Origin: Bifidobacterium bohemicum DSM 22767
GTDB taxonomy: Bacteria > Actinomycetota > Actinomycetes > Actinomycetales > Bifidobacteriaceae
Length of the DNA stretch: 64,000 nt
Assembly (NCBI RefSeq): GCF_000741525.1
Contig: NZ_JGYP01000001.1
Coordinates: 62,001 to 126,000, forward strand
Direction of reading: 5' to 3'
Every line of letters begins with the position of its first letter. The stretch's first letter is position 1. The position numbers and the translations under genes are program-made. The notes under the pieces were generated by a model. The model did no database searches and was not told the DNA's origin. It worked only from the letters and a program-made list of their open reading frames with translations. Shown here piece by piece: positions 1 to 64,000 of the stretch.

Positions 1-159
1 CCCTCGTACAATCAGGAAAACAGCAAGGTGGCCGGCTGGACCCTTGAGGAATTCAACGGTCGACCACGCATCGCGGCACTAACCGACTGGGCCAATGGAC
101 CGCAGGAGTTGCGTAACCCATCCATGCCCGTTGCCACCCCGTTCCCGGCGCTCGTGTGA
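1..159 (+). CDS. C-terminal end of a truncated gene, possibly histidine phosphatase family
   Basis: Frame 1 is open from the first base of the window to a TGA at 157-159, giving the last 52 residues of a protein whose start lies upstream. The tail contains EEFNGRPRI followed by AALTDWA. This resembles the end of phosphoglycerate mutase-like (histidine phosphatase) proteins, where a short strand is followed by G-x-PRI-x-x-LND. No catalytic RHG motif can be checked because that end is missing. The following corA gene is on the same strand about 180 bases on. The family assignment is a guess from the tail only; that this is a coding end is more secure. Confidence 0.45.
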   Translation, partial: PSYNQENSKVAGWTLEEFNGRPRIAALTDWANGPQELRNPSMPVATPFPALV

Positions 160-342
160 GGATGGGCTCGGGAGTCGAATGCGGATTCATTCGTATGAAT
201 ATGGTCTGCTTGCTGGTCCGTTGGGTGCAGCGGTGTGTGAAAGTTCATCGCGGGCATTATTGTTGACGTTTGGTAGCCGTCGGTGGACTGCGGGCCGCAA
301 ATCGGCCGATTGAGGCGCGATGCATGAAAGGTGGGTGAGAGC

Positions 343-1374
343 ATGCTCAGAATCTTCAATACCGTGAACGGGCAGGTGGAGCAGGTAAGAACGACCGAGG
401 AAGGTTCGTGGGTTTGTCTTTCCGACCCGACCGACGTTGAACTCGCCACCGTTTCACAGGAGACGGGCGTCGATCTTGCCGCGCTGAGGGCTCCGCTGGA
501 TGATGAGGAGCGCTCGCGAGTCGACTCCGACGATGATTATACGATGATCATCGTCGATATTCCCACCGTTGAGGAGCGTGATGGGCGCGACCATTACGAG
601 ACCATCCCGCTTTCGATTGTCGTGACGGCGAAACTGGTCATCACCGTCTGCATGCGTGACACGCCGGTGCTTCATCCGTTCATGGAAGGCACCATCCGCG
701 GGTTCAATACCTATATGAAGTCACGCTTCGTTCTGCAGGTCCTGTATAGGAATGCCACGATGTACCTGCGTTATTTGCGTGTTATCGACCGTAATTCCGA
801 CAATCTCGAGCTCAAACTGCAACATTCCATGCAGAACCGGGAGATTCTGCAACTGCTTGAGCTGTCCAAAACACTGGTGTATTTCACCACCAGTCTCAAG
901 TCGAACGAGCTGGTGATGGAGCGCTTGCGCATCCTGCCCCGGGCGGACGAGCCCAATGACCGGGTGCATCGGCTGGCGGACTCGGTCCTGCCCAATTCCG
1001 GCAGGATACGTAACCAGTCCCTGCTGCGGCTCTACGAGGACGATGAGGATCTGCTTGATGACGTGATCACCGAAAATAAGCAGGCCATCGAGATGGCGAA
1101 CATCTACAGCGGGGTCCTTACGAACATGACGGACGCCTCGGCCTCGATCGTTTCCAATAACCTTAATAACGTGATGCGTATCTTCACGATCATTTCCATT
1201 GTCATTTCGATTCCGACCCTGATTTTTTCAATGTACGGCATGAACTTCCAGAACGGTATGCTCGGTATGCCGTTCACCAATACGCGTTGGGGGTTCATCA
1301 TCGTTCTCGTCATATCGTTGGTCGTGACTGCCTTGGTTGCTTGGTGGCTGACCCGTTCAAAGTTCTTCAAGTAA
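343..1374 (+). CDS. corA: CorA-family magnesium/divalent cation channel
   Basis: A 343-residue inner-membrane protein of the CorA family, which forms pentameric channels for Mg2+ (some members move Co2+ or Ni2+). The long soluble N-terminal part is acidic and helical. Two hydrophobic segments sit at the extreme C-terminus. The first ends in the signature Gly-Met-Asn (MYGMN, near residue 295), the selectivity motif of the family, and a basic RSKFFK tail closes the chain as in typical CorA proteins. The frame is open from a GTG at 331, but ATG 343 is preferred because it begins MLRIFNTVNG. The spacing to leuS (95 bases) gives no firm operon evidence. Family identity is secure; ion specificity is not visible. 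Confidence 0.9.
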   Translation: MLRIFNTVNGQVEQVRTTEEGSWVCLSDPTDVELATVSQETGVDLAALRAPLDDEERSRVDSDDDYTMIIVDIPTVEERDGRDHYETIPLSIVVTAKLVITVCMRDTPVLHPFMEGTIRGFNTYMKSRFVLQVLYRNATMYLRYLRVIDRNSDNLELKLQHSMQNREILQLLELSKTLVYFTTSLKSNELVMERLRILPRADEPNDRVHRLADSVLPNSGRIRNQSLLRLYEDDEDLLDDVITENKQAIEMANIYSGVLTNMTDASASIVSNNLNNVMRIFTIISIVISIPTLIFSMYGMNFQNGMLGMPFTNTRWGFIIVLVISLVVTALVAWWLTRSKFFK

Positions 1375-1468
1375 ATGTGAGCCTCAACGTCCGTTCGCGT
1401 TCATGGTGAGTCTTCATAGTGCGCCAAAGTGACCGCTGTGTCCAGTTGAACTACGATAATTCTTACCC

Positions 1469-4453
<2,985 letters not shown>

Positions 4454-4489
4454 AGTTCGCTCGTAGACGCCTGTTGAACGGCGTTAGGT

Positions 4490-4519
4490 GGGGCATCGTC
4501 CGCTGATCGGCGATGCCCC
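4490..4519 (+). terminator. hairpin terminator after leuS
   Basis: A perfect 9-bp inverted repeat (GGGGCATCG at 4490-4498, CGATGCCCC at 4511-4519) with a 12-base loop lies 36 bases after the leuS stop. The following bases are only weakly T-rich, so termination may be partial. Confidence 0.6.
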
Positions 4520-4742
4520 GCTGTTCTAATGCGATGGTGGTCCGGCTTCATTTCGGTTCGTGTCATGACGGTTGAGCGTCATGACGGGTCAGAATGATTC
4601 GAGGCTGATGCTGCTGTGCCTGTCGGACTGCGAAAGTCGTGGCCGATATCCGCTCCGAGCACTGGCTCGATGATTGACGAATCGTGCCGTGGTGATCGGT
4701 TATGCCGTTTCCTTGCTGTCACCAAAGCTTGTCGAAGGTTGG

Positions 4743-4843
4743 TGTGGATAAGTGCTCGACGTTGTGCGCATTTGCTGTGCACAACTTTCGTGCGGAGTGC
4801 ACGACACGCCTCGAATGTCGATATGTCCATTCGATTATCCACA
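4743..4843. promoter_or_regulatory. intergenic region with two inverted consensus DnaA boxes
   Basis: The roughly 440-base gap between leuS and comEA has no convincing gene. It contains TGTGGATAA at 4743-4751 and TTATCCACA at 4835-4843, which are exact DnaA-box 9-mers in opposite orientation about 83 bases apart. Between them is an imperfect dyad (GTTGTGCGCA ... TGTGCACAAC, about 4761-4785). DnaA boxes outside the origin can act as regulatory or titration sites. Whether these bind DnaA here is inference. Confidence 0.4.
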
Positions 4844-4892
4844 TCTTACTTCAAGGTTTGCGATGCGTGCGATCGGTATGCACGATTGAGTG

Positions 4893-5681
4893 ATGGATTT
4901 GAACATAGGCTTAGGTGGACGCGATGACGTTTCGACGAGTGCCGTGCGCCGTCGCATGCATTCGTCTGCTCTCGGAGCACAATCTCCGGACGCATCCACC
5001 TTTGATTTGCAGGATTCGGGTGGAGCGTCCGATGACTACGAGCCGGTTCCGCTACCTTCGTTTGCCTGTCGATCAGCCACAGAAGTCTTTGCAATGCCGC
5101 AACCAGCAACGTTTCAGAGGCCGGTTCGATCATCGGGGGTCGACGCGCCGTCTAACGGTGAAATGGCTGCCTTCAATCGTGTGCAACGATCACCGAGATT
5201 GAGCATCAAACCCCTGCATGCCGTCATTGTCATCCTGGTTCTGGTTGCGGCGCTGTGTGCGAGCCTGACGCTGCTGGTTCAGCAGTCGATCAACTTTTCA
5301 AGCCAACAAGCGGTTCTGCGGGCGGCACATCCGGCGACTTCCAATGCCAGGACAAATCCTCCGGGAAATCGACCAAAATCCCATGACGACCCTGGTCAAA
5401 CGACCACGCAGAACACGTCTCGATCCGACAAGGAACATGCGGCGGAATCTTCCCGAAGCGCATCTGGGCCACAGACAAACGGTGATGACAATCTTATTGA
5501 TCTGAACACCGCTGACGCCCAGGATCTGCAACGCATCAAAGGTGTCGGGCCCGTTACGGCCAAACGAATCATCGAGTATCGGACGTCTGTAGGCCGTTTT
5601 ACCAGTGTCGATGATCTGTTGAACGTCAAGGGCATCGGTCAGAAGACGCTCGGAAAAATGCGAAGTCAGGTGAAGACATGA
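4893..5681 (+). CDS. comEA: ComEA-type DNA-binding competence protein
   Basis: About 262 residues with the ComEA layout: a cytoplasmic N-terminus, one membrane segment around residues 105-130 (hydrophobic run starting HAVIVILVLV), a low-complexity linker rich in Ser, Thr, Asn and Gln, and a C-terminal helix-hairpin-helix pair (LNTADAQDLQRIKGVG ... LLNVKGIGQKTL, about residues 198-262). ComEA binds double-stranded DNA outside the membrane and passes it to ComEC. Start choice lies between GTG 4890 and ATG 4893, and neither has a strong ribosome site. It overlaps comEC by four bases (ATGA), so the two are translationally coupled. Natural transformation is not established for most bifidobacteria. 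Confidence 0.88.
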   Translation: MDLNIGLGGRDDVSTSAVRRRMHSSALGAQSPDASTFDLQDSGGASDDYEPVPLPSFACRSATEVFAMPQPATFQRPVRSSGVDAPSNGEMAAFNRVQRSPRLSIKPLHAVIVILVLVAALCASLTLLVQQSINFSSQQAVLRAAHPATSNARTNPPGNRPKSHDDPGQTTTQNTSRSDKEHAAESSRSASGPQTNGDDNLIDLNTADAQDLQRIKGVGPVTAKRIIEYRTSVGRFTSVDDLLNVKGIGQKTLGKMRSQVKT

Positions 5682-7465
5682 CGAAAATAAACCGAATGGC
5701 GTCCGATTGGGCGGGTTCATTGCTCGAAGACGGAGATCGGGACTGGCGTATGCTTCCTGTCGCGCTGGCGATGTGGGCAACGATGCTTGGCGTGCATGCT
5801 TGGTTTGAGCGATGCGGCAAAGGCCCAAGTCGTCCGCCTTTCCCGGCACCAGCTTCGCTTCGTCGTTCTGACAGATCCGCAAACCTTGAAGTATCGTCGT
5901 CTCTCATGGTCGTGCTGCTTGCCGTGGTGCTTCTGGTTGTGGCAATGAGCGTTCGAAGTCAGGCCGGCCGATTGATAAAAATCGCCTGCATGCTCGTCCG
6001 GTGGCCATGGACGGTGATGGTGATATGTGCGGCCATGATAGCGACAGAGGCCTCGATGGCCGTTGAATACACGCAGATGCGTGATCCGGCCATAGTGGCA
6101 ACACGTCAAGGTGATTCGTTCGTTGTCGCAGTGATGCGTTTGACGTCACCTGTCACTGCCGCAAGTACGTGGCAGGCAGATTGTCAGGCAAACGCCGTCA
6201 TTGAATCATTCGAGCATGGAAATATCGTGACGAACAGCCATTCTCGGGTGCAGCTGTTCGCCAGCGGCTCGACCTGTGGCTCGATCGACGACGGGCAGAC
6301 GATACGCGTGCACGGCAAGATTCAATCAGCCCGCTATGGCAGTCGCCCCGTCTGGCTTACCGTAACAGCGGGAAGCAAAGTGACGTTGGTTACACCGGCT
6401 TCACTGCCCATGAGAATTGCCGCGTCGATGCGGCGATCGTTCTTCTCCGTTACGGAGCGTCTTCCGGACCAGGGGCGCGTATTGGTGCCCGGATTGACCA
6501 TCGGACTGCTGGGGCAGGACTTCGTCGGTGACAGGGCTGATGGGACAGAGCCGGTCAATGCCACTTTCGCCAAACTTCTTGAAATGCACTTCAGGAATTC
6601 CGGCATCATCCATTTGATGGCGGTTTCGGGAGGTCATTTCGCCCTTGTCGGTGAATTCGTCAAACGTTGCTGCGCGCTTGTGCGTATGCCCAGACAGGCA
6701 GTGGCCTTGCTGAGTTTGATGGCCTATTTCGGTCTGGCAGGTCTGATGTTTCCGTCGGATTCAGTGCTGCGGGCATTGGCGATGGGCACGCTTGCTGCGC
6801 TATCCATGACTTTGGGACGCCGGGCACAGCCACTAAGCTCACTGTCATGGACGGTGATCGCCGTTCTGCTATTCGACCCGAGCATGGCGCGTAGTTTTGG
6901 TTTTGCGCTCTCCTGTGCCGCTGTGCTCGGCATTGTGCTGTGTACTGAGCCCTTGACCGAATGGCTCAACGCCATATTGCCGTTGAGACTGGCGCAAGCG
7001 ACTTCCGTCACCCTTGCCGCTCAGGCCTTTACCTTGCCCGTACAAGTGTTGATGACCCCTCAACTGCCTCTGCTGGCCTTGCCTGCGAATCTTATTGTTG
7101 CCCCTTTCGTGAACTGGTCCACCGTCACCGGACTCTTGGCGCTGTTGCTGTCACCTTTGGGCATGTGGCCGGCTTATTCGCTGGCCTGGCTATCAAGCCT
7201 GGGCACCGAAATCATGCGCTGGTGCGCGGACATGTTCGGAACCCTGTCGGTCTCCACCTTGCCTTGTGTAGGTGGACCATCAGGGGCCTTACTCGTTCTT
7301 GTCTGCGAAATTCTGGCGATCACACTAGCTCGGGAGTCGAGCTCATGGATTCGACGACGAACCACCGATGAACCGGAGTTCGAAGGTGAACGGTTCGTGT
7401 CCACGTGGCCGCAGCGCATGGCAACATGGATTCATGAAACCGAACAAATGTTCGAAAGCAGATAG
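5678..7465 (+). CDS. comEC: ComEC/Rec2-type DNA uptake channel, short form
   Basis: A 595-residue polytopic membrane protein with the competence domain of ComEC, the presumed channel for single-stranded DNA. The family motif appears as IIHLMAVSGGHFALV, near residues 308-322, followed by multiple hydrophobic helices with the usual PSDSVLRA-like stretch. Two N-terminal membrane helices and an OB-like soluble region precede it. It ends soon after the last helices: there is no C-terminal metallo-beta-lactamase-like domain and no HxHxDH motif, so it is shorter than the roughly 750-residue classic ComEC. The start overlaps the comEA stop, and holA follows after 95 bases. Confidence 0.88.
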   Translation: MTKINRMASDWAGSLLEDGDRDWRMLPVALAMWATMLGVHAWFERCGKGPSRPPFPAPASLRRSDRSANLEVSSSLMVVLLAVVLLVVAMSVRSQAGRLIKIACMLVRWPWTVMVICAAMIATEASMAVEYTQMRDPAIVATRQGDSFVVAVMRLTSPVTAASTWQADCQANAVIESFEHGNIVTNSHSRVQLFASGSTCGSIDDGQTIRVHGKIQSARYGSRPVWLTVTAGSKVTLVTPASLPMRIAASMRRSFFSVTERLPDQGRVLVPGLTIGLLGQDFVGDRADGTEPVNATFAKLLEMHFRNSGIIHLMAVSGGHFALVGEFVKRCCALVRMPRQAVALLSLMAYFGLAGLMFPSDSVLRALAMGTLAALSMTLGRRAQPLSSLSWTVIAVLLFDPSMARSFGFALSCAAVLGIVLCTEPLTEWLNAILPLRLAQATSVTLAAQAFTLPVQVLMTPQLPLLALPANLIVAPFVNWSTVTGLLALLLSPLGMWPAYSLAWLSSLGTEIMRWCADMFGTLSVSTLPCVGGPSGALLVLVCEILAITLARESSSWIRRRTTDEPEFEGERFVSTWPQRMATWIHETEQMFESR

Positions 7466-7560
7466 GGGATGCTACGATATGGAAAGGAATCACGCCCAGC
7501 ATCTGCCGCGGGCATCGCGGCAGAGCGAGGCAAGAAGTTTAGGTACAAGCGGGGAGGGGC

Positions 7561-8544
7561 ATGACTGCAACAAACAAGAGTGAGCGGTCGCCTATGACCT
7601 TGGTGGTAGGCGGTGACCCTTTTCTCAACGATCAACGAGTTCGGCAACTGGTCGATCAGGCCGTGCGCAAAGATGCTGAGGCCGAATTAATCGAGTTGGA
7701 CGCAGAAACGGCCGACCGTTACGATTTTGACGAAGCCACGGGGCCCTCGCTGTTCAGTTCCACAGCCGTGGTCACGATTCGTCATTCCGAAACCGCCGAC
7801 GAGGGTCTTGTCGATGCGATGGCGACCTACTGCAAACAAGCCAATAATGATGGTCCTGCCAGCACCGTGATTGTGCAGCATGCAGGCGGACCCAAAGGTC
7901 GTGGCGTGCTCAATACGCTCACAAAATCCGGGGCACGGAAAGAGGAAGTGCCCGACCTTAAAAAGGCCGACGCCAAGCTCAACTTCGTCTTACAAAGATT
8001 CAAGCGTGAGAAACGTGGCATCGAGCCGTCCGCGGCCCAACAACTGGTAGCGGTATTGGGCGAAAAAACAGGCGAGCTGGCGGCGATGTGCGCCCAACTG
8101 TGCTCTGACTTCAAAACTCAGACAATAACCCTCGATCAGGTCAACCAATACCTCTCATCCAATCCGACCGTTACCGGTTTCACCGTCGCGGACACGGCGC
8201 TCGCGGGCAATGTCGCCGGTGCTTTGACGGCTATGCGTTCGGCTGTGGCACAGGGAACCGAGCCAATTGCGTTGGTCGGGGCGCTCGCGATGAAGTTGCG
8301 AACTTTGGCCAAGGCATCAGCGGTTCGTTCCGGAGTGATCTCACAGGCCGAGGCGAAGGTCAACCCGTGGGTGCTGAAGAATTCGATGAGGCAACTGTCC
8401 GGCTGGACATCCGCCGGACTGTCTCGATGCATTCAAAAATTGGCTTGGGTCGATGAACAAAATAAATCGAATGGCGGGGATCCCGTCTATGCCCTTGAAG
8501 AAGCGATTGCGCTGATTGGCACGAAAGGTCGGCGTGAAATATGA
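7561..8544 (+). CDS. holA: DNA polymerase III subunit delta
   Basis: A 327-residue protein matching HolA, the delta subunit of the clamp loader, which opens the beta sliding clamp. It starts with LVVGGDPFLNDQRVRQL, the usual N-terminal stretch of HolA (a GD-x-x-L-like motif), and contains KRGIEPSAAQQLVAVLGEKTGELAAMCAQL, typical of the middle helical domain. The C-terminal collar domain runs to the stop. A purine-rich ribosome site (GGGGAGGGG) lies directly before ATG 7561. The last four bases overlap tsaE (ATGA). The comEC-holA order is widely conserved in bacteria. Confidence 0.93.
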   Translation: MTATNKSERSPMTLVVGGDPFLNDQRVRQLVDQAVRKDAEAELIELDAETADRYDFDEATGPSLFSSTAVVTIRHSETADEGLVDAMATYCKQANNDGPASTVIVQHAGGPKGRGVLNTLTKSGARKEEVPDLKKADAKLNFVLQRFKREKRGIEPSAAQQLVAVLGEKTGELAAMCAQLCSDFKTQTITLDQVNQYLSSNPTVTGFTVADTALAGNVAGALTAMRSAVAQGTEPIALVGALAMKLRTLAKASAVRSGVISQAEAKVNPWVLKNSMRQLSGWTSAGLSRCIQKLAWVDEQNKSNGGDPVYALEEAIALIGTKGRREI

Positions 8545-9209
8545 CGGAAGCCATCGATTACGGTAAGGACATGAAAATGGATGTCGACGATAGGGAGGTT
8601 CAGGATGGTCGGGGAACGTCGAGTTATTCATTGATCATCTCGACCGGCGAACGGATGCGGAATTTCGGAGCAGTGGTTTCCGGTGTTGTGCACGGCGGTG
8701 ACGTGGTATTGCTATCGGGCCCGCTGGGAGCCGGTAAAACAACATTTGCGCAAGGATTCGGCGCAGGCTTGGGCATTCAGGATCCGATAGTCTCACCCAC
8801 GTTCACGCTTGCTCGAGAGCTTGACGGTCATTTTGCCGACCGGACCCCGGCTCACCTCGTTCATGTCGATGCCTATCGTCTTGGAGGCGAAGGCTATGCG
8901 CCGGGCCAGGATCGTACCGATCGTTTGCTTGATGAACTCGAGGCTATGGGTTTGGATGAGGAACTGGAGGATCCCGGCGAACAGACAGTGATCCTGATGG
9001 AATGGGGAGAGCAGATGGTTTCGGCCCTGGCTCCGGAACGGTTGGAGATTCACATCGCCCGTCCGATGTCGGACGATGTCTGCTCAGCCAACGAACAGTT
9101 GAGCGCAGAGGGTCCGCGTTCGGTCAGCGTCGTTGCAGTGGGCAATCGATGGCGCGACGTTCCTCGGGCGCTTGAGCAGACGATGCGCGAGAGTGGTTCT
9201 GCTCACTGA
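8541..9209 (+). CDS. tsaE: tRNA t6A biosynthesis ATPase TsaE
   Basis: A small P-loop ATPase that works with TsaB and TsaD in making N6-threonylcarbamoyladenosine at position 37 of ANN-reading tRNAs. Walker A is GPLGAGKTT at about residues 60-68, followed by the family hallmark VSPTFTL. A HVDAYRLG stretch and a late VILMEWGEQM block (Walker B-like region) are also typical. At 222 residues it is longer than the usual 150, with an N-terminal extension of about 35 residues and a C-terminal tail. An internal Met could be the real start, but coupling with holA through the ATGA overlap favours 8541. tsaB, rimI and tsaD follow. Confidence 0.92.
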   Translation: MTEAIDYGKDMKMDVDDREVQDGRGTSSYSLIISTGERMRNFGAVVSGVVHGGDVVLLSGPLGAGKTTFAQGFGAGLGIQDPIVSPTFTLARELDGHFADRTPAHLVHVDAYRLGGEGYAPGQDRTDRLLDELEAMGLDEELEDPGEQTVILMEWGEQMVSALAPERLEIHIARPMSDDVCSANEQLSAEGPRSVSVVAVGNRWRDVPRALEQTMRESGSAH

Positions 9210-9229
9210 ACGCGTTTTTGTAAATGTCG

Positions 9230-9261
9230 CCAATCCATTTCAAGATTTTAGAATGGATTGG
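9230..9261 (+). repeat. hairpin between tsaE and tsaB
   Basis: A perfect 10-bp inverted repeat (CCAATCCATT at 9230-9239, AATGGATTGG at 9252-9261) with a 12-base loop lies in the 139-base gap between tsaE and tsaB. No T-run follows, so it is not a standard terminator. It could be a processing or attenuation site that separates expression of the two halves of the cluster. Confidence 0.4.
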
Positions 9262-9348
9262 TTCGCTGTAGGAGGCCGTCGCGGACGGATGCGGGTATGG
9301 ATGGCACCGGGACAGGCCAACAAGCATGAGAGGTAGGAACAAGTAGCA

Positions 9349-10233
9349 ATGACAAATACGTTGGTGATAGATACCTCGTATGGCTCGACAGTGGGTATCG
9401 TGGGTCACGAGCCCGTTTATGAGCCGGATTCACGAACGCATGTCGAACGCTTGCAAGTCAATATCGAACGGGCTTGCCGCCAGGCGCGATTGATTCCAAG
9501 CGACCTCGACCGTATTGTCGTGGGCGTGGGGCCAGCCCCATTCACCGGTCTCCGGGTCGGCATTGTGACTGCAAAGGCGATGGCATTCGCAACCGGAGCC
9601 CAACTGATCGGTCAGGATGTACTTGCCCCTCAGGCGTACGCGCTCAGGCTCAGTCGTCATGGAAACGAGGTGTCGGTGGATGGCCATGATGCTCGAAATG
9701 CAGGTAGCCGTTTGAAGACGGATACGACGAATGAACGAAACGTCAGTGAGGATCAGACTCGCCATGTCAGCCTCGCCGTCAATGATGCACGTCGTAAGCA
9801 ATTGTATTTTGAGCTTTTCGACGGTGAAGATCGGTCGAAGCCGCTTATCGATATGGATATTGACTACCCCGACCATATCGCGAAGCGGGTGCTCGAAGCG
9901 ACTGAGCGACGTTTTGGCAAGGATTGCACCGGAGTGGTCATCGATGTAATGGGTCACGGAGCCGGCAAATACGCGGACTCATGGGAAGCGTTCGGCGATG
10001 GCATGGGCCTATTGGTCGACCATTCGATTCTGGACTTCAAAGCCAAGGGTATCGAGCTGTTCGCCCAATGCGCTCCTTTGGGGTCAAGTGCGGATAAACC
10101 CGTCGAGCCGCTGTATCTTCGTCGTCCTGATGTTTCCACCCCAAACCCGCTGAAACATGTGCTTAGAGACAACCACACAACCTCGAAGGGCTCGTATGCG
10201 GGTGTGCCGTCCCTCGACGATGGGAACCAGTGA
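9349..10233 (+). CDS. tsaB: t6A biosynthesis protein TsaB
   Basis: A 294-residue member of the ASKHA-fold TsaB family, the non-catalytic partner of TsaD in the threonylcarbamoyl transferase complex. The N-terminus TLVIDTSYGSTVGIV is the usual beta-hairpin, and VGVGPAPFTGLRVGI corresponds to the GPGSFTGLR/I motif. The C-terminal half carries PLYLRRPDV, the common ending of the family. It is longer than the roughly 230-residue E. coli protein because of an insertion around residues 100-135. ATG 9349 follows a purine-rich stretch. rimI starts one base after its stop. Confidence 0.93.
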   Translation: MTNTLVIDTSYGSTVGIVGHEPVYEPDSRTHVERLQVNIERACRQARLIPSDLDRIVVGVGPAPFTGLRVGIVTAKAMAFATGAQLIGQDVLAPQAYALRLSRHGNEVSVDGHDARNAGSRLKTDTTNERNVSEDQTRHVSLAVNDARRKQLYFELFDGEDRSKPLIDMDIDYPDHIAKRVLEATERRFGKDCTGVVIDVMGHGAGKYADSWEAFGDGMGLLVDHSILDFKAKGIELFAQCAPLGSSADKPVEPLYLRRPDVSTPNPLKHVLRDNHTTSKGSYAGVPSLDDGNQ

Positions 10234-10234
10234 C

Positions 10235-10867
10235 ATGATAGTGGCCATGTGTCAATTAGACGAGGGTTGGGCCATCGAACAGGTCAGTGTTCTCGAATCA
10301 AGACTCGACGATCGAACCGGATGGACCAAAACCCAAGTGCAGCGGGAACTGACTGCTCCCGATCGCACTTATATAGCCGACATCAGGAATAGCTCAGATG
10401 GCTCGGACATTGGATCGCAGGCTGAATTCCAAGGAACGGGTCATTTCGCGGCAGATGACGATACCAAAACGTGGTTAGCGAACGGGTGGACCAGCGAGAG
10501 GCCAACTGCCGTCATGCGCGGCTATGCGGGTTACTGGCACGATGGTTTGTCCGGCGAGATGACCAGCGTGAATGTCGATCCTCGCCATCGCCGTGTCGGC
10601 GTGGGCGCCGGACTGGTCAAATGGATCATCGAGGACGCGAAAAGGCATCACATTCAACGCCTTACGCTGGAGGTTCGCCCGGACAACATCCCGGCCAAAG
10701 CCCTGTACGACGGATTCGGATTCAGGCATACGACGAGGCTTAAAAATTATTACGGACAAGGGGTTGACGCCGATGAGATGGCGCTTGATTTGGAACCGAG
10801 GACGGTAGGTTTCGTAGGCGTTCTCGGCGACAACGACCATAGACGAGAGGGGACCAAACATGAGTGA
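10235..10867 (+). CDS. rimI: RimI-type ribosomal protein N-acetyltransferase
   Basis: A GNAT acetyltransferase of about 210 residues located between tsaB and tsaD, the usual place of rimI (N-terminal acetylation of ribosomal protein S18). The acetyl-CoA binding motif is visible as RHRRVGVGAGLVKWII. It is followed by LTLEVRPDNIPAKALYDGFGFRHTTRLKNYYGQG, of which the NxxAxxLYxxxGF core and the YY/GxDA ending are RimI hallmarks. The frame is open further upstream inside tsaB (to 10157). The starts that avoid that overlap are ATG 10235 and ATG 10247; I chose 10235, directly after the tsaB stop. There is an unusual acidic insertion around residues 55-85. It overlaps tsaD by eight bases. Confidence 0.85.
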   Translation: MIVAMCQLDEGWAIEQVSVLESRLDDRTGWTKTQVQRELTAPDRTYIADIRNSSDGSDIGSQAEFQGTGHFAADDDTKTWLANGWTSERPTAVMRGYAGYWHDGLSGEMTSVNVDPRHRRVGVGAGLVKWIIEDAKRHHIQRLTLEVRPDNIPAKALYDGFGFRHTTRLKNYYGQGVDADEMALDLEPRTVGFVGVLGDNDHRREGTKHE

Positions 10868-11903
10868 ACCAGTGGTGCTGGGTATTGAATCGACCTGCGA
10901 TGAGACGGCGGCGGCCGTGGTAAGGGGGCGCACCCTGTTGTCCAATGTCGTGGCTTCGTCAATGGATGAACACGCTCGGTATGGGGGCGTCATTCCTGAA
11001 ATCGCCTCGCGCGCTCATGCCGAAGCCTTCGTGCCGGTGGTGTCCAAGGCCTTATCCGATGCCAACATGGAACTCGACGATGTCGACGCCATCGCCGTTT
11101 CCGCTGGCCCCGGGCTCGCCGGATGCCTGGCGGTGGGGGTTTCCGGCGCGAAGGCCCTGGCTTGGGCCAGTGGAAAGCCAATTTACGGCATAAACCATGT
11201 AATCGGTCATATTGCCGTCACTCAGTTGCAGTTCGGTCCATTTCCGAAGGATACATTGGCGCTTATCGTTTCCGGTGGCCACACTTCCTTGTTGCATGTC
11301 GCTGATGTCGCCCGTCATGTGGACGTGGTGGGCACGACGCTGGATGACGCGGCAGGGGAGTGCTTCGACAAGGTCGCGCGGCTTCTGGGGTTCCCATATC
11401 CGGGTGGGCCTCATATCGACCGACATGCGCGGCTGGGTAATCCTGATGCAATCAATGTCCCTCAAGGGTTGACGAAGGGCAAATCCGGTAAGGAACATCC
11501 CTACGATTTCAGTTTTTCGGGCGTGAAAACGGCTGTCGCGCGCTGGGTGGAGGCCGAACGTGCCGCTGGTCGGCCCGTTCCGGTAGATGACGTGTGCGCT
11601 TCGCTGGCTTCGTCCGTGGCCGGTGTGCTGGCGGATAAGGCGATGCACGCGTGCGAACAATACGGTTCCAAAACCCTGATCGTAGGTGGGGGTTTCACTG
11701 CCAACTCGCAGTTGCGCTCGGAATTGATCATGTCCGGCCGACGTCATGACGTCGAAGTGCGCATTCCAGAACTTCGGTTATGCACTGATAACGGGGCGAT
11801 GGTGGCCATGCTCGGTGTCAATCTGGTGGAAGCTGGCGTGCGGCCGTCTTCCTTGGACTTTGCGATTGATTCTGCGATGCCGATGGACGTCATAAGTGTA
11901 TGA
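10860..11903 (+). CDS. tsaD: tRNA N6-adenosine threonylcarbamoyltransferase TsaD
   Basis: A 347-residue ASKHA-fold metalloenzyme that transfers the threonylcarbamoyl group to A37 of tRNA. It begins VLGIESTCDETAAAVV, the family signature. The metal-binding HxxxH is HVIGH at about residues 113-117. Other markers are LIVSGGHTSLL, LDDAAGECFDKVARLLG, YDFSFSGVKTAV and LIVGGGFTANSQLR. The length is normal for the family. It closes the tsaE-tsaB-rimI-tsaD operon and is followed by tRNA-Asn, whose own t6A status depends on this enzyme in most bacteria. Confidence 0.97.
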   Translation: MSEPVVLGIESTCDETAAAVVRGRTLLSNVVASSMDEHARYGGVIPEIASRAHAEAFVPVVSKALSDANMELDDVDAIAVSAGPGLAGCLAVGVSGAKALAWASGKPIYGINHVIGHIAVTQLQFGPFPKDTLALIVSGGHTSLLHVADVARHVDVVGTTLDDAAGECFDKVARLLGFPYPGGPHIDRHARLGNPDAINVPQGLTKGKSGKEHPYDFSFSGVKTAVARWVEAERAAGRPVPVDDVCASLASSVAGVLADKAMHACEQYGSKTLIVGGGFTANSQLRSELIMSGRRHDVEVRIPELRLCTDNGAMVAMLGVNLVEAGVRPSSLDFAIDSAMPMDVISV

Positions 11904-11945
11904 CCATTACCAATCAGTGTTGTTTTTGTGGGCGACACGCTGGAT

Positions 11946-11973
11946 TTGCCTCTAGAAAATAATAGTGTAAAGT
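11946..11973 (+). promoter_or_regulatory. likely promoter of tRNA-Asn
   Basis: TTGCCT (11946-11951) and TAAAGT (11968-11973) are separated by 16 bases in an AT-rich patch about 40 bases before the tRNA. TATAGG at 11973-11978 is an alternative -10. This fits a housekeeping sigma promoter; it is inferred from position and resemblance only. Confidence 0.45.
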
Positions 11974-12011
11974 ATAGGTCTTGTGCGGTGCTGATGCAAC
12001 GTACGGGACAT

Positions 12012-12084
12012 TCCCGCATAGCTCAGTTGGCAGAGCGTTCGACTGTTAATCGAAATGTCGCTGGTTCAAGCCCAGCTGCGGGAG
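12012..12084 (+). tRNA. tRNA-Asn (anticodon GTT)
   Basis: A 73-base cloverleaf. The acceptor stem TCCCGCA (12012-12018) pairs with TGCGGGA (12077-12083). The D arm contains AGCTCAGTTGGCAGAGC. The anticodon stem TTCGA/TCGAA encloses loop CTGTTAA with anticodon GTT, and the T arm contains GGTTCAAGCC. The 3' CCA is not encoded. It has its own promoter-like element upstream and a strong terminator ten bases downstream, so it is a single-tRNA unit. Confidence 0.97.
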
Positions 12085-12093
12085 CTCGATTGG

Positions 12094-12125
12094 ATTCCGG
12101 AATCGTAAGGTTCCGGAATTTTTTT
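12094..12125 (+). terminator. intrinsic terminator after tRNA-Asn
   Basis: A 9-bp stem (ATTCCGGAA 12094-12102 with TTCCGGAAT 12111-12119) has an 8-base loop and is followed directly by a run of six T. This is a textbook Rho-independent terminator. Confidence 0.9.
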
Positions 12126-12237
12126 ATCCGGTTCCGGTAGCGCCACGCTCATATACGGTGCCATCTATCCCTATTGCTAATCTTGGCCTCGACCCGAGCC
12201 TTGATCTTAGGCGCGGAATTTGAAAGGTACAAAACTC

Positions 12238-14325
12238 TTGGAATTGCGACGTTTTCAGCGTGATATCGAATGCGATGAAGGTCATTCATACAGTGCCGCA
12301 ATTCCAGTTGAGAGCCTTGCAGGCACAACGAAAAACGACCATGCAGATGGTCGTGACTTGCCGCTGCGGCACCATGTCGCGGCAATCGACGGACTGCGTG
12401 CGTTGGCGATCATCGGCGTGGTCGGCTACCATATGCGTCCGGGGCTGATCAAAGGCGGATTCATCGGCGTAACCCTGTTTTTCGTCATTTCAGGCTTTCT
12501 TGTCACCGCAAGTGTTGAACGTCGTTTGTCCGGGCCGGTCGGCTTCCGCTACATCTCATATCTGGCGAGTAAACTTATACGACTGGCGGTGCCTTTGTTG
12601 GCCCTTGAAGCGCTTTTGCTGCCGGCTTTGTGGGCGTTTGCTCCGAGTTCATTGCCGAAGCTACACCTGGATTGCCTTCCCGCCTCGTTGTTTGCGATTA
12701 ATTGGGTGTATATCTTCCGACATCTGCCCTATTTTCAGACCGCGGGTTTGCCGTCTCCTTTGACGCATCTTTGGTTTCTGGCCGTCATCATGCAGTTTTA
12801 CGTGATATGGCCGTTGCTGTTGTGGCTTATGCATCGCTGTCGACTGAGATTGAACACGAAGGTTGCCATGACGTTGACGATCGCAGTAGGCTCCACCTTC
12901 CTCATGATGCTGCTGTCCCGATTCGGAACCGACGTCACTCGGGCATACTACGGATTGGACACTCGTGCGGCCGAATTGATGATCGGGGCTTTGGCGGCGT
13001 TTTATGTTGAGAGCCGCAGTGATGACAAGGATCGACGAATCGCCGGGCAATCAAGGGGCCGACGATTTGAGCTACCGAATATCCATGAAGTGCCGGTTTC
13101 CCGCAATATCGCTCGCTTGAACGAGACTGGTGGCCACATTGTGGTGCGCTCGATAGGCCCCTTTATCCTGCTTGGCGCACTTTTGATTTCATTCGCGCTG
13201 GCCAACGGCTCTGACAGGCTGCTGTATGTGGGAGGCTACCAGCTCATGGCCGTTATCACCGCGTCGCTTGTCGTGCTGACGATCGATCAGAAAGAACCAT
13301 GTGCGCTGCTGCTTGGTTCAAAGCCCTTGCGCTATCTGGGTTCACGTTCCTTCTCCCTGTATCTGGTGCATTATCCGCTGTTGCAGATCATGAACCCGGC
13401 GATACGCACCACCCCGTTGCGCCCTTGGGAGTGGATTGTCCAAGTCCTGGCGCTGTGGATTGTTGCTGAGCTGTTCTACCAGTTGGCTGAAGCGGTACGT
13501 AGCGTCGATTGCGCCAAGCCGGGGATACTCGGCCGCATACGTATTTGCAGCAAGGTGCTGGCTGTTCTGGGCCTTATGGCGACGATGATCGTGACTTTCC
13601 TACCTGTTGACTGGAATGCGCTGGCACAAAGCAGATTTGATGCGGTCCGTCACGACTATTTGGCTGTGGAACGTATTGTTGATAGGCCGGGTGCAATGCA
13701 TGATGACCTGACGGCGACTACGGTCCGCCGCAAGCGTGTTCCTAAGCCGACGCTGGATTTGCCGCCCCGGCTTTCCCCGAAAGCCGCGAAGGTTCCCAAG
13801 AATCTTGACACCACCGGGTGGACGTACGATGTGTATGGCGACGTGAGCAACGCCGACCCTCTGATCATCAGTGATTCGGTTGAAATGGGGGCGCAGGCTG
13901 AGGTGCAACAGACATTTCCACATGCTGTTCAGGATAACCTGGTTGGTAGGCCGTTCAGTGCAGGACTCGGCCTTTATCGCCAATATCAGGCGCAGGGACA
14001 TGGCCGACGTGTCGCCATCATTGCCCTTGGAACCAACGGGCCGATTGCCGATGAAGATCAGGTTGAGCAAATCATTAATGCGGCCAACGGCCAGCCATTG
14101 TACTTCACGACCGTGCGCGCCCCCGTCGACTGGCAGGACGCGAACAACGATATCCTGCGCAAGATAGCCGCCAAGCATTCCAATGTCGGTCTGCTCGATT
14201 GGTATAGAGTCAGCGAAGGGCATCCTGAGTATTTTTATGCCGATGGCACGCACCTGACCCCAGGTGAGGGTGGAGGACGCGCAGCATATGCCATGATGAT
14301 TCGTAGAGCCCTGTGCGGGCAATAA
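12238..14325 (+). CDS. OafA/OatA-type membrane O-acyltransferase with C-terminal SGNH-like region
   Basis: A large membrane acyltransferase (acyltransferase family 3). The start of the domain is HHVAAIDGLRALAIIGVVGYHM, with the catalytic-region histidine after the first helix, then GGFIGVTLFFVISGFL, the family signature. About ten hydrophobic segments follow to about residue 455. The C-terminal part (about 520-690) is extracellular in such proteins and reads like an SGNH-type domain: DPLIISDSVEMG near its start, VAIIALGTNGPI in the middle, and DGTHLTPGEGG with the D-x-x-H pair near the end. Members O-acetylate peptidoglycan or surface sugars. The frame opens at TTG 12220, but TTG 12238 has AAAGG ten bases before it. 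No ATG precedes the conserved domain, so a TTG start is needed. Substrate unknown. Confidence 0.85.
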   Translation: MELRRFQRDIECDEGHSYSAAIPVESLAGTTKNDHADGRDLPLRHHVAAIDGLRALAIIGVVGYHMRPGLIKGGFIGVTLFFVISGFLVTASVERRLSGPVGFRYISYLASKLIRLAVPLLALEALLLPALWAFAPSSLPKLHLDCLPASLFAINWVYIFRHLPYFQTAGLPSPLTHLWFLAVIMQFYVIWPLLLWLMHRCRLRLNTKVAMTLTIAVGSTFLMMLLSRFGTDVTRAYYGLDTRAAELMIGALAAFYVESRSDDKDRRIAGQSRGRRFELPNIHEVPVSRNIARLNETGGHIVVRSIGPFILLGALLISFALANGSDRLLYVGGYQLMAVITASLVVLTIDQKEPCALLLGSKPLRYLGSRSFSLYLVHYPLLQIMNPAIRTTPLRPWEWIVQVLALWIVAELFYQLAEAVRSVDCAKPGILGRIRICSKVLAVLGLMATMIVTFLPVDWNALAQSRFDAVRHDYLAVERIVDRPGAMHDDLTATTVRRKRVPKPTLDLPPRLSPKAAKVPKNLDTTGWTYDVYGDVSNADPLIISDSVEMGAQAEVQQTFPHAVQDNLVGRPFSAGLGLYRQYQAQGHGRRVAIIALGTNGPIADEDQVEQIINAANGQPLYFTTVRAPVDWQDANNDILRKIAAKHSNVGLLDWYRVSEGHPEYFYADGTHLTPGEGGGRAAYAMMIRRALCGQ

Positions 14326-14620
14326 GGCCTTGGTGCTGACCAACTGGCCATGTCTGCTTTCATTCGCCTATTCCGTTTCCTGAATTTGTCGAAGATCCGC
14401 CAATTCCTTGGCGCATCGCCCCTTTGGCATCTGTCGCCGATTCTGCTTGAGTTGGCAATTGGAATCGGACTGTGGATGAATTGGGCGACACGCCCGAACT
14501 ATGTGCATAACCCTTCGGTTTGGGTCACATGCCCAGTCCCAGGTGGTTATGGAGCCAGACAAGACGCAAAGTGAGTCCACCGGAATGAGGCTTGTATGGG
14601 ATAAACGAAAGGTGGACGGC

Positions 14621-15379
14621 ATGATTGACATAGGACAGAACCGGCATGCTCAACAGGTAAGGCAGCTTGCTCGGCGGCAGCTATTGCGTGATCGCAAGCG
14701 TGCGCGCGTGGCGATTATGCAAACGTCATGCATGCTCTTGTCGGTTGTGGTCGTTTCGGCTCTAGTGCCGGCGCTGAGCCGGACCAGTGTACCGTCGTTT
14801 AATTCATCCGTATGTGACTCCGATGACATGGATTACTTATCAAATCAAACGTTGGTTGACGATGCGACAGGTGATGACTTTTCCATGACGCGGACGATTG
14901 ACGTCGAATCTGCGGCATCGGGTCTCGGAGGAATTCCCACGCCACCGCAGACAGAGGGTGTGGGGCAGTGCCGTGCTGAGTTAGGTTCACCAGTCATTCC
15001 GCAAGTGGTGCTACGAAAATTCGACGCTCCTCGACATGCATGGGGTTCGGGGCACCGTGGAGCCGATCTGGTAGCCGTGGAAGGCACACCCTTGTTCGCT
15101 CCTGCAAACGGTGTAATCAGTTTCGCGGGTCTTGTGGCCGAAAAATCCGTAGTGAGCATACGATACCGCGCTTTGACCCTGACGTTCGAACCTGCTCAGA
15201 CTGAACTCCCCATAGGAACGCCGGTCGTCAGGGGAATGCCATTCGCCGTTGTCGCCGGTTTGTCCGATCACTGCACCGGAGCATGCGTTCATTGGGGAGT
15301 ACGAAAAATCCAGAAGCGCTATGTCGACCCCGTCAAACGTACCGAAAAGCGCAAAATCGTGCTCAAACCTGTTGATTAG
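14621..15379 (+). CDS. exported M23/LytM-like protein with altered active site
   Basis: About 252 residues with a basic N-terminus and a membrane/signal segment (MQTSCMLLSVVVVSALVPAL), then a linker and a C-terminal LytM (peptidase M23) domain. The first zinc motif is intact as H-x-x-x-D in WGSGHRGADLVA, and PVVRGMPFAVVAG corresponds to the strands before the last motif. The last motif, normally H-x-H, reads CVHWGVR, so the first His is Cys. Proteins of this kind sit in the cell envelope and either cleave peptidoglycan or, when degenerate, activate other hydrolases. ATG 14621 has a good ribosome site (AAAGGTGG). About 295 bases before it hold no recognisable gene. Convergent with the lipoprotein gene that follows. 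Confidence 0.82.
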   Translation: MIDIGQNRHAQQVRQLARRQLLRDRKRARVAIMQTSCMLLSVVVVSALVPALSRTSVPSFNSSVCDSDDMDYLSNQTLVDDATGDDFSMTRTIDVESAASGLGGIPTPPQTEGVGQCRAELGSPVIPQVVLRKFDAPRHAWGSGHRGADLVAVEGTPLFAPANGVISFAGLVAEKSVVSIRYRALTLTFEPAQTELPIGTPVVRGMPFAVVAGLSDHCTGACVHWGVRKIQKRYVDPVKRTEKRKIVLKPVD

Positions 15380-15399
15380 CGTTTCACAGCTGTCTGAAG

Positions 15400-17106
15400 C
15401 TATAGGCCAGCGTCCGCCAAGGAGATATATCCGGGATCGATCAGAGTGCTTTTGAGATTGCTTGCACTGATTGCGATCAGCTCTTCGCGAATGGTCAGAA
15501 CCTTGCCTGCTGCTGTTGTGGTCGTACTTATGAAGGGGAATGAATCAATCGGCTCGCCGACGGTGAGATTGACGACCACCTGCGCGATATCCTGTCCGAT
15601 TTTGTCGATGTTTTCCAAGCCTGTCATCCATTGGGCACCATCCACGATATGGGGCAACATATCCATATATCCGCCGTAACCTGTCACGATCGGCCAGGAA
15701 AGATCAACCGCGTTTTTTTCACTGTCTTTACCGGCTTTCTCGCCCGCATCCTTGGAGCCGTTTGAATCCGCCCCGCTACCTTTGGGAGCCGGTACCGCCT
15801 GCCGATTGACTTCTCGACGCCCGGTGATTGAGCCGACGATGCCGGACACGGTGATATCCGGATTGATGTCGGCCGAAGACCCTGTGTACTTGAGAGAGGA
15901 GAGCTCATCGACGACAGCGGAGCTGACGAAATCGTTCATGGCTATGATTCCATCCACATGCTTGGCCTCCTCCTTGGAATCAGTCAGACGGCCATCAAGA
16001 GCGCTTCGGATCTGCGATGTTTTGGAAGCGTCAACAACGAGATGCTTCCAATCGTCTTTGGTGCTTGAACCGGTGAGCAATCCTGATGGGCTTATGGCGC
16101 GGCCGTCTTTGAAGTATGGGCCGAGGACTTCCCATATCGCCGAGAACGCCTCTTGACTAAACCGGTGAGAAATATCTGATTCAGAGGGGCTGTCGTCCTG
16201 TTTGTTGGATAAAACGCCCGTGTCGTCAGACTCGGCGGGCAGCAGTATTTCGATGGCTTTGGGATGGTTGGAGGTCGCCTTGTCCAACGCCAGTTTGGTC
16301 GTCAATTGCATGGCCTGCATGCGGCCAATCGTCTTCGCGTCGGACAAGTCGACGAAGGCATCCGGTTTGACACCGTCGATGGGGTTGGAGAGCACCACTA
16401 CATGCGCACCTGCTCGCTGCGCCAGACGCAAACTTTTTGCCAGTCTTCTGGTGGATTGCTGATCCGTGTCCTTGGAGGCACCACCTTTTGACATGTCGTC
16501 CGATGTGTCGGAAGGTCTGTCACTGCCTGATTTAGGACTCGTGTCATGAGGATTGTCGCCGGCTTTCCCATCGTTCGCCGGATCCGACTGACTAAACTCG
16601 CTCGAAGTGGTTGCATCAGTGCCTCCGTCCTTTGCCTTGGTGTCCTGCGAAGGAGCGGTGAAATAGTCGCCATATTGCCTGCAAGCCGCATCGGTTTCAA
16701 TGATCGGCGCCACGATAAGGGTGGTTCGTCTGGCCTGTGTTGCCGTGGCTGATGACAATTTGCTGACGACGAAGTCCTGAATGGCGTTGCTTTGACTTTT
16801 CAAATCCCCATCGCTGCGATGCGATATGTTTTTGGGTCGGAATCCTTCGGCGACCATTGCCTTAGTCAAACGCGGCACGAGCTTTGTCCACTTGTTCAAT
16901 GGGGTGTGCTGTGAGATTGAAATGCCGTCCGAAGGGGTGAACACGGCAACACTGGAATCAGCTGGAATCTGCTGTGTCGCGGTCTTGACACTGCCTGCAT
17001 CGGGTTGTCGTGACTGACCAAAACAACCGCCCAAACCGAACAAAAGACCTACCGTGACCACAGTGGCAAGCAGTCTGGTCAGGTAACGCGCGATGCACGA
17101 ACTCAT
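15400..17106 (-). CDS. lipoprotein related to periplasmic sugar-binding proteins
   Basis: A 568-residue lipoprotein. The signal peptide ends in the lipobox L-G-G-C with Cys28, the residue modified by Lgt (encoded at 32.6 kb). The mature protein resembles the substrate-binding proteins of sugar ABC transporters (PBP type 1, XylF/RbsB-like): QRAGAHVVVLSNPIDG, then KAIEILLPAES, IIAMNDFVSSAVVDEL and IVTGYGGYMDMLPHIVDGAQWMTGLENI in the usual order. It is longer than standard binding proteins, with acidic Ser/Asp-rich inserts (about residues 150-215). No permease or ATPase gene is adjacent, so the partner transporter is elsewhere or absent. A strong 45-base dyad lies about 130 bases upstream of its start and may be its operator. 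Confidence 0.75.
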   Translation of the reverse strand: MSSCIARYLTRLLATVVTVGLLFGLGGCFGQSRQPDAGSVKTATQQIPADSSVAVFTPSDGISISQHTPLNKWTKLVPRLTKAMVAEGFRPKNISHRSDGDLKSQSNAIQDFVVSKLSSATATQARRTTLIVAPIIETDAACRQYGDYFTAPSQDTKAKDGGTDATTSSEFSQSDPANDGKAGDNPHDTSPKSGSDRPSDTSDDMSKGGASKDTDQQSTRRLAKSLRLAQRAGAHVVVLSNPIDGVKPDAFVDLSDAKTIGRMQAMQLTTKLALDKATSNHPKAIEILLPAESDDTGVLSNKQDDSPSESDISHRFSQEAFSAIWEVLGPYFKDGRAISPSGLLTGSSTKDDWKHLVVDASKTSQIRSALDGRLTDSKEEAKHVDGIIAMNDFVSSAVVDELSSLKYTGSSADINPDITVSGIVGSITGRREVNRQAVPAPKGSGADSNGSKDAGEKAGKDSEKNAVDLSWPIVTGYGGYMDMLPHIVDGAQWMTGLENIDKIGQDIAQVVVNLTVGEPIDSFPFISTTTTAAGKVLTIREELIAISASNLKSTLIDPGYISLADAGL

Positions 17107-17232
17107 GGCAACCCTTCATATCTTTGAGATGTCTACAGCTTCCGATGATAACGCATGGAGTCTAAGAACGTTCAACTCGACTCACTGGGGAAACCGGTCG
17201 CGCGGCTTCGGGCTGAAGGCAGACCGAGGATA

Positions 17233-17277
17233 CGATTAATGCAATCGGATTGAAACGCAATCCGATTGCATTAATCG
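17233..17277. repeat. near-perfect 45-base dyad, possible operator pair
   Basis: Arms of 20 bases (17233-17252 and 17258-17277) are exact reverse complements around a 5-base loop AAACG. Each arm contains a smaller odd palindrome CAATC-N-GATTG, so the structure can also be read as two operator half-pairs. No T-run follows on either strand, which argues against a terminator. It lies between the icd remnant and the lipoprotein gene, upstream of the latter. Confidence 0.6.
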
Positions 17278-17339
17278 AATATGATGCGCGTTTGTTTCCA
17301 TCACTCGGTGGACATGGCGCGACTGAGTTCGCCGGCCAA

Positions 17340-18492
17340 TGTATCATGAAACCGACAGTGTCGAGCCAAGGGGTTTCAGGTTCAACCAACATGGCCAGAT
17401 CCTTGGTCGTTCGCCCACTTTCGACCATCTCGATGATGACGTGCTTCACCGTTTCGGCGAAGTGGGCGAGTTGAGGTGTGCCGTCGGGTTTGGCGCGCTG
17501 CTTAATACCTCCGATCCATGCGTATATCGAAGCTATCGGATTGGTCGAGGTTGTTTCGCCTTCTTGCCAACGTCGATAATGACGGGCACCGTGCCGTGCG
17601 CCGCCTCAGCTTCCACCGTTCGTCCGTCCGGGGTCATCAGCACGCAAGTCATCAGCCCCGGCGAGCCGAAACCCTAGGCAATGGAATCGGACTGCACGTC
17701 TCTGTCGTAGTTTTTACAAGCCCACACGTAGTCGCCATGCATTTCATGGTGTTCGCCATCATGTCGTCAACGAGGCGGTGCTCATATGTCAGACCTCCGG
17801 CCTCGAATCCCGCACGGTATTCCGTTTCGTGAATCTGAGCGAAGATGCCTTTGAAACGCCAATCATAAGCTTTCAGAATGGTGTTTTTGCTTGAAAGGTA
17901 CATGGGGTTAGTGGCGCATCGGTCCGTAGTTGAAGCACGCGCGGGCGAACCCCTGAATCGATGCGTCCACATTGTACTGAACCTGAGCCACCCCCTTGCC
18001 AGGATGTCGTATACTACGTGTTCAATCGGCTCACCGCCATTTGCAGGCGTGAAAGTCACCGTCAGACGTCCCGGTGAATCGACGACGAGATCCGTGGCCT
18101 CGCATTGGTCACCCAATGCATGACGTGCGACGACGATGGGTTTGGTCCATCCCGGAACCAGACGCGGAATGTTGGAGATCATGATTGATTCACGGAAAAT
18201 CGTGTCGCCTAGAATATTGCGAGTGGTGCCGTCGGGGGACTTCCGCACTTTTCCTGAGGCCAAACTCCTTGACCCGTGCTTCATCTGGGATTACAGTCGC
18301 GCATTTGACCCCGACGTGGTGGAGCTTGATGAAGTCGGTGGCGTCGCGGTTTTGTATGCCCAGGTCGCAATAGTCCAGATTGATGTCGAGGTAGGGGAGA
18401 ATAGGACGTTCGCGGATTTCCTTCCAAATCACGCGTGTCATTTCATCGCCGTTAGGCTCGGCCACAAGGCCTTCAGTTTTGATTTTTCCCAT
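17340..18492 (-). pseudogene. icd: decayed NADP-type isocitrate dehydrogenase
   Basis: The minus strand reads as a broken copy of the 400-residue NADP-dependent isocitrate dehydrogenase, which makes 2-oxoglutarate for glutamate synthesis. From the start at 18492: MGKIKTEGLVAEPNGDEMTRVIWKEI, then VGVKCATVIPDEARVKEFGL after an in-frame loss of about 12 residues; then in another frame TRNILGDTIFRESIMISNIPRLVPGWTKPIVVARH; another shift gives GFARACFNYGPMRH; then YLSSKNTILKAYDWRFKGIF; then VWACKNYDRDVQSDSIA, a TAG stop, and [18 protein letters not shown]; the end reads AETVKHVIIEMVESGRTTKDLAMLV up to about 17340. At least four frame changes, one in-frame stop and the deletion make it non-functional. 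Order and spacing of all blocks are preserved, so decay was by small lesions. Confidence 0.9.
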
Positions 18493-18858
18493 GCTGCCCC
18501 TTTAGTGCTCTGGATGTCAAGTCTTCCGGTTGGTCCGTGGCCGGCACCGCGCCGATCGACGTCTTGACACGGTTGTCGCTCAAGGACTCCATTTGCAACG
18601 TCGAAATGTCCATTAAATGGGCTTTCGAACGGTTCCGTGGCCGTCACCTTGAACCGGCGAGTCGGTCGGAGCATAAGGGCAAGACCATGTCCGGAATCCT
18701 GAGAACGTCCATTCTTTCTTGAATTACATTCTAAAGGCTCTGTTGCGTTTGACTTCAATGGTTGGCATGCGTATCTTCAGAGGAATCTCAAGGAAACGTT
18801 GACTCTAAGAAGCAGTTCAACGCTCGTTGGGCGACCGGACCATAACGTGGAGGTGAGC
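18493..18858. other. gap upstream of the icd remnant
   Basis: About 365 bases between the divergently placed icd pseudogene and the Rv3235-family remnant. I see no gene, tRNA or strong hairpin. A purine-rich ribosome site (GGAGGTGAG, about 18849-18857) at its right edge belongs to the next gene. Confidence 0.5.
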
Positions 18859-19361
18859 ATGGGAACAACAGCAAGTCTGAGCGATGAGCTGGAAACCGGG
18901 CAGTATTCGTCTGTGATGAGTTATAGCGGGACCATCGGCATGGAATTGGCTAATAGACCGGTGCCGTACCACATATCACGATGTTTTCCCGGCACGCTCG
19001 AGTCGAGTCAATGTCAGGAACTGGTTATGTCGGCCTGCAGGGTAGCGTACATGTGCGTCGATGTGGTCAGAGGACGTATGCCGCCGCAGAATCTGCAACG
19101 AGCAGTCTCGCCCTCTTGCATGAAGCGGTTGGAAACGATGGCGTACCTGTTGAAAAACCATATGCGCACGCATCGTGAGTTGAAGGAGCAGCTCTGTTAT
19201 CTTCCGCGGTCATGCCCACCCTGATCAATGGTGTGCTGGTGAGCCCGGAAACCACCGAGTTCGTGGTGGGGGCGACCATCGGTCAGGTGCAGTATTGGGT
19301 TTCGCTGGTGTTCAGGTGTGAATCAAACCGATGGGTGTGCACGACTGCGGATCTGGGGTAG
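18859..19361 (+). pseudogene. Rv3235-family small protein, frameshifted
   Basis: Two consecutive frames together make one Rv3235-family protein, a small actinobacterial family of unknown function. The first frame starts at ATG 18859, right after a strong ribosome site GGAGGTGAG, and gives a linker followed by SACRVAYMCVDVVRGRMPPQNLQRAVSP, typical of the family's N-half (the xxGxRPxxQLxxxxSP pattern). It ends at a TGA at 19222-19224. The second frame picks up near 19185-19195 and gives LINGVLVSPETTEFVVGATIGQVQYWVSL, then RWVCTTADLG, the usual C-half ending in W-x-C-T, with stop at 19359-19361. A single frame change at about 19190 is enough to explain it. It is either a recent pseudogene or a base-call error. 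Confidence 0.65.
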
Positions 19362-19420
19362 TTCGCAGGCTGACGACACCCTGAAAGTTACGGAACCGTA
19401 GGCTTGGGGTTGCTATTGGT

Positions 19421-19426
19421 TATAAT
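19421..19426 (+). promoter_or_regulatory. -10 element of a probable leaderless fadD transcript
   Basis: TATAAT at 19421-19426 stands seven bases before the ATG of the acyl-CoA synthetase gene. Transcription from it would begin at or within a base or two of the start codon, so the mRNA would be leaderless. No ribosome site is present before the ATG, which agrees. A clear -35 is not seen. Confidence 0.55.
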
Positions 19427-19432
19427 CAAAGT

Positions 19433-21511
19433 ATGTTGCGAGAATTTCAGCTTGATCCCATTACCAAAACTACCGATGAGGACACTATTTACTCCCTGAT
19501 CGCAAAGCGTGCCGCCAGAGATCCAGAAGGCATGATTGCGCAATGGCAGGATGATGACACCCACCAGTGGGTCGGCGTCAATGCCGGTCAGATGCTGGAC
19601 ACCGTTCGACAGGTCGCCAAGGGGCTGATGGGCTTGGGCGTCAGGGCGGGCAGTATGGTCGTCATCTATGCTGCCACGTGCTATCAATGGGGAATCGTGG
19701 ACTTCGCTTGTGCGGCGATCGGTGCCGTGAGCGTGCCGATTTATGAGACCGACTCGCCCAAACAAGCGTCGCATATCGTCAAAGAGGTGAACCCGATTGT
19801 CGCATTCGCCGATGATTCACAACATGCTCAAACCTTAGAGGAACTGCGTCATGAGCACAATGAACTCAAATACGTTTTCTCCTTCACTCAGGACGGTCTG
19901 AATGCGGTGGCTGATTTCGGCCGTTCCATCGACGATGCTGATCTCGACAGGGCAATCAGCCGGGTCAAGGCCGACGACATGCTCACCATCGTCTATACGT
20001 CCGGTTCCACAGGAGCCCCTAAAGGCGTGATGCTTTCGCATCGAAATTTCGTTTCGACCGTATTCATCGGCTGGGCGGTGCTCGACGACATGCTCTATCA
20101 GCCCAGCCGCCTGTTGCTCTTCCTGCCCCTGGCCCATTGCTTTGCCAGGTACATCCAATATGTGGCCATCGGCTCACAGGGCGTGGTCGGCTATACGTCC
20201 AACACGAAACGTCTGTTGTCCGATCTTCGAACCTTCAAACCTACGTATCTGCTCGGTGTTCCTCGTGTGTTCGAAAAGGTCTACAATGCCGCATCCCAAA
20301 AGGCCGGAGCGGGTCTGCAGGGTCGGGTGTTCAACAACTCCTTCACCCACTTCGTCAAGTGGTCGAAGGATGAGCAGGACGGGAATGGCCACACGCTGCT
20401 CGAAAAGGCGAAGCACTCCTTCTACATGAAGACGGTCGGAGCTTCCGTGCGCAGCGCCCTGGGGCCGAACCTTAAATATCTCGCCTGTGGCGGAGCTCCC
20501 ATGAATGCAGACCTGGCGCATTTCTTCAACGGCATGGATGGCATTACGTTCATTCAAGGATACGGCATGACCGAAACCGCTGCACCCTGCATTGTCGCTT
20601 TCCAGGATTTCAACAAGGTCGGTGCCGTCGGCCGTCCCGGCTCGGGTATCGCCGTCAAGTTGGCCGATGACGACGAATTGCTCATTAACGGCGAGGACGT
20701 GTTCCTTGGATACTACAAGCAACCGGAGTTGACGGCGGAGGCCACCGAGCCTGGTGGTTGGGTCCATTCAGGCGATATCGCGCAGATCGACGACGATGGC
20801 TTCGTCTACATCACTGGCCGCAAAAAGGACATCATCATCACCGCCGGTGGCAAGAACATCAGCCCCGCGCCTTTGGAAGACGTTATCGGCACATGTCCGC
20901 TGGTTTCCCATGCCGTGGTGATTGGTGACGGCAAGCCTTTCATTTCAGCACTTATTGAGCTTGAGCCAGACATGGTTCGTTCGTGGCTGAAGGCCAGTGG
21001 CATGGACAGCAGCATGCCGATGTCGCAAATCGCGCAGAACGACGCCGTCCGTGCCAATATCCAGCAGTATGTCGATCAGGCGAACAGCACTGTTTCCCGT
21101 GCGGAATCCGTTCGTAAATTCGTTGTTCTTGAAGACGAGTTCACCCAGGAGGCCGGCACTCTCACCCCTAGCATGAAGGTCGTGCGTCCCAAGGTGCTTG
21201 AGAAGTATGCGGATGTCATCAACAACCAGATCTATGCTCCCAAGGCAGGCGTACGACAGGCTCCCTCGGCGGCCGTGGAACTGATCGACCGAGCCGCAGT
21301 GTCCGTGCGTCAGGCCAGCGACGCGGTGAGCCCTAAGGTTCGCAAAGCCTTCGATCAGGCCAAGCAAAGCGTCAATGGCCATATGAAAGCCGATGACGGT
21401 TCAGTCGAGTCAGATACCGGCGCACAAGTCACGGGTGGCACGGATGTGGTAACTTCCGGTGAGGGTGCCAAACTAGGTTCGACACCAGACCAGAGCGACA
21501 AAGAGGAGTAG
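19433..21511 (+). CDS. fadD: long-chain acyl-CoA synthetase (AMP-forming)
   Basis: A 692-residue ANL-superfamily adenylating enzyme that activates fatty acids to acyl-AMP and then acyl-CoA. The phosphate-binding loop IVYTSGSTGAPKGVMLSHRN lies near residue 186, the second motif is FIQGYGMTETAAP, the hinge region is WVHSGDIAQIDDDGFVYITGRKKDIIITAGGKNISP, and the C-terminal domain follows. It resembles the ACSBG/FadD15-type long-chain enzymes. After about residue 605 there is a roughly 90-residue extension rich in Ala, Ser, Asp and Gly that is not part of the catalytic fold. The ATG is placed for a leaderless transcript. def follows after six bases, suggesting one operon. Confidence 0.93.
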   Translation: MLREFQLDPITKTTDEDTIYSLIAKRAARDPEGMIAQWQDDDTHQWVGVNAGQMLDTVRQVAKGLMGLGVRAGSMVVIYAATCYQWGIVDFACAAIGAVSVPIYETDSPKQASHIVKEVNPIVAFADDSQHAQTLEELRHEHNELKYVFSFTQDGLNAVADFGRSIDDADLDRAISRVKADDMLTIVYTSGSTGAPKGVMLSHRNFVSTVFIGWAVLDDMLYQPSRLLLFLPLAHCFARYIQYVAIGSQGVVGYTSNTKRLLSDLRTFKPTYLLGVPRVFEKVYNAASQKAGAGLQGRVFNNSFTHFVKWSKDEQDGNGHTLLEKAKHSFYMKTVGASVRSALGPNLKYLACGGAPMNADLAHFFNGMDGITFIQGYGMTETAAPCIVAFQDFNKVGAVGRPGSGIAVKLADDDELLINGEDVFLGYYKQPELTAEATEPGGWVHSGDIAQIDDDGFVYITGRKKDIIITAGGKNISPAPLEDVIGTCPLVSHAVVIGDGKPFISALIELEPDMVRSWLKASGMDSSMPMSQIAQNDAVRANIQQYVDQANSTVSRAESVRKFVVLEDEFTQEAGTLTPSMKVVRPKVLEKYADVINNQIYAPKAGVRQAPSAAVELIDRAAVSVRQASDAVSPKVRKAFDQAKQSVNGHMKADDGSVESDTGAQVTGGTDVVTSGEGAKLGSTPDQSDKEE

Positions 21512-21517
21512 TTTATC

Positions 21518-22006
21518 GTGTCATTGCGAACGATTCGGGTAGTGCCCGATCCGGTACTGCGCACACCTTGCGAACCCATAACGACGATTACGTCGGCGGT
21601 CCGCCGTCTCATCCAAGACCTGTTGGATACGGTTGACGATCCAGGTCGAGCCGGTCTTTCAGCCAATCAGATCGGTGTGAATCTGCGTGCATTTTCCTAC
21701 AATATCGACGGCAGGCTCGGCTACGTAATCAACCCCGTGATCGAGCAGACCAGTGGGGAGCAATACGGTGACGAAGGGTGCCTGTCGTTGCCGAACCTGT
21801 GGTACAAGACTCGACGAGCGGATTATGCGCGGGTTCGTGGCATCGACCTTGACGGCAAAACCATCGTCGTTGAGGGTCGCGGTCTTATGGGTCGAATGTT
21901 GCAGCATGAAACCGATCATCTTGACGGGCATGTCTACATCGATCGTTTGGAAAAGGATGAGCGGCGCGAGGCATTACGGTTCATGCGTAAACAGAGCGCA
22001 CGCTAA
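21518..22006 (+). CDS. def: peptide deformylase
   Basis: A 162-residue Fe/Zn enzyme that removes the N-formyl group from new proteins. The three family motifs are present: GLSANQIG (motif 1, normally GxGLAAxQ), EGCLSLP (motif 2, with the metal-binding Cys) and QHETDHLDG (motif 3, HExxD/H). In motif 1 an Ala is Ser and in motif 3 the order HETDH matches type I/III deformylases. The start is a GTG at 21518, six bases after the acyl-CoA synthetase stop, with AAAGAGGAG acting as ribosome site inside the upstream gene's end. A hairpin follows the stop. Confidence 0.93.
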
Positions 22007-22016
22007 ATCGTGGGGC

Positions 22017-22055
22017 ATCTCGCCGTATTCGTCAAGGAAGAGCATGCGGCGAGAT
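22017..22055 (+). terminator. hairpin after def
   Basis: A perfect 9-bp stem (ATCTCGCCG 22017-22025, CGGCGAGAT 22047-22055) starts 11 bases after the def stop. The loop is 21 bases and no T-run follows, so termination strength is uncertain. Confidence 0.45.
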
Positions 22056-22285
22056 ATGGTATGTGGCATGCCGATATTTCGAACATTCGAACTTGCAACA
22101 CGCCGAACACTGCCCCAGATACGACGGGGTTATGTCTAGACTGGTACCTGTTTGCAGTATGAAGGCACCGGACACGTCGGAAGCGTCATCAGGGTGTATG
22201 TCGGCTTGCGTCGCTGCGAACCGTTGCGGCAACGTAAGCCGTAGAATAGACCAGATATACCAGAAGATGCAAGGAACCTCCGCAC

Positions 22286-24136
22286 ATGTACGTCGATCCT
22301 ACGCGCAATCAAAACGCCGGGAATCTCCGGTGGATTCTGCCTTATTGCAAGCCCGACCTACCTCGTGTGATCGGCTCGGTCATTTTGTTGTTCGTCAATG
22401 ATGCCATGGCCATCGCTTTGCCGATTCTTGGGGGCGTTATCGTTGATGAGGTAATCACCAAACGTCACTTGGAACTGCTCACAAAGCTGTGCGTGGCCAT
22501 GGTGTTGCTCACTCTCGTACGGGTCGGATCGCGATACGGCTATCAGATGTGGATGGAACGTTTCGGACAGAATTCCATATTCCGTCTCGTAAGCGACGAA
22601 TATGAGAAACTGCACGAACTCGACTTCACCTATTTCAATCACACACGCAATGGCGACATTATGAGCCGCATGACTTCCGATACCGACGCAATCCGTCATT
22701 TCCTCAGCTGGGTGAGCTACCAGCTGGCGGACTGTATCGTGATGTTCGTGGCCGCACTGGCGGCTATGTTCGTGCTCAGCTGGCCGTTGGCATTGGCTTT
22801 GGCATGCGTCACTCCGATTCTTTTCTTCCTGACGCGTCAGCTGTCCACGCACGCGGCACCGCTGTTCTATGCGGTGCGTAACTCGCTGGCAGATCTGAAC
22901 TCCATGGTCGAGGAAAACATCGAAGGCAATAGGGTCGTCAAGGCGTTTGTGCGTGAGGACTACGAAACGCAGAAGTTTGACGAGCGTAATGACGATTACA
23001 TGCAACGAAACATGGACGCGGCCTACAACAATCGCAGGTTCATGCCTTGGCTGGATGGGCTGGGCTTTTCGCTTCAACTGATTACTTTGGGCTTTGGCGG
23101 TCTGCTGGTCATCAAGGGCAATATGACATTGGGCGCGTTAGTGAGCTTCAATTCGATGTTGTGGATGCTCGACGGCCCCGTGCGCCAATCAGGCTGGTTG
23201 ATTAATGACTGGCAGCGTTTTGATGCAAGTTGCGTGAAGATCCGGCGTTTGCTGACGGCCACAGCTCGCATCCAAGAGAAACCGGACGCGAAACAGACCG
23301 TGGCTCAGGCTGTGGACATCCGTAAACGTGTCGGCATTGCTCAGCCGTCCACCACTCCGGAGCGTATCAGTGGTGAAATTCGTTTCGATCATGTCAGCTT
23401 TGCCTTCCCGGACGATCCGCATACGCCGATTCTCAAGGATCTCAACTTCCTGGTGCCGGCTGGCACAAAACTGGGGATCCTGGGGGAGACGGGCTCCGGA
23501 AAGTCTACATTGGTCAACCTTATTGCCCGCTTCTACGACCCGACGGTGGGTAATGTGTTCATTGACGGCATAGACGCGCGTGAGTGGCCGCTGGCGACCC
23601 TACGCAGCCAAGTGAGCATCGTTGCACAGGATACCTTCCTGTTTTCTGACACCATTGGCGGCAACATCAGTTTTGGAGCCACAAGACGTGACGATCCGGA
23701 GTATATCCGCAAAGTGTCGTCGGTGGCGGGCGCCGATGCATTCATCCGTTCAATGCCGCAAGGCTACGATACCGTGGTAGGCGAACGAGGCGTGGGGCTG
23801 TCCGGCGGACAGAAGCAACGGCTGAGCCTGGCCAGAGCATTGGCGGATGATCCGCCCATCCTCATCATGGATGACACGACGTCAGCCGTCGATATGGAGA
23901 CGGAAGCCGGAATCCAGAAACAACTGTCGAATCTTGACGCCTCCAAAACGATCGTCACCATCGCACATCGCATCTCATCGATCAAGGATGCGAATCTGAT
24001 TCTTGTCCTGGAACATGGGCGTATCGTGGAACGCGGCACCCATGAGGACCTTGTGTCCGCTCATGGACGTTATTGGTCAATCTATAGAAAGCAACTTGGC
24101 CTTGAAGCCGGCAAGTCGCAGGGATTCGAGAAGTAG
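22286..24136 (+). CDS. ABC exporter half-subunit with degenerate catalytic site
   Basis: A 616-residue half-transporter: six membrane helices (about residues 25-320) followed by an ATPase domain. Walker A is GETGSGKST (near residue 400), the signature is LSGGQ (near 505), and the H-loop is IAHRI. Walker B reads ILIMDDTTSAVD, so the catalytic Glu is replaced by Asp, the hallmark of the degenerate site in heterodimeric exporters such as BmrC/BmrD or TM287/288. Its partner follows nine bases later and has the normal Glu. Exported substrates of such pairs include drugs, lipids and peptides; the substrate here cannot be told. ATG 22286 has AAGGA ten bases upstream. Confidence 0.93.
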   Translation: MYVDPTRNQNAGNLRWILPYCKPDLPRVIGSVILLFVNDAMAIALPILGGVIVDEVITKRHLELLTKLCVAMVLLTLVRVGSRYGYQMWMERFGQNSIFRLVSDEYEKLHELDFTYFNHTRNGDIMSRMTSDTDAIRHFLSWVSYQLADCIVMFVAALAAMFVLSWPLALALACVTPILFFLTRQLSTHAAPLFYAVRNSLADLNSMVEENIEGNRVVKAFVREDYETQKFDERNDDYMQRNMDAAYNNRRFMPWLDGLGFSLQLITLGFGGLLVIKGNMTLGALVSFNSMLWMLDGPVRQSGWLINDWQRFDASCVKIRRLLTATARIQEKPDAKQTVAQAVDIRKRVGIAQPSTTPERISGEIRFDHVSFAFPDDPHTPILKDLNFLVPAGTKLGILGETGSGKSTLVNLIARFYDPTVGNVFIDGIDAREWPLATLRSQVSIVAQDTFLFSDTIGGNISFGATRRDDPEYIRKVSSVAGADAFIRSMPQGYDTVVGERGVGLSGGQKQRLSLARALADDPPILIMDDTTSAVDMETEAGIQKQLSNLDASKTIVTIAHRISSIKDANLILVLEHGRIVERGTHEDLVSAHGRYWSIYRKQLGLEAGKSQGFEK

Positions 24137-24144
24137 GGGGCGAA

Positions 24145-25947
24145 ATGGCACAGCGTAATACATATAAAGAGGACGAGGAACTCGAAGAAAAAATCAACCT
24201 TCACGACATCATCCGCATCGCCGCGTACCTCAAACCGTATTCCGGGCAGGTTGCACGCATCGTATCGGTCGTCGTGATGATGAGCTGCATCAACGTTGCC
24301 GGCCCTTACCTGACCAAGATCATGATCGACACGGCCATTCCTCGGAAAGACATCACGCTTCTTGCTCAACTGTCCGGACTCTTGGCGGTACTGATCGTTC
24401 TTTACGAAATAGGCGTGCGTTACCGCACCGTGGCCATTACCAGAGTCGGACAGTCGATGCTCAAGGACATGCGTCGAGATCTGTTCACCCACATCCAGAC
24501 CTTGCCGTTCAGCTATTTTGACTCCCGTCCTCATGGCAAGATTCTGGTGCGTGTAGTCAATTACGTCAACACGTTGTCCGACACACTTTCAAGCGGGCTG
24601 ATCAATGTCATCTCCGATATCTTCACGTTCGTGGTCACGCTTGTGGTAATGTTCGCCATCGATTGGCAATTGGCTTTATGGAGCCTGATCCTCTTCCCGT
24701 TGTTGGTTGTCTGGGTGCGCATATTACAAATTTGGCAGCGTCGTGCCTACCAGGTTTTGTCGAACAAGCAAAGCAATCTCAACGCATATATCCACGAATC
24801 CATCGCAGGGATCAAAACCACGCAGACCTTTGCTCGCGAAAAGAAGCAGTTCGACACTTTCCAGGAACAACAGGGCATTGTGCGTTCCCAGTGGATGAAA
24901 GCGGTGCACATCCAGAGCCTGATGTGGCCCGGCGTGCAGACCATTTCATCAATCACCATCGCATTCATCTATTACGTCGGAATCATGCAGTTCGGAGGGG
25001 TGAAGGTCACCACCGGCGTATTGATCGCTTTTCTTGGCTACGCGAACAACTTCTGGAACCCAATCATCGATATCGGCAATTTCTACAATCAGCTGATCAC
25101 CTGCTCGGCCTATCTTGAGCGCATCTTTGAGACGATGGACATCAAACCGTCGATTACAGACAGGCCCAACGCCGCTCCGCTGCCGCCCATCCGAGGCAGA
25201 GTTGACTTCAATGATGTCGTTTTCCGATATGAACCGGAAGGGCGTAACATCCTCAACCTCGTCGACTTCCACATTGAGCCGGGCAAGACCATTGCGCTCG
25301 TAGGTCCCACGGGAGCGGGCAAAACCACCATCATCAATCTGCTGTCGCGCTTCTATGACGTTTCGGAAGGGTCCGTTACCGTGGACGGCTATGATGTGCG
25401 TGAGGTGACGCTTGCGTCGTTGCGCCGCCAAATGGGTGTGATGCTGCAGGACACATTCGTTTTCTCCGGCAATGTTCGTGAGAACATCCGTTACGGCAGG
25501 CTCGAAGCCACCGACCAAGAGGTTGAGAACGCCGCTCGCGCGGTGCATGCAGACGAGTTCATCCGACAGATGCCGGAAGGCTATGACACGATCGTCGAGG
25601 AGCGAGGATCAACCATGTCGGCAGGACAACGCCAGTTGATTTCCTTCGCACGCGTGCTGTTGGCCGATCCACGGATCCTCATCCTCGATGAAGCCACAAG
25701 CAATATTGACACACGAACCGAAGAGGCGTTGCAGGCCGGTCTGAATAACCTGCTCAAGGGGAGGACCTCGTTCATCATTGCCCATCGGCTATCGACAATC
25801 GAAAACGCGGATGAAATCTTCTACATCGACCATGGTCAGATTGTGGAGCATGGGTCGCATGAGAAATTGCTGAGGCAAAAGGGCGCGTACTATCGCCTCT
25901 ACGAGTCGCAGTATGCCATGTTGAAAGTCGAGGATCCGGACCGGTAA
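24145..25947 (+). CDS. ABC exporter half-subunit, catalytically complete partner
   Basis: A 600-residue half-transporter: a charged N-terminus, six helices, then an ATPase domain with Walker A GPTGAGKTT (near residue 388), Q-loop, signature MSAGQ (near 492; family consensus LSGGQ), Walker B LILDEATSNID with the catalytic Glu, and H-loop IAHRLSTI. The altered signature pairs with the degenerate Walker B of the upstream partner, giving one canonical and one non-canonical ATP site in the heterodimer. It starts nine bases after the partner with a GGGGGCG-rich ribosome site, so the two are co-translated. It is probably a multidrug or lipid exporter. Confidence 0.93.
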   Translation: MAQRNTYKEDEELEEKINLHDIIRIAAYLKPYSGQVARIVSVVVMMSCINVAGPYLTKIMIDTAIPRKDITLLAQLSGLLAVLIVLYEIGVRYRTVAITRVGQSMLKDMRRDLFTHIQTLPFSYFDSRPHGKILVRVVNYVNTLSDTLSSGLINVISDIFTFVVTLVVMFAIDWQLALWSLILFPLLVVWVRILQIWQRRAYQVLSNKQSNLNAYIHESIAGIKTTQTFAREKKQFDTFQEQQGIVRSQWMKAVHIQSLMWPGVQTISSITIAFIYYVGIMQFGGVKVTTGVLIAFLGYANNFWNPIIDIGNFYNQLITCSAYLERIFETMDIKPSITDRPNAAPLPPIRGRVDFNDVVFRYEPEGRNILNLVDFHIEPGKTIALVGPTGAGKTTIINLLSRFYDVSEGSVTVDGYDVREVTLASLRRQMGVMLQDTFVFSGNVRENIRYGRLEATDQEVENAARAVHADEFIRQMPEGYDTIVEERGSTMSAGQRQLISFARVLLADPRILILDEATSNIDTRTEEALQAGLNNLLKGRTSFIIAHRLSTIENADEIFYIDHGQIVEHGSHEKLLRQKGAYYRLYESQYAMLKVEDPDR

Positions 25948-26258
25948 ACGCCTCAGGTGTTTCCTGATGCCAAGATGCGGTTGTGGGTAGGGTGACGCCC
26001 TTTTCGCAGTAGGTCGAATGAGGAGTGTTTATACTCAGGGTATGGTATCGTCTAGGTTTGTGCGTCGTATGGGCCCGTGGGTGTCACGCCATCATGGACT
26101 CGCTGCCTGCAGTCAAGGCAACACCGACCTGACGCACGGAAAACGCGTCATGCGCGTGATGGGCTGTGTCGGTCGGCGTATTCGGTAATGCAAAAACCGG
26201 AAACGTTGCATGCAGACCTGCATGACCAGGCAATAACCGACTGAAAGGTAGCAGTATC
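25948..26258 (+). promoter_or_regulatory. leader region of rpsB
   Basis: About 310 bases with no gene between the exporter operon and rpsB. An AT-rich stretch around 26028-26056 contains TATACT and TATGGTATCG, either of which may be a -10 element. Around 26207-26226 are overlapping TGCATG/CATGCA units (TTGCATGCAGACCTGCATG) that can fold into a small hairpin just before the ribosome site GAAAGG. A leader of this size would allow feedback control of rpsB, but I recognise no described S2-binding motif. Confidence 0.4.
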
Positions 26259-27092
26259 ATGGCTCAAATCACAATGAGCGAAATGCTGAAGGCAGGCTTG
26301 CACTTCGGCCATCAGACCCGTCGCTGGAACCCGAAGATGAAGCAGTACATCCTCACCTCCCGCAACGGCATTCACATCATCAACCTGTTCAAATCGCTCG
26401 ACATGATCGACACCGCGTACGATTTCATCAAGCAGACCGTTGCTCACAATGGTACCGTTCTGTTCGTCGGCACCAAGAAGCAGGCTCAGGAAGCCATCGC
26501 GACTCAGGCGACCCGTGTGAACATGCCGTACGTTTCGGAGCGTTGGCTGGGTGGTATGCTCACCAACTTCCAGACGGTTTCCAAGCGTGTTGCTCGCCTG
26601 AAGGAACTCGAGGAGATGGACTTCACCGATGTGCGCGGCTCTGGACTGACGAAGAAGGAGCTCCTGCTGCTCGAGCGCGAGAAGAACAAACTCGAGAAGC
26701 AGCTTGGCGGCATCCGTAACATGAACCGCACGCCCTCGGCGATGTTCGTCGTGGACATCAACAAGGAGGCACTTGCTGTTGAGGAAGCCCACAAGCTGGG
26801 CATTCCGGTCGTTGCAATCGCCGACACCAACACCGATCCCGACCTGGTCAACTATCCGATTCCGGCCAACGATGACGCCATCCGTGGCATCGAACTGCTT
26901 ACCAGCCTTATGGCCGATGCGGTGGCCGACGGTCTTTTGGAACGCAGCGGCAAGGCTGAAAAGACCGAGGACAGGACCGAGCAGCCTATGGCCGCTTGGG
27001 AGAAGGATCTGTTGAAGGAAAACGACGACAAGTCCGAAGCCGCGGCCAAGTCCGCGGTCGGGGAGTCGAAGGCTGAAGAAGCCAAGGCCTGA
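26259..27092 (+). CDS. rpsB: 30S ribosomal protein S2
   Basis: A 277-residue protein with all S2 landmarks: [26 protein letters not shown] at the N-terminus, [14 protein letters not shown], the coiled-coil region with [11 protein letters not shown], and [37 protein letters not shown]. The C-terminal 40 residues are a charged Lys/Glu/Ala-rich tail, common in actinobacteria. ATG 26259 has GAAAGG upstream. rpsB and tsf are adjacent, separated by a strong hairpin, as in most bacteria. S2 binds last to the 30S head-body junction. Confidence 0.99.
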
Positions 27093-27103
27093 CCTACCGG
27101 TGT

Positions 27104-27146
27104 CATCGGCGGTGCGCAGACCTGTCCGGCCGGCGCACCGCCGATG
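27104..27146 (+). terminator. long GC-rich hairpin between rpsB and tsf
   Basis: A perfect 14-bp stem (27104-27117 with 27133-27146) around a 15-base loop, placed between the rpsB stop and the tsf ribosome site. No T-run follows. It probably attenuates read-through or is a processing site that sets the S2 to EF-Ts ratio. Confidence 0.6.
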
Positions 27147-27186
27147 ATGCATAGACGAGAATAAAAACTTATAAGGAGATACATAT

Positions 27187-28038
27187 ATGGCAGCAATCAC
27201 AGCAGCCCTTATCAAGCAGGTGCGCGAGGATACCGGCGCAGGCATGATGGACGTCAAGAAGGCGCTGACCGAGGCCGAGGGCGACGTCGCTCGCGCCAAG
27301 GAAATCATCCGTGCCAAGGGTATTCAGGCAGCCGGCAAGCGCGAAGGCCGTAGTGCTCAGGAAGGCACCATCGCCTCTCGAGTTGTCGATGTTGACGGCG
27401 GCCAGGCGGGCTATGCCGTCGAGCTCAACTCTGAAACCGATTTCGTGGCCAAGACCCCGAAGTTCATCGAATTTGCAAACGGTGTGCTCGACGACGCCAT
27501 CAGTGCAGACGCCAAGACAGCCGACGAGGTACTCTCGGCGAAGTCCGATAATGGCACCGTGAAGGAATCGGTCGAGGAGGCGGCAGCTCTCTTTGGCGAA
27601 CACGTCAAGGTCGGTCAGGTTGCGAAGGTCGAAGGCCCCAAGGTCGAGATCTATGCCCACAAGAAGTCCGCTGAAATGCCTCCGAGCATTGTGGCGATGG
27701 TCGCCACCGATGAGGCGGGAGCCGCCGTGGCCCATGAGGCCGCGCTGCAGATTTCCGCCATGGGCGCCAAATGGCTTTCTCGCGAGGATGTGCCGGCCGA
27801 TGTGGTTGAGTCCGAGCGTCGGGTAGCCACCGAGAAGTCCCAGGCCGAAGGCAAGCCGGAGCAGATCATCCCCAAGATCGTGGAAGGCCGTATGAATGCC
27901 TTCTATAAGGAGAATGTGCTGCTTGAGCAGGAATATGTCAAGGACACCTCCAAGTCCGTCGGCGATTTGTTCAAGCAGGCCGGTGGCAAGCTTCTGTCGT
28001 TCGCACGCATCGAAGTCGGCAAGGGCGACGAGAAGTGA
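27187..28038 (+). CDS. tsf: translation elongation factor Ts
   Basis: A 283-residue guanine nucleotide exchange factor for EF-Tu. The UBA-like N-terminus ALIKQVREDTGAGMMDVKKALTEAEGD is diagnostic, followed by AKGIQAAGKREGRSAQEG and the core VELNSETDFVAK, the motif that contacts EF-Tu. The C-terminal module ends normally. The ribosome site AAGGAGAT is close to ideal, six to seven bases before the ATG. It is followed by a terminator hairpin, so pyrH has a separate transcription start. Confidence 0.98.
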   Translation: MAAITAALIKQVREDTGAGMMDVKKALTEAEGDVARAKEIIRAKGIQAAGKREGRSAQEGTIASRVVDVDGGQAGYAVELNSETDFVAKTPKFIEFANGVLDDAISADAKTADEVLSAKSDNGTVKESVEEAAALFGEHVKVGQVAKVEGPKVEIYAHKKSAEMPPSIVAMVATDEAGAAVAHEAALQISAMGAKWLSREDVPADVVESERRVATEKSQAEGKPEQIIPKIVEGRMNAFYKENVLLEQEYVKDTSKSVGDLFKQAGGKLLSFARIEVGKGDEK

Positions 28039-28071
28039 CGACACACGCTTCTGATTAGCTTCAGAACTACG

Positions 28072-28105
28072 AGTGGGGTGGCATCTTCAAGGGTGCCGCC
28101 CCACT
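28072..28105 (+). terminator. hairpin terminator after tsf
   Basis: A 12-bp stem with one G-T wobble (AGTGGGGTGGCA 28072-28083 with TGCCGCCCCACT 28094-28105) and a 10-base loop, 34 bases after the tsf stop. There is no long T-run. Confidence 0.65.
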
Positions 28106-28202
28106 GTCGTATGAATTCGGTTGGCTTTTCTGTCGTTGTGGACAGATAATCTTGACAAGCGGTAATAGTGCGTTTGATTTCAGGGTGATGGAAAGGGTTC
28201 GT

Positions 28203-28952
28203 ATGACTGACCATGAAGATGCAAACAAACCTAGACGAGTATTGCTCAAGCTGTCGGGAGAGGCTTTCGGAGGTGGCAAAGTCGGCATTGACACTACCGT
28301 GATTCGCCGCATAGCTCAGGAAATCCACGCTGCCGTAGCACAAGGCGTGCAGGTGGCCATTGTGGTTGGCGGAGGTAATTTCTTCCGTGGTGCCGAATTG
28401 CAGCAGGCCGGCATCGAACGCACCCGTGGCGACTACATGGGCATGCTTGGCACGGTCATGAATTGTTTGGCGCTGCAGGACTTTCTCGAACAGGAAGGTC
28501 AGGCCACACGTGTCCAGACGGCCATCACCATGGGTCAGGTTGCTGAACCCTATATACCCCTCAAAGCCATTCGCCACTTGGAAAAAGGTCGTGTGGTGAT
28601 TTTCGGTGCTGGTGCCGGCATGCCATATTTCTCAACCGACACGGTTTCGATTCAGCGTTCGTTGGAGATCCATTGCGATGCCGTACTCATGGGCAAAAAC
28701 GGTGTGGATTGCGTCTATACGGCGGATCCGCGCAGAGATCCAACAGCAAAGCCGTTCAAGACATTGAGCTACAAACGGGCCTTGGTCGACAATCTTGCCG
28801 TAATGGATGCGGCAGCGCTTTCCATGGCACGGGACAACGATCAGCATATTCTCGTTTTCGGTTTGGAGCAGAAGGGCAACGTAACTAAGGCCTTGCTGGG
28901 CCAGCCGATTGGAACATTGGTGTCAAACCAAGAGTCGCAGGTTCTGGACTGA
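28203..28952 (+). CDS. pyrH: UMP kinase
   Basis: A 249-residue hexameric kinase of the amino acid kinase fold, converting UMP to UDP. Landmarks: [13 protein letters not shown] at the N-terminus, [63 protein letters not shown], and [13 protein letters not shown]. The frame is open from a TTG at 28152, but ATG 28203 (MTDHEDANK) has a GGAAAGGG ribosome site and gives the normal length. frr follows about 95 bases on, the usual order. Confidence 0.96.
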
Positions 28953-29048
28953 CAACAACATCGAATCATCAGTAAAACCGTAACGTATAGGTCGATAGCA
29001 GTGAATGTAACCGTCGTCAGGCGGAGATTCAAATAATAAGGAGTTACA

Positions 29049-29603
29049 ATGGCAAACCCAGTAGAGCAGGCCAAGGAACAGATGCAGAAGTCCGTGGAGG
29101 CCACCAAAGAGAATTTCTCCGGCATTCGTACCGGGCGTGCCAATCCGGCTCTGTTGAACGGTCTGACAGTCGATTATTATGGCGTACCGACACCGATAAA
29201 ATCGGTGGCTTCGATTGGTGTTCCTGAGCCGCGGACGCTTTCCATTACCCCCTTCGACGCCTCTCAGTCGAACGCGGTCGAGAAGGCAATCCGAGATTCC
29301 GATCTTGGCGGCAGCACACGCCGTGACGGCAATGTCATTCACATGACCATGCCGGAGCTGACACAGGATCGCCGTAAGGAATACGTCAAGCTTGCCAAGA
29401 CCAAGGCCGAGGACGGCAAGGTTGCGGTACGAAATATTCGGCGCAAAACCAAGGAATCCATTGATAAGTCGGTCAAGGATGGCGATCTTGGCGAGGATGA
29501 GGGCGATCGCATGCAGAAGGACCTCGACAAGGTCACCAAGGAAATCAGTGATAGCATCGACAAGCTTCTTGAAAGCAAACAAAAGGAGATCATGGAGATC
29601 TGA
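29049..29603 (+). CDS. frr: ribosome recycling factor
   Basis: A 184-residue L-shaped protein that splits post-termination ribosomes together with EF-G. It contains FSGIRTGRANPALLNGLTVDYYG, PIKSVASIGVPEPRTLSITPFD, and the C-terminal helical bundle ending in DKLLESKQKEIMEI. The length is exactly that of the family. The ribosome site AAGGAG is seven bases before ATG 29049. It lies between pyrH and cdsA in the order conserved in actinobacteria. Confidence 0.97.
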   Translation: MANPVEQAKEQMQKSVEATKENFSGIRTGRANPALLNGLTVDYYGVPTPIKSVASIGVPEPRTLSITPFDASQSNAVEKAIRDSDLGGSTRRDGNVIHMTMPELTQDRRKEYVKLAKTKAEDGKVAVRNIRRKTKESIDKSVKDGDLGEDEGDRMQKDLDKVTKEISDSIDKLLESKQKEIMEI

Positions 29604-29683
29604 CAGCCTGTTCACCGGCGTGGCGACCCGGATTGACAACGGTGGCTATAGACACAAATATCGATATGGACTGACGAGAAAAG

Positions 29684-30685
29684 ATGACAACACAGGGTCA
29701 AGAGAGGCATTCGCACACTGAAGCCGCGTCGGCACTGGCCGATATCAACAAAAAGACCGGACGAAATATGCCACAAGCGGTGTTGACAGCCGTCATATTG
29801 ATTGCGGCCATCGTGGCATGTCTGATGATACGTATCGAACTTTTTGTGTTCCTGGTTATCTTCTTCATGTTGTTGGCTCTGCGCGAACTTCATGTCGATT
29901 TTGCTTCAGTGCATCTGTATGTTCCTTTGGTCACCTTATGGGTCTGCTGCACCGGCACACTGATAGCGCTGTATTATGCGCCAAACCATCTGCTTGCGGC
30001 AGGCCTGGGCATAGTCATCTCCGTGCTTGCTGTCACGGTTGCCGCAAGCGCACGCCATACGGTCGGAAGGCGCTTGGCCAGTGCAATCGAAGATAAACGC
30101 AATGCCGCAGCCTCTGCAAGCGTCGAATCGGTTCAATCGAAAAACGTACGAACCAAGCCCGGGAGCGCAGGCGAAAACAGCTTCGACAATGTTGCGGTTT
30201 CAATTTTCATTGTGTTGTATGTTCTTGTGCTTGCGTCGTGCATCATTCTGCCTGAGACCTTCAACGGACACCCGGTCGCCCACGTGGTCATGGTCATTTT
30301 TCTACCTGCTCTTTCTGATACCGGCGGTCTGCTTGCTGGTGCTTTCTTTGGAAAGCACAAGCTTTCACCACGTATTTCGCCGAAGAAGTCCGTGGAGGGA
30401 CTGATTGGTTCGATACTTTTTGCGATGGCTGGGGCTTTGGTCGTTTTCGCCGTTACATACCCTCAGTTGTGGTCGAGCAGATGGTGGGTGCCCGTACTGG
30501 CTGGTGTGATGGTCGGCATTGTCGGTACGTTCGGGGATCTGTGCGCCTCGATGCTTAAACGAGATATGGGCATCAAGGATATGGGGCATTTACTCAAAGG
30601 TCACGGTGGCGTCATGGATCGTGTCGATTCGATTCTTCTATGCGCGCCGTTCTTCGTCGTCTTGCTGTCGGCTACAGGTCTATGA
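29684..30685 (+). CDS. cdsA: phosphatidate cytidylyltransferase (CDP-diglyceride synthase)
   Basis: A 333-residue membrane enzyme making CDP-diacylglycerol, the precursor of phospholipids. After a hydrophilic N-terminus there are about eight hydrophobic helices. The family signature sits at the C-terminus as SDTGGLLAGAFFGKHKLSPRISPKKSVEG and GDLCASMLKRDMGIKDMGHLLKGHGGVMDRVDS, with the conserved Asp and Lys-Lys-Ser residues. A soluble insertion (about residues 125-165) is species-typical. Its product is used by PgsA, encoded at 35.0 kb. Only about 80 bases separate it from frr. Confidence 0.95.
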   Translation: MTTQGQERHSHTEAASALADINKKTGRNMPQAVLTAVILIAAIVACLMIRIELFVFLVIFFMLLALRELHVDFASVHLYVPLVTLWVCCTGTLIALYYAPNHLLAAGLGIVISVLAVTVAASARHTVGRRLASAIEDKRNAAASASVESVQSKNVRTKPGSAGENSFDNVAVSIFIVLYVLVLASCIILPETFNGHPVAHVVMVIFLPALSDTGGLLAGAFFGKHKLSPRISPKKSVEGLIGSILFAMAGALVVFAVTYPQLWSSRWWVPVLAGVMVGIVGTFGDLCASMLKRDMGIKDMGHLLKGHGGVMDRVDSILLCAPFFVVLLSATGL

Positions 30686-30759
30686 CATGGATTGTGCAAG
30701 CTGAATAAAAGCGCGATATGGAATATGAATCAGTGTGGTCTTAGGAATGTGGAACGGAC

Positions 30760-31950
30760 ATGGAGCAGGCAGTGACAGACATCGACCAAACCGTTGAAAG
30801 CGGCATCACTCCGGGAGGTCTTGAAGGAACGTTTCGTGATGTTCTTTCCAAAGACCACGCCAGGCGAGGAAAGCCGCCGCTGCATTTTGCGGACATGACC
30901 GAAAAGGAGCGAACCGCCACTGCGACTTCGCTTGGTCTGCCAAAGTTCCGTGTCAGGCAACTCGCCAATCATTATTTTGCTCATTACGATACCGACGTGG
31001 CAAATTACACGGATTTCCCAGCGCAGTTACGTTCTGATGTCCAACGCGCATTCTTTCCCCGACTCATCAGCGAAGTAACTCATCAGGTGGCTGATTCGGG
31101 TACGACCATCAAGACCCTCTGGCAGCTGTTCGACGGCTCACATATCGAGTCTGTGCTCATGCGCTATCCCAATCGTGCGACGCTGTGCATCTCAAGCCAG
31201 GTCGGTTGCGGCATGGGATGCCCTTTCTGCGCCACTGGCTCATTGGGCTTGACCCGCAACCTTTCCGCTGCGGAGATCGTCGAGCAGGTGCGTGTCGCGG
31301 CCAAGGCGATGGCCGAAGGAAAAGTCGCCGGAGGTCCGGGAAGGCTGAGCAATGTAGTGTTCATGGGTGAGGGTGAACCGATGGGCAACTACAGGTCCGT
31401 GCTCGCGGCAGTGCGCATGATCAGCGCTGAACCGCCCTTCGGTTTCGGCATTTCGGCAAGGAACATCACCGTTTCCACTGTTGGCGTGGTACCTGGCATC
31501 AAAAAGCTGACCGCCGAAGGCATCCCCGTGCGCCTTGCGGTTTCCCTGCATGCCCCTAGCGACGAACTGCGCAATGAGCTGGTGCCGATGAACCGTCGCT
31601 TTGATTCCGGTCAGGTGCTCGATGCCGCCCACGATTACTATTTGACCAGCCATCGGCGGGTCAGCATCGAATATGCCTTGATGCGCGGCATTAACGACCA
31701 GCCAGAACACGCTCGCCTTCTGGCACGCCGTCTCAACCATTATGGCGACCATTGGGTCCATGTAAATCCCATCCCTCTCAACCCCATCGAGGGGTCGAAG
31801 TGGACAGCCTCGAAACCTGAGGATGAAGTCCGGTTCCTTGAGATACTGAACAGCGCGGGCATTCCGGCCACGTTGCGCGACACGCGTGGGTCGGATATCG
31901 ATGGTGCCTGTGGTCAGCTTGCTGCGCGAGTTCTCAACAAGCGAAGCTAG
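30760..31950 (+). CDS. rlmN: dual-specificity 23S rRNA/tRNA adenine C2 methyltransferase
   Basis: A 396-residue radical-SAM enzyme that methylates A2503 of 23S rRNA and A37 of some tRNAs. The iron-sulfur cluster motif is C-G-M-G-C-P-F-C (about residues 150-157). It is preceded by CISSQVG and followed by VVFMGEGEPMGNYRSVLAAVR and GISARNITVSTVGVVPGI. The late Cys region RDTRGSDIDGACGQLA carries the second catalytic Cys. Length and motif order are normal. In relatives hisF follows; here only a hisF remnant does. Confidence 0.97.
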   Translation: MEQAVTDIDQTVESGITPGGLEGTFRDVLSKDHARRGKPPLHFADMTEKERTATATSLGLPKFRVRQLANHYFAHYDTDVANYTDFPAQLRSDVQRAFFPRLISEVTHQVADSGTTIKTLWQLFDGSHIESVLMRYPNRATLCISSQVGCGMGCPFCATGSLGLTRNLSAAEIVEQVRVAAKAMAEGKVAGGPGRLSNVVFMGEGEPMGNYRSVLAAVRMISAEPPFGFGISARNITVSTVGVVPGIKKLTAEGIPVRLAVSLHAPSDELRNELVPMNRRFDSGQVLDAAHDYYLTSHRRVSIEYALMRGINDQPEHARLLARRLNHYGDHWVHVNPIPLNPIEGSKWTASKPEDEVRFLEILNSAGIPATLRDTRGSDIDGACGQLAARVLNKRS

Positions 31951-31974
31951 CGCCAAAAGGCCATACGGTGAAAG

Positions 31975-32490
31975 ATGAATGCCATAACGACAGCCGCAAG
32001 GGTTATCCCGTGTCTTGATGTGGCCGACGGACGCGTGTTCAAAGGCGCGCACTCTGTGAACATCTCAAGGACGTTGGGGGCCGGGTGCAACCGGCAGCGC
32101 GCCATTACAACGCAGGTGCCGATGAGCTGACGGTTCTTGGCTTTACCACCTAAAGCAATACCCATCGACGCACATGTTCGACACCGTTACAAGGGTCGCT
32201 GGAGAGGTTTCATTCCGTTGTGGTGGGCGGGAGCGTGCACGCGGGAAGACGTGGACGCTCCCGCCCAGATACAGGGTCGATACAATAAGTGTCGATACGC
32301 CGCCATCAATAATTCGAATCCGATCAGCGCCGTGACTGGACGCTTCGGCAGTCAGGTTCTTGTTGCTTTCGATCGACGCTAGGCGCGAACGTGGTCAGCC
32401 GCACACCGAATTTAGTTTTGAAGTCACGATTGCGGGTGGACGATAGAACACGGGGGTTGATGCGGTGAGTGCGGTCTGTCACGCCGGTTC
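31975..32490 (+). pseudogene. hisF: decayed imidazole glycerol phosphate synthase subunit HisF
   Basis: HisF (about 255 residues) closes the imidazole ring in histidine synthesis. Reading from ATG 31975: AARVIPCLDVADGRVFKGAHSVNIS, then after a frame change AARHYNAGADELTVLGFTT and a stop, then in other frames [39 protein letters not shown], then [21 protein letters not shown], a TAG, and NTGVDAV. The order follows HisF from residue 1 to about 170. The C-terminal third (catalytic Asp region LTSMDRDG) is absent, and the next gene lgt starts at 32642. Three or more frameshifts, two stops and a 3' truncation show it is dead. The remaining roughly 150 bases before lgt hold nothing recognisable. Confidence 0.9.
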
Positions 32491-32641
32491 CCGTTCATGT
32501 TTTGGAGCCGGAGGATCTTTGCCTGTCGTCGTGCGTTCACGTGCAGAACATAACCGGCAAATAATGAGCGAGGTCCTCGAAGGGGTCACTTGCGCGTATG
32601 ATGGCGCACAATGATTCAGAGCCGCGTGATTTTGAGGTGCC

Positions 32642-33664
32642 ATGACGTTACAACATGTTTCAACAGCCATTGCGAGCCGTGCGCTTGCCTATATCCCTTC
32701 CCCCTCGATTTCTCAGTTCAAAGTCGGTCCGTTGACGATTCGCTTTTATGCGCTCTGTATCCTTGCCGGCATTATCCTTGCAGTATGGATCACTGCGAGG
32801 CGCTGGAAGAAGGTAGGGGGAAATTTCGACCAGATTCTCGACATCACCCTCGTCTGTGTTCCATGTGGAATCATCGGGGCGCGCCTGTATCACGTAGTGA
32901 CCACTCCGGAACGTTTCTTCGGACCTAATGGAGACCCTGTCGAAATTCTTCGCATCTGGAACGGTGGGCTGGGCATCTGGGGAGGCGTGCTTCTCGGAGG
33001 GTTGGCAGCGTGGGTCTGGTGTCGTCATAAGCACTATCCAACGGCCCTTCTTGCAGATGCCGTGGCTCCGGGTTTGCTTGTGGCGCAAGCCGTGGGAAGG
33101 CTCGGCAACTGGTTCAACCAGGAACTATACGGTGCGCCGACGAAACTGCCTTGGGGACTGAAACTGAACTCAACCGGTTCGGCCATCGGACACGAGGAAC
33201 AATGCTACGACGGCACGAGCTGTCCGACAGGAACGTTGTTCCACCCGACGTTCCTTTATGAGATGGTTTGGAATCTTGTCGGGGCCGCGATAATCGTCTG
33301 GATTGGCCGTAAAGCCGCGAAACGCATCAAAGCCGGAAGTCTTTTCGTGATCTACGTAATGTGGTACACCGCGGGTCGCACCTGGATCGAGGCTTTGCGA
33401 ATCGACTTTGCGCACGTAATTTTCGGCATGCGTGTCAATGTGTGGATTTCCATGATTGCGTTCATTTTCGCGGTCGTTGCGTTCGTTATTCTACAGCGTA
33501 CCGGCTCCCGACAGGTGGCTTTGGTGGAACAATTACGCACCCTGACCGAGGTTGAGATTCAGGCACAGTCCGATGGGCAATCGCGTCGACAGGCTTCCAA
33601 GCAGAATTCTTCACATGCCGAGGTTGGTCATGAAGCATGTGATTCCAAAAAATCTCAGGAGTGA
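32642..33664 (+). CDS. lgt: prolipoprotein diacylglyceryl transferase
   Basis: A 340-residue inner-membrane enzyme that attaches diacylglycerol to the lipobox cysteine of prelipoproteins. Seven hydrophobic segments are visible. The Lgt signature reads GRLGNWFNQELYG (near residues 152-164), preceded by the conserved IIGARLYHVV and GGLGIWGGVLLGG. PTFLYEMVWNLVG with the conserved Tyr-Glu follows. The C-terminal 45 residues are hydrophilic and variable. Start at ATG 32642 with AGGTG upstream. The lipoprotein at 15.4 kb is one expected substrate. Confidence 0.96.
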   Translation: MTLQHVSTAIASRALAYIPSPSISQFKVGPLTIRFYALCILAGIILAVWITARRWKKVGGNFDQILDITLVCVPCGIIGARLYHVVTTPERFFGPNGDPVEILRIWNGGLGIWGGVLLGGLAAWVWCRHKHYPTALLADAVAPGLLVAQAVGRLGNWFNQELYGAPTKLPWGLKLNSTGSAIGHEEQCYDGTSCPTGTLFHPTFLYEMVWNLVGAAIIVWIGRKAAKRIKAGSLFVIYVMWYTAGRTWIEALRIDFAHVIFGMRVNVWISMIAFIFAVVAFVILQRTGSRQVALVEQLRTLTEVEIQAQSDGQSRRQASKQNSSHAEVGHEACDSKKSQE

Positions 33665-33703
33665 CCGCGTCCAAGTCGTTCGTCTTGCCTAGGATAGGGA
33701 GCC

Positions 33704-34369
33704 ATGAGCATTCAAATAGCACCCAGTATTCTTTCGGCGGATTTCTGCAACCTCGAGCGCGATCTCAAAGCCATTGACCATGCCGATATGGTTCATGTGG
33801 ATGTAATGGACCATCACTTTGTGCCCAATCTGACCTTGGGCGAGCCCATTGTGGGACGCATCTGCGAAGTAACGGATTTGCCGGTGGACGTTCACCTGAT
33901 GATTGACGATCCTGATCGATGGGCTCCGGAGTATGCCAAGCTCGGTGCGGCCTCCGTCAGCTTCCACATGGGTGCGACGCACGCACCGGTGCGTCTGGCG
34001 CGACAACTGCACGACATGGGTTGCAAAGCCTGTTTCGCGGTGCGGCCTGCGGAACCGGTGGAGCCGATTTTCGATATTCTCGATGAGTTCGACATGATTT
34101 TGATCATGACGGTGGAACCCGGATTCGGTGGGCAGAAGTTCCTTGCCAATCAAATGGGCAAGGTACGTAGACTGCGTGATGAAATTACGGCACGCGGCTT
34201 GTCCACGCACATTCAGGTCGATGGTGGGGTAAGCCCACAGACTGCCCATATCGTCGCGGACGCGGGTGCTGACGTTCTGGTGGCAGGTTCGGCCGTATAC
34301 GGTGCCCAGGATCGTGCGAATGCGATTGACGAGATTCGAAACAAGGCGCAGGCAGCATACCAATCTTAA
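33704..34369 (+). CDS. rpe: ribulose-phosphate 3-epimerase
   Basis: A 221-residue TIM-barrel metalloenzyme interconverting ribulose-5-P and xylulose-5-P. In bifidobacteria this feeds xylulose-5-phosphate to phosphoketolase in the bifid shunt. Motifs: IAPSILSADFCNLERDL, MVHVDVMDHHFVPNLTLG (metal-binding His-Asp), DVHLMIDDPD, MTVEPGFGGQKF (catalytic loop) and IQVDGGVSPQTA with the catalytic Asp. Full length and intact. The remnant of hisE/hisG follows directly. Confidence 0.97.
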   Translation: MSIQIAPSILSADFCNLERDLKAIDHADMVHVDVMDHHFVPNLTLGEPIVGRICEVTDLPVDVHLMIDDPDRWAPEYAKLGAASVSFHMGATHAPVRLARQLHDMGCKACFAVRPAEPVEPIFDILDEFDMILIMTVEPGFGGQKFLANQMGKVRRLRDEITARGLSTHIQVDGGVSPQTAHIVADAGADVLVAGSAVYGAQDRANAIDEIRNKAQAAYQS

Positions 34370-34432
34370 AACGCATATTGACATGTGCAGCGACCCGTTC
34401 GATCAAGCATCATACAAGAAGAAGGCGGAACA

Positions 34433-35029
34433 ATGAAGACATTCGAATCACTGTTCGCAAAACTGAGCGACAAGGCTCTCGGTCGTCCTGCCCAGTCAAA
34501 GACGGTTGAAGAACGCAATCAGGGCTCCCACTTCATCGGCAAGAAAATCGTAGCAGAGGCCGGTCATATATGTCTTGCCGCTGAACATGAAGGCGCCGAC
34601 CGTACAGCCGAAGAAATCAGCCAGCTCATATTTGATAGCAGATGTCGTTTTAACTGGCACCACTGTGCGCAACGCGGGGCTTCATGTCTTCGCAGAGCCC
34701 TTGTTGGAATCCGTTTTCATCCTTATTCGCGTCTCGCATATGGATGAAAACGGCAAGAACCCCATCGTCGTCAAGCGTCGGCTGGAAGGCGTGAATACTG
34801 CCAGGCCGTATGTCATAATATATTATGATGTGCCGGTCTCACAGGTTTCCGTTGCCGTCGCCGTGACATCGGGACTGTAGAGTCCCGTTATCTTGCCGTT
34901 GCATGACAAAAATTGGTGCGCTCTGCGCGTCATGGTCCCAAGGAGAAGGTCAACTAACTGATGGACGGTCTTTACGGTGTAGGTTCTTACGCCATCATCG
35001 TTACCGCTTTGCAGGCCTCACGTATCTAG
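34433..35029 (+). pseudogene. hisE/hisG: hisE/hisG deletion remnant
   Basis: ATG 34433 begins [19 protein letters not shown], then [37 protein letters not shown]: the first two thirds of HisE (phosphoribosyl-ATP pyrophosphatase, about 87 residues). At about 34633 the sequence jumps, in another frame, into the C-terminal half of HisG (ATP phosphoribosyltransferase): [23 protein letters not shown], then RRLEGVNTARPYVIIYYDV, VTSGL, a TAG where GAG is expected, SPVILPLHDKNWCALRVMVP, a further frameshift, then MDGLYGVGSYAIIVTALQASRI and stop at 35029. One deletion therefore removed the end of hisE and the start (catalytic part) of hisG, and later point lesions hit the rest. Neither enzyme can be made. 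Confidence 0.9.
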
Positions 35030-35041
35030 AATCGCAGTTTT

Positions 35042-35635
35042 ATGAAGATGCCCACCAAACGTTACAGTCCCGATGCGAGGGATATATATCTGACCGTTCC
35101 GAATGCCATCAGTGCATTGCGTATCGTTTCCATACCATTTATCGCTTGGTTGGTAGCAAAGCATCAGATGGTTCCGGCCCTTTTCGTTCTGGCGATCTCG
35201 GCCGCCAGTGACGGACTGGACGGAATCATTGCACGCAGGTACAATCAGGTCAGTAAAATTGGGCAGATACTCGATCCAATCGCGGATCGGCTGCTTATTT
35301 TTTGCAGTATTTTAGCGCTCGGTCTTGCGGGCATCATTCCTATGTGGATGCTTGTTGTGGTCGCATTGCGGGATATGCTGCTGCTCGTGCTGATCGTCAT
35401 TCTCGCACAATACGACTATGGGCCACTGCCGGTGCATTTCATAGGCAAGGCCGGAACGGCTTTGATGATGATTTCCATCACAGCACTGATTTTTGCCGAT
35501 TTGTGGCGTAATTCGTTTGCGGACATGCTTCATCTGGCGGCGTTGGCCGCAGGAATCTGGGGCATCGCGCTGTATTGGATGGCCGGTTACATCTATGTGC
35601 GTCAGGGTGTCAGGCTGATCAGGGATAGCCAGTAA
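35042..35635 (+). CDS. pgsA: CDP-diacylglycerol-glycerol-3-phosphate 3-phosphatidyltransferase
   Basis: A 197-residue membrane enzyme of the CDP-alcohol phosphatidyltransferase family. The motif D-G-x2-A-R-x8-G-x3-D-x3-D is complete in DGLDGIIARRYNQVSKIGQILDPIAD (about residues 60-85). Four to five hydrophobic helices surround it. It makes phosphatidylglycerophosphate from the CdsA product. The start ATG 35042 is 12 bases after the end of the his remnant, so the his genes once formed one operon with it. In mycobacteria the same position before the DUF881-sbp block is held by pgsA2. Confidence 0.93.
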   Translation: MKMPTKRYSPDARDIYLTVPNAISALRIVSIPFIAWLVAKHQMVPALFVLAISAASDGLDGIIARRYNQVSKIGQILDPIADRLLIFCSILALGLAGIIPMWMLVVVALRDMLLLVLIVILAQYDYGPLPVHFIGKAGTALMMISITALIFADLWRNSFADMLHLAALAAGIWGIALYWMAGYIYVRQGVRLIRDSQ

Positions 35636-35639
35636 CTCC

Positions 35640-36620
35640 ATGAGAAACCTAGACGGCATGCCAAGAACCTTCCCGGTCAACGCCACGAATGCGCCCGTGA
35701 GGCGGCGTGCTGTCTTCTCAAGGGGAGCGGTCGGCATCGATGCGAACCATGTTGGCGCCACAGATGACCAGACGCTTCAACAGCGGCATCGCAGGCGACC
35801 GGATGACGACAGTCTGCGTCTGATTGACGATCTGACGAATCGACCTATGGATCCACTGTTTTCGGACGCGCTGTTGACCCAGAAACGCCCCCGTTCACCA
35901 CTGACTGTTTTTTTGACAAAAATGGTCGTCTTCGTTCTGTGCATTGTCGTGGGTATGGCCGGTGCGATTTTCGTACGTCAATTGCACACGGATCCGCGTA
36001 AACAGGTCAGAGAAAGCCTAATCGGCGAACTCCAACAAGAGAATACGAATTTCGATAAACTCAACAACGAGGTGAATCGCCTTCATGCAGATGTCGTCAA
36101 AAAGACCCGGACGATGCCTGTCGATGTCGATGATCCGACGTTGAACAGCGACGAGATGTCCAACGGCATGATCGCGGTCAAAGGCTCGGGGGTTGTAATC
36201 ACCGTTGCCGATCCGGGAGCCGCCAACGATAAACAGCCTGGTTTCAACCCTCGTGAAAAGACGACCGGACATTTCAAACGTGTTGTCACTGACGCGGATT
36301 TACAGCATGTCGTACGTCTGCTTTGGCAACACGGGGCCGAGGCGATCGCAATCAACGGCAATCGCGTAGGAGTGTCCACCTCGGTGCGTACTGCAGGTCA
36401 GACCATTCTCATTGGCATCAATCAGGTTACCAGTCCTTATAATATAGAGGCGATAGGCGATGCGAAGGATATGCGGACCGTCTTCGATGCGCCGGCTTCG
36501 GCTCAGTTCTACCGTGAGCTGAATGACGCCGGCATACATCCACAGGTTAGACCTGCGGTAACCTTGAAGTTACCGGCGGCCGAGTCCAAAGACCTGACCT
36601 ATGCGAAAGAGAGGGAATGA
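35640..36620 (+). CDS. DUF881 membrane-anchored protein, first copy
   Basis: A 326-residue protein with a hydrophilic N-terminus of about 95 residues, one membrane helix (TKMVVFVLCIVVGMAGAIFV), a short coiled coil (LQQENTNFDKLNNEVNRLHADV) and the extracellular DUF881 domain: VKGSGVVITVADPG, LQHVVRLLWQHGAEAIAINGNRV and TSPYNIEAIGDAKDM. Function is unknown; in actinobacteria this family always sits next to the small basic protein Sbp and is thought to belong to the envelope or division machinery. It starts four bases after pgsA and overlaps sbp by four (ATGA). Confidence 0.88.
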   Translation: MRNLDGMPRTFPVNATNAPVRRRAVFSRGAVGIDANHVGATDDQTLQQRHRRRPDDDSLRLIDDLTNRPMDPLFSDALLTQKRPRSPLTVFLTKMVVFVLCIVVGMAGAIFVRQLHTDPRKQVRESLIGELQQENTNFDKLNNEVNRLHADVVKKTRTMPVDVDDPTLNSDEMSNGMIAVKGSGVVITVADPGAANDKQPGFNPREKTTGHFKRVVTDADLQHVVRLLWQHGAEAIAINGNRVGVSTSVRTAGQTILIGINQVTSPYNIEAIGDAKDMRTVFDAPASAQFYRELNDAGIHPQVRPAVTLKLPAAESKDLTYAKERE

Positions 36621-36952
36621 TGGCAGCTGTGCTCGGGCTTATCATAGGTGTGATCGTCGGGATTTTCGTCAAACCTGACATTCCGATCGTCCTGCAGCCA
36701 TATCTTCCCATCATGGTTGTTGCCGCGCTAGACGCATTGCTTGGAGCAGCACGGTCGTATTTCGAGCGTTCATTCTCCGATCGTGTTTTCATTATCTCAT
36801 TCATTTCGAATGTTTTGACGGCCACATTGCTTGTGCTTCTCGGCAACCAGCTTGGCGTCGGTTCACAACTGCAAACAGCGGTGATCGTGGTACTGGGCAT
36901 TCGTATATTCTCGAATGTGTCCGCCATTCGTCGCTTCATCTTCAAGGGGTGA
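36617..36952 (+). CDS. sbp: small basic membrane protein Sbp (DUF1290)
   Basis: A 111-residue protein with three hydrophobic helices. It matches the Sbp/DUF1290 family: ilGLIIGVIVGIFVKPDIPIVLQPYLPIMVVAALDALLGAARSYFE, then FIISFISNVLTATLLVLLGNQLGVG and RIFSNVSAIRRFIF. In Gram-positive bacteria sbp lies upstream of division genes. Here it is sandwiched between two DUF881 genes with overlapping start and stop codons on both sides, showing tight co-translation and suggesting a membrane complex of the three. Confidence 0.93.
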   Translation: MMAAVLGLIIGVIVGIFVKPDIPIVLQPYLPIMVVAALDALLGAARSYFERSFSDRVFIISFISNVLTATLLVLLGNQLGVGSQLQTAVIVVLGIRIFSNVSAIRRFIFKG

Positions 36953-36955
36953 GTG

Positions 36956-37774
36956 ATGGTAAAGCTTTCTTCCTGGACCAAACATAGCGGCAAATCGCGG
37001 ATCAACGACGCAAGCGGTTCGGTAAATGACGAGACGGCAACGGGTTCATTCCCGGTAATCCGTAAAAAACCACCGCGTCTGGTCGAAGGCAGTAGAATGG
37101 CCAGACTGCTCTCAAGCCTGTTAATCGCCGTGCTGTGTGCTTCGCTCGGCTGGGGGTATGTCATCCAGCTCAATAACTCCACCTCCATCTATGAGACGAT
37201 GAGCGAGGAGGAATTGACACGCCTGATCGGCGAGACCAGCACGCAGGCCCAAAGCCTCCAACAGCGGAAAACCGAGCTATCCAACCAACTGAATATGCTT
37301 CAGGAAGCGGCCAACAAACAGCAGGAGGCGCAGCGTATCGCCAAACAGAATGAACAGACCAGTGGCCTGCTTTCCGGCAGGTTACCGGCAACCGGCAAAG
37401 GCGTGGTTATTACGATTGACAGGGGATCCAGACAGCGAGTGGATGCTTCGACCATGTTCCAGCTACTTGAAGAGTTGCGGAATGCAGGAGTCGAAGTTAT
37501 GGAACTGAACGATGTGCGGATTGTCACTTCCACGTATATCGATGACACTAAGAACGGTCTGATCTGTGATGGGAAAAACATCAGTGCGCCCTATACTCTG
37601 AAGGCCATAGGAGATCCGCAGAACTTGCAGAATGCGGTTACGATTGCCGGGGGAGTCGGTTCACGACTCAAGGTGAAGTTTGGTTCCGAGGTGACGGTGA
37701 CCCCTGACGATAACATTGAAATCAGCAAGACACGACAGCCTAGCCAGTATAAATACGCAAAGACTATAGAATAG
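36956..37774 (+). CDS. DUF881 membrane-anchored protein, second copy
   Basis: About 272 residues with the same plan as the first copy: cytoplasmic Ser/Lys-rich N-terminus, one membrane helix (LLSSLLIAVLCASLGWGYVIQL), a longer coiled coil (residues 80-125, many Gln and Glu), then the DUF881 domain with ATGKGVVITIDRGS, LLEELRNAGVEVMELNDVRIV and SAPYTLKAIGDPQNL. GTG 36953 directly precedes ATG 36956 and either may start. The mycobacterial order Rv1823-Rv1825 (DUF881, sbp, DUF881) is identical. The role is unproven. Confidence 0.88.
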   Translation: MVKLSSWTKHSGKSRINDASGSVNDETATGSFPVIRKKPPRLVEGSRMARLLSSLLIAVLCASLGWGYVIQLNNSTSIYETMSEEELTRLIGETSTQAQSLQQRKTELSNQLNMLQEAANKQQEAQRIAKQNEQTSGLLSGRLPATGKGVVITIDRGSRQRVDASTMFQLLEELRNAGVEVMELNDVRIVTSTYIDDTKNGLICDGKNISAPYTLKAIGDPQNLQNAVTIAGGVGSRLKVKFGSEVTVTPDDNIEISKTRQPSQYKYAKTIE

Positions 37775-37780
37775 GGAATT

Positions 37781-38215
37781 ATGACCAATCCGATTCCAAG
37801 CGCAGGGGAGACCACGATCATCGGTCTGCCTGCAGTAAACATCCCTGTCACTTTGACGGGCGACCGTCCACTCACTCAGGACGATCTGGATACCATCACC
37901 CGTCTTTCGCCCGGTTCAGCACTGCTTGTTTCGACGCGCGGCGCCGTGTCGGGTTCCAGATACTTGTTGGATGAAGACAAAGTGACCGTTGGACGTGATC
38001 CACATTGCGATATTCTGCTTGACGACTCGACCGTTTCTCGTGCCCACGCAGTCTTTCGCAGGTTTGGCGATGGTTTCGTCATTGACGATTCCGGAAGCCT
38101 TAACGGCACGTATGTCAACCGCGAAAGGGTGGACAGTGCGGTGTTGCGCAACGGCGATGAGATCATGATCGGTAAATTCCGTCTGGTATATTTCGCGGCT
38201 GATGCTGTGCGTTGA
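37781..38215 (+). CDS. garA: FHA-domain regulator of the GarA/OdhI family
   Basis: A 144-residue protein with an N-terminal tail and a forkhead-associated domain (about residues 65-140): VTVGRDPHCDILLDDSTVSRAHAVFRRF, then SLNGTYVNRERV and LRNGDEIMIGKFRLVYF, which carries the phosphothreonine-binding Arg and Ser-x-x-His residues. The tail contains GETTIIG, matching the Glu-Thr-Thr phosphorylation motif of GarA/OdhI. In relatives, phosphorylation switches these proteins off as inhibitors of 2-oxoglutarate dehydrogenase and as regulators of glutamate enzymes. The position between DUF881 and ftsR matches Rv1827. Partners in this organism are not known. Confidence 0.88.
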   Translation: MTNPIPSAGETTIIGLPAVNIPVTLTGDRPLTQDDLDTITRLSPGSALLVSTRGAVSGSRYLLDEDKVTVGRDPHCDILLDDSTVSRAHAVFRRFGDGFVIDDSGSLNGTYVNRERVDSAVLRNGDEIMIGKFRLVYFAADAVR

Positions 38216-38301
38216 ACATGTGATTGATTACGGGCGACAAACTCGGAAAACAGAGTGTATCACAATTCTCACCTAACAGGGGTGACATATAATCATCGAG
38301 G

Positions 38302-39264
38302 ATGAACATGGCGACCAAAAGACTGCGGGGACAGGGCGACAACGTACCGCTTTTCGATGTTCCGGTCGGCAATGACATCCATGTGGCAACCGATTCACCC
38401 AGCACCGACGCTTCGTCTAGCCGCTCGGGCGGACCGGGAAGTTCCCGTCACCTAGATTCCGTCGATTCGACTGTGTCCAATCATTCCCATTCTTCAACCC
38501 GGTCGGTGCCGGCATCAGCCAACATGGAGATCGTCGAAGCCGACCAAGAACGCGACAGATCGTCAACATCACCAGTCATCACTCCACGCAGACCTGTTTC
38601 AACGCTTAGCCCCAAACCTCAGTCCGTTCGTGCCCGTACATCAAAACGAATGCCGGGCAACGCATCCACGCATGTTCAACCGTCGGTGTTGGTTCAGGGA
38701 GATATTTTCGACCTACTTGAAAACAACGGTGAAGTCAAGGGATACCGTGGCGTGGTGGCGTCGAAAATCGCGGGAATCACCTACCGTCAGCTCGACTACT
38801 GGGCACGCAAACGTATTTTGGAGCCTTCAATCAACCCCTCCAGCGGTTCGGGTTCTCGTCGTTTATACTCGTTCAAGGATATCCTGATTTTAGCAGTATC
38901 CAAACGATTGTTGGACACAGGCGTCAATCTGCAGAACGTCACGGCGGCCATTACGTTTTTGAATCGCCAGACCGTGGACGCGTTGGAGCACATGACCATC
39001 ATTTGCAATGGAACCAGTGTCAGGCAGTGTCGTGAAGATGAACAGGTTCTTGATCTGGTGGAGGAAGGTACTGCCATTTTCGCCGTTTCCGTCGGAAAAA
39101 TGTGGCATGAAGTTGATTCGGCACTTCAAGATCAGCCGTGCGTCACAGTGAGTTCTGGAGCGATATCCGAAGGATTGCCCACTCAGCCCATCGAGGACTT
39201 GATGGAGCGGAGGATGCGTGAAAAGATCGAGACACAGCGTCTGGAGCGAACGAAAATAGCATAG
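38302..39264 (+). CDS. ftsR: FtsR-type MerR-family regulator
   Basis: A 320-residue protein whose middle carries a MerR-like winged helix: GYRGVVASKIAGITYRQLDYWARKRILEPSINPSSGSGSRRLYSFKDILILAVSKRLLDTGVNLQNV (about residues 147-215), followed by the Rv1828/FtsR effector region. FtsR activates ftsZ in corynebacteria. The N-terminal 130 residues are Ser/Pro-rich and likely disordered, longer than in relatives. TATAAT at 38288-38293 is eight bases before ATG 38302, so this mRNA may also be leaderless. Alternatively ATG 38308 is used, with GAGG just before it. Confidence 0.88.
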   Translation: MNMATKRLRGQGDNVPLFDVPVGNDIHVATDSPSTDASSSRSGGPGSSRHLDSVDSTVSNHSHSSTRSVPASANMEIVEADQERDRSSTSPVITPRRPVSTLSPKPQSVRARTSKRMPGNASTHVQPSVLVQGDIFDLLENNGEVKGYRGVVASKIAGITYRQLDYWARKRILEPSINPSSGSGSRRLYSFKDILILAVSKRLLDTGVNLQNVTAAITFLNRQTVDALEHMTIICNGTSVRQCREDEQVLDLVEEGTAIFAVSVGKMWHEVDSALQDQPCVTVSSGAISEGLPTQPIEDLMERRMREKIETQRLERTKIA

Positions 39265-39297
39265 AGAAATGGCAAGCGGGCAGAGGAAGGGATCGGT

Positions 39298-39669
39298 ATG
39301 ATGCGGCTTATTCCTGCTTTGTGTTGGGTGATGGCTGTGCTTTGGTGTTTGGCCATTGCCGTAATCGCAATACACAAAGGTGCGTTGCATATTAAATCTA
39401 CTATCTCAAAAACGCGTTTCCTGACTATTGGTCAGGTCGTCGCCCAGATGATTTCGGTGGTTCTGGCATGCGTGCCCTATGGCTGTTATCCAGCGATCGT
39501 CGAACATCTGTCGAACCAAGTGGACATGTGGTATTCAAAAGTCTCGATACCATCTGCAATCTATATGGGAATCATGTTGTTGGCTGATATCGTACTGCTG
39601 ATCATGCAGGCCCATCTGGCTGACGTCAGCCATGCCGGGAATATTGCCGACAAGAACGTTGCGGATTGA
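39298..39669 (+). CDS. small membrane protein, function unknown
   Basis: A 123-residue protein with three or four hydrophobic segments (residues 3-26, 43-65, 80-105) and short charged ends. I do not recognise a family. It follows ftsR after 34 bases on the same strand and could be the last gene of that unit. A short hairpin (CAACG/CGTTG, about 39675-39690) follows the stop. Hydrophobic composition and position support it as real, but no motif does. Confidence 0.55.
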   Translation: MMRLIPALCWVMAVLWCLAIAVIAIHKGALHIKSTISKTRFLTIGQVVAQMISVVLACVPYGCYPAIVEHLSNQVDMWYSKVSIPSAIYMGIMLLADIVLLIMQAHLADVSHAGNIADKNVAD

Positions 39670-39764
39670 GAGCGCAACGCTCGTCGTTGTATATATTTCT
39701 ATGTGTCAGTGGTGATTTTTTACGTGCGAATATCAGCATGACCATATATACGTTTATCCGATAA

Positions 39765-39812
39765 TGTACGTTATGTCAGATTTACAATATGGCATCATGA
39801 GTTTACATTATG
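39765..39812. repeat. three imperfect direct repeats in an AT-rich gap
   Basis: The 400-base gap between the ftsR unit and rbpA is much more AT-rich than its surroundings and has no gene I can support. It contains the related 11-mers TGTACGTTATG (39765-39775), TTTACAATATG (39781-39791) and TTTACATTATG (39802-39812). The last two are 21 bases apart, two helical turns, as expected for a protein binding one DNA face. Their role is unknown. Confidence 0.4.
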
Positions 39813-40011
39813 TGCCACTCAACATTTGAACTTCGTAACGAAGCACCACTCCTCCGTTCGACTTTGTTATGGGTTGGCGCGGTTGTTTAGGGGCAACCCT
39901 TTTGAATGCGATAAGGATGACTTACGATTGCATGCTTTTGATCGCGTCACTGACGTGGTGTTCTTACTTCAATGGAACGTGTCAAAGAGTCTCCGAAATC
40001 AATATGAAAAA

Positions 40012-40044
40012 GCCGGACTCCTACACAATATAGGCGAGTCCGGC
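40012..40044 (-). terminator. intrinsic terminator of rbpA
   Basis: A 9-bp stem (GCCGGACTC 40012-40020 with GAGTCCGGC 40036-40044) is followed, on the minus strand, by a run of five T (40007-40011). It lies 28 bases beyond the rbpA stop. Confidence 0.85.
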
Positions 40045-40071
40045 ATTTAGAACGTCACTTGCCAATAAGGC

Positions 40072-40419
40072 TCACTCGTAATCCGGGAACCATCCGTCAC
40101 GGTGCATTTTCAGACGCTTATCGAGCAGCTCCTTGAGTTCCTCCTCGCTACGGCGTTCCTTGAGCATGTCCCAGTGAGTACGAACCGGTTTTCCTGCCTC
40201 ATCCAAGTCATTTCCATCGGAATTCTCGAGCTTGGCAATACGCCCACAACGACACTCCCATTCAGCCGGTGCCTCCGCACCCTCTGCGAAAGGAAGAATC
40301 GTCCGATGACCCTCCGGGCATACGTAGACGACTTCGCTACGATCTGCGAAGTCCACGTTGTCATCCGATTCCAATGATTTCGCACCGATACTCATACCGC
40401 GCAGACTGCGTTCCGCCAT
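40072..40419 (-). CDS. rbpA: RNA polymerase-binding protein RbpA
   Basis: A 115-residue actinobacterial transcription factor that binds the primary sigma factor and RNA polymerase and stabilises the open promoter complex. It starts MAERSLRGMSIGAKSLESDDNV, the family signature. A zinc-binding core follows (VVYVCPEGHRTILPFAEGAEAPAEWECRCG, with three Cys and one His), and the C-terminus has THWDMLKERRSEEELKELLDKRL, the sigma-interaction helix. Upstream in-frame codons exist to 40443, but ATG 40419 has an excellent ribosome site GGGGAGG and gives the family N-terminus. Monocistronic, with its own terminator. Confidence 0.96.
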   Translation of the reverse strand: MAERSLRGMSIGAKSLESDDNVDFADRSEVVYVCPEGHRTILPFAEGAEAPAEWECRCGRIAKLENSDGNDLDEAGKPVRTHWDMLKERRSEEELKELLDKRLKMHRDGWFPDYE

Positions 40420-40506
40420 AGGAGCCTCCCCTTTATTTGACATCGATATTCCAACAGTACAAAACAGTTCCGACGTGCCTAATATTCCACAAGATAACTT
40501 CGTGTG

Positions 40507-43254
40507 TCAGTCAACACCTGAATAAGCCACAATATCACGATTTACTGCGACCGCAGCCTGGTGGGCGATATTGCCCAGGCTTGGATCGGTGTCTTCGTAG
40601 TATTCGGAGGCCGCTGCAATCTGACGAAGAATGTCGGCCAGCCTTTTTGCGTTACGAACAAAATCACCGCCGGTCAGCTCGGTTCCCATGAGAATCGAAG
40701 ACAGACTTCTTCCATTGGCCCAGTCATGCATAACATCGACCAGCCCGAAATTCAGCGGTTCCATAGGTTCCAAACCAGCATCATCGCACATTGCTGAAAC
40801 GCGGCCGAACACATGCCTTAATGTCGCGCATGCCTGCGCTACCTGGCCATCGGCTCCGCCGGGATACCGTCGTGGTTCGTTGCCGCTGCCCCTCCTGGAC
40901 TGGTAGACCAGTGAGGAAAGTACCGCGGCAAGCTCCGGTGCATCAAGTCCGGACAGTACGCCATTTTCAATGGCTTCCGCCAGAACGAGATCGTATTCGC
41001 TATAAAGATGTCTGAGCAGCTGACCACGCTTGGTCAAAAGATAGTCCTGACCCTCCATTTGCCGTTTTTGAAGTGGTTGCTTGTTTGACCGACGCGAATC
41101 ACTTGCAGGCTCGTTCGGATCAAGGTATCCCAACAGCGTAAGTATGGCGCAAATCCGGTCGAACTGGCGTGCGACGGAGCCGGTGCGAGAATCGTAACGT
41201 TCTTCGGTGCGTGTCAGTTCCTTGCGTTCCCTCAACCAACGATTGCCCCATTTCAGGTGTGCATCGAGGTCCGGGCATGATCGGCATGGATGATCGGCTT
41301 CGGCTTGCTTCAGATAGGCGATGCGGGAGTCAAGCTCACGATATGCCTGCCTGCGATCGTCCTCGTCTGAAAATTGACGACGCTTGAGTTTGCGGCGCCC
41401 GTCGCGCTGCAAATCGGACAGCTCGCGACGTATGGTCATGAACTCTTTGAAATCGCCCATCGAACAACGGAAAGCATGCTCATAGTTGACAATGGAATGC
41501 TGCAGCAGGCTCATACGCGATTCAAGGCTTGAAGCCGAAGCATTCGCCTCCCACTGAGCAAACGAATGGTCCAAGGTATCGTGGGCCTTGTCATAGCTAC
41601 TGCTGTTGAGGAGGTTGACTGCCATATTGAATGTCGGTTTGAAACTCGAATGTATCGGATATACGCGTTTGCTTGACAGTGAAGCGGCCGTGGTCGGCAC
41701 GAACCCACGGTGATCGACGACCACCGCGTGACCCAGGCTGTCGATGCCACGGCGACCCGCTCTGCCCGTCAGCTGGGTGAACTCCCCCGGCGTCAAAGCG
41801 ACATGATCGACACCATTGAATTTCTCAAGCTTTTCGACCACGACGCACCTGGCCGGCATGTTGATCCCCAGAGCCAACGTTTCGGTGGCGAACACCATTT
41901 TTACCAGTCCTTCATCGAACAAACGTTCGACAATCTGACGGAAAAGAGCCACCATTCCCGCATGATGCGGCGCAAACCCCTCCTCCAGAGCAAAACGGAA
42001 TCGCGCAAAATCAAGGGCTTTGAGATCCTCTTTGGGAAGCTGACCTTCGACCATCTCATCGACGATGCGTCGGATACGTATGACCTCATCGTCCGTGGTG
42101 AGTTCCAGACCGGCGTCAAGACATTGCTGCACGGCTTCGTCGCAACCGTTACGAGAAAAGATGAAGTATATTCCAGGAAGCATACCCAGGAAATCAAGCT
42201 CATCAACCACGGCCGAACGTCGTGGGGCGCGTCTTTGCGGGTGGTGGCGCGACATGGTCTGCGCGTGGCTCTTTCCCGTGCCGCGACGACGGCGACCTCG
42301 TCCGGCCGACTGCCGGTCGTCGCTGCGCGCTCGAGGATCATTACGGGCGGCCAACCTGTCGAGTTGGTCAATTCTGTCAAGTAGCCTCGTGTTGAGCACG
42401 GCCGTCTGTACATCATGCTTGTCGCGCTGGTACAGATCAAATAGTTCGGGCTCATGCTCGGCGTCCCGTTGCACCATGACATGCTGTTCCAACGGTACTG
42501 GTCGATGCTCCGAAACGACGAGCTTGGTCGGCCCGCGCACCGATCGGATCCACGAACAGAAGTCCTCCACGTTGGAAACCGTAGCTGAAAGAGCGACGAT
42601 TTTTATGGACTTGGGCAAGTGGATGATCACTTCTTCCCAAACGGGCCCGCGGAACTGATCTGCCAGATAATGTACCTCATCAAGAATCACGTACCGCAAG
42701 GCACGCAGCGTCTCGGAGTTCTCATACAACATATTGCGCAGGACTTCAGTAGTCATCACCACGATGTTGGCCTCTGAGTTGATGGAGGTGTCTCCCGTCA
42801 GAAGTCCCACATTGTCCGCACCATAAGCCTCGCACAGATCATGGTATTTCTGGTTGCTCAACGCCTTGATCGGCGTGGTGTAGAAGGCTTTCACGTTATG
42901 TTCCCGAGCCAGATACATCGCGAAATCTGCGATGACGGTCTTGCCTGCGCCAGTAGGCGCTGCCACGAGCACGTTCTGACCATTTTCAAGTGCCCGGTTT
43001 GCTTCCAATTGAAACGGATCAAGCTCGAAAGGCAGCGATCGTGCGAATTGCGCGACAAGCGTGTCGTCGTAAGCCTGACGACTGCGGAAGGCCGCATAGC
43101 GTTGCGCCGGCGAGAGGCCGGCACTTTCACCGGCGACCATCGATAAATCCTCGTCCCGATGGTTGGAAAACGCTTTGTTGCCTATACGGTCATGAATAAG
43201 GTCACGTTCGTGCTGAGTGGAACCGTGACGGCGATGATGGGAATGCTTGGTCAT
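40507..43254 (-). CDS. helY: Ski2/Mtr4-like DEVH-box RNA helicase HelY
   Basis: A 915-residue superfamily 2 helicase. Motif I is VAAPTGAGKTV, motif Ia TTPIKALSNQKY, motif II LDEVHYL (DEVH), motif III ALSATVSN, and motif VI QLTGRAGRRG. Motif IV/V blocks include FATETLALGINMPARCVV. The long C-terminal half matches the actinobacterial HelY group (DSHCT-like end). Its likely role is RNA turnover. Codons are open to 43323, but ATG 43254 overlaps the upstream stop in an ATGA arrangement and is preferred. An Arg-rich insertion around residues 300-345 (RGRRRRGTGKSHA) looks disordered. Downstream of pafBC, as in mycobacteria. Confidence 0.93.
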   Translation of the reverse strand: MTKHSHHRRHGSTQHERDLIHDRIGNKAFSNHRDEDLSMVAGESAGLSPAQRYAAFRSRQAYDDTLVAQFARSLPFELDPFQLEANRALENGQNVLVAAPTGAGKTVIADFAMYLAREHNVKAFYTTPIKALSNQKYHDLCEAYGADNVGLLTGDTSINSEANIVVMTTEVLRNMLYENSETLRALRYVILDEVHYLADQFRGPVWEEVIIHLPKSIKIVALSATVSNVEDFCSWIRSVRGPTKLVVSEHRPVPLEQHVMVQRDAEHEPELFDLYQRDKHDVQTAVLNTRLLDRIDQLDRLAARNDPRARSDDRQSAGRGRRRRGTGKSHAQTMSRHHPQRRAPRRSAVVDELDFLGMLPGIYFIFSRNGCDEAVQQCLDAGLELTTDDEVIRIRRIVDEMVEGQLPKEDLKALDFARFRFALEEGFAPHHAGMVALFRQIVERLFDEGLVKMVFATETLALGINMPARCVVVEKLEKFNGVDHVALTPGEFTQLTGRAGRRGIDSLGHAVVVDHRGFVPTTAASLSSKRVYPIHSSFKPTFNMAVNLLNSSSYDKAHDTLDHSFAQWEANASASSLESRMSLLQHSIVNYEHAFRCSMGDFKEFMTIRRELSDLQRDGRRKLKRRQFSDEDDRRQAYRELDSRIAYLKQAEADHPCRSCPDLDAHLKWGNRWLRERKELTRTEERYDSRTGSVARQFDRICAILTLLGYLDPNEPASDSRRSNKQPLQKRQMEGQDYLLTKRGQLLRHLYSEYDLVLAEAIENGVLSGLDAPELAAVLSSLVYQSRRGSGNEPRRYPGGADGQVAQACATLRHVFGRVSAMCDDAGLEPMEPLNFGLVDVMHDWANGRSLSSILMGTELTGGDFVRNAKRLADILRQIAAASEYYEDTDPSLGNIAHQAAVAVNRDIVAYSGVD

Positions 43255-43610
43255 CGAATCGAAGTCTTGCTTTCTTCGGCGAGGTCTGTGGCTGGAATCG
43301 GTTGGGATTGCCAACGGTTCCAAGTATCCGCATGACGATTCTGGTTAGCCTGTTTACGTCGGATGACCGCTTCGTGTTTTTTGCTGTAGCGCGAAGCGGA
43401 AACCCGGATCGGTTCGGTAAAGGCTGGCCTGAACTCGGTGCGGTCAGGTAAACACAGCTGTTGCATCTGTTCGAGATACGGCGATGCTTTCCCCATCGAT
43501 CCGGAAATCTGTTGAGCCAGGTCCGAACCGCGTCTGACCACGTAGACGACTGCCAGTATGAAAACGGCCAACGCCAATATGACCAGAATAAGCCACGTCC
43601 ACCAACGCAT
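43251..43610 (-). CDS. small single-helix membrane protein at the tatA/tatC position
   Basis: A 119-residue protein with one N-terminal hydrophobic helix (WWTWLILVILALAVFILAVVYVV), then an amphipathic stretch and a long basic, hydrophilic tail. It lies between pafBC and helY, with 10 bases to the former and a four-base overlap with the latter. In mycobacteria this spot is occupied by tatA and tatC. The N-terminus is loosely TatA-like in layout (one helix then an amphipathic segment), but I see no TatA motif such as FG-x-x-K/R-L. Treat as a conserved-context protein of unknown function. Confidence 0.6.
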   Translation of the reverse strand: MRWWTWLILVILALAVFILAVVYVVRRGSDLAQQISGSMGKASPYLEQMQQLCLPDRTEFRPAFTEPIRVSASRYSKKHEAVIRRKQANQNRHADTWNRWQSQPIPATDLAEESKTSIR

Positions 43611-43620
43611 TATGGCCTCC

Positions 43621-45525
43621 CTATTCGGTCTCTAGACTCAGTTCGCGCTGTGCCCTGGCCACGATCATGGAACGTAGAGTGTCTGGCGCCACAGCCACGA
43701 TGTGACGGGCGTGGGCGATGGCGAAAGCGACGAACCACGAATCGGATGAAACAGTCAGATACACCTTCTCGCCTTGTCCGCAGGGCTCGACGGTCGCTCC
43801 TTGAATGCGCTTGATGAACGGCAGTCCCTTTTCATCAGTGACGAACACAGCTGGAGTGCCGTTGTCGAAACTCCACTTACGGAGTTCGGCTACCGGCACA
43901 TCCGGAATCTCCAACCTTCCCAAGGGCTTGACCAACGTCGCCTTTTCGATGCGTGAAAGCCGCAACACCTGCCAGATGCGAGGCAGCCCATTGGCCTTGT
44001 TGATGGTCGTGTCCTTGGAAACGAACCGTTTTTCATCCTCGGGCGCCACCGCATCGACATCCGTCCAGACCGCTACGTAATACTTTCCTTCATCTGCGAA
44101 AATCTTGGATGGAGCCACAAGCTTACGGCGCGTACGACCGGTTCCGTCGGTGTATTCCATGTCGAGCAACGATTCGGTGCTGATGGCGCGTTTGACCATA
44201 TCGAAGCTGTTCGGCTCCACCTCATAGCCGGTCAGACTCAGCCAAGGGGTCTCCCCTGGTTTGACATGCTGCCGTAGGCGCATATAGAGATCCTCGGCCT
44301 GTTCTCGTTGTTCGGCCGGCAACAATGAGGAGTGCGCAAGATAACTGACCGAAGCGGTCAACATACTCAAATATTGTTGTGAAATACCTGCCAGACGCTC
44401 AAGTCCGAGCGAATTGGTGGCCGACACGATGCCCTCGGCATCCAACAGCGACCAATCAATGTCAAAGAACTGGCTTCCGGCCATCTCACCATCATCCGAA
44501 ACGGTCGTCAACGTGTTGATGTCTTTACGGATGACCGCGATTGACTTCTTCTTTTCTTCCTCGGTCTGCGGTTCTCCGATAAAACGCTCGGCCAACTCTC
44601 CAAGCGAATACTCCTCGCCTAGATGAGCCGACAAAAATAGCATAAGTCGCAATCGTCGGTCCACTTCGCTGCCGGTCTGGAAGGATTGCGAATGTTTGGC
44701 ATGAGACTTGGCGTCTTCCGGGTCGACACCCTCCATGTTGGTCTTGCTGATGGAACGGGCCACGACCTTTCGAGCGCCTTTGCCGGATGTCTCGTCCGCA
44801 AGCACGAATTCAAGAGCCGCATTAAGCCTGCGGTTCCAGGCGTCCACGGCCTCCTGGGGAGACACGATGAAGGCTCCGGGATGTTCGAGCACAAACATTG
44901 CCAGATCGTCGGAATCGCTGTATGCGACGTTCATGTGTTCACCGTCGACATCCACCGTTGCCGCGAAATGTCGCGAATCGATGACTTTGACGAATGAATC
45001 GGGAATCGGCTGCGTTCCAAGTCCCGGCGCTATGGAATCAAGGCCAAGACCAGGGGTCGGGGTCTGCGGCACACGCGGTGCCGTGCGGGATGCATGCTGC
45101 TCCTCGTGCTTTGACGAGGAGGATGAAATGGACATGGAGCGGGCAAGATAATTGGCTGCCGCAAGTACCGGCATATCCTCAGGCAAAAACCTCAGACGCA
45201 CTCTCGGTTCGTCTCCAAGTTGCAAACGGTAGGAGGCGAAATCCTGCCCTTCCGACTTGGATGAATATTCGGGCTGTCGCGATTCGATGGCTATGCCCAT
45301 GGCCGCGAGCTTGGCGCGATCCCTCTGAAATTGCTTGGCGAAAGCTGCCTTCGCCGCCTGATCGGCCAATTCTCCGTACGAATCGGCATACGCCTTGACC
45401 CGCTGCGCAATCTGCCGGGAAGTCAGCCATTGGGGGAACGCGGACGAAAGCACAGCCAAGACATCCAGTTCGTGCTTGCCCCACTTGTCGGAGAATCGCC
45501 GCCTCCCGTTGCTTCCTTCTGCCAT
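43621..45525 (-). CDS. pafBC: fused PafB-PafC WYL-domain transcription regulator
   Basis: A 634-residue protein joining two HTH-WYL units that are separate genes (pafB, pafC) in mycobacteria. The first half has an N-terminal winged helix (DKWGKHELDVLAVLSSAFPQWLTSRQIAQRV, residues 12-45) and a region QLGDEPRVRLRFLPEDMPVLAAANYLA. The second half has RRLRLMLFLSAHLGEEYSLGELAERF and a WYL domain with MEYTDGTGRTRRKLVAPSKIFADEGKYYVAVW, containing the Lys-x-Tyr-Tyr stretch. PafBC is the LexA-independent DNA damage activator of actinobacteria, believed to sense a nucleic acid ligand through WYL. ATG 45525 opens the unit that continues into helY. Confidence 0.88.
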   Translation of the reverse strand: MAEGSNGRRRFSDKWGKHELDVLAVLSSAFPQWLTSRQIAQRVKAYADSYGELADQAAKAAFAKQFQRDRAKLAAMGIAIESRQPEYSSKSEGQDFASYRLQLGDEPRVRLRFLPEDMPVLAAANYLARSMSISSSSSKHEEQHASRTAPRVPQTPTPGLGLDSIAPGLGTQPIPDSFVKVIDSRHFAATVDVDGEHMNVAYSDSDDLAMFVLEHPGAFIVSPQEAVDAWNRRLNAALEFVLADETSGKGARKVVARSISKTNMEGVDPEDAKSHAKHSQSFQTGSEVDRRLRLMLFLSAHLGEEYSLGELAERFIGEPQTEEEKKKSIAVIRKDINTLTTVSDDGEMAGSQFFDIDWSLLDAEGIVSATNSLGLERLAGISQQYLSMLTASVSYLAHSSLLPAEQREQAEDLYMRLRQHVKPGETPWLSLTGYEVEPNSFDMVKRAISTESLLDMEYTDGTGRTRRKLVAPSKIFADEGKYYVAVWTDVDAVAPEDEKRFVSKDTTINKANGLPRIWQVLRLSRIEKATLVKPLGRLEIPDVPVAELRKWSFDNGTPAVFVTDEKGLPFIKRIQGATVEPCGQGEKVYLTVSSDSWFVAFAIAHARHIVAVAPDTLRSMIVARAQRELSLETE

Positions 45526-45677
45526 TAGTCCTCACGTATCATTACCATTGCATTGCATATCTTGGGTGTACGCATACGCACACTTCTTCTATAATAGTGC
45601 TTTTCTTCGGCGAATTGCTGATTTTTGCAAATTTCATTCCTTTTATCTGTGTAAAACGCCATATTCGGCAGTGAATC

Positions 45678-47105
45678 TCAGATCCATTCGTCCGGTTCAA
45701 TGCCCTGCGGCCCGACGAATTCGCCGTTCGGCACATAGCTGGGTCGACCGGTATCCTCCAGAACCGCATCACCGTAAAACACGACATCTCGTCCGAAGGT
45801 CCAGTCGCCTTGTATCGTCACCGAATTGGCGGCCGCCAGCGACGGCAATGAATACGGGAACCGTTCATCAAAGTCGTTCACGTTTTTGTAATATCGAGGA
45901 TCGAGGCTGATGGCCGGGAAGATGTAGTTGCCGTCCTCGAGCTCGTACGAATCCGTCAGATGGAAACGATCGGAACGCATGATGAACAGGTCATCCGTGG
46001 TCTTGACCGGCAGGAACCTCATACGGTCGACCTTCACGCAAATCGCACCTTCGAACAACCCAATCGCGGCGCCCATCGCAGTCTCGAGCTGAACGACCTT
46101 CGGGCTTGTCGAATCCGTGGGATCAACCGTTTTGTAGTTACGGATGACGGGCAACGGCAGCAGACCTTCATACTCGTCAAGCTTCGCTTTGAGCGCATCG
46201 ATACGCACCCAGATGCTGTTGGTATTGAAATACGGGTGCCGCTCGATATCCTGAGCCGCGGAGTCATCCTTCGGGTCAACCTGTGTCATCTCGCGCAGAA
46301 TGAGGCGTCCGGTAGCTTTGTCACGCACGAAATGCCCGCCCTTTCGGTCCGCATATGTGCGTTGGGCGACCTCTACCATAAACGGCGCGCCGGTGTTCTC
46401 GAAATATTGCGCCAAGGTGCGCGACGGCCGTGCCCCGAGATTGTCGGAATTCGAAATGAACAGATACTTGAATCCAAGTTGTTGCAATACGTCAAGCAGG
46501 CCGGATTCGTAAATCGTGGAATAAATGTCACCGTGACCTGGCGGGCACCATTCCAGTCCGGGTTTGGACGGAAACTCGACGGGCAGACCTGTGGACAGAT
46601 CGATCTTAGGCTCCTGATGCTGGATGATTTCAAGTGGCACATCGCTCTGACGGAATTTACGGTTCCTCCTGATTGCAGCCATCGTATCCTCGGAGGTGCG
46701 GAACGAGTTCATGAACGTCAGAGGCAGAGGGACGCTCAAACGCTCTCGCGTCGTGAGGACCTGGCCCAGGATGACGTCAAGGAACCGCATGTTTTTGGCT
46801 TTGTGACGACGAACCGGCAACAAGGATTTGGCCTTGTCAAGCCCCATGGATGTGCCCAAGCCTCCGTTGAGTTTCAGGAAGGCCGTCCGGCTGAAGGCTC
46901 CCACCGCCTTGTCGTGGTCAATGGTCTGATAGACGTCATGGAAACTGGGTACGTTCGTCAACGGTTCAACGTCGGTCTCGCGAATCCAGGCGTTGGCCTC
47001 CTGATTCCTCCATGCCTCGTAAAGCTTCTCGAACTGGGCAATGGAGGTCTGGCTCATGTGTTGCTCGCGCATTTTCTGTGCCGAAATCTGGAATTTCTTG
47101 TCCAC
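45678..47105 (-). CDS. ugpA: UTP-glucose-1-phosphate uridylyltransferase (eukaryote-like UGP type)
   Basis: A 475-residue enzyme that makes UDP-glucose from UTP and glucose-1-P. It belongs to the UGP2/UDPGP family rather than bacterial GalU: AFLKLNGGLGTSMGLDKAKSLLPVR is the nucleotide-binding signature, followed by PLTFMNSFRTSED, EWCPPGHGDIYSTIYESGLLD, YLFISNSDNLGA and VRIDALKAKL. Bifidobacteria use this enzyme in galactose and lacto-N-biose use through the Leloir-like pathway. Start is a GTG at 47105 with AGGAGAGG upstream; the next Met is 13 residues in. A good promoter lies about 130 bases upstream. Confidence 0.93.
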   Translation of the reverse strand: MDKKFQISAQKMREQHMSQTSIAQFEKLYEAWRNQEANAWIRETDVEPLTNVPSFHDVYQTIDHDKAVGAFSRTAFLKLNGGLGTSMGLDKAKSLLPVRRHKAKNMRFLDVILGQVLTTRERLSVPLPLTFMNSFRTSEDTMAAIRRNRKFRQSDVPLEIIQHQEPKIDLSTGLPVEFPSKPGLEWCPPGHGDIYSTIYESGLLDVLQQLGFKYLFISNSDNLGARPSRTLAQYFENTGAPFMVEVAQRTYADRKGGHFVRDKATGRLILREMTQVDPKDDSAAQDIERHPYFNTNSIWVRIDALKAKLDEYEGLLPLPVIRNYKTVDPTDSTSPKVVQLETAMGAAIGLFEGAICVKVDRMRFLPVKTTDDLFIMRSDRFHLTDSYELEDGNYIFPAISLDPRYYKNVNDFDERFPYSLPSLAAANSVTIQGDWTFGRDVVFYGDAVLEDTGRPSYVPNGEFVGPQGIEPDEWI

Positions 47106-47231
47106 CTTCGCACCTCTCCTTGTTTTCGGTCTTCACGTTGTTTGCGTTGGTCGTAGAGGCTGGACCCGTAGCATGAACGTGATCATACCGACGCTTCAAG
47201 TCCAGGTCTGCCTTAACGCATCTAAGCAAAC

Positions 47232-47260
47232 ATCATACGTGTTCATTTCAAGAATCTCAA
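47232..47260 (-). promoter_or_regulatory. promoter of the UGP gene
   Basis: On the minus strand, TTGAGA (47260-47255) and TATGAT (47237-47232) are separated by exactly 17 bases, a good housekeeping promoter. It implies a leader of about 120 bases. The rest of the roughly 310-base gap up to 47420 shows nothing else clear. Confidence 0.6.
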
Positions 47261-47419
47261 AGCGACAGAACCGTGAAAGACCGAGAAAGCTTTATGGCAG
47301 CGTCCTCAATCGGCCCGACAACGGCGACGATGAACCAGTTATGAAACCGACGGAAACAATGGAATAGGACCACGGTCCAACCATGTTATCCTATGGATCT
47401 TCAAGAACCGCCCGAGTCG

Positions 47420-49627
47420 TCAGTGGCCGTTATCCGTTTTGGCTGTGACATGCGCGAAGTCCGGCACTTTGTTCCATTTGACCGTGTATCCTACGCCGTG
47501 AGCGCAGAAAACCGAATCCGGCGTGTTTTCCATATCCGTTTCGGGATCGTAGGCCATCCGGTCGATGACCGTCTGCGCATCATGGCAGGGTCTGTACCCG
47601 TCAAAAACGCAATTGAGCTGTCCTCTCCCGCGGGCGTAGGCATTGACCTCGTTTGAATAGTCGCGCATCTGCGACACCGGTGCCCGGCCTTCTATTACCG
47701 CATATTCGCCGTCATACATCGGAGTGTCGAACGTGCCGCTCATGCGCTGGATATCCGATATCGCACGACCCATCGTTTCTTGAGGCACTTCAAGACGAAA
47801 ACGATACCAGGGTTCAAGCAACTGGCAGGCGCCGCGCCGCTTGAGCTCCATCAGTCCTTGTCGCACGGCTCGGTAGGTGGCTTCGCGGAAGTCGCCTCCT
47901 TCGGTGTGTTTGTCATGTCCGCGCCCCGCAATCAGCGAAATCCTCATGTCGGTGATAGGCGAGGCGGTCAGCACCCCAAGGTGTTCCTTTTCGGCCAAAT
48001 GCGACAGGATCGCACGCTGCCAGTTACGATCGAGATCGTCAAGGCTGCATTTCGACCGAAAGCGCATACCACTGCCCGGCTGGCCGGGTTCAAGAAGAAG
48101 ATGGACTTCGGCATAGTGACGCAACGGTTCGAAGTGACCGATCCCCTCGCCACTCGCGCTGATGGTCTCGCGATAGAGAATGCCGCCGGATCCGCAATGC
48201 ACATCCATGCCGAAACGGTCGTGCAGCATCTGCACGATGACCTCCTGTTGCACTGCCCCCATCAGCTGGATCTGGATCTGTCCCAAGCGCGGCACCCAAC
48301 GTACCCCCAGGTTTGGGTCCTCATCTTCCAACGTACGCAAGGCCGTGAAAATATGGTGAAGTTCCGGGGTGACCTCAGCCGCCTGCACCTCAGGAGCCAA
48401 GTGCCCCGCCCCATCCTTGATCGGCGCCGTACGGTCATGCGAGCCGGAAGGCAGGTGCGCGTCTCGAGTCCCGACGTGATCTGCAGCACTGTCGCGAGCC
48501 GTTTCAACGCTGTTTACGGCTTCAACTGACTGAAGTCGATTGTCGTCGTCGGCTCCCGGCCAGACGGTATACGTCAGAACCGGTTGAAGTACCGCCGCGT
48601 CAGCGTCATCTTCAAATCCGAGTCCCTCACCCGGGAAAGTACGGGTCAATCCGGTCACGGCGCACACTTCACCCGCCTCGACAGTGTCGATCAACTCGTA
48701 TTTTGAGGCTGAATACCGGCGAATCTGGTCGATTTTTTCGCTCCAAGGCGTATCCGCGCCGGTTCGCGCATCATAAGTCCCCACCGGACTCGAGCCCTCA
48801 TCGGGGTCTTCAGGTAAACGTATGTTGCTCAAAGAGTCCTTGACCGCAAGTGACCCGCCCGTCACCTTGAGCCATGTCAGGCGGTTGCCTTGATTGTCAT
48901 GTGAGATCTTGTATACTCGCGCGCCGAAATCCTGCGGATATTGCCGTGCACTGGTGAAGCGTTCAAGTCCGGCCAGGAATTCGTCGACGCCCTTAAGTTT
49001 CAAGGCGGAACCCGAAAAACACGGGAAAAGCCGTCGCTCATTGACCAGGCGTCGTAGCGTCTGATCCTGAATGCGGCCGTCGTCCAGCAGCTGATTGACG
49101 GCGATGCCGGTGTCGTCGAGCAAAGCCACCTGTTCGTCACGGTCGAGTCCATCGATATTGTCTGCATCAACGCAGCCTTCAGAAAAACGGTGACGGATCA
49201 AAGAAAGCAAGGACTCTTTGTCGGCCCCGGTAACATCCATTTTGTTGATGAAGATGAACGTAGGAACGTTGTAGCGTTCGAGGATGCGCCACAACGTCTC
49301 GGTATACCCTTGTAGACCGTCATTGGCTCCGACCACCAGAATGGCGTAGTCGATCACGCGCAGCGTTCGTTCCATTTCCGCCGAAAAGTCGACATGACCC
49401 GGCGTGTCGAGTATAGTGAAAGCGACATTATCGGTCTGAAGAATCGCCTGCTTGGAAAAGATGGTGATGCCACGACGCTTTTCCATCGCGTCCGTGTCGA
49501 GAAAAGCGTCGCCGTGATCCACCCGACCGAGTTTGCGTATCTCGCCGGAACGATACAGCAACGCCTCACACAGGGTGGTCTTTCCTGCATCCACATGTGC
49601 GGCAATGCCGACCACCGCTCGTCTCAT
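47420..49627 (-). CDS. TetM/EF-G-like translational GTPase
   Basis: A 735-residue GTPase of the TetM/TetW/TetO family. G1 is AAHVDAGKTT (residues 8-17), switch II is DTPGHVDF, and G4 is NKMD. EF-G-like domains follow, and LLEPWYRFRLEVPQETMGRAISDIQRM matches domain V of TetM. It is about 95 residues longer than TetM: there is a low-complexity acidic insert (about residues 370-410), and the end has NTPDSVFCAHGVGYTVKWNKV, which classical Tet proteins lack but many Firmicute and bifidobacterial homologues carry. It is likely a chromosomal ribosome factor rather than an acquired resistance gene. No mobile element flanks it. The ATG at 49627 has a GGGGGAG site. Confidence 0.85.
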   Translation of the reverse strand: MRRAVVGIAAHVDAGKTTLCEALLYRSGEIRKLGRVDHGDAFLDTDAMEKRRGITIFSKQAILQTDNVAFTILDTPGHVDFSAEMERTLRVIDYAILVVGANDGLQGYTETLWRILERYNVPTFIFINKMDVTGADKESLLSLIRHRFSEGCVDADNIDGLDRDEQVALLDDTGIAVNQLLDDGRIQDQTLRRLVNERRLFPCFSGSALKLKGVDEFLAGLERFTSARQYPQDFGARVYKISHDNQGNRLTWLKVTGGSLAVKDSLSNIRLPEDPDEGSSPVGTYDARTGADTPWSEKIDQIRRYSASKYELIDTVEAGEVCAVTGLTRTFPGEGLGFEDDADAAVLQPVLTYTVWPGADDDNRLQSVEAVNSVETARDSAADHVGTRDAHLPSGSHDRTAPIKDGAGHLAPEVQAAEVTPELHHIFTALRTLEDEDPNLGVRWVPRLGQIQIQLMGAVQQEVIVQMLHDRFGMDVHCGSGGILYRETISASGEGIGHFEPLRHYAEVHLLLEPGQPGSGMRFRSKCSLDDLDRNWQRAILSHLAEKEHLGVLTASPITDMRISLIAGRGHDKHTEGGDFREATYRAVRQGLMELKRRGACQLLEPWYRFRLEVPQETMGRAISDIQRMSGTFDTPMYDGEYAVIEGRAPVSQMRDYSNEVNAYARGRGQLNCVFDGYRPCHDAQTVIDRMAYDPETDMENTPDSVFCAHGVGYTVKWNKVPDFAHVTAKTDNGH

Positions 49628-49763
49628 GGCTTACTCCCCCTATCGGTATTGAACGCTTCATAGCATACCGCAGTCTTCAACACATCGGGGAGCAATCCGC
49701 TCGAATGCCGGCAACGGGCCGAACTGATTGTCGCATTCATGCGCCGGCTCTGAAAGCAAGCAA

Positions 49764-49799
49764 GAAAAACCTGTCCCGACCCGTAAGACAAATCGGGCG
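49764..49799 (-). terminator. terminator after the merR gene
   Basis: On the minus strand CCCGA (49797-49793) pairs with TCGGG (49779-49775), and the sequence runs on through ACAGG to a T5 tract (49769-49765). The stem is short, so strength is moderate. It lies just beyond the merR stop. Confidence 0.5.
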
Positions 49800-49806
49800 C
49801 GGCCGA

Positions 49807-50274
49807 CTATCGTCTAAGTTCGTCGATCTTATCGTGCGCCTGCCGGCCGATTCGCGCGGCTTCTTCTTCGTCGCCGGTTTTAACGGCCTGCCAGTAACGA
49901 ATCTTAAGACCCACGTAGTCGGCACGAATGTCGAGTACGTGGCGCTCGCGCTCTATCCGCTGTTGCTGTTCACGCAGCAGTCCGACCTCATGATCGGCTC
50001 CATCGCCGCCTTCGTCGCGATGTTCCATGTAGTCGCGCATCTGATTCAAGGGCATGCCCGTGGCACTGAGGCACGCGGTGATCGACAGGGCCTGCAGGTC
50101 ATCGTCGCTATAGCACCGGTGGCCGGAACTTGGATCCCGGGCCACGGGTGCTATGATGCCGATTTGCTCATAGTAACGCAATGTGCTTTCAGGTAGCCCG
50201 CAATAAAGCGAGGCCTCGCGGATGGAGTACCAGCGCGGGGACTGAGTTTCGGAGGTGCCACGTGAATCGGTCAT
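49807..50274 (-). CDS. MerR-family regulator of the AdhR/NmlR thiol-sensing type
   Basis: A 155-residue regulator. The winged helix is WYSIREASLYCGLPESTLRYYEQIGIIAPVARDPSSGHRCYSDDDL (residues 15-60), followed by a dimerisation helix. It contains ITACLSATGMPL with Cys68 at the place of the conserved cysteine of AdhR/NmlR proteins (IKCLRxTGMPI pattern), which sense aldehydes, methylglyoxal or nitrosative/thiol stress. Two more cysteines are Cys25 and Cys54. The ATG is eight bases from a MerR-type promoter that carries the same operator as the promoters of the neighbouring reductase genes, so it very likely controls itself and them. Start at 50274 gives the full HTH. Confidence 0.88.
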   Translation of the reverse strand: MTDSRGTSETQSPRWYSIREASLYCGLPESTLRYYEQIGIIAPVARDPSSGHRCYSDDDLQALSITACLSATGMPLNQMRDYMEHRDEGGDGADHEVGLLREQQQRIERERHVLDIRADYVGLKIRYWQAVKTGDEEEAARIGRQAHDKIDELRR

Positions 50275-50281
50275 ATCCGTT

Positions 50282-50311
50282 ATGGTACGGACTTGAAGTA
50301 CTTGAAGTCAA
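50282..50311 (-). promoter_or_regulatory. MerR-type promoter of merR (operator site 1)
   Basis: On the minus strand -35 TTGACT (50311-50306) and -10 TACCAT (50287-50282) are 18 bases apart, longer than the usual 17, as in MerR-activated promoters. The spacer carries the dyad GACTTCAAG-TA-CTTCAAGTC (8 of 9 positions match as an inverted repeat). The transcript would start within a few bases of the ATG. Confidence 0.7.
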
Positions 50312-50339
50312 CTCCATATCCACCGAAGCACGGCCGGGC

Positions 50340-50684
50340 TTAGTCTTCCGGGACATCCGGTTTCGCGTCGTCGCCCCAGATTTCCTTGGCGCGATTGAAT
50401 GCCGACCAGGCCTTAGGCCACCCCACATAGAAGGACAAGTGGGTGATTTCGGCCGCAATCTCCTCCTTCGTGATGCCGTTGCCCTTGCCGATGTTCAGAT
50501 GGGCGTCGAGTTGCTCGGTGGCGCCCATGGCAATGATGGCGGCAATCGTGATCATGGAGCGATCATGCGGTGTAATGGTCTCGTCGTTCCACACCTCGCC
50601 GAAGAGGACGTCATCGTTGTAGTGCGCGAAATCAGGGGCGAACTGCCCCAGCTGCTCGCGTCCTGCGGTCTGTTTGATAGTCAT
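50340..50684 (-). CDS. carboxymuconolactone decarboxylase-family protein
   Basis: A 114-residue all-helical protein of the CMD/AhpD fold. Landmarks: FAHYNDDVLFGEVWNDETITPHDRSMITIAAIIAMGATEQLDAHLNIGKGNGITKEEIAAEITHLSFYVGWPKAWSAFNRAKEIW. The usual E-x-x-x-H and GW-P residues are present. There is no Cys-x-x-Cys, so it is not an AhpD-type peroxidase; it belongs to the decarboxylase-like branch seen with reductases and cupins in stress clusters. It starts 43 bases after the cupin gene and likely shares its transcript. The true substrate is unknown. Confidence 0.85.
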   Translation of the reverse strand: MTIKQTAGREQLGQFAPDFAHYNDDVLFGEVWNDETITPHDRSMITIAAIIAMGATEQLDAHLNIGKGNGITKEEIAAEITHLSFYVGWPKAWSAFNRAKEIWGDDAKPDVPED

Positions 50685-50727
50685 GCTTTTCCCTTATCCG
50701 TCGTGCGTTTCGGCTCGTACTCGAGTT

Positions 50728-51138
50728 TCAGACCAACTCGCTGTAAGTCTTACTGTCAACCGGTTCTAGCCATTCGTTGCTTGAACCATTCTGAGGCACC
50801 ATGACGGCCAGATGCGAGAACGGCTCGTCGGGACTGGCACCGTGCCAATGCTTGGTCTCGGGTGGGATGACCGCCACGTCGCCTGGGCGCAACTGACGAA
50901 CCGGCTCACCTTCGATCTGGTAATAGCCGCGCCCACCCACCGCAATCAGAACCTGTGTGGCCTTGTGGTGGATGTGCCAATGATTGGTGCAGCCGGCTTC
51001 AAACGTCACGTTGCTGACGGCCACGGTATCCGTGCCGACCAATGGCGCCAAATAGCTCTGACCCTCAAAATATCGGGCGTAGGCATCGTTTGGCTTCCCT
51101 AGCGGGAACGGACTGGGGTTGGTGAATGTGGTGGACAT
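50728..51138 (-). CDS. single-domain cupin
   Basis: About 136 residues forming one cupin barrel. Motif 1 is CTNHWHIHHKATQVLIAVGGRGYYQIEG (G-x5-H-x-H-x-x-x-x-E-like, with Gln for Glu), and motif 2 is PGDVAVIPPETKHWHGASP. The histidines for metal binding are present. Such cupins are often found fused or next to carboxymuconolactone decarboxylase proteins and act on small quinone- or lactone-like molecules; the reaction here is unknown. The frame opens at 51198 but ATG 51138 has GAAAAGAGAGA just upstream. It lies between an aldo-keto reductase and the CMD protein, all on the same strand. Confidence 0.87.
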   Translation of the reverse strand: MSTTFTNPSPFPLGKPNDAYARYFEGQSYLAPLVGTDTVAVSNVTFEAGCTNHWHIHHKATQVLIAVGGRGYYQIEGEPVRQLRPGDVAVIPPETKHWHGASPDEPFSHLAVMVPQNGSSNEWLEPVDSKTYSELV

Positions 51139-51241
51139 CAATCTCTCTTTTCTTGACGATAGGGACACATGGTTGCGCTTTTCCCGACAACCGAGCATAA
51201 AAGGCGAACCACGTGAGGACAGGTTTTAGCATGAAACGTAT

Positions 51242-52105
51242 TCAGCGCCCGCTGAATACGGGGAACGCGCTTGACCGACCGTAGTCGATGACTTTGGGTA
51301 TTTGGTGCAGCGTGAGCATATCCGCCTCGCTGATGACGAAATCGACATCCGCGTTCGCCCTGATGTGTTCCTCGGAAGAGGCTTTCGGCAACGGCAATGT
51401 CCCGATTTGCAGGCAGTACCGGATCATCAGCTGTGCCGCTGAGACGCCGTACCGCTCCGCCATGCCGGTAATGGTCGGGTCCCCCGCCATCTCACCGTGG
51501 GCGATGGGTGAATACGCCTCGACCAGAATGTCGTGTTTCTGCGCATAGTCAAGCAGATCGAACCTCGTGTTGCCAATGTGGGTGAGTAATTGGTTGACTA
51601 CCGGTTTGACGGTGCAGTGGTCGAGAATGTTGTCAAGGTCGACATCCTCGAAGTTGGAGACGCCGATTGCACGGACCTTTCCGTCTTCAACGGCCTCCTC
51701 CATTGCCTTCCAAGCCTCGAGGTTGCCTTCCAAGCAGTGGTCGCCCTCATGGAAATGGCTCCAAGGCTCGGGAGCGTGAATCAGCAACAGGTCGATATAA
51801 CCGATGTCGAGTCTGGTCAACGAAGCCTCTATCGATTCTTTGGCGGATTGGTAGTCCTTATGCTCGGCCCGAACCTTGGTGCTCACGAAAACGTCCTCAC
51901 GCTTGAGCCCGGAGTCGCGCACGCCTTGGCCGACCCCTCGCTCGTTCTCGTAGGCCTGGGCGGTGTCGATGTAGCGATACCCGCATGCGATCGCCGTTTC
52001 GACCGCCTGCCCCGCCTTGTCGTCATCGATCAGCCATGTACCGAAGCCGAGCTTCGGAATCGTGACGCCGTTGCTCAACGTATATGCCTCATCTAGTACC
52101 GTCAT
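51242..52105 (-). CDS. aldo-keto reductase (AKR5-like)
   Basis: A 287-residue NADPH-dependent TIM-barrel reductase. The catalytic tetrad is visible: Asp and Tyr in YRYIDTAQAYENERGVGQGV, Lys in VFVSTKVRAEH and His in IDLLLIHAPEP. GVSNFEDVDLDNIL and the cofactor-binding LPKASSEEHIRAN follow. It resembles 2,5-diketo-D-gluconate/methylglyoxal reductases, which reduce small aldehydes and dicarbonyls. Its promoter (52152-52181) has the MerR-type spacing and operator shared with merR. ATG 52105 follows GAAAGGTG. The cupin and CMD genes lie about 100 bases downstream and may be co-transcribed. Confidence 0.93.
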   Translation of the reverse strand: MTVLDEAYTLSNGVTIPKLGFGTWLIDDDKAGQAVETAIACGYRYIDTAQAYENERGVGQGVRDSGLKREDVFVSTKVRAEHKDYQSAKESIEASLTRLDIGYIDLLLIHAPEPWSHFHEGDHCLEGNLEAWKAMEEAVEDGKVRAIGVSNFEDVDLDNILDHCTVKPVVNQLLTHIGNTRFDLLDYAQKHDILVEAYSPIAHGEMAGDPTITGMAERYGVSAAQLMIRYCLQIGTLPLPKASSEEHIRANADVDFVISEADMLTLHQIPKVIDYGRSSAFPVFSGR

Positions 52106-52151
52106 TGTCGCACCTTTCGTATCATGCCGATTCTACCGGCGGTCAGTATCA

Positions 52152-52181
52152 ACTATAAAAACCTCAAGCACTCGAAGTCAA
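52152..52181 (-). promoter_or_regulatory. MerR-type promoter of the aldo-keto reductase (operator site 2)
   Basis: On the minus strand -35 TTGACT (52181-52176) and -10 TATAGT (52157-52152) have an 18-base spacer carrying GACTTCGAGTGCTTGAGG, an imperfect dyad of the same type as sites 1 and 3. The -10 is the strongest of the three. Confidence 0.75.
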
Positions 52182-52382
52182 TCGGGCTCACCGGACGACC
52201 GCCAAGGCGACTCCTACGGCACCGCTTGCAATCACCGGCGTGATACACGATTCCGATTCGCCACGCCGACCCTGCGATGAGCCCATGTGTCCGCCCGAGG
52301 AGACGAACCTTTACAAGGTCTGCCGATTCCGCATCCACAATCGCCCCAACCCATCAGTCGGGGCAAAGGCGGCATCCGGGAC

Positions 52383-53426
52383 CTACGCTTCCGCGACAAC
52401 GATCAGCGATTTGATCGCCTCGCGTTCGTCCATCGCCTCATATGCCTGCTGGATGTGATCCAGGTCGAACCGTTTGGTGAACACGCGTCCCGGTTCGATC
52501 CGGCCATCGAGCACGGCGTCGAGCAACACGTTCTTATCGTAGGTCGTCACCGAAGCAATGCCTCCGCGCAAGCCTATATTGCGCCAGAACAGTTCGGTGG
52601 TGTTCAGCTCGCTGTTCTGCGGCACGCCCACACGCCCAACGATGGATCCCGGACGACCGACCTTCAAGGCGGTGATCGTGGATTGCTCGGTTCCCACGCA
52701 CTCAAGTACCGAGTCGGCTCCGGACCCTCCGGTGAGCTCCATGACACGTTCGACGGCCTGATCACCCCGTTCGGCAACGATATCGGTAGCTCCAAATTCG
52801 CACGCCATGCGCTGGCGATCGTCATGTCGGCTCATGGCGATGATCCGTTCCGCGCCGAGTGATCTCGCGGAGATGATTCCGCACAGCCCCACGGCCCCGT
52901 CGCCCATGACCACGGTGGTGTCCCCGGTCTTCACTTCCGCGCTTACGGCGGCGTGATAGCCCGTGGCCATCACATCGGAGAGGGCAAGCAGGCTGTTGAG
53001 CCGTTCATCGGAATAATCCGAAGGTTTGCCGGGAATCCTGACCAAAGACCAGTCCGCGCTTGCAAAACGAAGGTATTCGGCTTGGTACCCGGCATTGCCG
53101 CCCGGTTCCTGATTCATGCAGTTGCCGTCGAAACCGGCACGGCATGCAGCACATCTGCCGCAACCGTGGGTGAACGGAACGACGACAAAATCGCCTGGCC
53201 GCACAGCCGTGACCTCCGGGCCGACCTCCTGCACCACGCCAATCGCCTCATGACCCGCCAGCGACCCATGTTCACGCTTCGAAATCCCGCGATACCACCA
53301 CAGATCCGATCCGCAGACGCACGCACGCAGGATACGGATAATCGCGTCGGTCGGTTTTTCAATCACCGGCATCGGAACTTCCGTAGTCTGCATTCGCCCG
53401 GGCTCTACAAACATGGCCGCTTTCAT
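52383..53426 (-). CDS. zinc-dependent alcohol dehydrogenase (MDR family)
   Basis: About 347 residues of the medium-chain dehydrogenase family. The catalytic zinc residues are in RACVCGSDLWWYRG and GHEAIGVV. The structural zinc loop is CGRCAACRAGFDGNC with four Cys. The Rossmann motif is VVMGDGAVGLCG, and YHAAVSAEV and VLECVGTE follow. Family members reduce or oxidise alcohols and aldehydes, with some acting on glutathione-independent formaldehyde or quinones. The frame opens at 53471 but ATG 53426 has GGAAGGAAAA right before it. It is divergent from a second aldo-keto reductase, with the MerR-type site 3 between them serving both. Confidence 0.92.
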   Translation of the reverse strand: MKAAMFVEPGRMQTTEVPMPVIEKPTDAIIRILRACVCGSDLWWYRGISKREHGSLAGHEAIGVVQEVGPEVTAVRPGDFVVVPFTHGCGRCAACRAGFDGNCMNQEPGGNAGYQAEYLRFASADWSLVRIPGKPSDYSDERLNSLLALSDVMATGYHAAVSAEVKTGDTTVVMGDGAVGLCGIISARSLGAERIIAMSRHDDRQRMACEFGATDIVAERGDQAVERVMELTGGSGADSVLECVGTEQSTITALKVGRPGSIVGRVGVPQNSELNTTELFWRNIGLRGGIASVTTYDKNVLLDAVLDGRIEPGRVFTKRFDLDHIQQAYEAMDEREAIKSLIVVAEA

Positions 53427-53475
53427 TCGTTTTCCTTCCGTTGACTCCACGGCGATACGCGCCGTGACCATCTAC

Positions 53476-53511
53476 AGCGTATTGACTTCAAGCGCTCGAA
53501 GTCAATACGGT
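53476..53511. promoter_or_regulatory. bidirectional MerR-type promoter (operator site 3)
   Basis: A perfect 10-bp inverted repeat (TATTGACTTC 53480-53489, GAAGTCAATA 53498-53507) around AAGCGCTC. It contains TTGACT as -35 on both strands. Each is followed after 18 bases by a -10: TACGGT (53506-53511) toward the plus-strand reductase and TACGCT (53481-53476) toward the dehydrogenase. One MerR dimer could switch both genes. Confidence 0.75.
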
Positions 53512-53579
53512 GGTCAACGGGGTCGCATCAAGACGATGCGCGCCGGCCACAAAGCAATGGCAGAAAGAAAGGCAACGAC

Positions 53580-54599
53580 ATGGAGCATTTCGAATTAGGG
53601 CAATCTGGGGTGATTATTCCGCCGATGTTCCTCGGAGGCATGTCCTTCGGCAAGCCCGACCCGGATCAGCACCTGTGGACCATTGACCAGAAGGCCACGG
53701 AACAGGTCATCAGCCGTGCCCTTGAACTGGGCGTCAACGCCATCGACACAGCGAACTGCTACGCACGAGGCACCAGCGAGGAATACATCGGACAAGCACT
53801 GAAAGACATCGGCGTGCCAAGAGACAAGGTCGTGCTGGCCAGCAAAGTGTATTTTAATGACGGTCACAGCTCGGCCGCAGCGATAAAGCGGGAAATTGAA
53901 GGAAGCCTCAGAAGGCTCGGCACCGACTATCTGGATATCTACATTTTGCACCGCTTCGATTATGATACGCCCGTCGAGGAGACCATGCAGGCCCTTGACG
54001 ACCTTGTGCGCGAAGGAAAGGTCCGCGCGCTCGGAGCCAGCGAGATGTATGGATACCAGTACCACGACCTCCAGGCGGCCGCCGAAAGCAACGGCTGGAC
54101 GAAGCTGTCGACCTTGCAATGCCATTACAACCTGCTCTATCGCGAGGATGAACGGGAATTGATTCCCGTGGCTCGGCAGTACGGGGCCGTGCCCACACCA
54201 TACAGTCCGCTCGCGTCCGGCCATCTTGCCCGAAAGACCTGGGACTCGGACTCCAAGCGGTTCCAGACCGACAAGGTCATCCGCAACAAATACGATTCGG
54301 CAAGGGCTCAGGACCAGCCGATCATCGACAGGGTGGCGCAGGTGGCCGAGAAATACCATGAGCCGATGGCGCAGATCGCCCTCGCCTGGCAGTGGGTTCA
54401 CGGGCCTTCCGCACCGATCGTGGGTTGCAGCTCCCCCGAACGCGTCGAACAGGCCGTCGCAGCCATGAATGTCCATCTTGAACAGGAGGACATCGACTAC
54501 ATGGAGGAAGCGTACACGGCACATGAACTGGTCGGACCGCTGGCGCGCCCGGGAGAGAAGGCGCTCGCAGGTACCACCGTGCCTCCAAAAGCCGAGTGA
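53580..54599 (+). CDS. aldo-keto reductase (YhdN/AKR-like, second)
   Basis: A 339-residue NADPH-dependent reductase of a different subgroup from the one at 51.2 kb. It starts MEHFELGQSGVIIPPMFLGGMSFG. The tetrad is Asp and Tyr in GVNAIDTANCYARGTSEEYIGQAL, Lys in VVLASKVYFND and His in IYILHRFDYDTP. GASEMYGYQ replaces the usual GVSN loop, and APIVGCSSPERVEQAVAAM forms the cofactor site near the end. It is expressed divergently from the alcohol dehydrogenase through the shared operator. Probable substrates are small aldehydes or dicarbonyls. A strong hairpin after the stop separates it from the convergent gene. Confidence 0.92.
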   Translation: MEHFELGQSGVIIPPMFLGGMSFGKPDPDQHLWTIDQKATEQVISRALELGVNAIDTANCYARGTSEEYIGQALKDIGVPRDKVVLASKVYFNDGHSSAAAIKREIEGSLRRLGTDYLDIYILHRFDYDTPVEETMQALDDLVREGKVRALGASEMYGYQYHDLQAAAESNGWTKLSTLQCHYNLLYREDERELIPVARQYGAVPTPYSPLASGHLARKTWDSDSKRFQTDKVIRNKYDSARAQDQPIIDRVAQVAEKYHEPMAQIALAWQWVHGPSAPIVGCSSPERVEQAVAAMNVHLEQEDIDYMEEAYTAHELVGPLARPGEKALAGTTVPPKAE

Positions 54600-54624
54600 T
54601 TGACTGAGACCTTAATCGGTTATC

Positions 54625-54663
54625 GGTCGGGTCCCGCCATCGGATCGTCGGCGGGGCCGGACC
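54625..54663. terminator. GC-rich hairpin between convergent genes
   Basis: A 14-base stem (54625-54638 with 54650-54663) with one G-G mismatch and one G-T pair and an 11-base loop, between the stops of the reductase and the 87-residue gene. No T-run on either side; it is likely a shared bidirectional terminator. Confidence 0.5.
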
Positions 54664-54699
54664 GTCGTCCGCCATCGAAACCGCTTAATCCGAAACGAG

Positions 54700-54963
54700 T
54701 CAGTGCGAATGATGACGTTTCTCGGTGGTCACCCGACGACGCGCCCGGCCTCGTTCCTGTTCCGCCTTTCTTTCGGTCTGTTCGGCTTTGAGCCGACGCT
54801 GAGCCTCTTCAACGGTTTCGTCTTCCTCGGTCAGATATCGGTCCACGAATGGCTTCTCGACATGTTCATACCCGTCCATGACGTTATCCCGTATGGCGTC
54901 GAAGCCGATATGCGCTAAGGATGCTATGCTCTTGTTGATTTTCACCAGTTTTGATTTGGCCAT
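54700..54963 (-). CDS. small charged protein (KINKSIAS...FVDRYLT type), function unknown
   Basis: An 87-residue soluble protein. The first half reads LVKINKSIASLAHIGFDAIRDNVMDGYEHVEKPFVDRYLTEEDETVEEAQRRLKAEQ. The pattern K-I-N-K-x-I ... Y-x-x-(I/V)-E-x-x-F-V-D-x-(F/Y)-L-T ... E-T-V-E-E-A resembles small uncharacterised proteins common in Firmicutes and some actinobacteria, often encoded beside regulators and permeases. The last 25 residues are very basic (RGRARRR). ATG 54963 has GAAAGGAA upstream. It is divergent from a frameshifted TetR gene, its probable regulator. Confidence 0.65.
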   Translation of the reverse strand: MAKSKLVKINKSIASLAHIGFDAIRDNVMDGYEHVEKPFVDRYLTEEDETVEEAQRRLKAEQTERKAEQERGRARRRVTTEKRHHSH

Positions 54964-55098
54964 GTCGATGTTCCTTTCAGGTCGTTCTCGGTCAGCCCGA
55001 CACCTGTCGGTATGACCGGTGTACACCGTACCGTAGGGAAAAAGCTGCAACAACCCGACGATTCAGCCAGGAATTGTCGGGTTGAGGACGGGAAGACC

Positions 55099-55622
55099 AT
55101 GCGTACCAACGAAAATCGACGGAAACCGGAATCCGAAAACAAAATCGAACAGGCGTTCAGCGAGCTGGTGCAGGAGCATGACATCGACCGCATCTCCGTG
55201 ACGATGATCTGCAAACGCGCAAACGTCAACCGCAGCACTTTCTATGCCGGCTACCTCGACATTCGTGACCTGATGGACAACATCGAGGAAAAGATGACCG
55301 CGATTTCCAAACCATCTACGCCGATGAACTGACCCGTAAATACAATTCGAACGATTTCTCGAAGCTCTTTTGCAACATCAGAGACCATCAGTCGTTTTAT
55401 CGGGCGTACTTCAGGCTTGGGCTTGATCTGAAGTTCAACCCTCAAGTCAGGGATCGGCGACTTGCCGAAAAATACTACGGTTCAAAGAACATCGAGTACC
55501 ACTCGGCCTTTTTCCGCGCAGGAATCACGGCTATCTTCAGAATGTGGCTGGGCAACGACTGCGACCTGACGCCCGAAGAGCTGTTCGAGGTTCTGAAGGA
55601 TGAATACAAGCCCAAACCGTGA
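55099..55622 (+). pseudogene. TetR-family regulator, frameshifted
   Basis: The N-terminal half (ATG 55099) is a TetR DNA-binding domain: NKIEQAFSELVQEHDIDRISVTMICKRANVNRSTFYAGYLDIRDLMDNIEEKM. The frame is lost at about 55290 and stops at 55330-55332. The C-terminal half continues in another frame: DFQTIYADELTRKYNSNDFSKLFCNIRDH, SFYRAYFRLGL, then AFFRAGITAIFRMWLGNDCDLTPEELFEVL and stop at 55620-55622. A single one- or two-base change restores a normal roughly 175-residue protein, so this is a recent lesion, a sequence error, or a switchable gene. It is divergent from the 87-residue gene. Confidence 0.75.
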
Positions 55623-55867
55623 TGCCACCGCTACGAACGATCTTGTCAAAGCGCCGTACCTAACCGGTACGGCCTCGGCTTTGTGAGTCAACCGCATGTC
55701 CGTTTGGCTCAACTGCTGCGCAACGGGGTTCCAGCCATCGGAGGAGGTCACCTGGCTTCGTTTGCCGTTTGATATCCATATTCCTCGTTTTCTGATGCCA
55801 TGCCGACGAGAGGAACTCAACACGCTAGTTCTTGACCGATTGTTCAAATACTGTTAGACTGTCTTTC

Positions 55868-56395
55868 ATGGCAAGACCCAGAAGCTTCGACGAACATGAC
55901 GTTATCGAGCAATGCAGCGCCGTTTTCTGCACGCACGGTTACGAAGCGACCTCCATCGACGACCTGACGGCGGCCACCGGGCTCAAACGGGGAAGCCTGT
56001 ATCAGGCATTCGGCAGCAAGCACGGTCTGTTCGTGGCCGCGCTTGGCCAATCCCTGGAGGAGGAGGAAGCCGCCTGCAAACCCGATTCGGCGTTGTCTGA
56101 CAGCCAATCGAGGATCAAACAGTTCGACGGGCGGCCTGAACGGCTCGCACCAAACGCCGAGGAGCGGCGACCTGCACCGACCTTGAACCGGAGGCATGGT
56201 CGGCCTTCCGTCCAAGACCTCACATTGATCGCGATCGCGTGCCTTGAACTGGCCCCCAATGATCGGAAGGTGCGGGGCATGCTCATCGACTGGGTTTCGA
56301 AGCTGAACACGGAACGGCAATCCACATTACCCGAGGCACTGGGACGGTGTCTGCTCGACCGAAGCCATATTCACGTCGGGCAACCGGACGAATGA
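55868..56395 (+). CDS. TetR-family regulator
   Basis: A 175-residue regulator with an N-terminal HTH: ARPRSFDEHDVIEQCSAVFCTHGYEATSIDDLTAATGLKRGSLYQAFGSKHGLFVAALGQ (residues 2-60). The ligand domain has a low-similarity, Arg/Pro-rich middle (about 85-115) that looks unusual, then LTLIAIACLELAPNDRKVRGMLIDWVSKL, typical of this subgroup. The frame opens at 55832, but ATG 55868 (MARPRSF) matches family starts. The next gene, 40 bases on, is the likely target. The effector is unknown. Confidence 0.82.
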   Translation: MARPRSFDEHDVIEQCSAVFCTHGYEATSIDDLTAATGLKRGSLYQAFGSKHGLFVAALGQSLEEEEAACKPDSALSDSQSRIKQFDGRPERLAPNAEERRPAPTLNRRHGRPSVQDLTLIAIACLELAPNDRKVRGMLIDWVSKLNTERQSTLPEALGRCLLDRSHIHVGQPDE

Positions 56396-56435
56396 AGACG
56401 GACAAAACCACAAGGACACAGCAAAGGATGCAATC

Positions 56436-56858
56436 ATGAGTGAAGTAAACCTCGCCGACGATAACGCCCTGGACGCAAGCGAGAACACCCCAAAGGGCAA
56501 GGCCAGCAATACCGTGACCTTGGCTGACGAAACGCTGCATGTCACAGTCAACGGCCTCGATAAGGTCTGGTCGTTCACCAGCGGCCTTGAAATACCGTTG
56601 GCCCATGTAATGGGCGCGACGATCGACCGGGGAATCCTTGACGACCTGCATGGATCGTTCCGCTCCCCGGGACTGGCAACGTCCGGTAAAAAGACCGGCA
56701 CATTCAGGCTCGCGGACGGCGATGTCGAATTCTGGAACATCAAACAGCCCGAACAACCGTTGGTCATCCAACTACACGACGAGAAATACGACCGCCTGGT
56801 TCTTGGTGTCGCCGACCCCCGAGCGGTCACCGACGCCATCAACGCCGCGATCGGGTAG
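56436..56858 (+). CDS. small protein, bacterial PH-like, function unknown
   Basis: A 140-residue soluble protein with no signal peptide. The core is predicted to be beta-rich: NTVTLADETLHVTVNGLDKVWSFTSGLEIPLAHVMGATID, then GLATSGKKTGTFRLADGDVEFWNIKQPEQPLVIQLHDEKYDRLVLGVADP. This alternation resembles bacterial pleckstrin-homology (bPH) proteins of stress clusters. ATG 56436 follows AAAGGATG. It lies 40 bases after a TetR gene on the same strand and is probably controlled by it. No catalytic motif is visible. Confidence 0.65.
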   Translation: MSEVNLADDNALDASENTPKGKASNTVTLADETLHVTVNGLDKVWSFTSGLEIPLAHVMGATIDRGILDDLHGSFRSPGLATSGKKTGTFRLADGDVEFWNIKQPEQPLVIQLHDEKYDRLVLGVADPRAVTDAINAAIG

Positions 56859-57046
56859 GCACACGAAACGGCAAAGCGGGCGCATCTGGTTCCCTCGCCG
56901 CGCACACAGGGAATCGGAAAGTCCCGTCAATGCTCATTACGAACCCGTAGACGGCACCGGTTTGCGACGGCCTTACCGGTTCGGACCGTTCAGGACGAAG
57001 CAAATGGTTCGGGTCGCGTCTACATTCGCAAGTTTCGACATGACGA

Positions 57047-57412
57047 CTATTCCAGTTCGGTGCCCTCCCGACGACCCGCTTCGTGAATTCGCCTTATCGG
57101 TGCACAGAACACCACCAGAATGGCGCAGACCACAAGGGTAGCCATCAAAACGGCCACAAGGCCCCGGGACAGGAAGCCCGCAGCCGCGTCGACGATGATC
57201 AGTGTGGTCCTGTCATGTCTATCGACGTATGTCCCCCCCCCGAACACATTCGTTACCTGCTGGGCGATTAAGGAGAATGTGCCGAGCCAGCCCGCCGTCG
57301 ATGTTGAATTGAAGACGGAATACCCGACCAGCGATATCGCCAACGATCCGAGTGCCGCACCTGTAGCTGAAGCGGTATCGGCCGTAAACCACGAACGGTA
57401 TGGTTCAAGCCG
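57047..57412 (-). pseudogene. MFS transporter deletion remnant
   Basis: An open stretch without a proper start reads EPYRSWFTADTASATGAALGSLAISLVGYSVF, then AGWLGTFSLIAQQVTNVFGGG, YVDRHDRTTLIIVDAAAGF and, straight after, GLVAVLMATLVVCAILVVFCAPIRR and a short tail. The first part is the N-terminal region of a 12-helix major facilitator (D-R-x-x-R-R-like loop after helix 2). The last helix is what the twelfth would be. Around 270 residues between are missing, and a stop at 57413-57415 cuts off the N-terminus. A G9 tract (57233-57241) lies in the FGGG stretch. The gene is divergent from an ArsR-type regulator, the usual pair for such transporters. Confidence 0.75.
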
Positions 57413-57624
57413 TCAAAAGCCTTTTCGAGTCCATCTCCGTGCCTCGATTCCACAGTTGACGCATTCGTCGTTGCCTCTGACGGCAATTAAACGCCACTTT
57501 CGACGCCACCGCTGCCGCACACGTCCCCAAAGCCAACGGGTATCGTGATCCGCCTGCTTCCTGACCTCGCGCCTTAGCGCAGTGAGGTCTTCGGATCGAC
57601 GCACACGTTTCTCTATACCATCGA

Positions 57625-57661
57625 CGAATTGTTTGCGCAAGATTCTTGTACAAACAATTCG
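57625..57661. promoter_or_regulatory. long dyad, probable ArsR-type operator
   Basis: A perfect 11-bp inverted repeat (CGAATTGTTTG 57625-57635, CAAACAATTCG 57651-57661) with an inner CAAGA-T-TCTTG dyad. It lies between the divergent MFS remnant and the ArsR-like gene. The size and position fit the binding site of that regulator. Confidence 0.6.
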
Positions 57662-57765
57662 CTGTGAGACAACTTCCATCATAAAGGAGCACTGGACGCA
57701 TCGGAAAACTTCGGGCGACCAGAGAACATCCCAAAAGGAAGTCGGGGGACTCATCCGACTCGGAC

Positions 57766-58224
57766 ATGCTCAAGGCGATATCGAACCCCGTCGGAATGAG
57801 AATCCTGGGCGCTTTGAAAGTGAACGACCCACAAACCGTCGGATCGATCAGCAAACAGCTCGACTTGCCCCCTCCCCCTGGCCCAATCAGCTATCATCTG
57901 CAACAACTGCCGATGATGAGGCTGGTCGAAAAGATGCATCCGACTGATGTTGACAAAAGAGAAAGTTGGTGGAGGGCCTACCAGCCGGCAACGCACATCG
58001 ATGAAGATACGTCAGAGACGCCAGAAGAACGGTTTGACGAAGGAGATTTGTTCCGGCGCTCGGCCGCACTCCCGTATGAGCAGGCTTATGAACGCTACCT
58101 TGACAACATGGAGGCAGTGGCCGAAGAATGGGTGGAGGCCGGCACGAGCTCCGACCACATCCTACGGTTGACGGCGTCTCAGACGCGTCAAACGGGGTCG
58201 GACATCAACAACATGATCGAATGA
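57766..58224 (+). CDS. ArsR-like winged-helix regulator
   Basis: A 152-residue regulator. MLKAISNPVGMRILGALKVNDPQTVGSISKQLDLPPPPGPISYHLQQLPMMRLVEKM (residues 1-57) is an ArsR-type winged helix in which the recognition region is oddly Pro-rich (PPPPGPISYHL). ESWWRAYQPATHI follows, common in the subgroup paired with MFS exporters, then a helical C-terminus. No Cys metal site is visible. ATG 57766 has no close ribosome site, so the real start may be a non-ATG codon a little upstream (in-frame SGDSSDSD precedes it). Its partner transporter is broken, so it may be a relic or control something else. Confidence 0.78.
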   Translation: MLKAISNPVGMRILGALKVNDPQTVGSISKQLDLPPPPGPISYHLQQLPMMRLVEKMHPTDVDKRESWWRAYQPATHIDEDTSETPEERFDEGDLFRRSAALPYEQAYERYLDNMEAVAEEWVEAGTSSDHILRLTASQTRQTGSDINNMIE

Positions 58225-58802
58225 TGGCTGGCAAAAAGCGACGCGCATCCGGAGAATCGTGAAAACACCAAGGAGATAGCCCTTATCGTGCAAGCGTTTC
58301 AGTGGATACCGTGACCTACCCCCACCTTCGATCATCCAGCGTATGACAACAGCTCGCTGTTCTCGCGACGGCTCCTCTGTTGGTTTATGCCACAGACTTA
58401 TTTCGGTCGTCGAACGGATATAGTATGCCTTGCTTGACCTCTGCCATGAACAATGCCCGTCGTGCTTGCCTTCGAAGTGCCGCAATATGAACGATTCGGA
58501 CTGATCATCAGGTTGCCTTCCGTCCGGCACAACGTGTCCACCGGATGATCGTTCCCGAATTTGCCCATCCCCCTCCGCAACGGTCGCCCCCACGCCCATT
58601 CGGTGCCGTCGATCTCTACGTTTCAGATTTGGATATGAGCCTTGGCGGCGTGGTCACCATCGACGGCACTGGCGGACCCCTCCGACGACTCTACAATCAA
58701 CCCCCTGCAAATCAGGATCCAGCATCAGAAAAGGATATGCAAGCTACACGCTCCAACATCCAAAAGCCCACATTTCGACGATTAACCCACAAGCGAGAAA
58801 CA
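58225..58802. other. non-coding gap after the ArsR-like gene
   Basis: About 580 bases in which I find no gene, tRNA or known repeat on either strand. Some frames are open for 60-150 codons but lack a family pattern or ribosome site. It probably holds decayed sequence. Near its right edge are CCCACATTTC and AACCCACA, whose complements occur just past the following hairpin, extending that structure. Confidence 0.4.
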
Positions 58803-58838
58803 CTGAAAGGATCCGTTGAAACCAACGGATCCTTTCAG
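58803..58838. terminator. 16-bp perfect hairpin, terminator of the MFS-esterase unit
   Basis: CTGAAAGGATCCGTTG (58803-58818) and its exact complement (58823-58838) around the loop AAAC. It lies 58 bases beyond the MFS stop. On the minus strand it is followed by TGTTTCTC, weakly T-rich. Outer arms (AACCCACA ... TGTGGGTT) extend the structure. Confidence 0.65.
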
Positions 58839-58896
58839 ATGGAAATGTGGGTTGTGGTTTATGAACTTGAATCAGCCCACATTATTACAGGTCGAT

Positions 58897-60144
58897 TCAC
58901 GCCGGAAGCTGTTCCTCTGCCGCAATTTCCTGAGCAATCTTGCCACCAGGACCAAGTTCAGGCAAAGCAATCACGAACGCTGCCGAGAGTAGGAAGATGA
59001 CGCTTTCAATGGCGAGGTTCAGGATAAGGTTTGACCCGCAAAGCTTGGAAACGCATACCGGAATCACGAATGCGCACAGCAAACCAACAGCGGTGACCAG
59101 ACCACCGGCACTGCCAGCATACTTACCACGAATCTCAGGCAACGCGTAGGGCATAGCCTGCACTATCGGTCCGTTCATGGCACCGAACGTACCCGAAATC
59201 ATCATGATAATCACCAAAACAGGGATAGCGGGCACTACGTGCATTTTCAGGACGACAGCCCAGAAAAAGACCATGAGTGCAGCGCCCACCGCAATGGTGA
59301 ATACCAGATACCATTTCCACGTGCGCAATCTGGAGCTGATTTGAGGACCGATCACCGAGCCGATGATGGATCCAAACGCGGCAGCGGAAGCCACCAAGCC
59401 AGCCTGGGTCACATCGAAATGTATAAGGCTTCGTAACGTTTGCGGGATGAATCCCGCGAACGAGGTAGAGGCAGCCATTGAGAAGCCATAGCAAAAGGCA
59501 ATGAGCCACACATTCTTCGACTTGGCGGCGACGCCAAAATACTTGACCGGAGACTCTCCGGACGATGGAGGCATCGGAATCCCGTCAGGCATATCCTTGA
59601 TAAGCACCAGCCAAATGATGGTGAATACAGACAAAATGATGGCTGAGCTCAGGTACGAAACGAACACACTCATACGAGGCGCCACCATTTGAGCCAGAAT
59701 TACACCTACACCAGCAGCTCCGAAGAAGAAGCCCATGGCAACCTGCGTTTTTTCTCCAAACCATACGCTCAGAATTTTAATCAAGTTGGCATTCAACGCG
59801 GCAATGCCAGCACCAAGCAGGAACATCGAGACCGCCTGCATTGGGAAATTCAAGAAGAATGTACGCAGGAACGCGCCGATGACCGCAACGATCAGGCAAG
59901 CGAAGACGACACGCTTCGGCCCCATTTTGTCACCGAGGGTACCCATGGGGATGCTTAGGAACACTGCTGTGAGCATGGGCATCATTAGCAATGTCGAGAA
60001 ACCTGCCGGGTCAATTTTCAATAGAGGCGTCAAGGAAATCGCCATAGCAGAAATCTGATACTGCATATAATTCGACAACACACCGATAAGGCATACAATT
60101 ACCAAAATAACCCAACGATATGTAGGAGTTTGTTTCTTGTCCAT
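58897..60144 (-). CDS. MFS transporter
   Basis: A 415-residue protein with 12 hydrophobic helices: the first is WVILVIVCLIGVLSNYMQYQI. The loop GTLGDKMGPKRV after helix 2 is the MFS signature (G-x3-D-x2-G-x-(K/R)-x-(K/R)). It resembles the CynX/NarK/anion-sugar group and carries MAISLTPLLKI in its early helices. It starts 24 bases after the carboxylesterase gene, so both form one unit. It likely imports or exports the ester substrate or product. ATG 60144 follows GAAAAGAA. Substrate unknown. Confidence 0.88.
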   Translation of the reverse strand: MDKKQTPTYRWVILVIVCLIGVLSNYMQYQISAMAISLTPLLKIDPAGFSTLLMMPMLTAVFLSIPMGTLGDKMGPKRVVFACLIVAVIGAFLRTFFLNFPMQAVSMFLLGAGIAALNANLIKILSVWFGEKTQVAMGFFFGAAGVGVILAQMVAPRMSVFVSYLSSAIILSVFTIIWLVLIKDMPDGIPMPPSSGESPVKYFGVAAKSKNVWLIAFCYGFSMAASTSFAGFIPQTLRSLIHFDVTQAGLVASAAAFGSIIGSVIGPQISSRLRTWKWYLVFTIAVGAALMVFFWAVVLKMHVVPAIPVLVIIMMISGTFGAMNGPIVQAMPYALPEIRGKYAGSAGGLVTAVGLLCAFVIPVCVSKLCGSNLILNLAIESVIFLLSAAFVIALPELGPGGKIAQEIAAEEQLPA

Positions 60145-60168
60145 AATCGTTCTTTTCTCTTAATTGCA

Positions 60169-61686
60169 CTAATCTTCGAGCAAGCACTCTTCGAATGCAG
60201 AGCGCAACAGTCCGTCATTTTTATCATTGATGTTCTGCTCACATGACCATGAATTCTCATCCATAACCATAGTATTGCGGTGATTGGTGTCGTAGGGATC
60301 CCAATGCGGATTTGAAGGGGTGCTTGGATCTCCAGTGCGCGCGAAGGACGCCCACGCATCCTGCATCGAATCGGCGAGTCGTTGAGGAGGAACCTCACCG
60401 GTCAGACCTTTATTGACACCAGGCACGTCACGGTTATCGAAAACGAACGGCAACTCAAGCGCATGACAGGAATGCATGCCAGGAACCTTGGACTCATAAG
60501 CAAAGAGATAATGATAAACCTTGTTGTACGCAGACTGATATTGCGCGATGAGGTCAGAGCCCACGCGGAAACCAATCTGGTTGGTATACTCGAGGTACCT
60601 CTCGCCGGGATCCTGATCCGGGTAAGCATTGGTCCATGCGGTCTCGTACTTTTTGTTGTCCAGCTTGCCGTCAAAGTGGATGACCGCCTGATGATGCCAG
60701 AAATCAGGCATTTGGGTAGCCAGATCCCAGTAAAGTCCCCAGTATGCGAACTCGTCGTTGTTGGTGCCGATCATCAGTTCGATGTCCTTTGCCGCACCGT
60801 CCTTCAAAGCCTGCAACGGCTTCTTCGGGAGCACACGACCATCGCAGGTAGGCGCGTATAGCAGGGATACATCATGCTCATGGTTGTGGAAGAACTTGTC
60901 GCAGAGGACTTCCTGAACGATTCCGACGGGCACGGCCGCAAGTTCCTGCGCATTCCTGCAATCAAGCAGTTCCATGACCTCTTTGGCATACGGCGCACTG
61001 GTTTCTGGCGTGTTGTACAACTGGATCGGGCCAGATTCACATATAGCCTTGTTGAACAACCCCTTGGCTCCCTGCGCCACGCACAGCAGCATCACGGATC
61101 CGCCTCCACAGGATTCACCAAACAACGTAACATTACCGGGGTCTCCACCGAAAGCCGCAATGTTCTCATGGACCCACTTTAAAGCGGCGATCTGATCCTG
61201 GATACCGCAGGTACTGGCATCCGGAAATTCCTCGCCACCTGGCAACGATCCAAGATTAAGGAATCCGAACGCATTGAGTCGATAGTTTAAATTGACCAAA
61301 ATCACGCCGGTGCGACGAGCAAATTGCGCACCATTAATCTCGGGATCAGCAATGCCGCCTTCCATGTAGGAACCACCGTGAATAAACACCATAACAGGCA
61401 AATCCGTCCTACCTTCAGGATTCCTGACCCAAACGTTGAGGTTAAGGCAATCCTCGCTAAGCTCCCTGCACGAATCAATCATGACCGGATCGACCTTCTG
61501 CATCGGGGCCTTGCCGAACTCAGTGCAGTCGATTTCACGATCACTCGGGTCTAAAGGCTGCGGCGCCTTCCAACGCAAGGAACCGACCGGCGGCTTGGCG
61601 AACGGAACACCTAGATATGCATCGACATCGCCGTCCAACACTTTACCAACGAGTACACCAGTTTTGGTAGTAACTTTTGGCATCAT
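60169..61686 (-). CDS. type B carboxylesterase
   Basis: A 505-residue alpha/beta-hydrolase of the type B carboxylesterase family. Landmarks: YLGVPFAKPPVGSLRWKAPQPL, EDCLNLNVWVRNPEG, VMVFIHGGSYMEGG (oxyanion HGG), and the nucleophile elbow GESCGGGS where the usual GESAGG has Cys. The acid is in MIGTNNDEFAYWG, and the His is in MHSCHALELPFVF. No signal peptide, so it works in the cytoplasm after import by the neighbouring MFS protein. Two ATG codons (61686 and 61683) follow GGGAAAGGAA. It is divergent from a MerR regulator across a roughly 240-base region with a good promoter. Confidence 0.92.
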   Translation of the reverse strand: MMPKVTTKTGVLVGKVLDGDVDAYLGVPFAKPPVGSLRWKAPQPLDPSDREIDCTEFGKAPMQKVDPVMIDSCRELSEDCLNLNVWVRNPEGRTDLPVMVFIHGGSYMEGGIADPEINGAQFARRTGVILVNLNYRLNAFGFLNLGSLPGGEEFPDASTCGIQDQIAALKWVHENIAAFGGDPGNVTLFGESCGGGSVMLLCVAQGAKGLFNKAICESGPIQLYNTPETSAPYAKEVMELLDCRNAQELAAVPVGIVQEVLCDKFFHNHEHDVSLLYAPTCDGRVLPKKPLQALKDGAAKDIELMIGTNNDEFAYWGLYWDLATQMPDFWHHQAVIHFDGKLDNKKYETAWTNAYPDQDPGERYLEYTNQIGFRVGSDLIAQYQSAYNKVYHYLFAYESKVPGMHSCHALELPFVFDNRDVPGVNKGLTGEVPPQRLADSMQDAWASFARTGDPSTPSNPHWDPYDTNHRNTMVMDENSWSCEQNINDKNDGLLRSAFEECLLED

Positions 61687-61748
61687 TATTCCTTTCCCTG
61701 AGAAGAATATGGGCACATCACAATGCCCTATTCTCAAATCCGTTTCAG

Positions 61749-61777
61749 GGTATACCCTTGAGTCACAAGAGGGTCAA
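61749..61777 (-). promoter_or_regulatory. promoter of the esterase-MFS unit with embedded dyad
   Basis: On the minus strand -35 TTGACC (61777-61772) and -10 TATACC (61754-61749) are 17 bases apart. An imperfect dyad ACCCTCTTG ... CTCAAGGGT fills the spacer, fitting binding by the divergently encoded MerR regulator. Confidence 0.6.
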
Positions 61778-61923
61778 ACTTCAAATAAAAGAAAATAATT
61801 CGACAAAGAGGTCCAGATTTTACTATTTTTGTAGGGCGTCAGGCGGATTTTGGACAATCAAGCAATAGAATGGCTTTTTATAACCCTAGTGTGGGTCAAG
61901 GAACAACAAAGGCGGAATCATCC

Positions 61924-62787
61924 ATGCATGTCAAACATCTTATCGATGACGGAAAATCTATCAAAGAAACCGCTGAAACATACGGCATCAGCATCGATAC
62001 TCTGTATTATTACGAGAAACTTGGACTAGTGGTGCCGCATAGAAATCCCTATAATTCTTACAGAGTCTATACTTCCGAAAATTTTTTCAGACTCAATGTT
62101 ATTCTGGAACTACGTGCGATGGGTCTGAGTTTAGAAGATATTCAGGAATATCTGAGACATCACGATTTCCAATCAACATTAAATTTGATGGACAAGGCTT
62201 TGAAATCAATCAGGGAACAACGCGATAAACTGGTCCAACAGGAACGGGACATCACAGAGGAACTCAAGCGCGACCTTACCGCACTTTCGAAAGCTCAATC
62301 TTCAAAGACGACCTTTGTCCGATTTCCCGATCGACCGTGCGAGCTTGCCTCCACCGACTTGCTGTTCTACGAGGATATCCCTTACGCCTTCGCTCAATAT
62401 ATGACCACCAACAAGCACGAACGTCTGAAAACGCTCAGAAGCATACCCACATATTTAGTTGACACCACGCAAACGGTCAATGGGTGTTTCCCGGCCAAAG
62501 CGATCATGCTCTACACCGGCGAGAAGAACCCAGAAGTACCGTATATCATCAAAGAAGGCTTGTACGCATGCCGTACCTTCGAAGGACCGTTCCTTGAATC
62601 CGTAAACATTTATGAGAAGATGAAGGAAGAGATTGCTGAACTCGGTTATCGGATTTGTGGTGACCCAATCGAGATGTGTCTCATCGGGGCATACGAATCA
62701 GACATTCTAGAGGAGCATGTCTCTCACATCGAGGTGCCGGTTGAACCAACAGAGATCTCGGATAACCATGGTCTGGTAGCAAAGTGA
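61924..62787 (+). CDS. MerR-family regulator with effector-binding domain
   Basis: About 288 residues. The MerR winged helix is IKETAETYGISIDTLYYYEKLGLVVPHRNPYNSYRVYTSENF (about residues 12-53), with YYEKLGL as in most MerR proteins. A long dimerisation coiled coil follows (SLEDIQEYLRHHDFQSTLNLMDKAL...), then a C-terminal GyrI/BmrR-like effector domain with VPYIIKEGLYACRTFEGPFLESVNIYEKMKEEIAELG. Such regulators bind hydrophobic or lipophilic effectors. The frame opens at 61870, but ATG 61924 has AAAGGCGG in place. Base composition is more AT-rich than the core genes, suggesting transfer of the esterase-MFS-MerR block. Confidence 0.88.
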   Translation: MHVKHLIDDGKSIKETAETYGISIDTLYYYEKLGLVVPHRNPYNSYRVYTSENFFRLNVILELRAMGLSLEDIQEYLRHHDFQSTLNLMDKALKSIREQRDKLVQQERDITEELKRDLTALSKAQSSKTTFVRFPDRPCELASTDLLFYEDIPYAFAQYMTTNKHERLKTLRSIPTYLVDTTQTVNGCFPAKAIMLYTGEKNPEVPYIIKEGLYACRTFEGPFLESVNIYEKMKEEIAELGYRICGDPIEMCLIGAYESDILEEHVSHIEVPVEPTEISDNHGLVAK

Positions 62788-62881
62788 CAGTCGAGCATCC
62801 ATAAGCTTATATTGTACAAGAAGTTTGGCGCGATCATGGAAGTATCAACTAGGTCGCCCCTGAAAGTAACGACGGAAACTT

Positions 62882-62980
62882 TCACGCCCTACTGCGCCCA
62901 AAGCGACACCAGCTCGCCACTCCCGTTCTTGCGCCCCTTATACTCCCGAACGCTGAACGCATGGCTTTTCTCCTCGGCAT
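62882..62980 (-). pseudogene. possible integrase N-terminal remnant
   Basis: A 32-codon minus-strand frame from ATG 62980 reads MPRRKAMRSAFGSIRGARTG and ends soon after. The start M-P-R-R-K ... FGS-I-R resembles the beginning of many actinobacterial phage-type tyrosine integrases (basic start then FGSV/I). A promoter-like TTGACT ... TATACT lies upstream (about 63054-63023). It is 185 bases from the 3' end of tRNA-Ala, the usual integration site. The resemblance is short and may be chance. The rest of the 62788-63125 gap shows nothing else. Confidence 0.3.
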
Positions 62981-63125
62981 GACACACCGACCCTCCCGGT
63001 CAGGCGTGGAACCTAAGTTGCGACCTAAGTATACGCCAACCTGACCTATTGTGAGTCAACGTGAGACGATGACGTTGGAATGGAAACCGTACCCTAACCC
63101 TTGAAAACACTGGTGAATCAGCATG

Positions 63126-63160
63126 AAAAAAAGGCTTCCGAGGAAATCCTCGAAAGCCTT
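63126..63160 (-). terminator. intrinsic terminator after tRNA-Ala
   Basis: On the minus strand AAGGCTTTCGAGG (63160-63148) pairs with CCTCGGAAGCCTT (63143-63131), 13 bp with one mismatch and a 4-base loop, followed by a T7 tract. A strong Rho-independent terminator starting six bases after the tRNA. Confidence 0.9.
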
Positions 63161-63165
63161 AACCG

Positions 63166-63238
63166 TGGAGCTAGGGAGATTCGAACTCCCGACCCCCTCC
63201 ATGCCATGGAGATGCGCTACCAGCTGCGCCATAGCCCC
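63166..63238 (-). tRNA. tRNA-Ala (anticodon GGC)
   Basis: A 73-base cloverleaf on the minus strand. The acceptor stem GGGGCTA (63238-63232) pairs with TAGCTCC (63173-63167) with one G-T pair, followed by discriminator A. The D arm is GCGCAGCTGGTAGCGC, and the anticodon stem TCTCC/GGAGG holds loop ATGGCAT with anticodon GGC. The T arm contains GGGAGTTCGAATCTCCC. No encoded CCA. Its 3' end faces the MFS-esterase-MerR block. Confidence 0.97.
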
Positions 63239-63336
63239 GGTCTTGTTTAGTTATTGGCTCCTTGCGAAGCCTTATATAGGATACAACAGAATCCCACGAT
63301 TGCCAAACCGGCGTGTCGAAGACCGATTCAAAAGAG

Positions 63337-63382
63337 CAAAAAGCCCGTCGCACTAGACGTTTCCAATGCTCCGGGCCTTTCT
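63337..63382 (-). terminator. terminator of the Ser/Gly-rich protein gene
   Basis: On the minus strand GGCCCG (63378-63373) pairs with CGGGCT (63347-63342) with inner GCA/TGC pairs, followed by a T4-5 run (63341-63337). It lies about 45 bases after the gene's stop. Confidence 0.6.
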
Positions 63383-63420
63383 GTGATATGTGTCCGATGA
63401 AGTTGTTGCGACGTTTGCCT

Positions 63421-64000
63421 TTATTTGTTCACCTTGGTTGAACCAGTGCCGACGGTACCCGAGTTCTGCGGAGTCGAACCATTGGATGGCGCATCCGAAC
63501 CGTTCGAACCAGAGCCGGTGCCCGATGAATCAGCCGTGCCGTCGTTTCCTGAAGTGCTCCCTGATCCGTTACCGGTACTATTGCCGTTGTTGTCGGAGCC
63601 AGCGCTTTCACCAGTGGTGCCTGAAGTGGAGCCAGAGTTAGGAGTAGACCCTGAACCCGAACCGGACGTGCCGGTTCCAGAAGAGCCTGAACCCGATTCA
63701 CCGGAAGTGGGAGCAGGCACCTTGCCCGAATCGTTCAAACCATTACCGCTGTTTGTGTTGCCACCGTTGCCGTATCGATTACCCGAATTACCTGGCTGAC
63801 TTGGGGCATCGGTATCGGTATTGAGTTTCTGCTGTCGTCCTCCGCCCGTCTGCGAATTGTTCACGACATTGCGCACCACATCATCAGTACCGTTGCCGTG
63901 GGTCACCAAGGTGATGACGCCCGCGGTGATGGCCACGGCGACCAGTGCGCTGACGATCGAAATGATGACCATGGTGCGTTTGGCGCGTTTGGGGTCGTTC
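63421..64000 (-). CDS. C-terminal part of a membrane-anchored Ser/Gly/Asn-rich protein
   Basis: The minus-strand frame is open to the window edge, so the start lies outside. The visible part begins NDPKRAKRTM, then a hydrophobic helix (VIISIVSALVAVAITAGVITLV, residues about 10-31 of the fragment), then about 160 residues of low complexity rich in Gly, Ser, Asn and Thr with frequent GSGS and NGS units, ending TGSTKVNK. There is no LPxTG motif. An internal ATG at 63972 just before the helix could be the actual start, but the basic DPKRAKR stretch before it looks like the cytoplasmic side of a longer protein. Probably an envelope protein with an extracellular linker-like tail; function unknown. 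Confidence 0.7.
   Translation of the reverse strand, partial: NDPKRAKRTMVIISIVSALVAVAITAGVITLVTHGNGTDDVVRNVVNNSQTGGGRQQKLNTDTDAPSQPGNSGNRYGNGGNTNSGNGLNDSGKVPAPTSGESGSGSSGTGTSGSGSGSTPNSGSTSGTTGESAGSDNNGNSTGNGSGSTSGNDGTADSSGTGSGSNGSDAPSNGSTPQNSGTVGTGSTKVNK

Follow-up and report, generated by a model that had tools for sequence, protein, structure and literature searches.

Six genes lie together at positions 49807-54599 of the window, the 64,000-nucleotide stretch of the Bifidobacterium bohemicum genome analysed here. Pfam and open reading frame checks recovered all six genes named in an earlier, sequence-only reading: merR, a CMD-like gene, a cupin gene, two aldo-keto reductase (AKR) genes and a zinc alcohol dehydrogenase (ADH) gene. 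The merR gene (49807..50274, minus strand) encodes a protein of 155 aa with cysteines at positions 25, 54 and 68, which carries the MerR winged helix-turn-helix domain (MerR_1, PF13411; 50.4 bits against a cut-off of 21.6). On the same strand lie genes for a CMD-family protein (50340..50684; 114 aa; Pfam CMD, 73.1 bits), for which an AhpD-like CxxC peroxidase role is ruled out because its sequence has no cysteine, and for a cupin with an HxH motif (50728..51138; 136 aa; Cupin_2, 40.5 bits), which scored 105.9 bits with the NCBIfam model MandnitrLy, below its cut-off of 140, and whose listed open reading frame, beginning at 51198, probably extends too far upstream. They are joined by AKR1 (51242..52105, minus strand; 287 aa; Aldo_ket_red, 166.7 bits), which is DkgA/DkgB-like, with DkgA as its top NCBIfam model at 182 bits (cut-off 425), and by the zinc-dependent ADH (52383..53426, minus strand; 347 aa; ADH_N, 70.2 bits; ADH_zinc_N, 72.9 bits). 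AKR2 (53580..54599, plus strand; 339 aa; Aldo_ket_red, 229.1 bits) has the YdjG-like methylglyoxal reductase as its top NCBIfam model, at 150 bits against a cut-off of 550. A TetR-type gene (55829-56392; TetR_N, 40.5 bits) is located just downstream of the cluster.

Predicted promoters combining TTGACT, an 18-bp spacer and a dyad were found exactly where the sequence-only reading had placed them. They precede merR (50282..50311, minus strand, TTGACT-18-TACCAT, two mismatches to the consensus) and, each with no mismatch, the AKR1-cupin-CMD run (52152..52181, minus strand, TTGACT-18-TATAGT), ADH (53476..53505, minus strand, TTGACT-18-TACGCT) and AKR2 (53482..53511, plus strand, TTGACT-18-TACGGT). 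A longer ADH open reading frame would start at 53471, 4 nt past the -10 of its promoter. The divergent ADH and AKR2 promoters have the dyad at 53482-53505 in common, such that the four window promoters represent three dyads. This third repeat, previously described as a perfect 10-bp inverted repeat, does give both divergent genes a -35, but its perfect arms, CGTATTGACTTC and GAAGTCAATACG flanking 8 bp (judged by eye), are 12 bp long. With the consensus TTGACTTCRAGYNCTYGANGTNWNTA, derived from the window sites and other sites of the same genome, four matches were found in the window at up to 3 mismatches, whereas 100 dinucleotide shuffles averaged 0.00.

Operator sites across the genome, the genus and the order

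A scan of the 2.05-Mb genome at up to 2 mismatches, as the earlier reading had proposed, yielded eight promoters, while the reversed control pattern gave none. Four of them lie outside the cluster, elsewhere in the genome, upstream of a flavodoxin-fold NAD(P)H oxidoreductase gene, a second zinc ADH gene (ADH2), a DUF3737 gene followed by a PatB-type C-S lyase gene, and a SnoaL-like gene. The regulon would thus be larger than first claimed, and the description of a self-contained six-gene module was wrong: the four further promoters rule out a one-cluster reading, and in relatives the targets are dispersed over several loci. Behind the SnoaL-like gene is a PF00756-family esterase gene (a weak score, 31.6 bits), whose product has, by eye, a signal-like hydrophobic N-terminus. 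Both ADH and ADH2 scored far below the cut-offs for glutathione (GSH)- and mycothiol-dependent formaldehyde dehydrogenases.

Across 112 genomes of the genus, the operator was present in 48 of the 52 that encode a MerR orthologue (E < 1e-28, a threshold chosen after the list was seen) and in 6 of the 60 that do not, counts uncorrected for relatedness; 150 of its 157 strand readings fell in MerR-positive genomes, and the reversed control matched once. Four MerR-positive genomes gave no site at 2 mismatches; allowing 3 mismatches reveals one at merR in three of them. Among the MerR-negative genomes with an operator, five (G015, G053, G054, G071 and G093) retain it ahead of a gene for a methyltransferase, ADH2 or AKR1, and the sixth, G011, has a partial merR match only.

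The sequence-only reading had held that operator loss in relatives keeping the genes would speak against it. Such loss was seen in all tested relatives without MerR: the operator was upstream of DUF3737 in 27/33 MerR-positive and 0/10 MerR-negative genomes, and at 0/15 MerR-negative cupin loci among the matches listed. This pattern favours control by MerR, the loss tracking MerR absence, but a minority of MerR-positive cases also lack a site (6/33 for DUF3737; 7/28 for cupin loci, with no operator nearby). The cupin comparison is biased, as its MerR-negative loci are those among the matches listed, 23 of the 28 MerR-positive loci were sampled mostly for a nearby operator, and the five sampled for the cupin alone gave 1/5. 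On a DUF3737 tree of 41 rows (G007 and G072 left out), the operator changed in the same direction in 1.6 of 4 independent contrasts on average and in the opposite direction in 0, an outcome that cannot be significant because relatedness leaves only these four.

Sites with context numbered 128, a subset of the 157 strand readings. Downstream genes were called automatically, with errors that include antisense reading frames in high-GC DNA, four sites without any reading frame, and assignment of MALY where DUF3737 intervenes. Of the first genes after the remaining 124 sites, 84 match one of twelve reference regulon proteins; eight of these are the window genome's own, leaving 76/116 in the relatives alone. 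The other 40 are unclassified and include 8 methyltransferases, 5 MarR genes, 5 flavodoxins and 2 DXS-like genes (one of each checked with Pfam). In some relatives (G024 and G083) merR is divergent from an ADH gene over a single dyad, and in five a MarR gene (one Pfam-checked) is divergent to merR over the operator dyad.

Outside the family, an order-level scan with the pattern alone matched 10 of 273 genomes, and nine of these ten have a cysteine-bearing MerR orthologue beginning immediately downstream. Five other-family genomes (G275, G292, G366, G436 and G453) have a 19-bp spacer with an unchanged dyad-to--35 distance. When comparable dyads were sought near 16 more distant MerR relatives, one turned up in Luteibacter (L046), with a spacer of 19 and its axis 7 bp past the -35, and none near the other 15 loci.

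The candidate regulator and the architecture of the promoters

Cys68, which the earlier reading had assigned to the AdhR/NmlR type, bears out that assignment: it is invariant in 51/51 orthologues (Cys25 is present in 16 and Cys54 in 1), follows the helix-turn-helix within a CLxxTGM-type stretch, and aligns with a cysteine of the H. influenzae NmlR (HiNmlR) chains. Both here and in relatives, the merR promoter and ADH or ADH2 promoters have the predicted operator in common, which likewise suggests an AdhR/NmlR-like system. NmlR (NF041849) was the best of nine NCBIfam models, but its score of 64.5 bits is below the cut-off of 175, so that by this measure the protein is not a member of that equivalog. 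None of the four other PF13411 matches in the genome is NmlR-like: they are HspR (118.7 bits, cut-off 105), a cytosine methyltransferase and two larger proteins with a MerR domain, all unlikely binders of the dyad.

MerR promoters are described in a review as typically having spacers of 19-20 bp, against an optimum of 17+/-1 (PMC9909328). Here the spacer is 18 bp and the -35 lies partly within the dyad, so that the promoters depart in their spacing from the family to which the protein belongs by its domain. The "long spacer" of the sequence-only reading therefore holds only weakly and, with 18 bp outside the MerR-activator range, activation by distortion is not assured. Across 127 unique sites, the sixth -10 position was T in 95, and TAnnnT occurred at spacer 18 in 88 and at 17, 19 or 20 in none, a preference biased by the inclusion of TA in the search pattern.

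The merR ATG lies 7 nt past the -10 in the window genome, and in 40 of 43 distinct promoters the start follows the -10 by 6-8 nt. From this proximity, which matches the signature described for leaderless genes (TANNNT some 12 bp ahead of the start codon; PMC3160421), a leaderless, autoregulated merR mRNA is predicted. Four of 55 merR loci lack an operator in reach of merR. The predicted leaderless start and the 18-bp spacer would be new features of this regulon's promoters.

Proposed regulon and competing explanations

What is observed are the sites and how many the genome holds, the way they co-occur with MerR, the site in the merR promoter and the invariance of Cys68. We consider it probable that the eight predicted promoters with the 18-bp dyad (ACTTCRAGYRCTYGAAGT), of which the cluster contains four, are under the control of the MerR encoded in the cluster and make up one regulon. 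This MerR is predicted to sense electrophiles via Cys68 and to turn on the reductases together with the predicted cleanup enzymes. That one regulator serves the whole set, as originally suggested, is supported in comparison by the co-occurrence, with targets devoid of the operator where MerR is absent, and with the merR promoter site. In the mechanism we propose, a MerR dimer would sit on the dyad and, because the dyad overlaps the -35 hexamer, unmodified MerR would keep promoter output low; alkylation or oxidation of Cys68, by analogy with AdhR/NmlR, would then untwist the 18-bp spacer or lift repression. A single dimer at 53482-53505 would drive transcription outward on both sides, into ADH and into AKR2, and merR would feed back on itself via its leaderless mRNA. 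The enzyme set (two AKRs, two zinc ADHs, the flavodoxin-fold NAD(P)H oxidoreductase, CMD, cupin, SnoaL-like and DUF3737 proteins and the PatB-type C-S lyase) may reduce carbonyls and quinones and cleave cysteine conjugates of electrophiles.

There is a considerable, somewhat below even, chance that a genuine regulon responds not to carbonyls but to quinones, to disulfide or hypochlorite stress, or to a compound resembling an antibiotic. The wider predicted targets (flavodoxin-fold oxidoreductase, flavodoxins, PatB C-S lyase) fit quinone or thiol stress as readily as aldehydes, and the models for GSH- and mycothiol-dependent formaldehyde dehydrogenases recognise neither ADH; yet two AKRs and two zinc ADHs are among the predicted targets, and the AdhR regulon (adhA, the CMD gene yraC, and yraA) answers methylglyoxal and formaldehyde (PMC4776306). 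Rather unlikely, in our estimation, is that the same MerR serves the same regulon as a simple repressor covering the -35 and spacer and released by Cys68 modification. On this reading a spacer of 18 bp would require hardly any untwisting, if any at all; spacer 18 fitted best over the 127 sites (with the biased search pattern), a review gives 17+/-1 as the optimum (PMC9909328), and a leaderless MerR-family repressor, CvkR, has been published (PMC9938897). Against it, other-family relatives have 19-bp spacers, like activator-type promoters, and many relatives' merR promoters have a poor -35 (TGGACT, TAGACT, TTTACT), which would suit activation.

We regard as improbable that another regulator, of MarR or TetR type, binds the palindrome with merR merely one more target. 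The MarR gene divergent to merR over the dyad in five relatives and the TetR-type gene at 55829-56392 would suit such a scheme, but the operator tracks the MerR orthologue across the genus and across families, and MarR, at only 5/124 sites, is too rare to be the dyad binder. That the promoters are ordinary strong promoters or products of chance has a negligible probability: TTGACT is near the sigma-70 consensus, and a generic promoter scan gave 4 matches against a shuffle mean of 1.9, whereas the lack of any match in 100 window shuffles, and of any for the reversed control in the genome (1 match in 112 genus genomes), refutes this origin for the dyad.

Beyond the single regulon, we tentatively raise the possibility of an unrecognised cysteine-switch MerR branch through the order of this genome. 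Its operator would swallow the -35, with the spacer fixed at 18 bp in bifidobacteria and at 19 bp in certain relatives, and its mRNA would be leaderless and self-regulated. The defence under its control would be scattered over the genome, combining AKR, ADH and flavin reduction of electrophiles with a PatB C-S lyase cutting cysteine conjugates, and giving CMD, cupin and DUF3737 a testable role. In the open-access literature, among the matches listed, no comparable MerR regulon was found for Bifidobacterium, and no paper on DUF3737 was found there. If the regulon is real, bifidobacteria gain a defined electrophile-stress regulon, and the poorly understood CMD-like, small cupin and DUF3737 families come, with the C-S lyase, under one testable signal. 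An 18-bp spacer with a dyad-overlapped -35 would moreover test how far MerR distortion activation can be trimmed, for which the natural 18/19-bp spacer pair between families is ready-made material.

Relation to known regulons

B. subtilis AdhR (YraB), with its conserved sensor Cys52, controls the zinc ADH gene adhA, the CMD-family gene yraC and further genes, and responds to formaldehyde and methylglyoxal (PMC4776306). The predicted system is similar in its MerR with one conserved candidate cysteine and in its zinc ADH and CMD-family targets. Unlike the AdhR regulon, the bifidobacterial set has two AKRs, a cupin, DUF3737, a C-S lyase and a flavodoxin-fold reductase, and a yraA-like protease is absent among the genes read here. 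In NmlR the sensor cysteine is Cys54 (PMC4776306). With NmlR-adhC-estD of Haemophilus and Neisseria the alignment gives a common cysteine column, and the divergence of merR from ADH over one dyad in G024 and G083 is a further likeness. EstD is a PF00756-family esterase, and an esterase gene of that family occurs here behind the SnoaL-like gene. The differences are the NmlR model score (64.5 against 175), ADHs not recognised as GSH-dependent, a weak esterase match (31.6 bits) with a signal-like N-terminus, a larger and dispersed regulon, and the 18-bp spacer.

CvkR, from CAST elements, is a MerR-type repressor with a leaderless mRNA and a palindromic operator (PMC9938897). The leaderless organisation, predicted here, is all that the two have in common, their operators and targets being different. 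The YqhC- and NemR-type aldehyde regulons of E. coli govern genes of the AKR and ADH kinds that deal with glyoxal or methylglyoxal; their regulators belong to other families, and the likeness is in function only.

Operator promoters in the cluster and across the genome

In the 2.05-Mb genome of B. bohemicum (G000; five contigs), where the window occupies C1:62001-126000, merR, the CMD, cupin and AKR1 genes and a zinc ADH gene lie on the minus strand of the cluster (window 49807..54599), and AKR2 on the plus strand. Searching the window with the consensus TTGACTTCRAGYNCTYGANGTNWNTA at up to 3 mismatches, we found 4 matches, all within the cluster, and 0 in 100 dinucleotide shuffles of the window. 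The shared promoters noticed in the sequence-only reading are thus real, and its four cluster promoters lie exactly where it placed them; the ADH/AKR2 intergenic site is a single dyad with a -35 at either end.

That reading had described a self-contained six-gene module, which is too small, because four further promoters with the operator lie outside the window. Genome-wide, 8 promoters match at up to 2 mismatches and none match the reversed pattern; at up to 3 mismatches there are 10 readings, the extra two being reverse readings of two dyads. The outlying promoters precede a SnoaL-like gene and then an esterase gene (C1:46547, plus strand), DUF3737 and then a PatB-family C-S lyase gene (C1:50516, minus strand; TIGR04350, 366.7 bits against a cut-off of 340), a second zinc ADH gene (C1:50662, plus strand) and a flavodoxin-fold NAD(P)H oxidoreductase gene (C4:154176, minus strand). 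Judged from spacing only, the esterase gene would be co-transcribed with the SnoaL-like gene, and the lyase gene with DUF3737.

The esterase (PF00756, 31.6 bits; L010:9292-10215) has a signal-like N-terminus, and DNA similar to it adjoins AKR1 in G082 and G088 (L124, L133), which hints that it is a regulon member. A second DUF3737 copy (C1:302765-303574), 67% identical to the first, had no operator at up to 4 mismatches within 500 bp upstream. The satellite genes SnoaL, PatB, DUF3737 and ADH2 share a stretch of ~10 kb (L010:8766-18608, or C1:46765-56607) that is 93% and then 83% identical to contig 11 of G081 (L122), whereas window 38000-49700 matches G081 at 65-83% in pieces of 0.2-2 kb; this difference makes recent horizontal transfer likely.

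Distribution of operator and MerR among relatives

The central inference, that one MerR controls the whole set, is strengthened at the sequence level, as the operator tracks the MerR orthologue in the genus. The closest named MerR loci come from Bifidobacterium. Calling orthologues at E < 1e-28, a threshold chosen after the list was seen, and scoring G011 (partial match) and G058 (stop-containing) as absent, we found MerR in 52 of 112 genus genomes. The operator occurred at up to 2 mismatches in 54 of the 112 (reversed control, 1 match overall). Both were present in 48 genomes, MerR only in 4, the operator only in 6 and neither in 54, counts that ignore kinship. Of the 4 genomes with MerR only, all but G097 carry a site with 3 mismatches at merR; in G097 there was no site at up to 5 mismatches in 9 kb.

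DUF3737, identified by Pfam family in 44 genomes, was compared in 43 of them (the G070 fragment excluded). A site at up to 4 mismatches within 500 bp upstream was found in 27 of 33 MerR+ genomes vs 0 of 10 MerR- genomes. The DUF3737 tree (41 rows) holds only ~4 independent contrasts, with the operator going the same way in 1.6 (mean), the opposite way in 0 and showing no difference in 2.4, so relatedness limits the weight of this test. The G103 DUF3737 promoter (L272), TTGACTTCAAGCCGACTTGAAGTTTTATCCT, was scored operator-absent; its half-sites are unchanged but 4 bp apart, and its spacer is 19 bp by eye, an arrangement like that of Luteibacter L046. For the cupin, a site within 1.5 kb upstream occurred at 21 of 28 MerR+ loci and at 0 of the 15 MerR- loci among the matches listed, a biased choice of loci; of five MerR+ loci chosen for the cupin alone, one has the operator. 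G090, G091 and G092 (MerR+) carry a 3-mismatch site ahead of AKR1-cupin.

Across the whole family the operator occurs in 81 of 189 genomes, against 2 matches for the reversed control, and 27 of the 81 belong to other genera. In the two of these 27 examined, G125 and G131, the gene immediately downstream encodes a MerR orthologue that has the cysteine. G114, also from another genus, has one site ahead of a CMD gene and one upstream of a cupin gene. In an order sample of 297 genomes the pattern was found in 20, including 10 of 273 outside the family. All ten were examined, and nine (G226, G250, G275, G292, G302, G349, G366, G436 and G453) carry the gene of a cysteine-containing MerR orthologue immediately downstream; the G193 site looks like chance. 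One contig of G292 carries merR, CMD, cupin, flavodoxin, AKR and ADH genes with three operators.

Other genes also lie behind the operator in relatives. With a TATATC-like -10, it precedes a SAM methyltransferase gene (~260 aa) in eight (L150, L160, L164, L170, L172, L176, L180 and L194; one checked with Pfam), and is kept there without MerR in G015, G054 and G071. A MarR-like gene diverges from merR across the same dyad at L123, L125, L132 (Pfam-checked), L135 and L139, possibly a two-regulator node. A DXS-like transketolase gene follows the operator beside merR at L161:4026 (G030) and L199:6435 (G041), one of them Pfam-checked.

Promoter geometry and the putative sensor

Although the search pattern fixed the TA of the -10, it left the sixth T free, and 95 of 127 unique sites have T there. 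A TAnnnT hexamer is found with a spacer of 18 in 88 of the 127; none has it with a spacer of 17, 19 or 20. With the dyad axis 6 bp past the -35, a mean of 7.62 of 9 positions pair, and no other distance tried gave more than 3.52. A review gives MerR promoters spacers of 19-20 bp, with 17±1 optimal (PMC9909328), and in a study of metal-type sites the centre of the dyad is 7-8 bp away from the -35 (PMC5045206); the bifidobacterial promoters, with an 18-bp spacer and a dyad axis 6 bp past the -35, are therefore tighter on both. In G275, G292, G366, G436 and G453 the best -10 sits 1 bp farther, giving a 19-bp spacer at the same dyad-to--35 distance.

Cys68 is present in 51 of 51 distinct orthologues, Cys25 in 16 and Cys54 in 1, counted without partial L044, non-bifidobacterial L045 and L046, and identical or short sequences. 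It aligns with a cysteine of H. influenzae NmlR chains. According to a review (PMC4776306), the formaldehyde response requires Cys54 in that NmlR and Cys52 in B. subtilis AdhR (numbered C54 in PMC3499171), and the AdhR regulon takes in the CMD gene yraC. The best NCBIfam match of the protein is NmlR, at 64.5 bits far under the cut-off of 175; we therefore call the protein AdhR/NmlR-like rather than NmlR.

A MerR dimer would sit on the dyad and keep promoter output low at rest; an electrophile would modify Cys68, and the promoter would then open, by untwisting of the 18-bp spacer or relief of repression. That MerR is a simple repressor, opening being nothing other than release of repression, seems rather unlikely. 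For the Cys68 switch, the most probable signal is an electrophile of the carbonyl or quinone type, because two AKRs, two ADHs, a flavin reductase and a C-S lyase are among the predicted targets. Bifidobacteria are not known to contain glutathione or mycothiol.

The start of merR and the neighbours of the cluster

Besides the 18-bp spacer with the dyad across the -35, the analysis adds a second feature, a predicted leaderless merR. Scanning 55 merR loci (4 without an operator in reach, 8 duplicates) left 43 distinct promoters, in which the ATG follows the -10 by 7 nt (35 promoters), 6 nt (4), 8 nt (1) or 42-57 nt (3). This short gap fits the leaderless signature outlined in PMC3160421, a TANNNT ~12 bp upstream of the start that is common in Actinobacteria, and on that ground the merR mRNA is predicted to be leaderless. 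A purine-rich stretch lies upstream of the other five cluster genes, with no space for one at merR. CvkR, described in PMC9938897 as a leaderless MerR-type repressor, has this trait in common with our merR, whose transcript ends are predicted.

Near the cluster, an EF-G-family GTPase (window 47420-49627, minus strand) scores 376.9 bits against its nearest NCBIfam model, tet_protect, under the cut-off of 775, and so is not recognised as a resistance protein. An ORF at window 55012-55332, like a TetR N-terminus by eye, stops early; since similarity to G086 DNA (68.6%) continues past its end to window 55607, the TetR-like gene looks interrupted.
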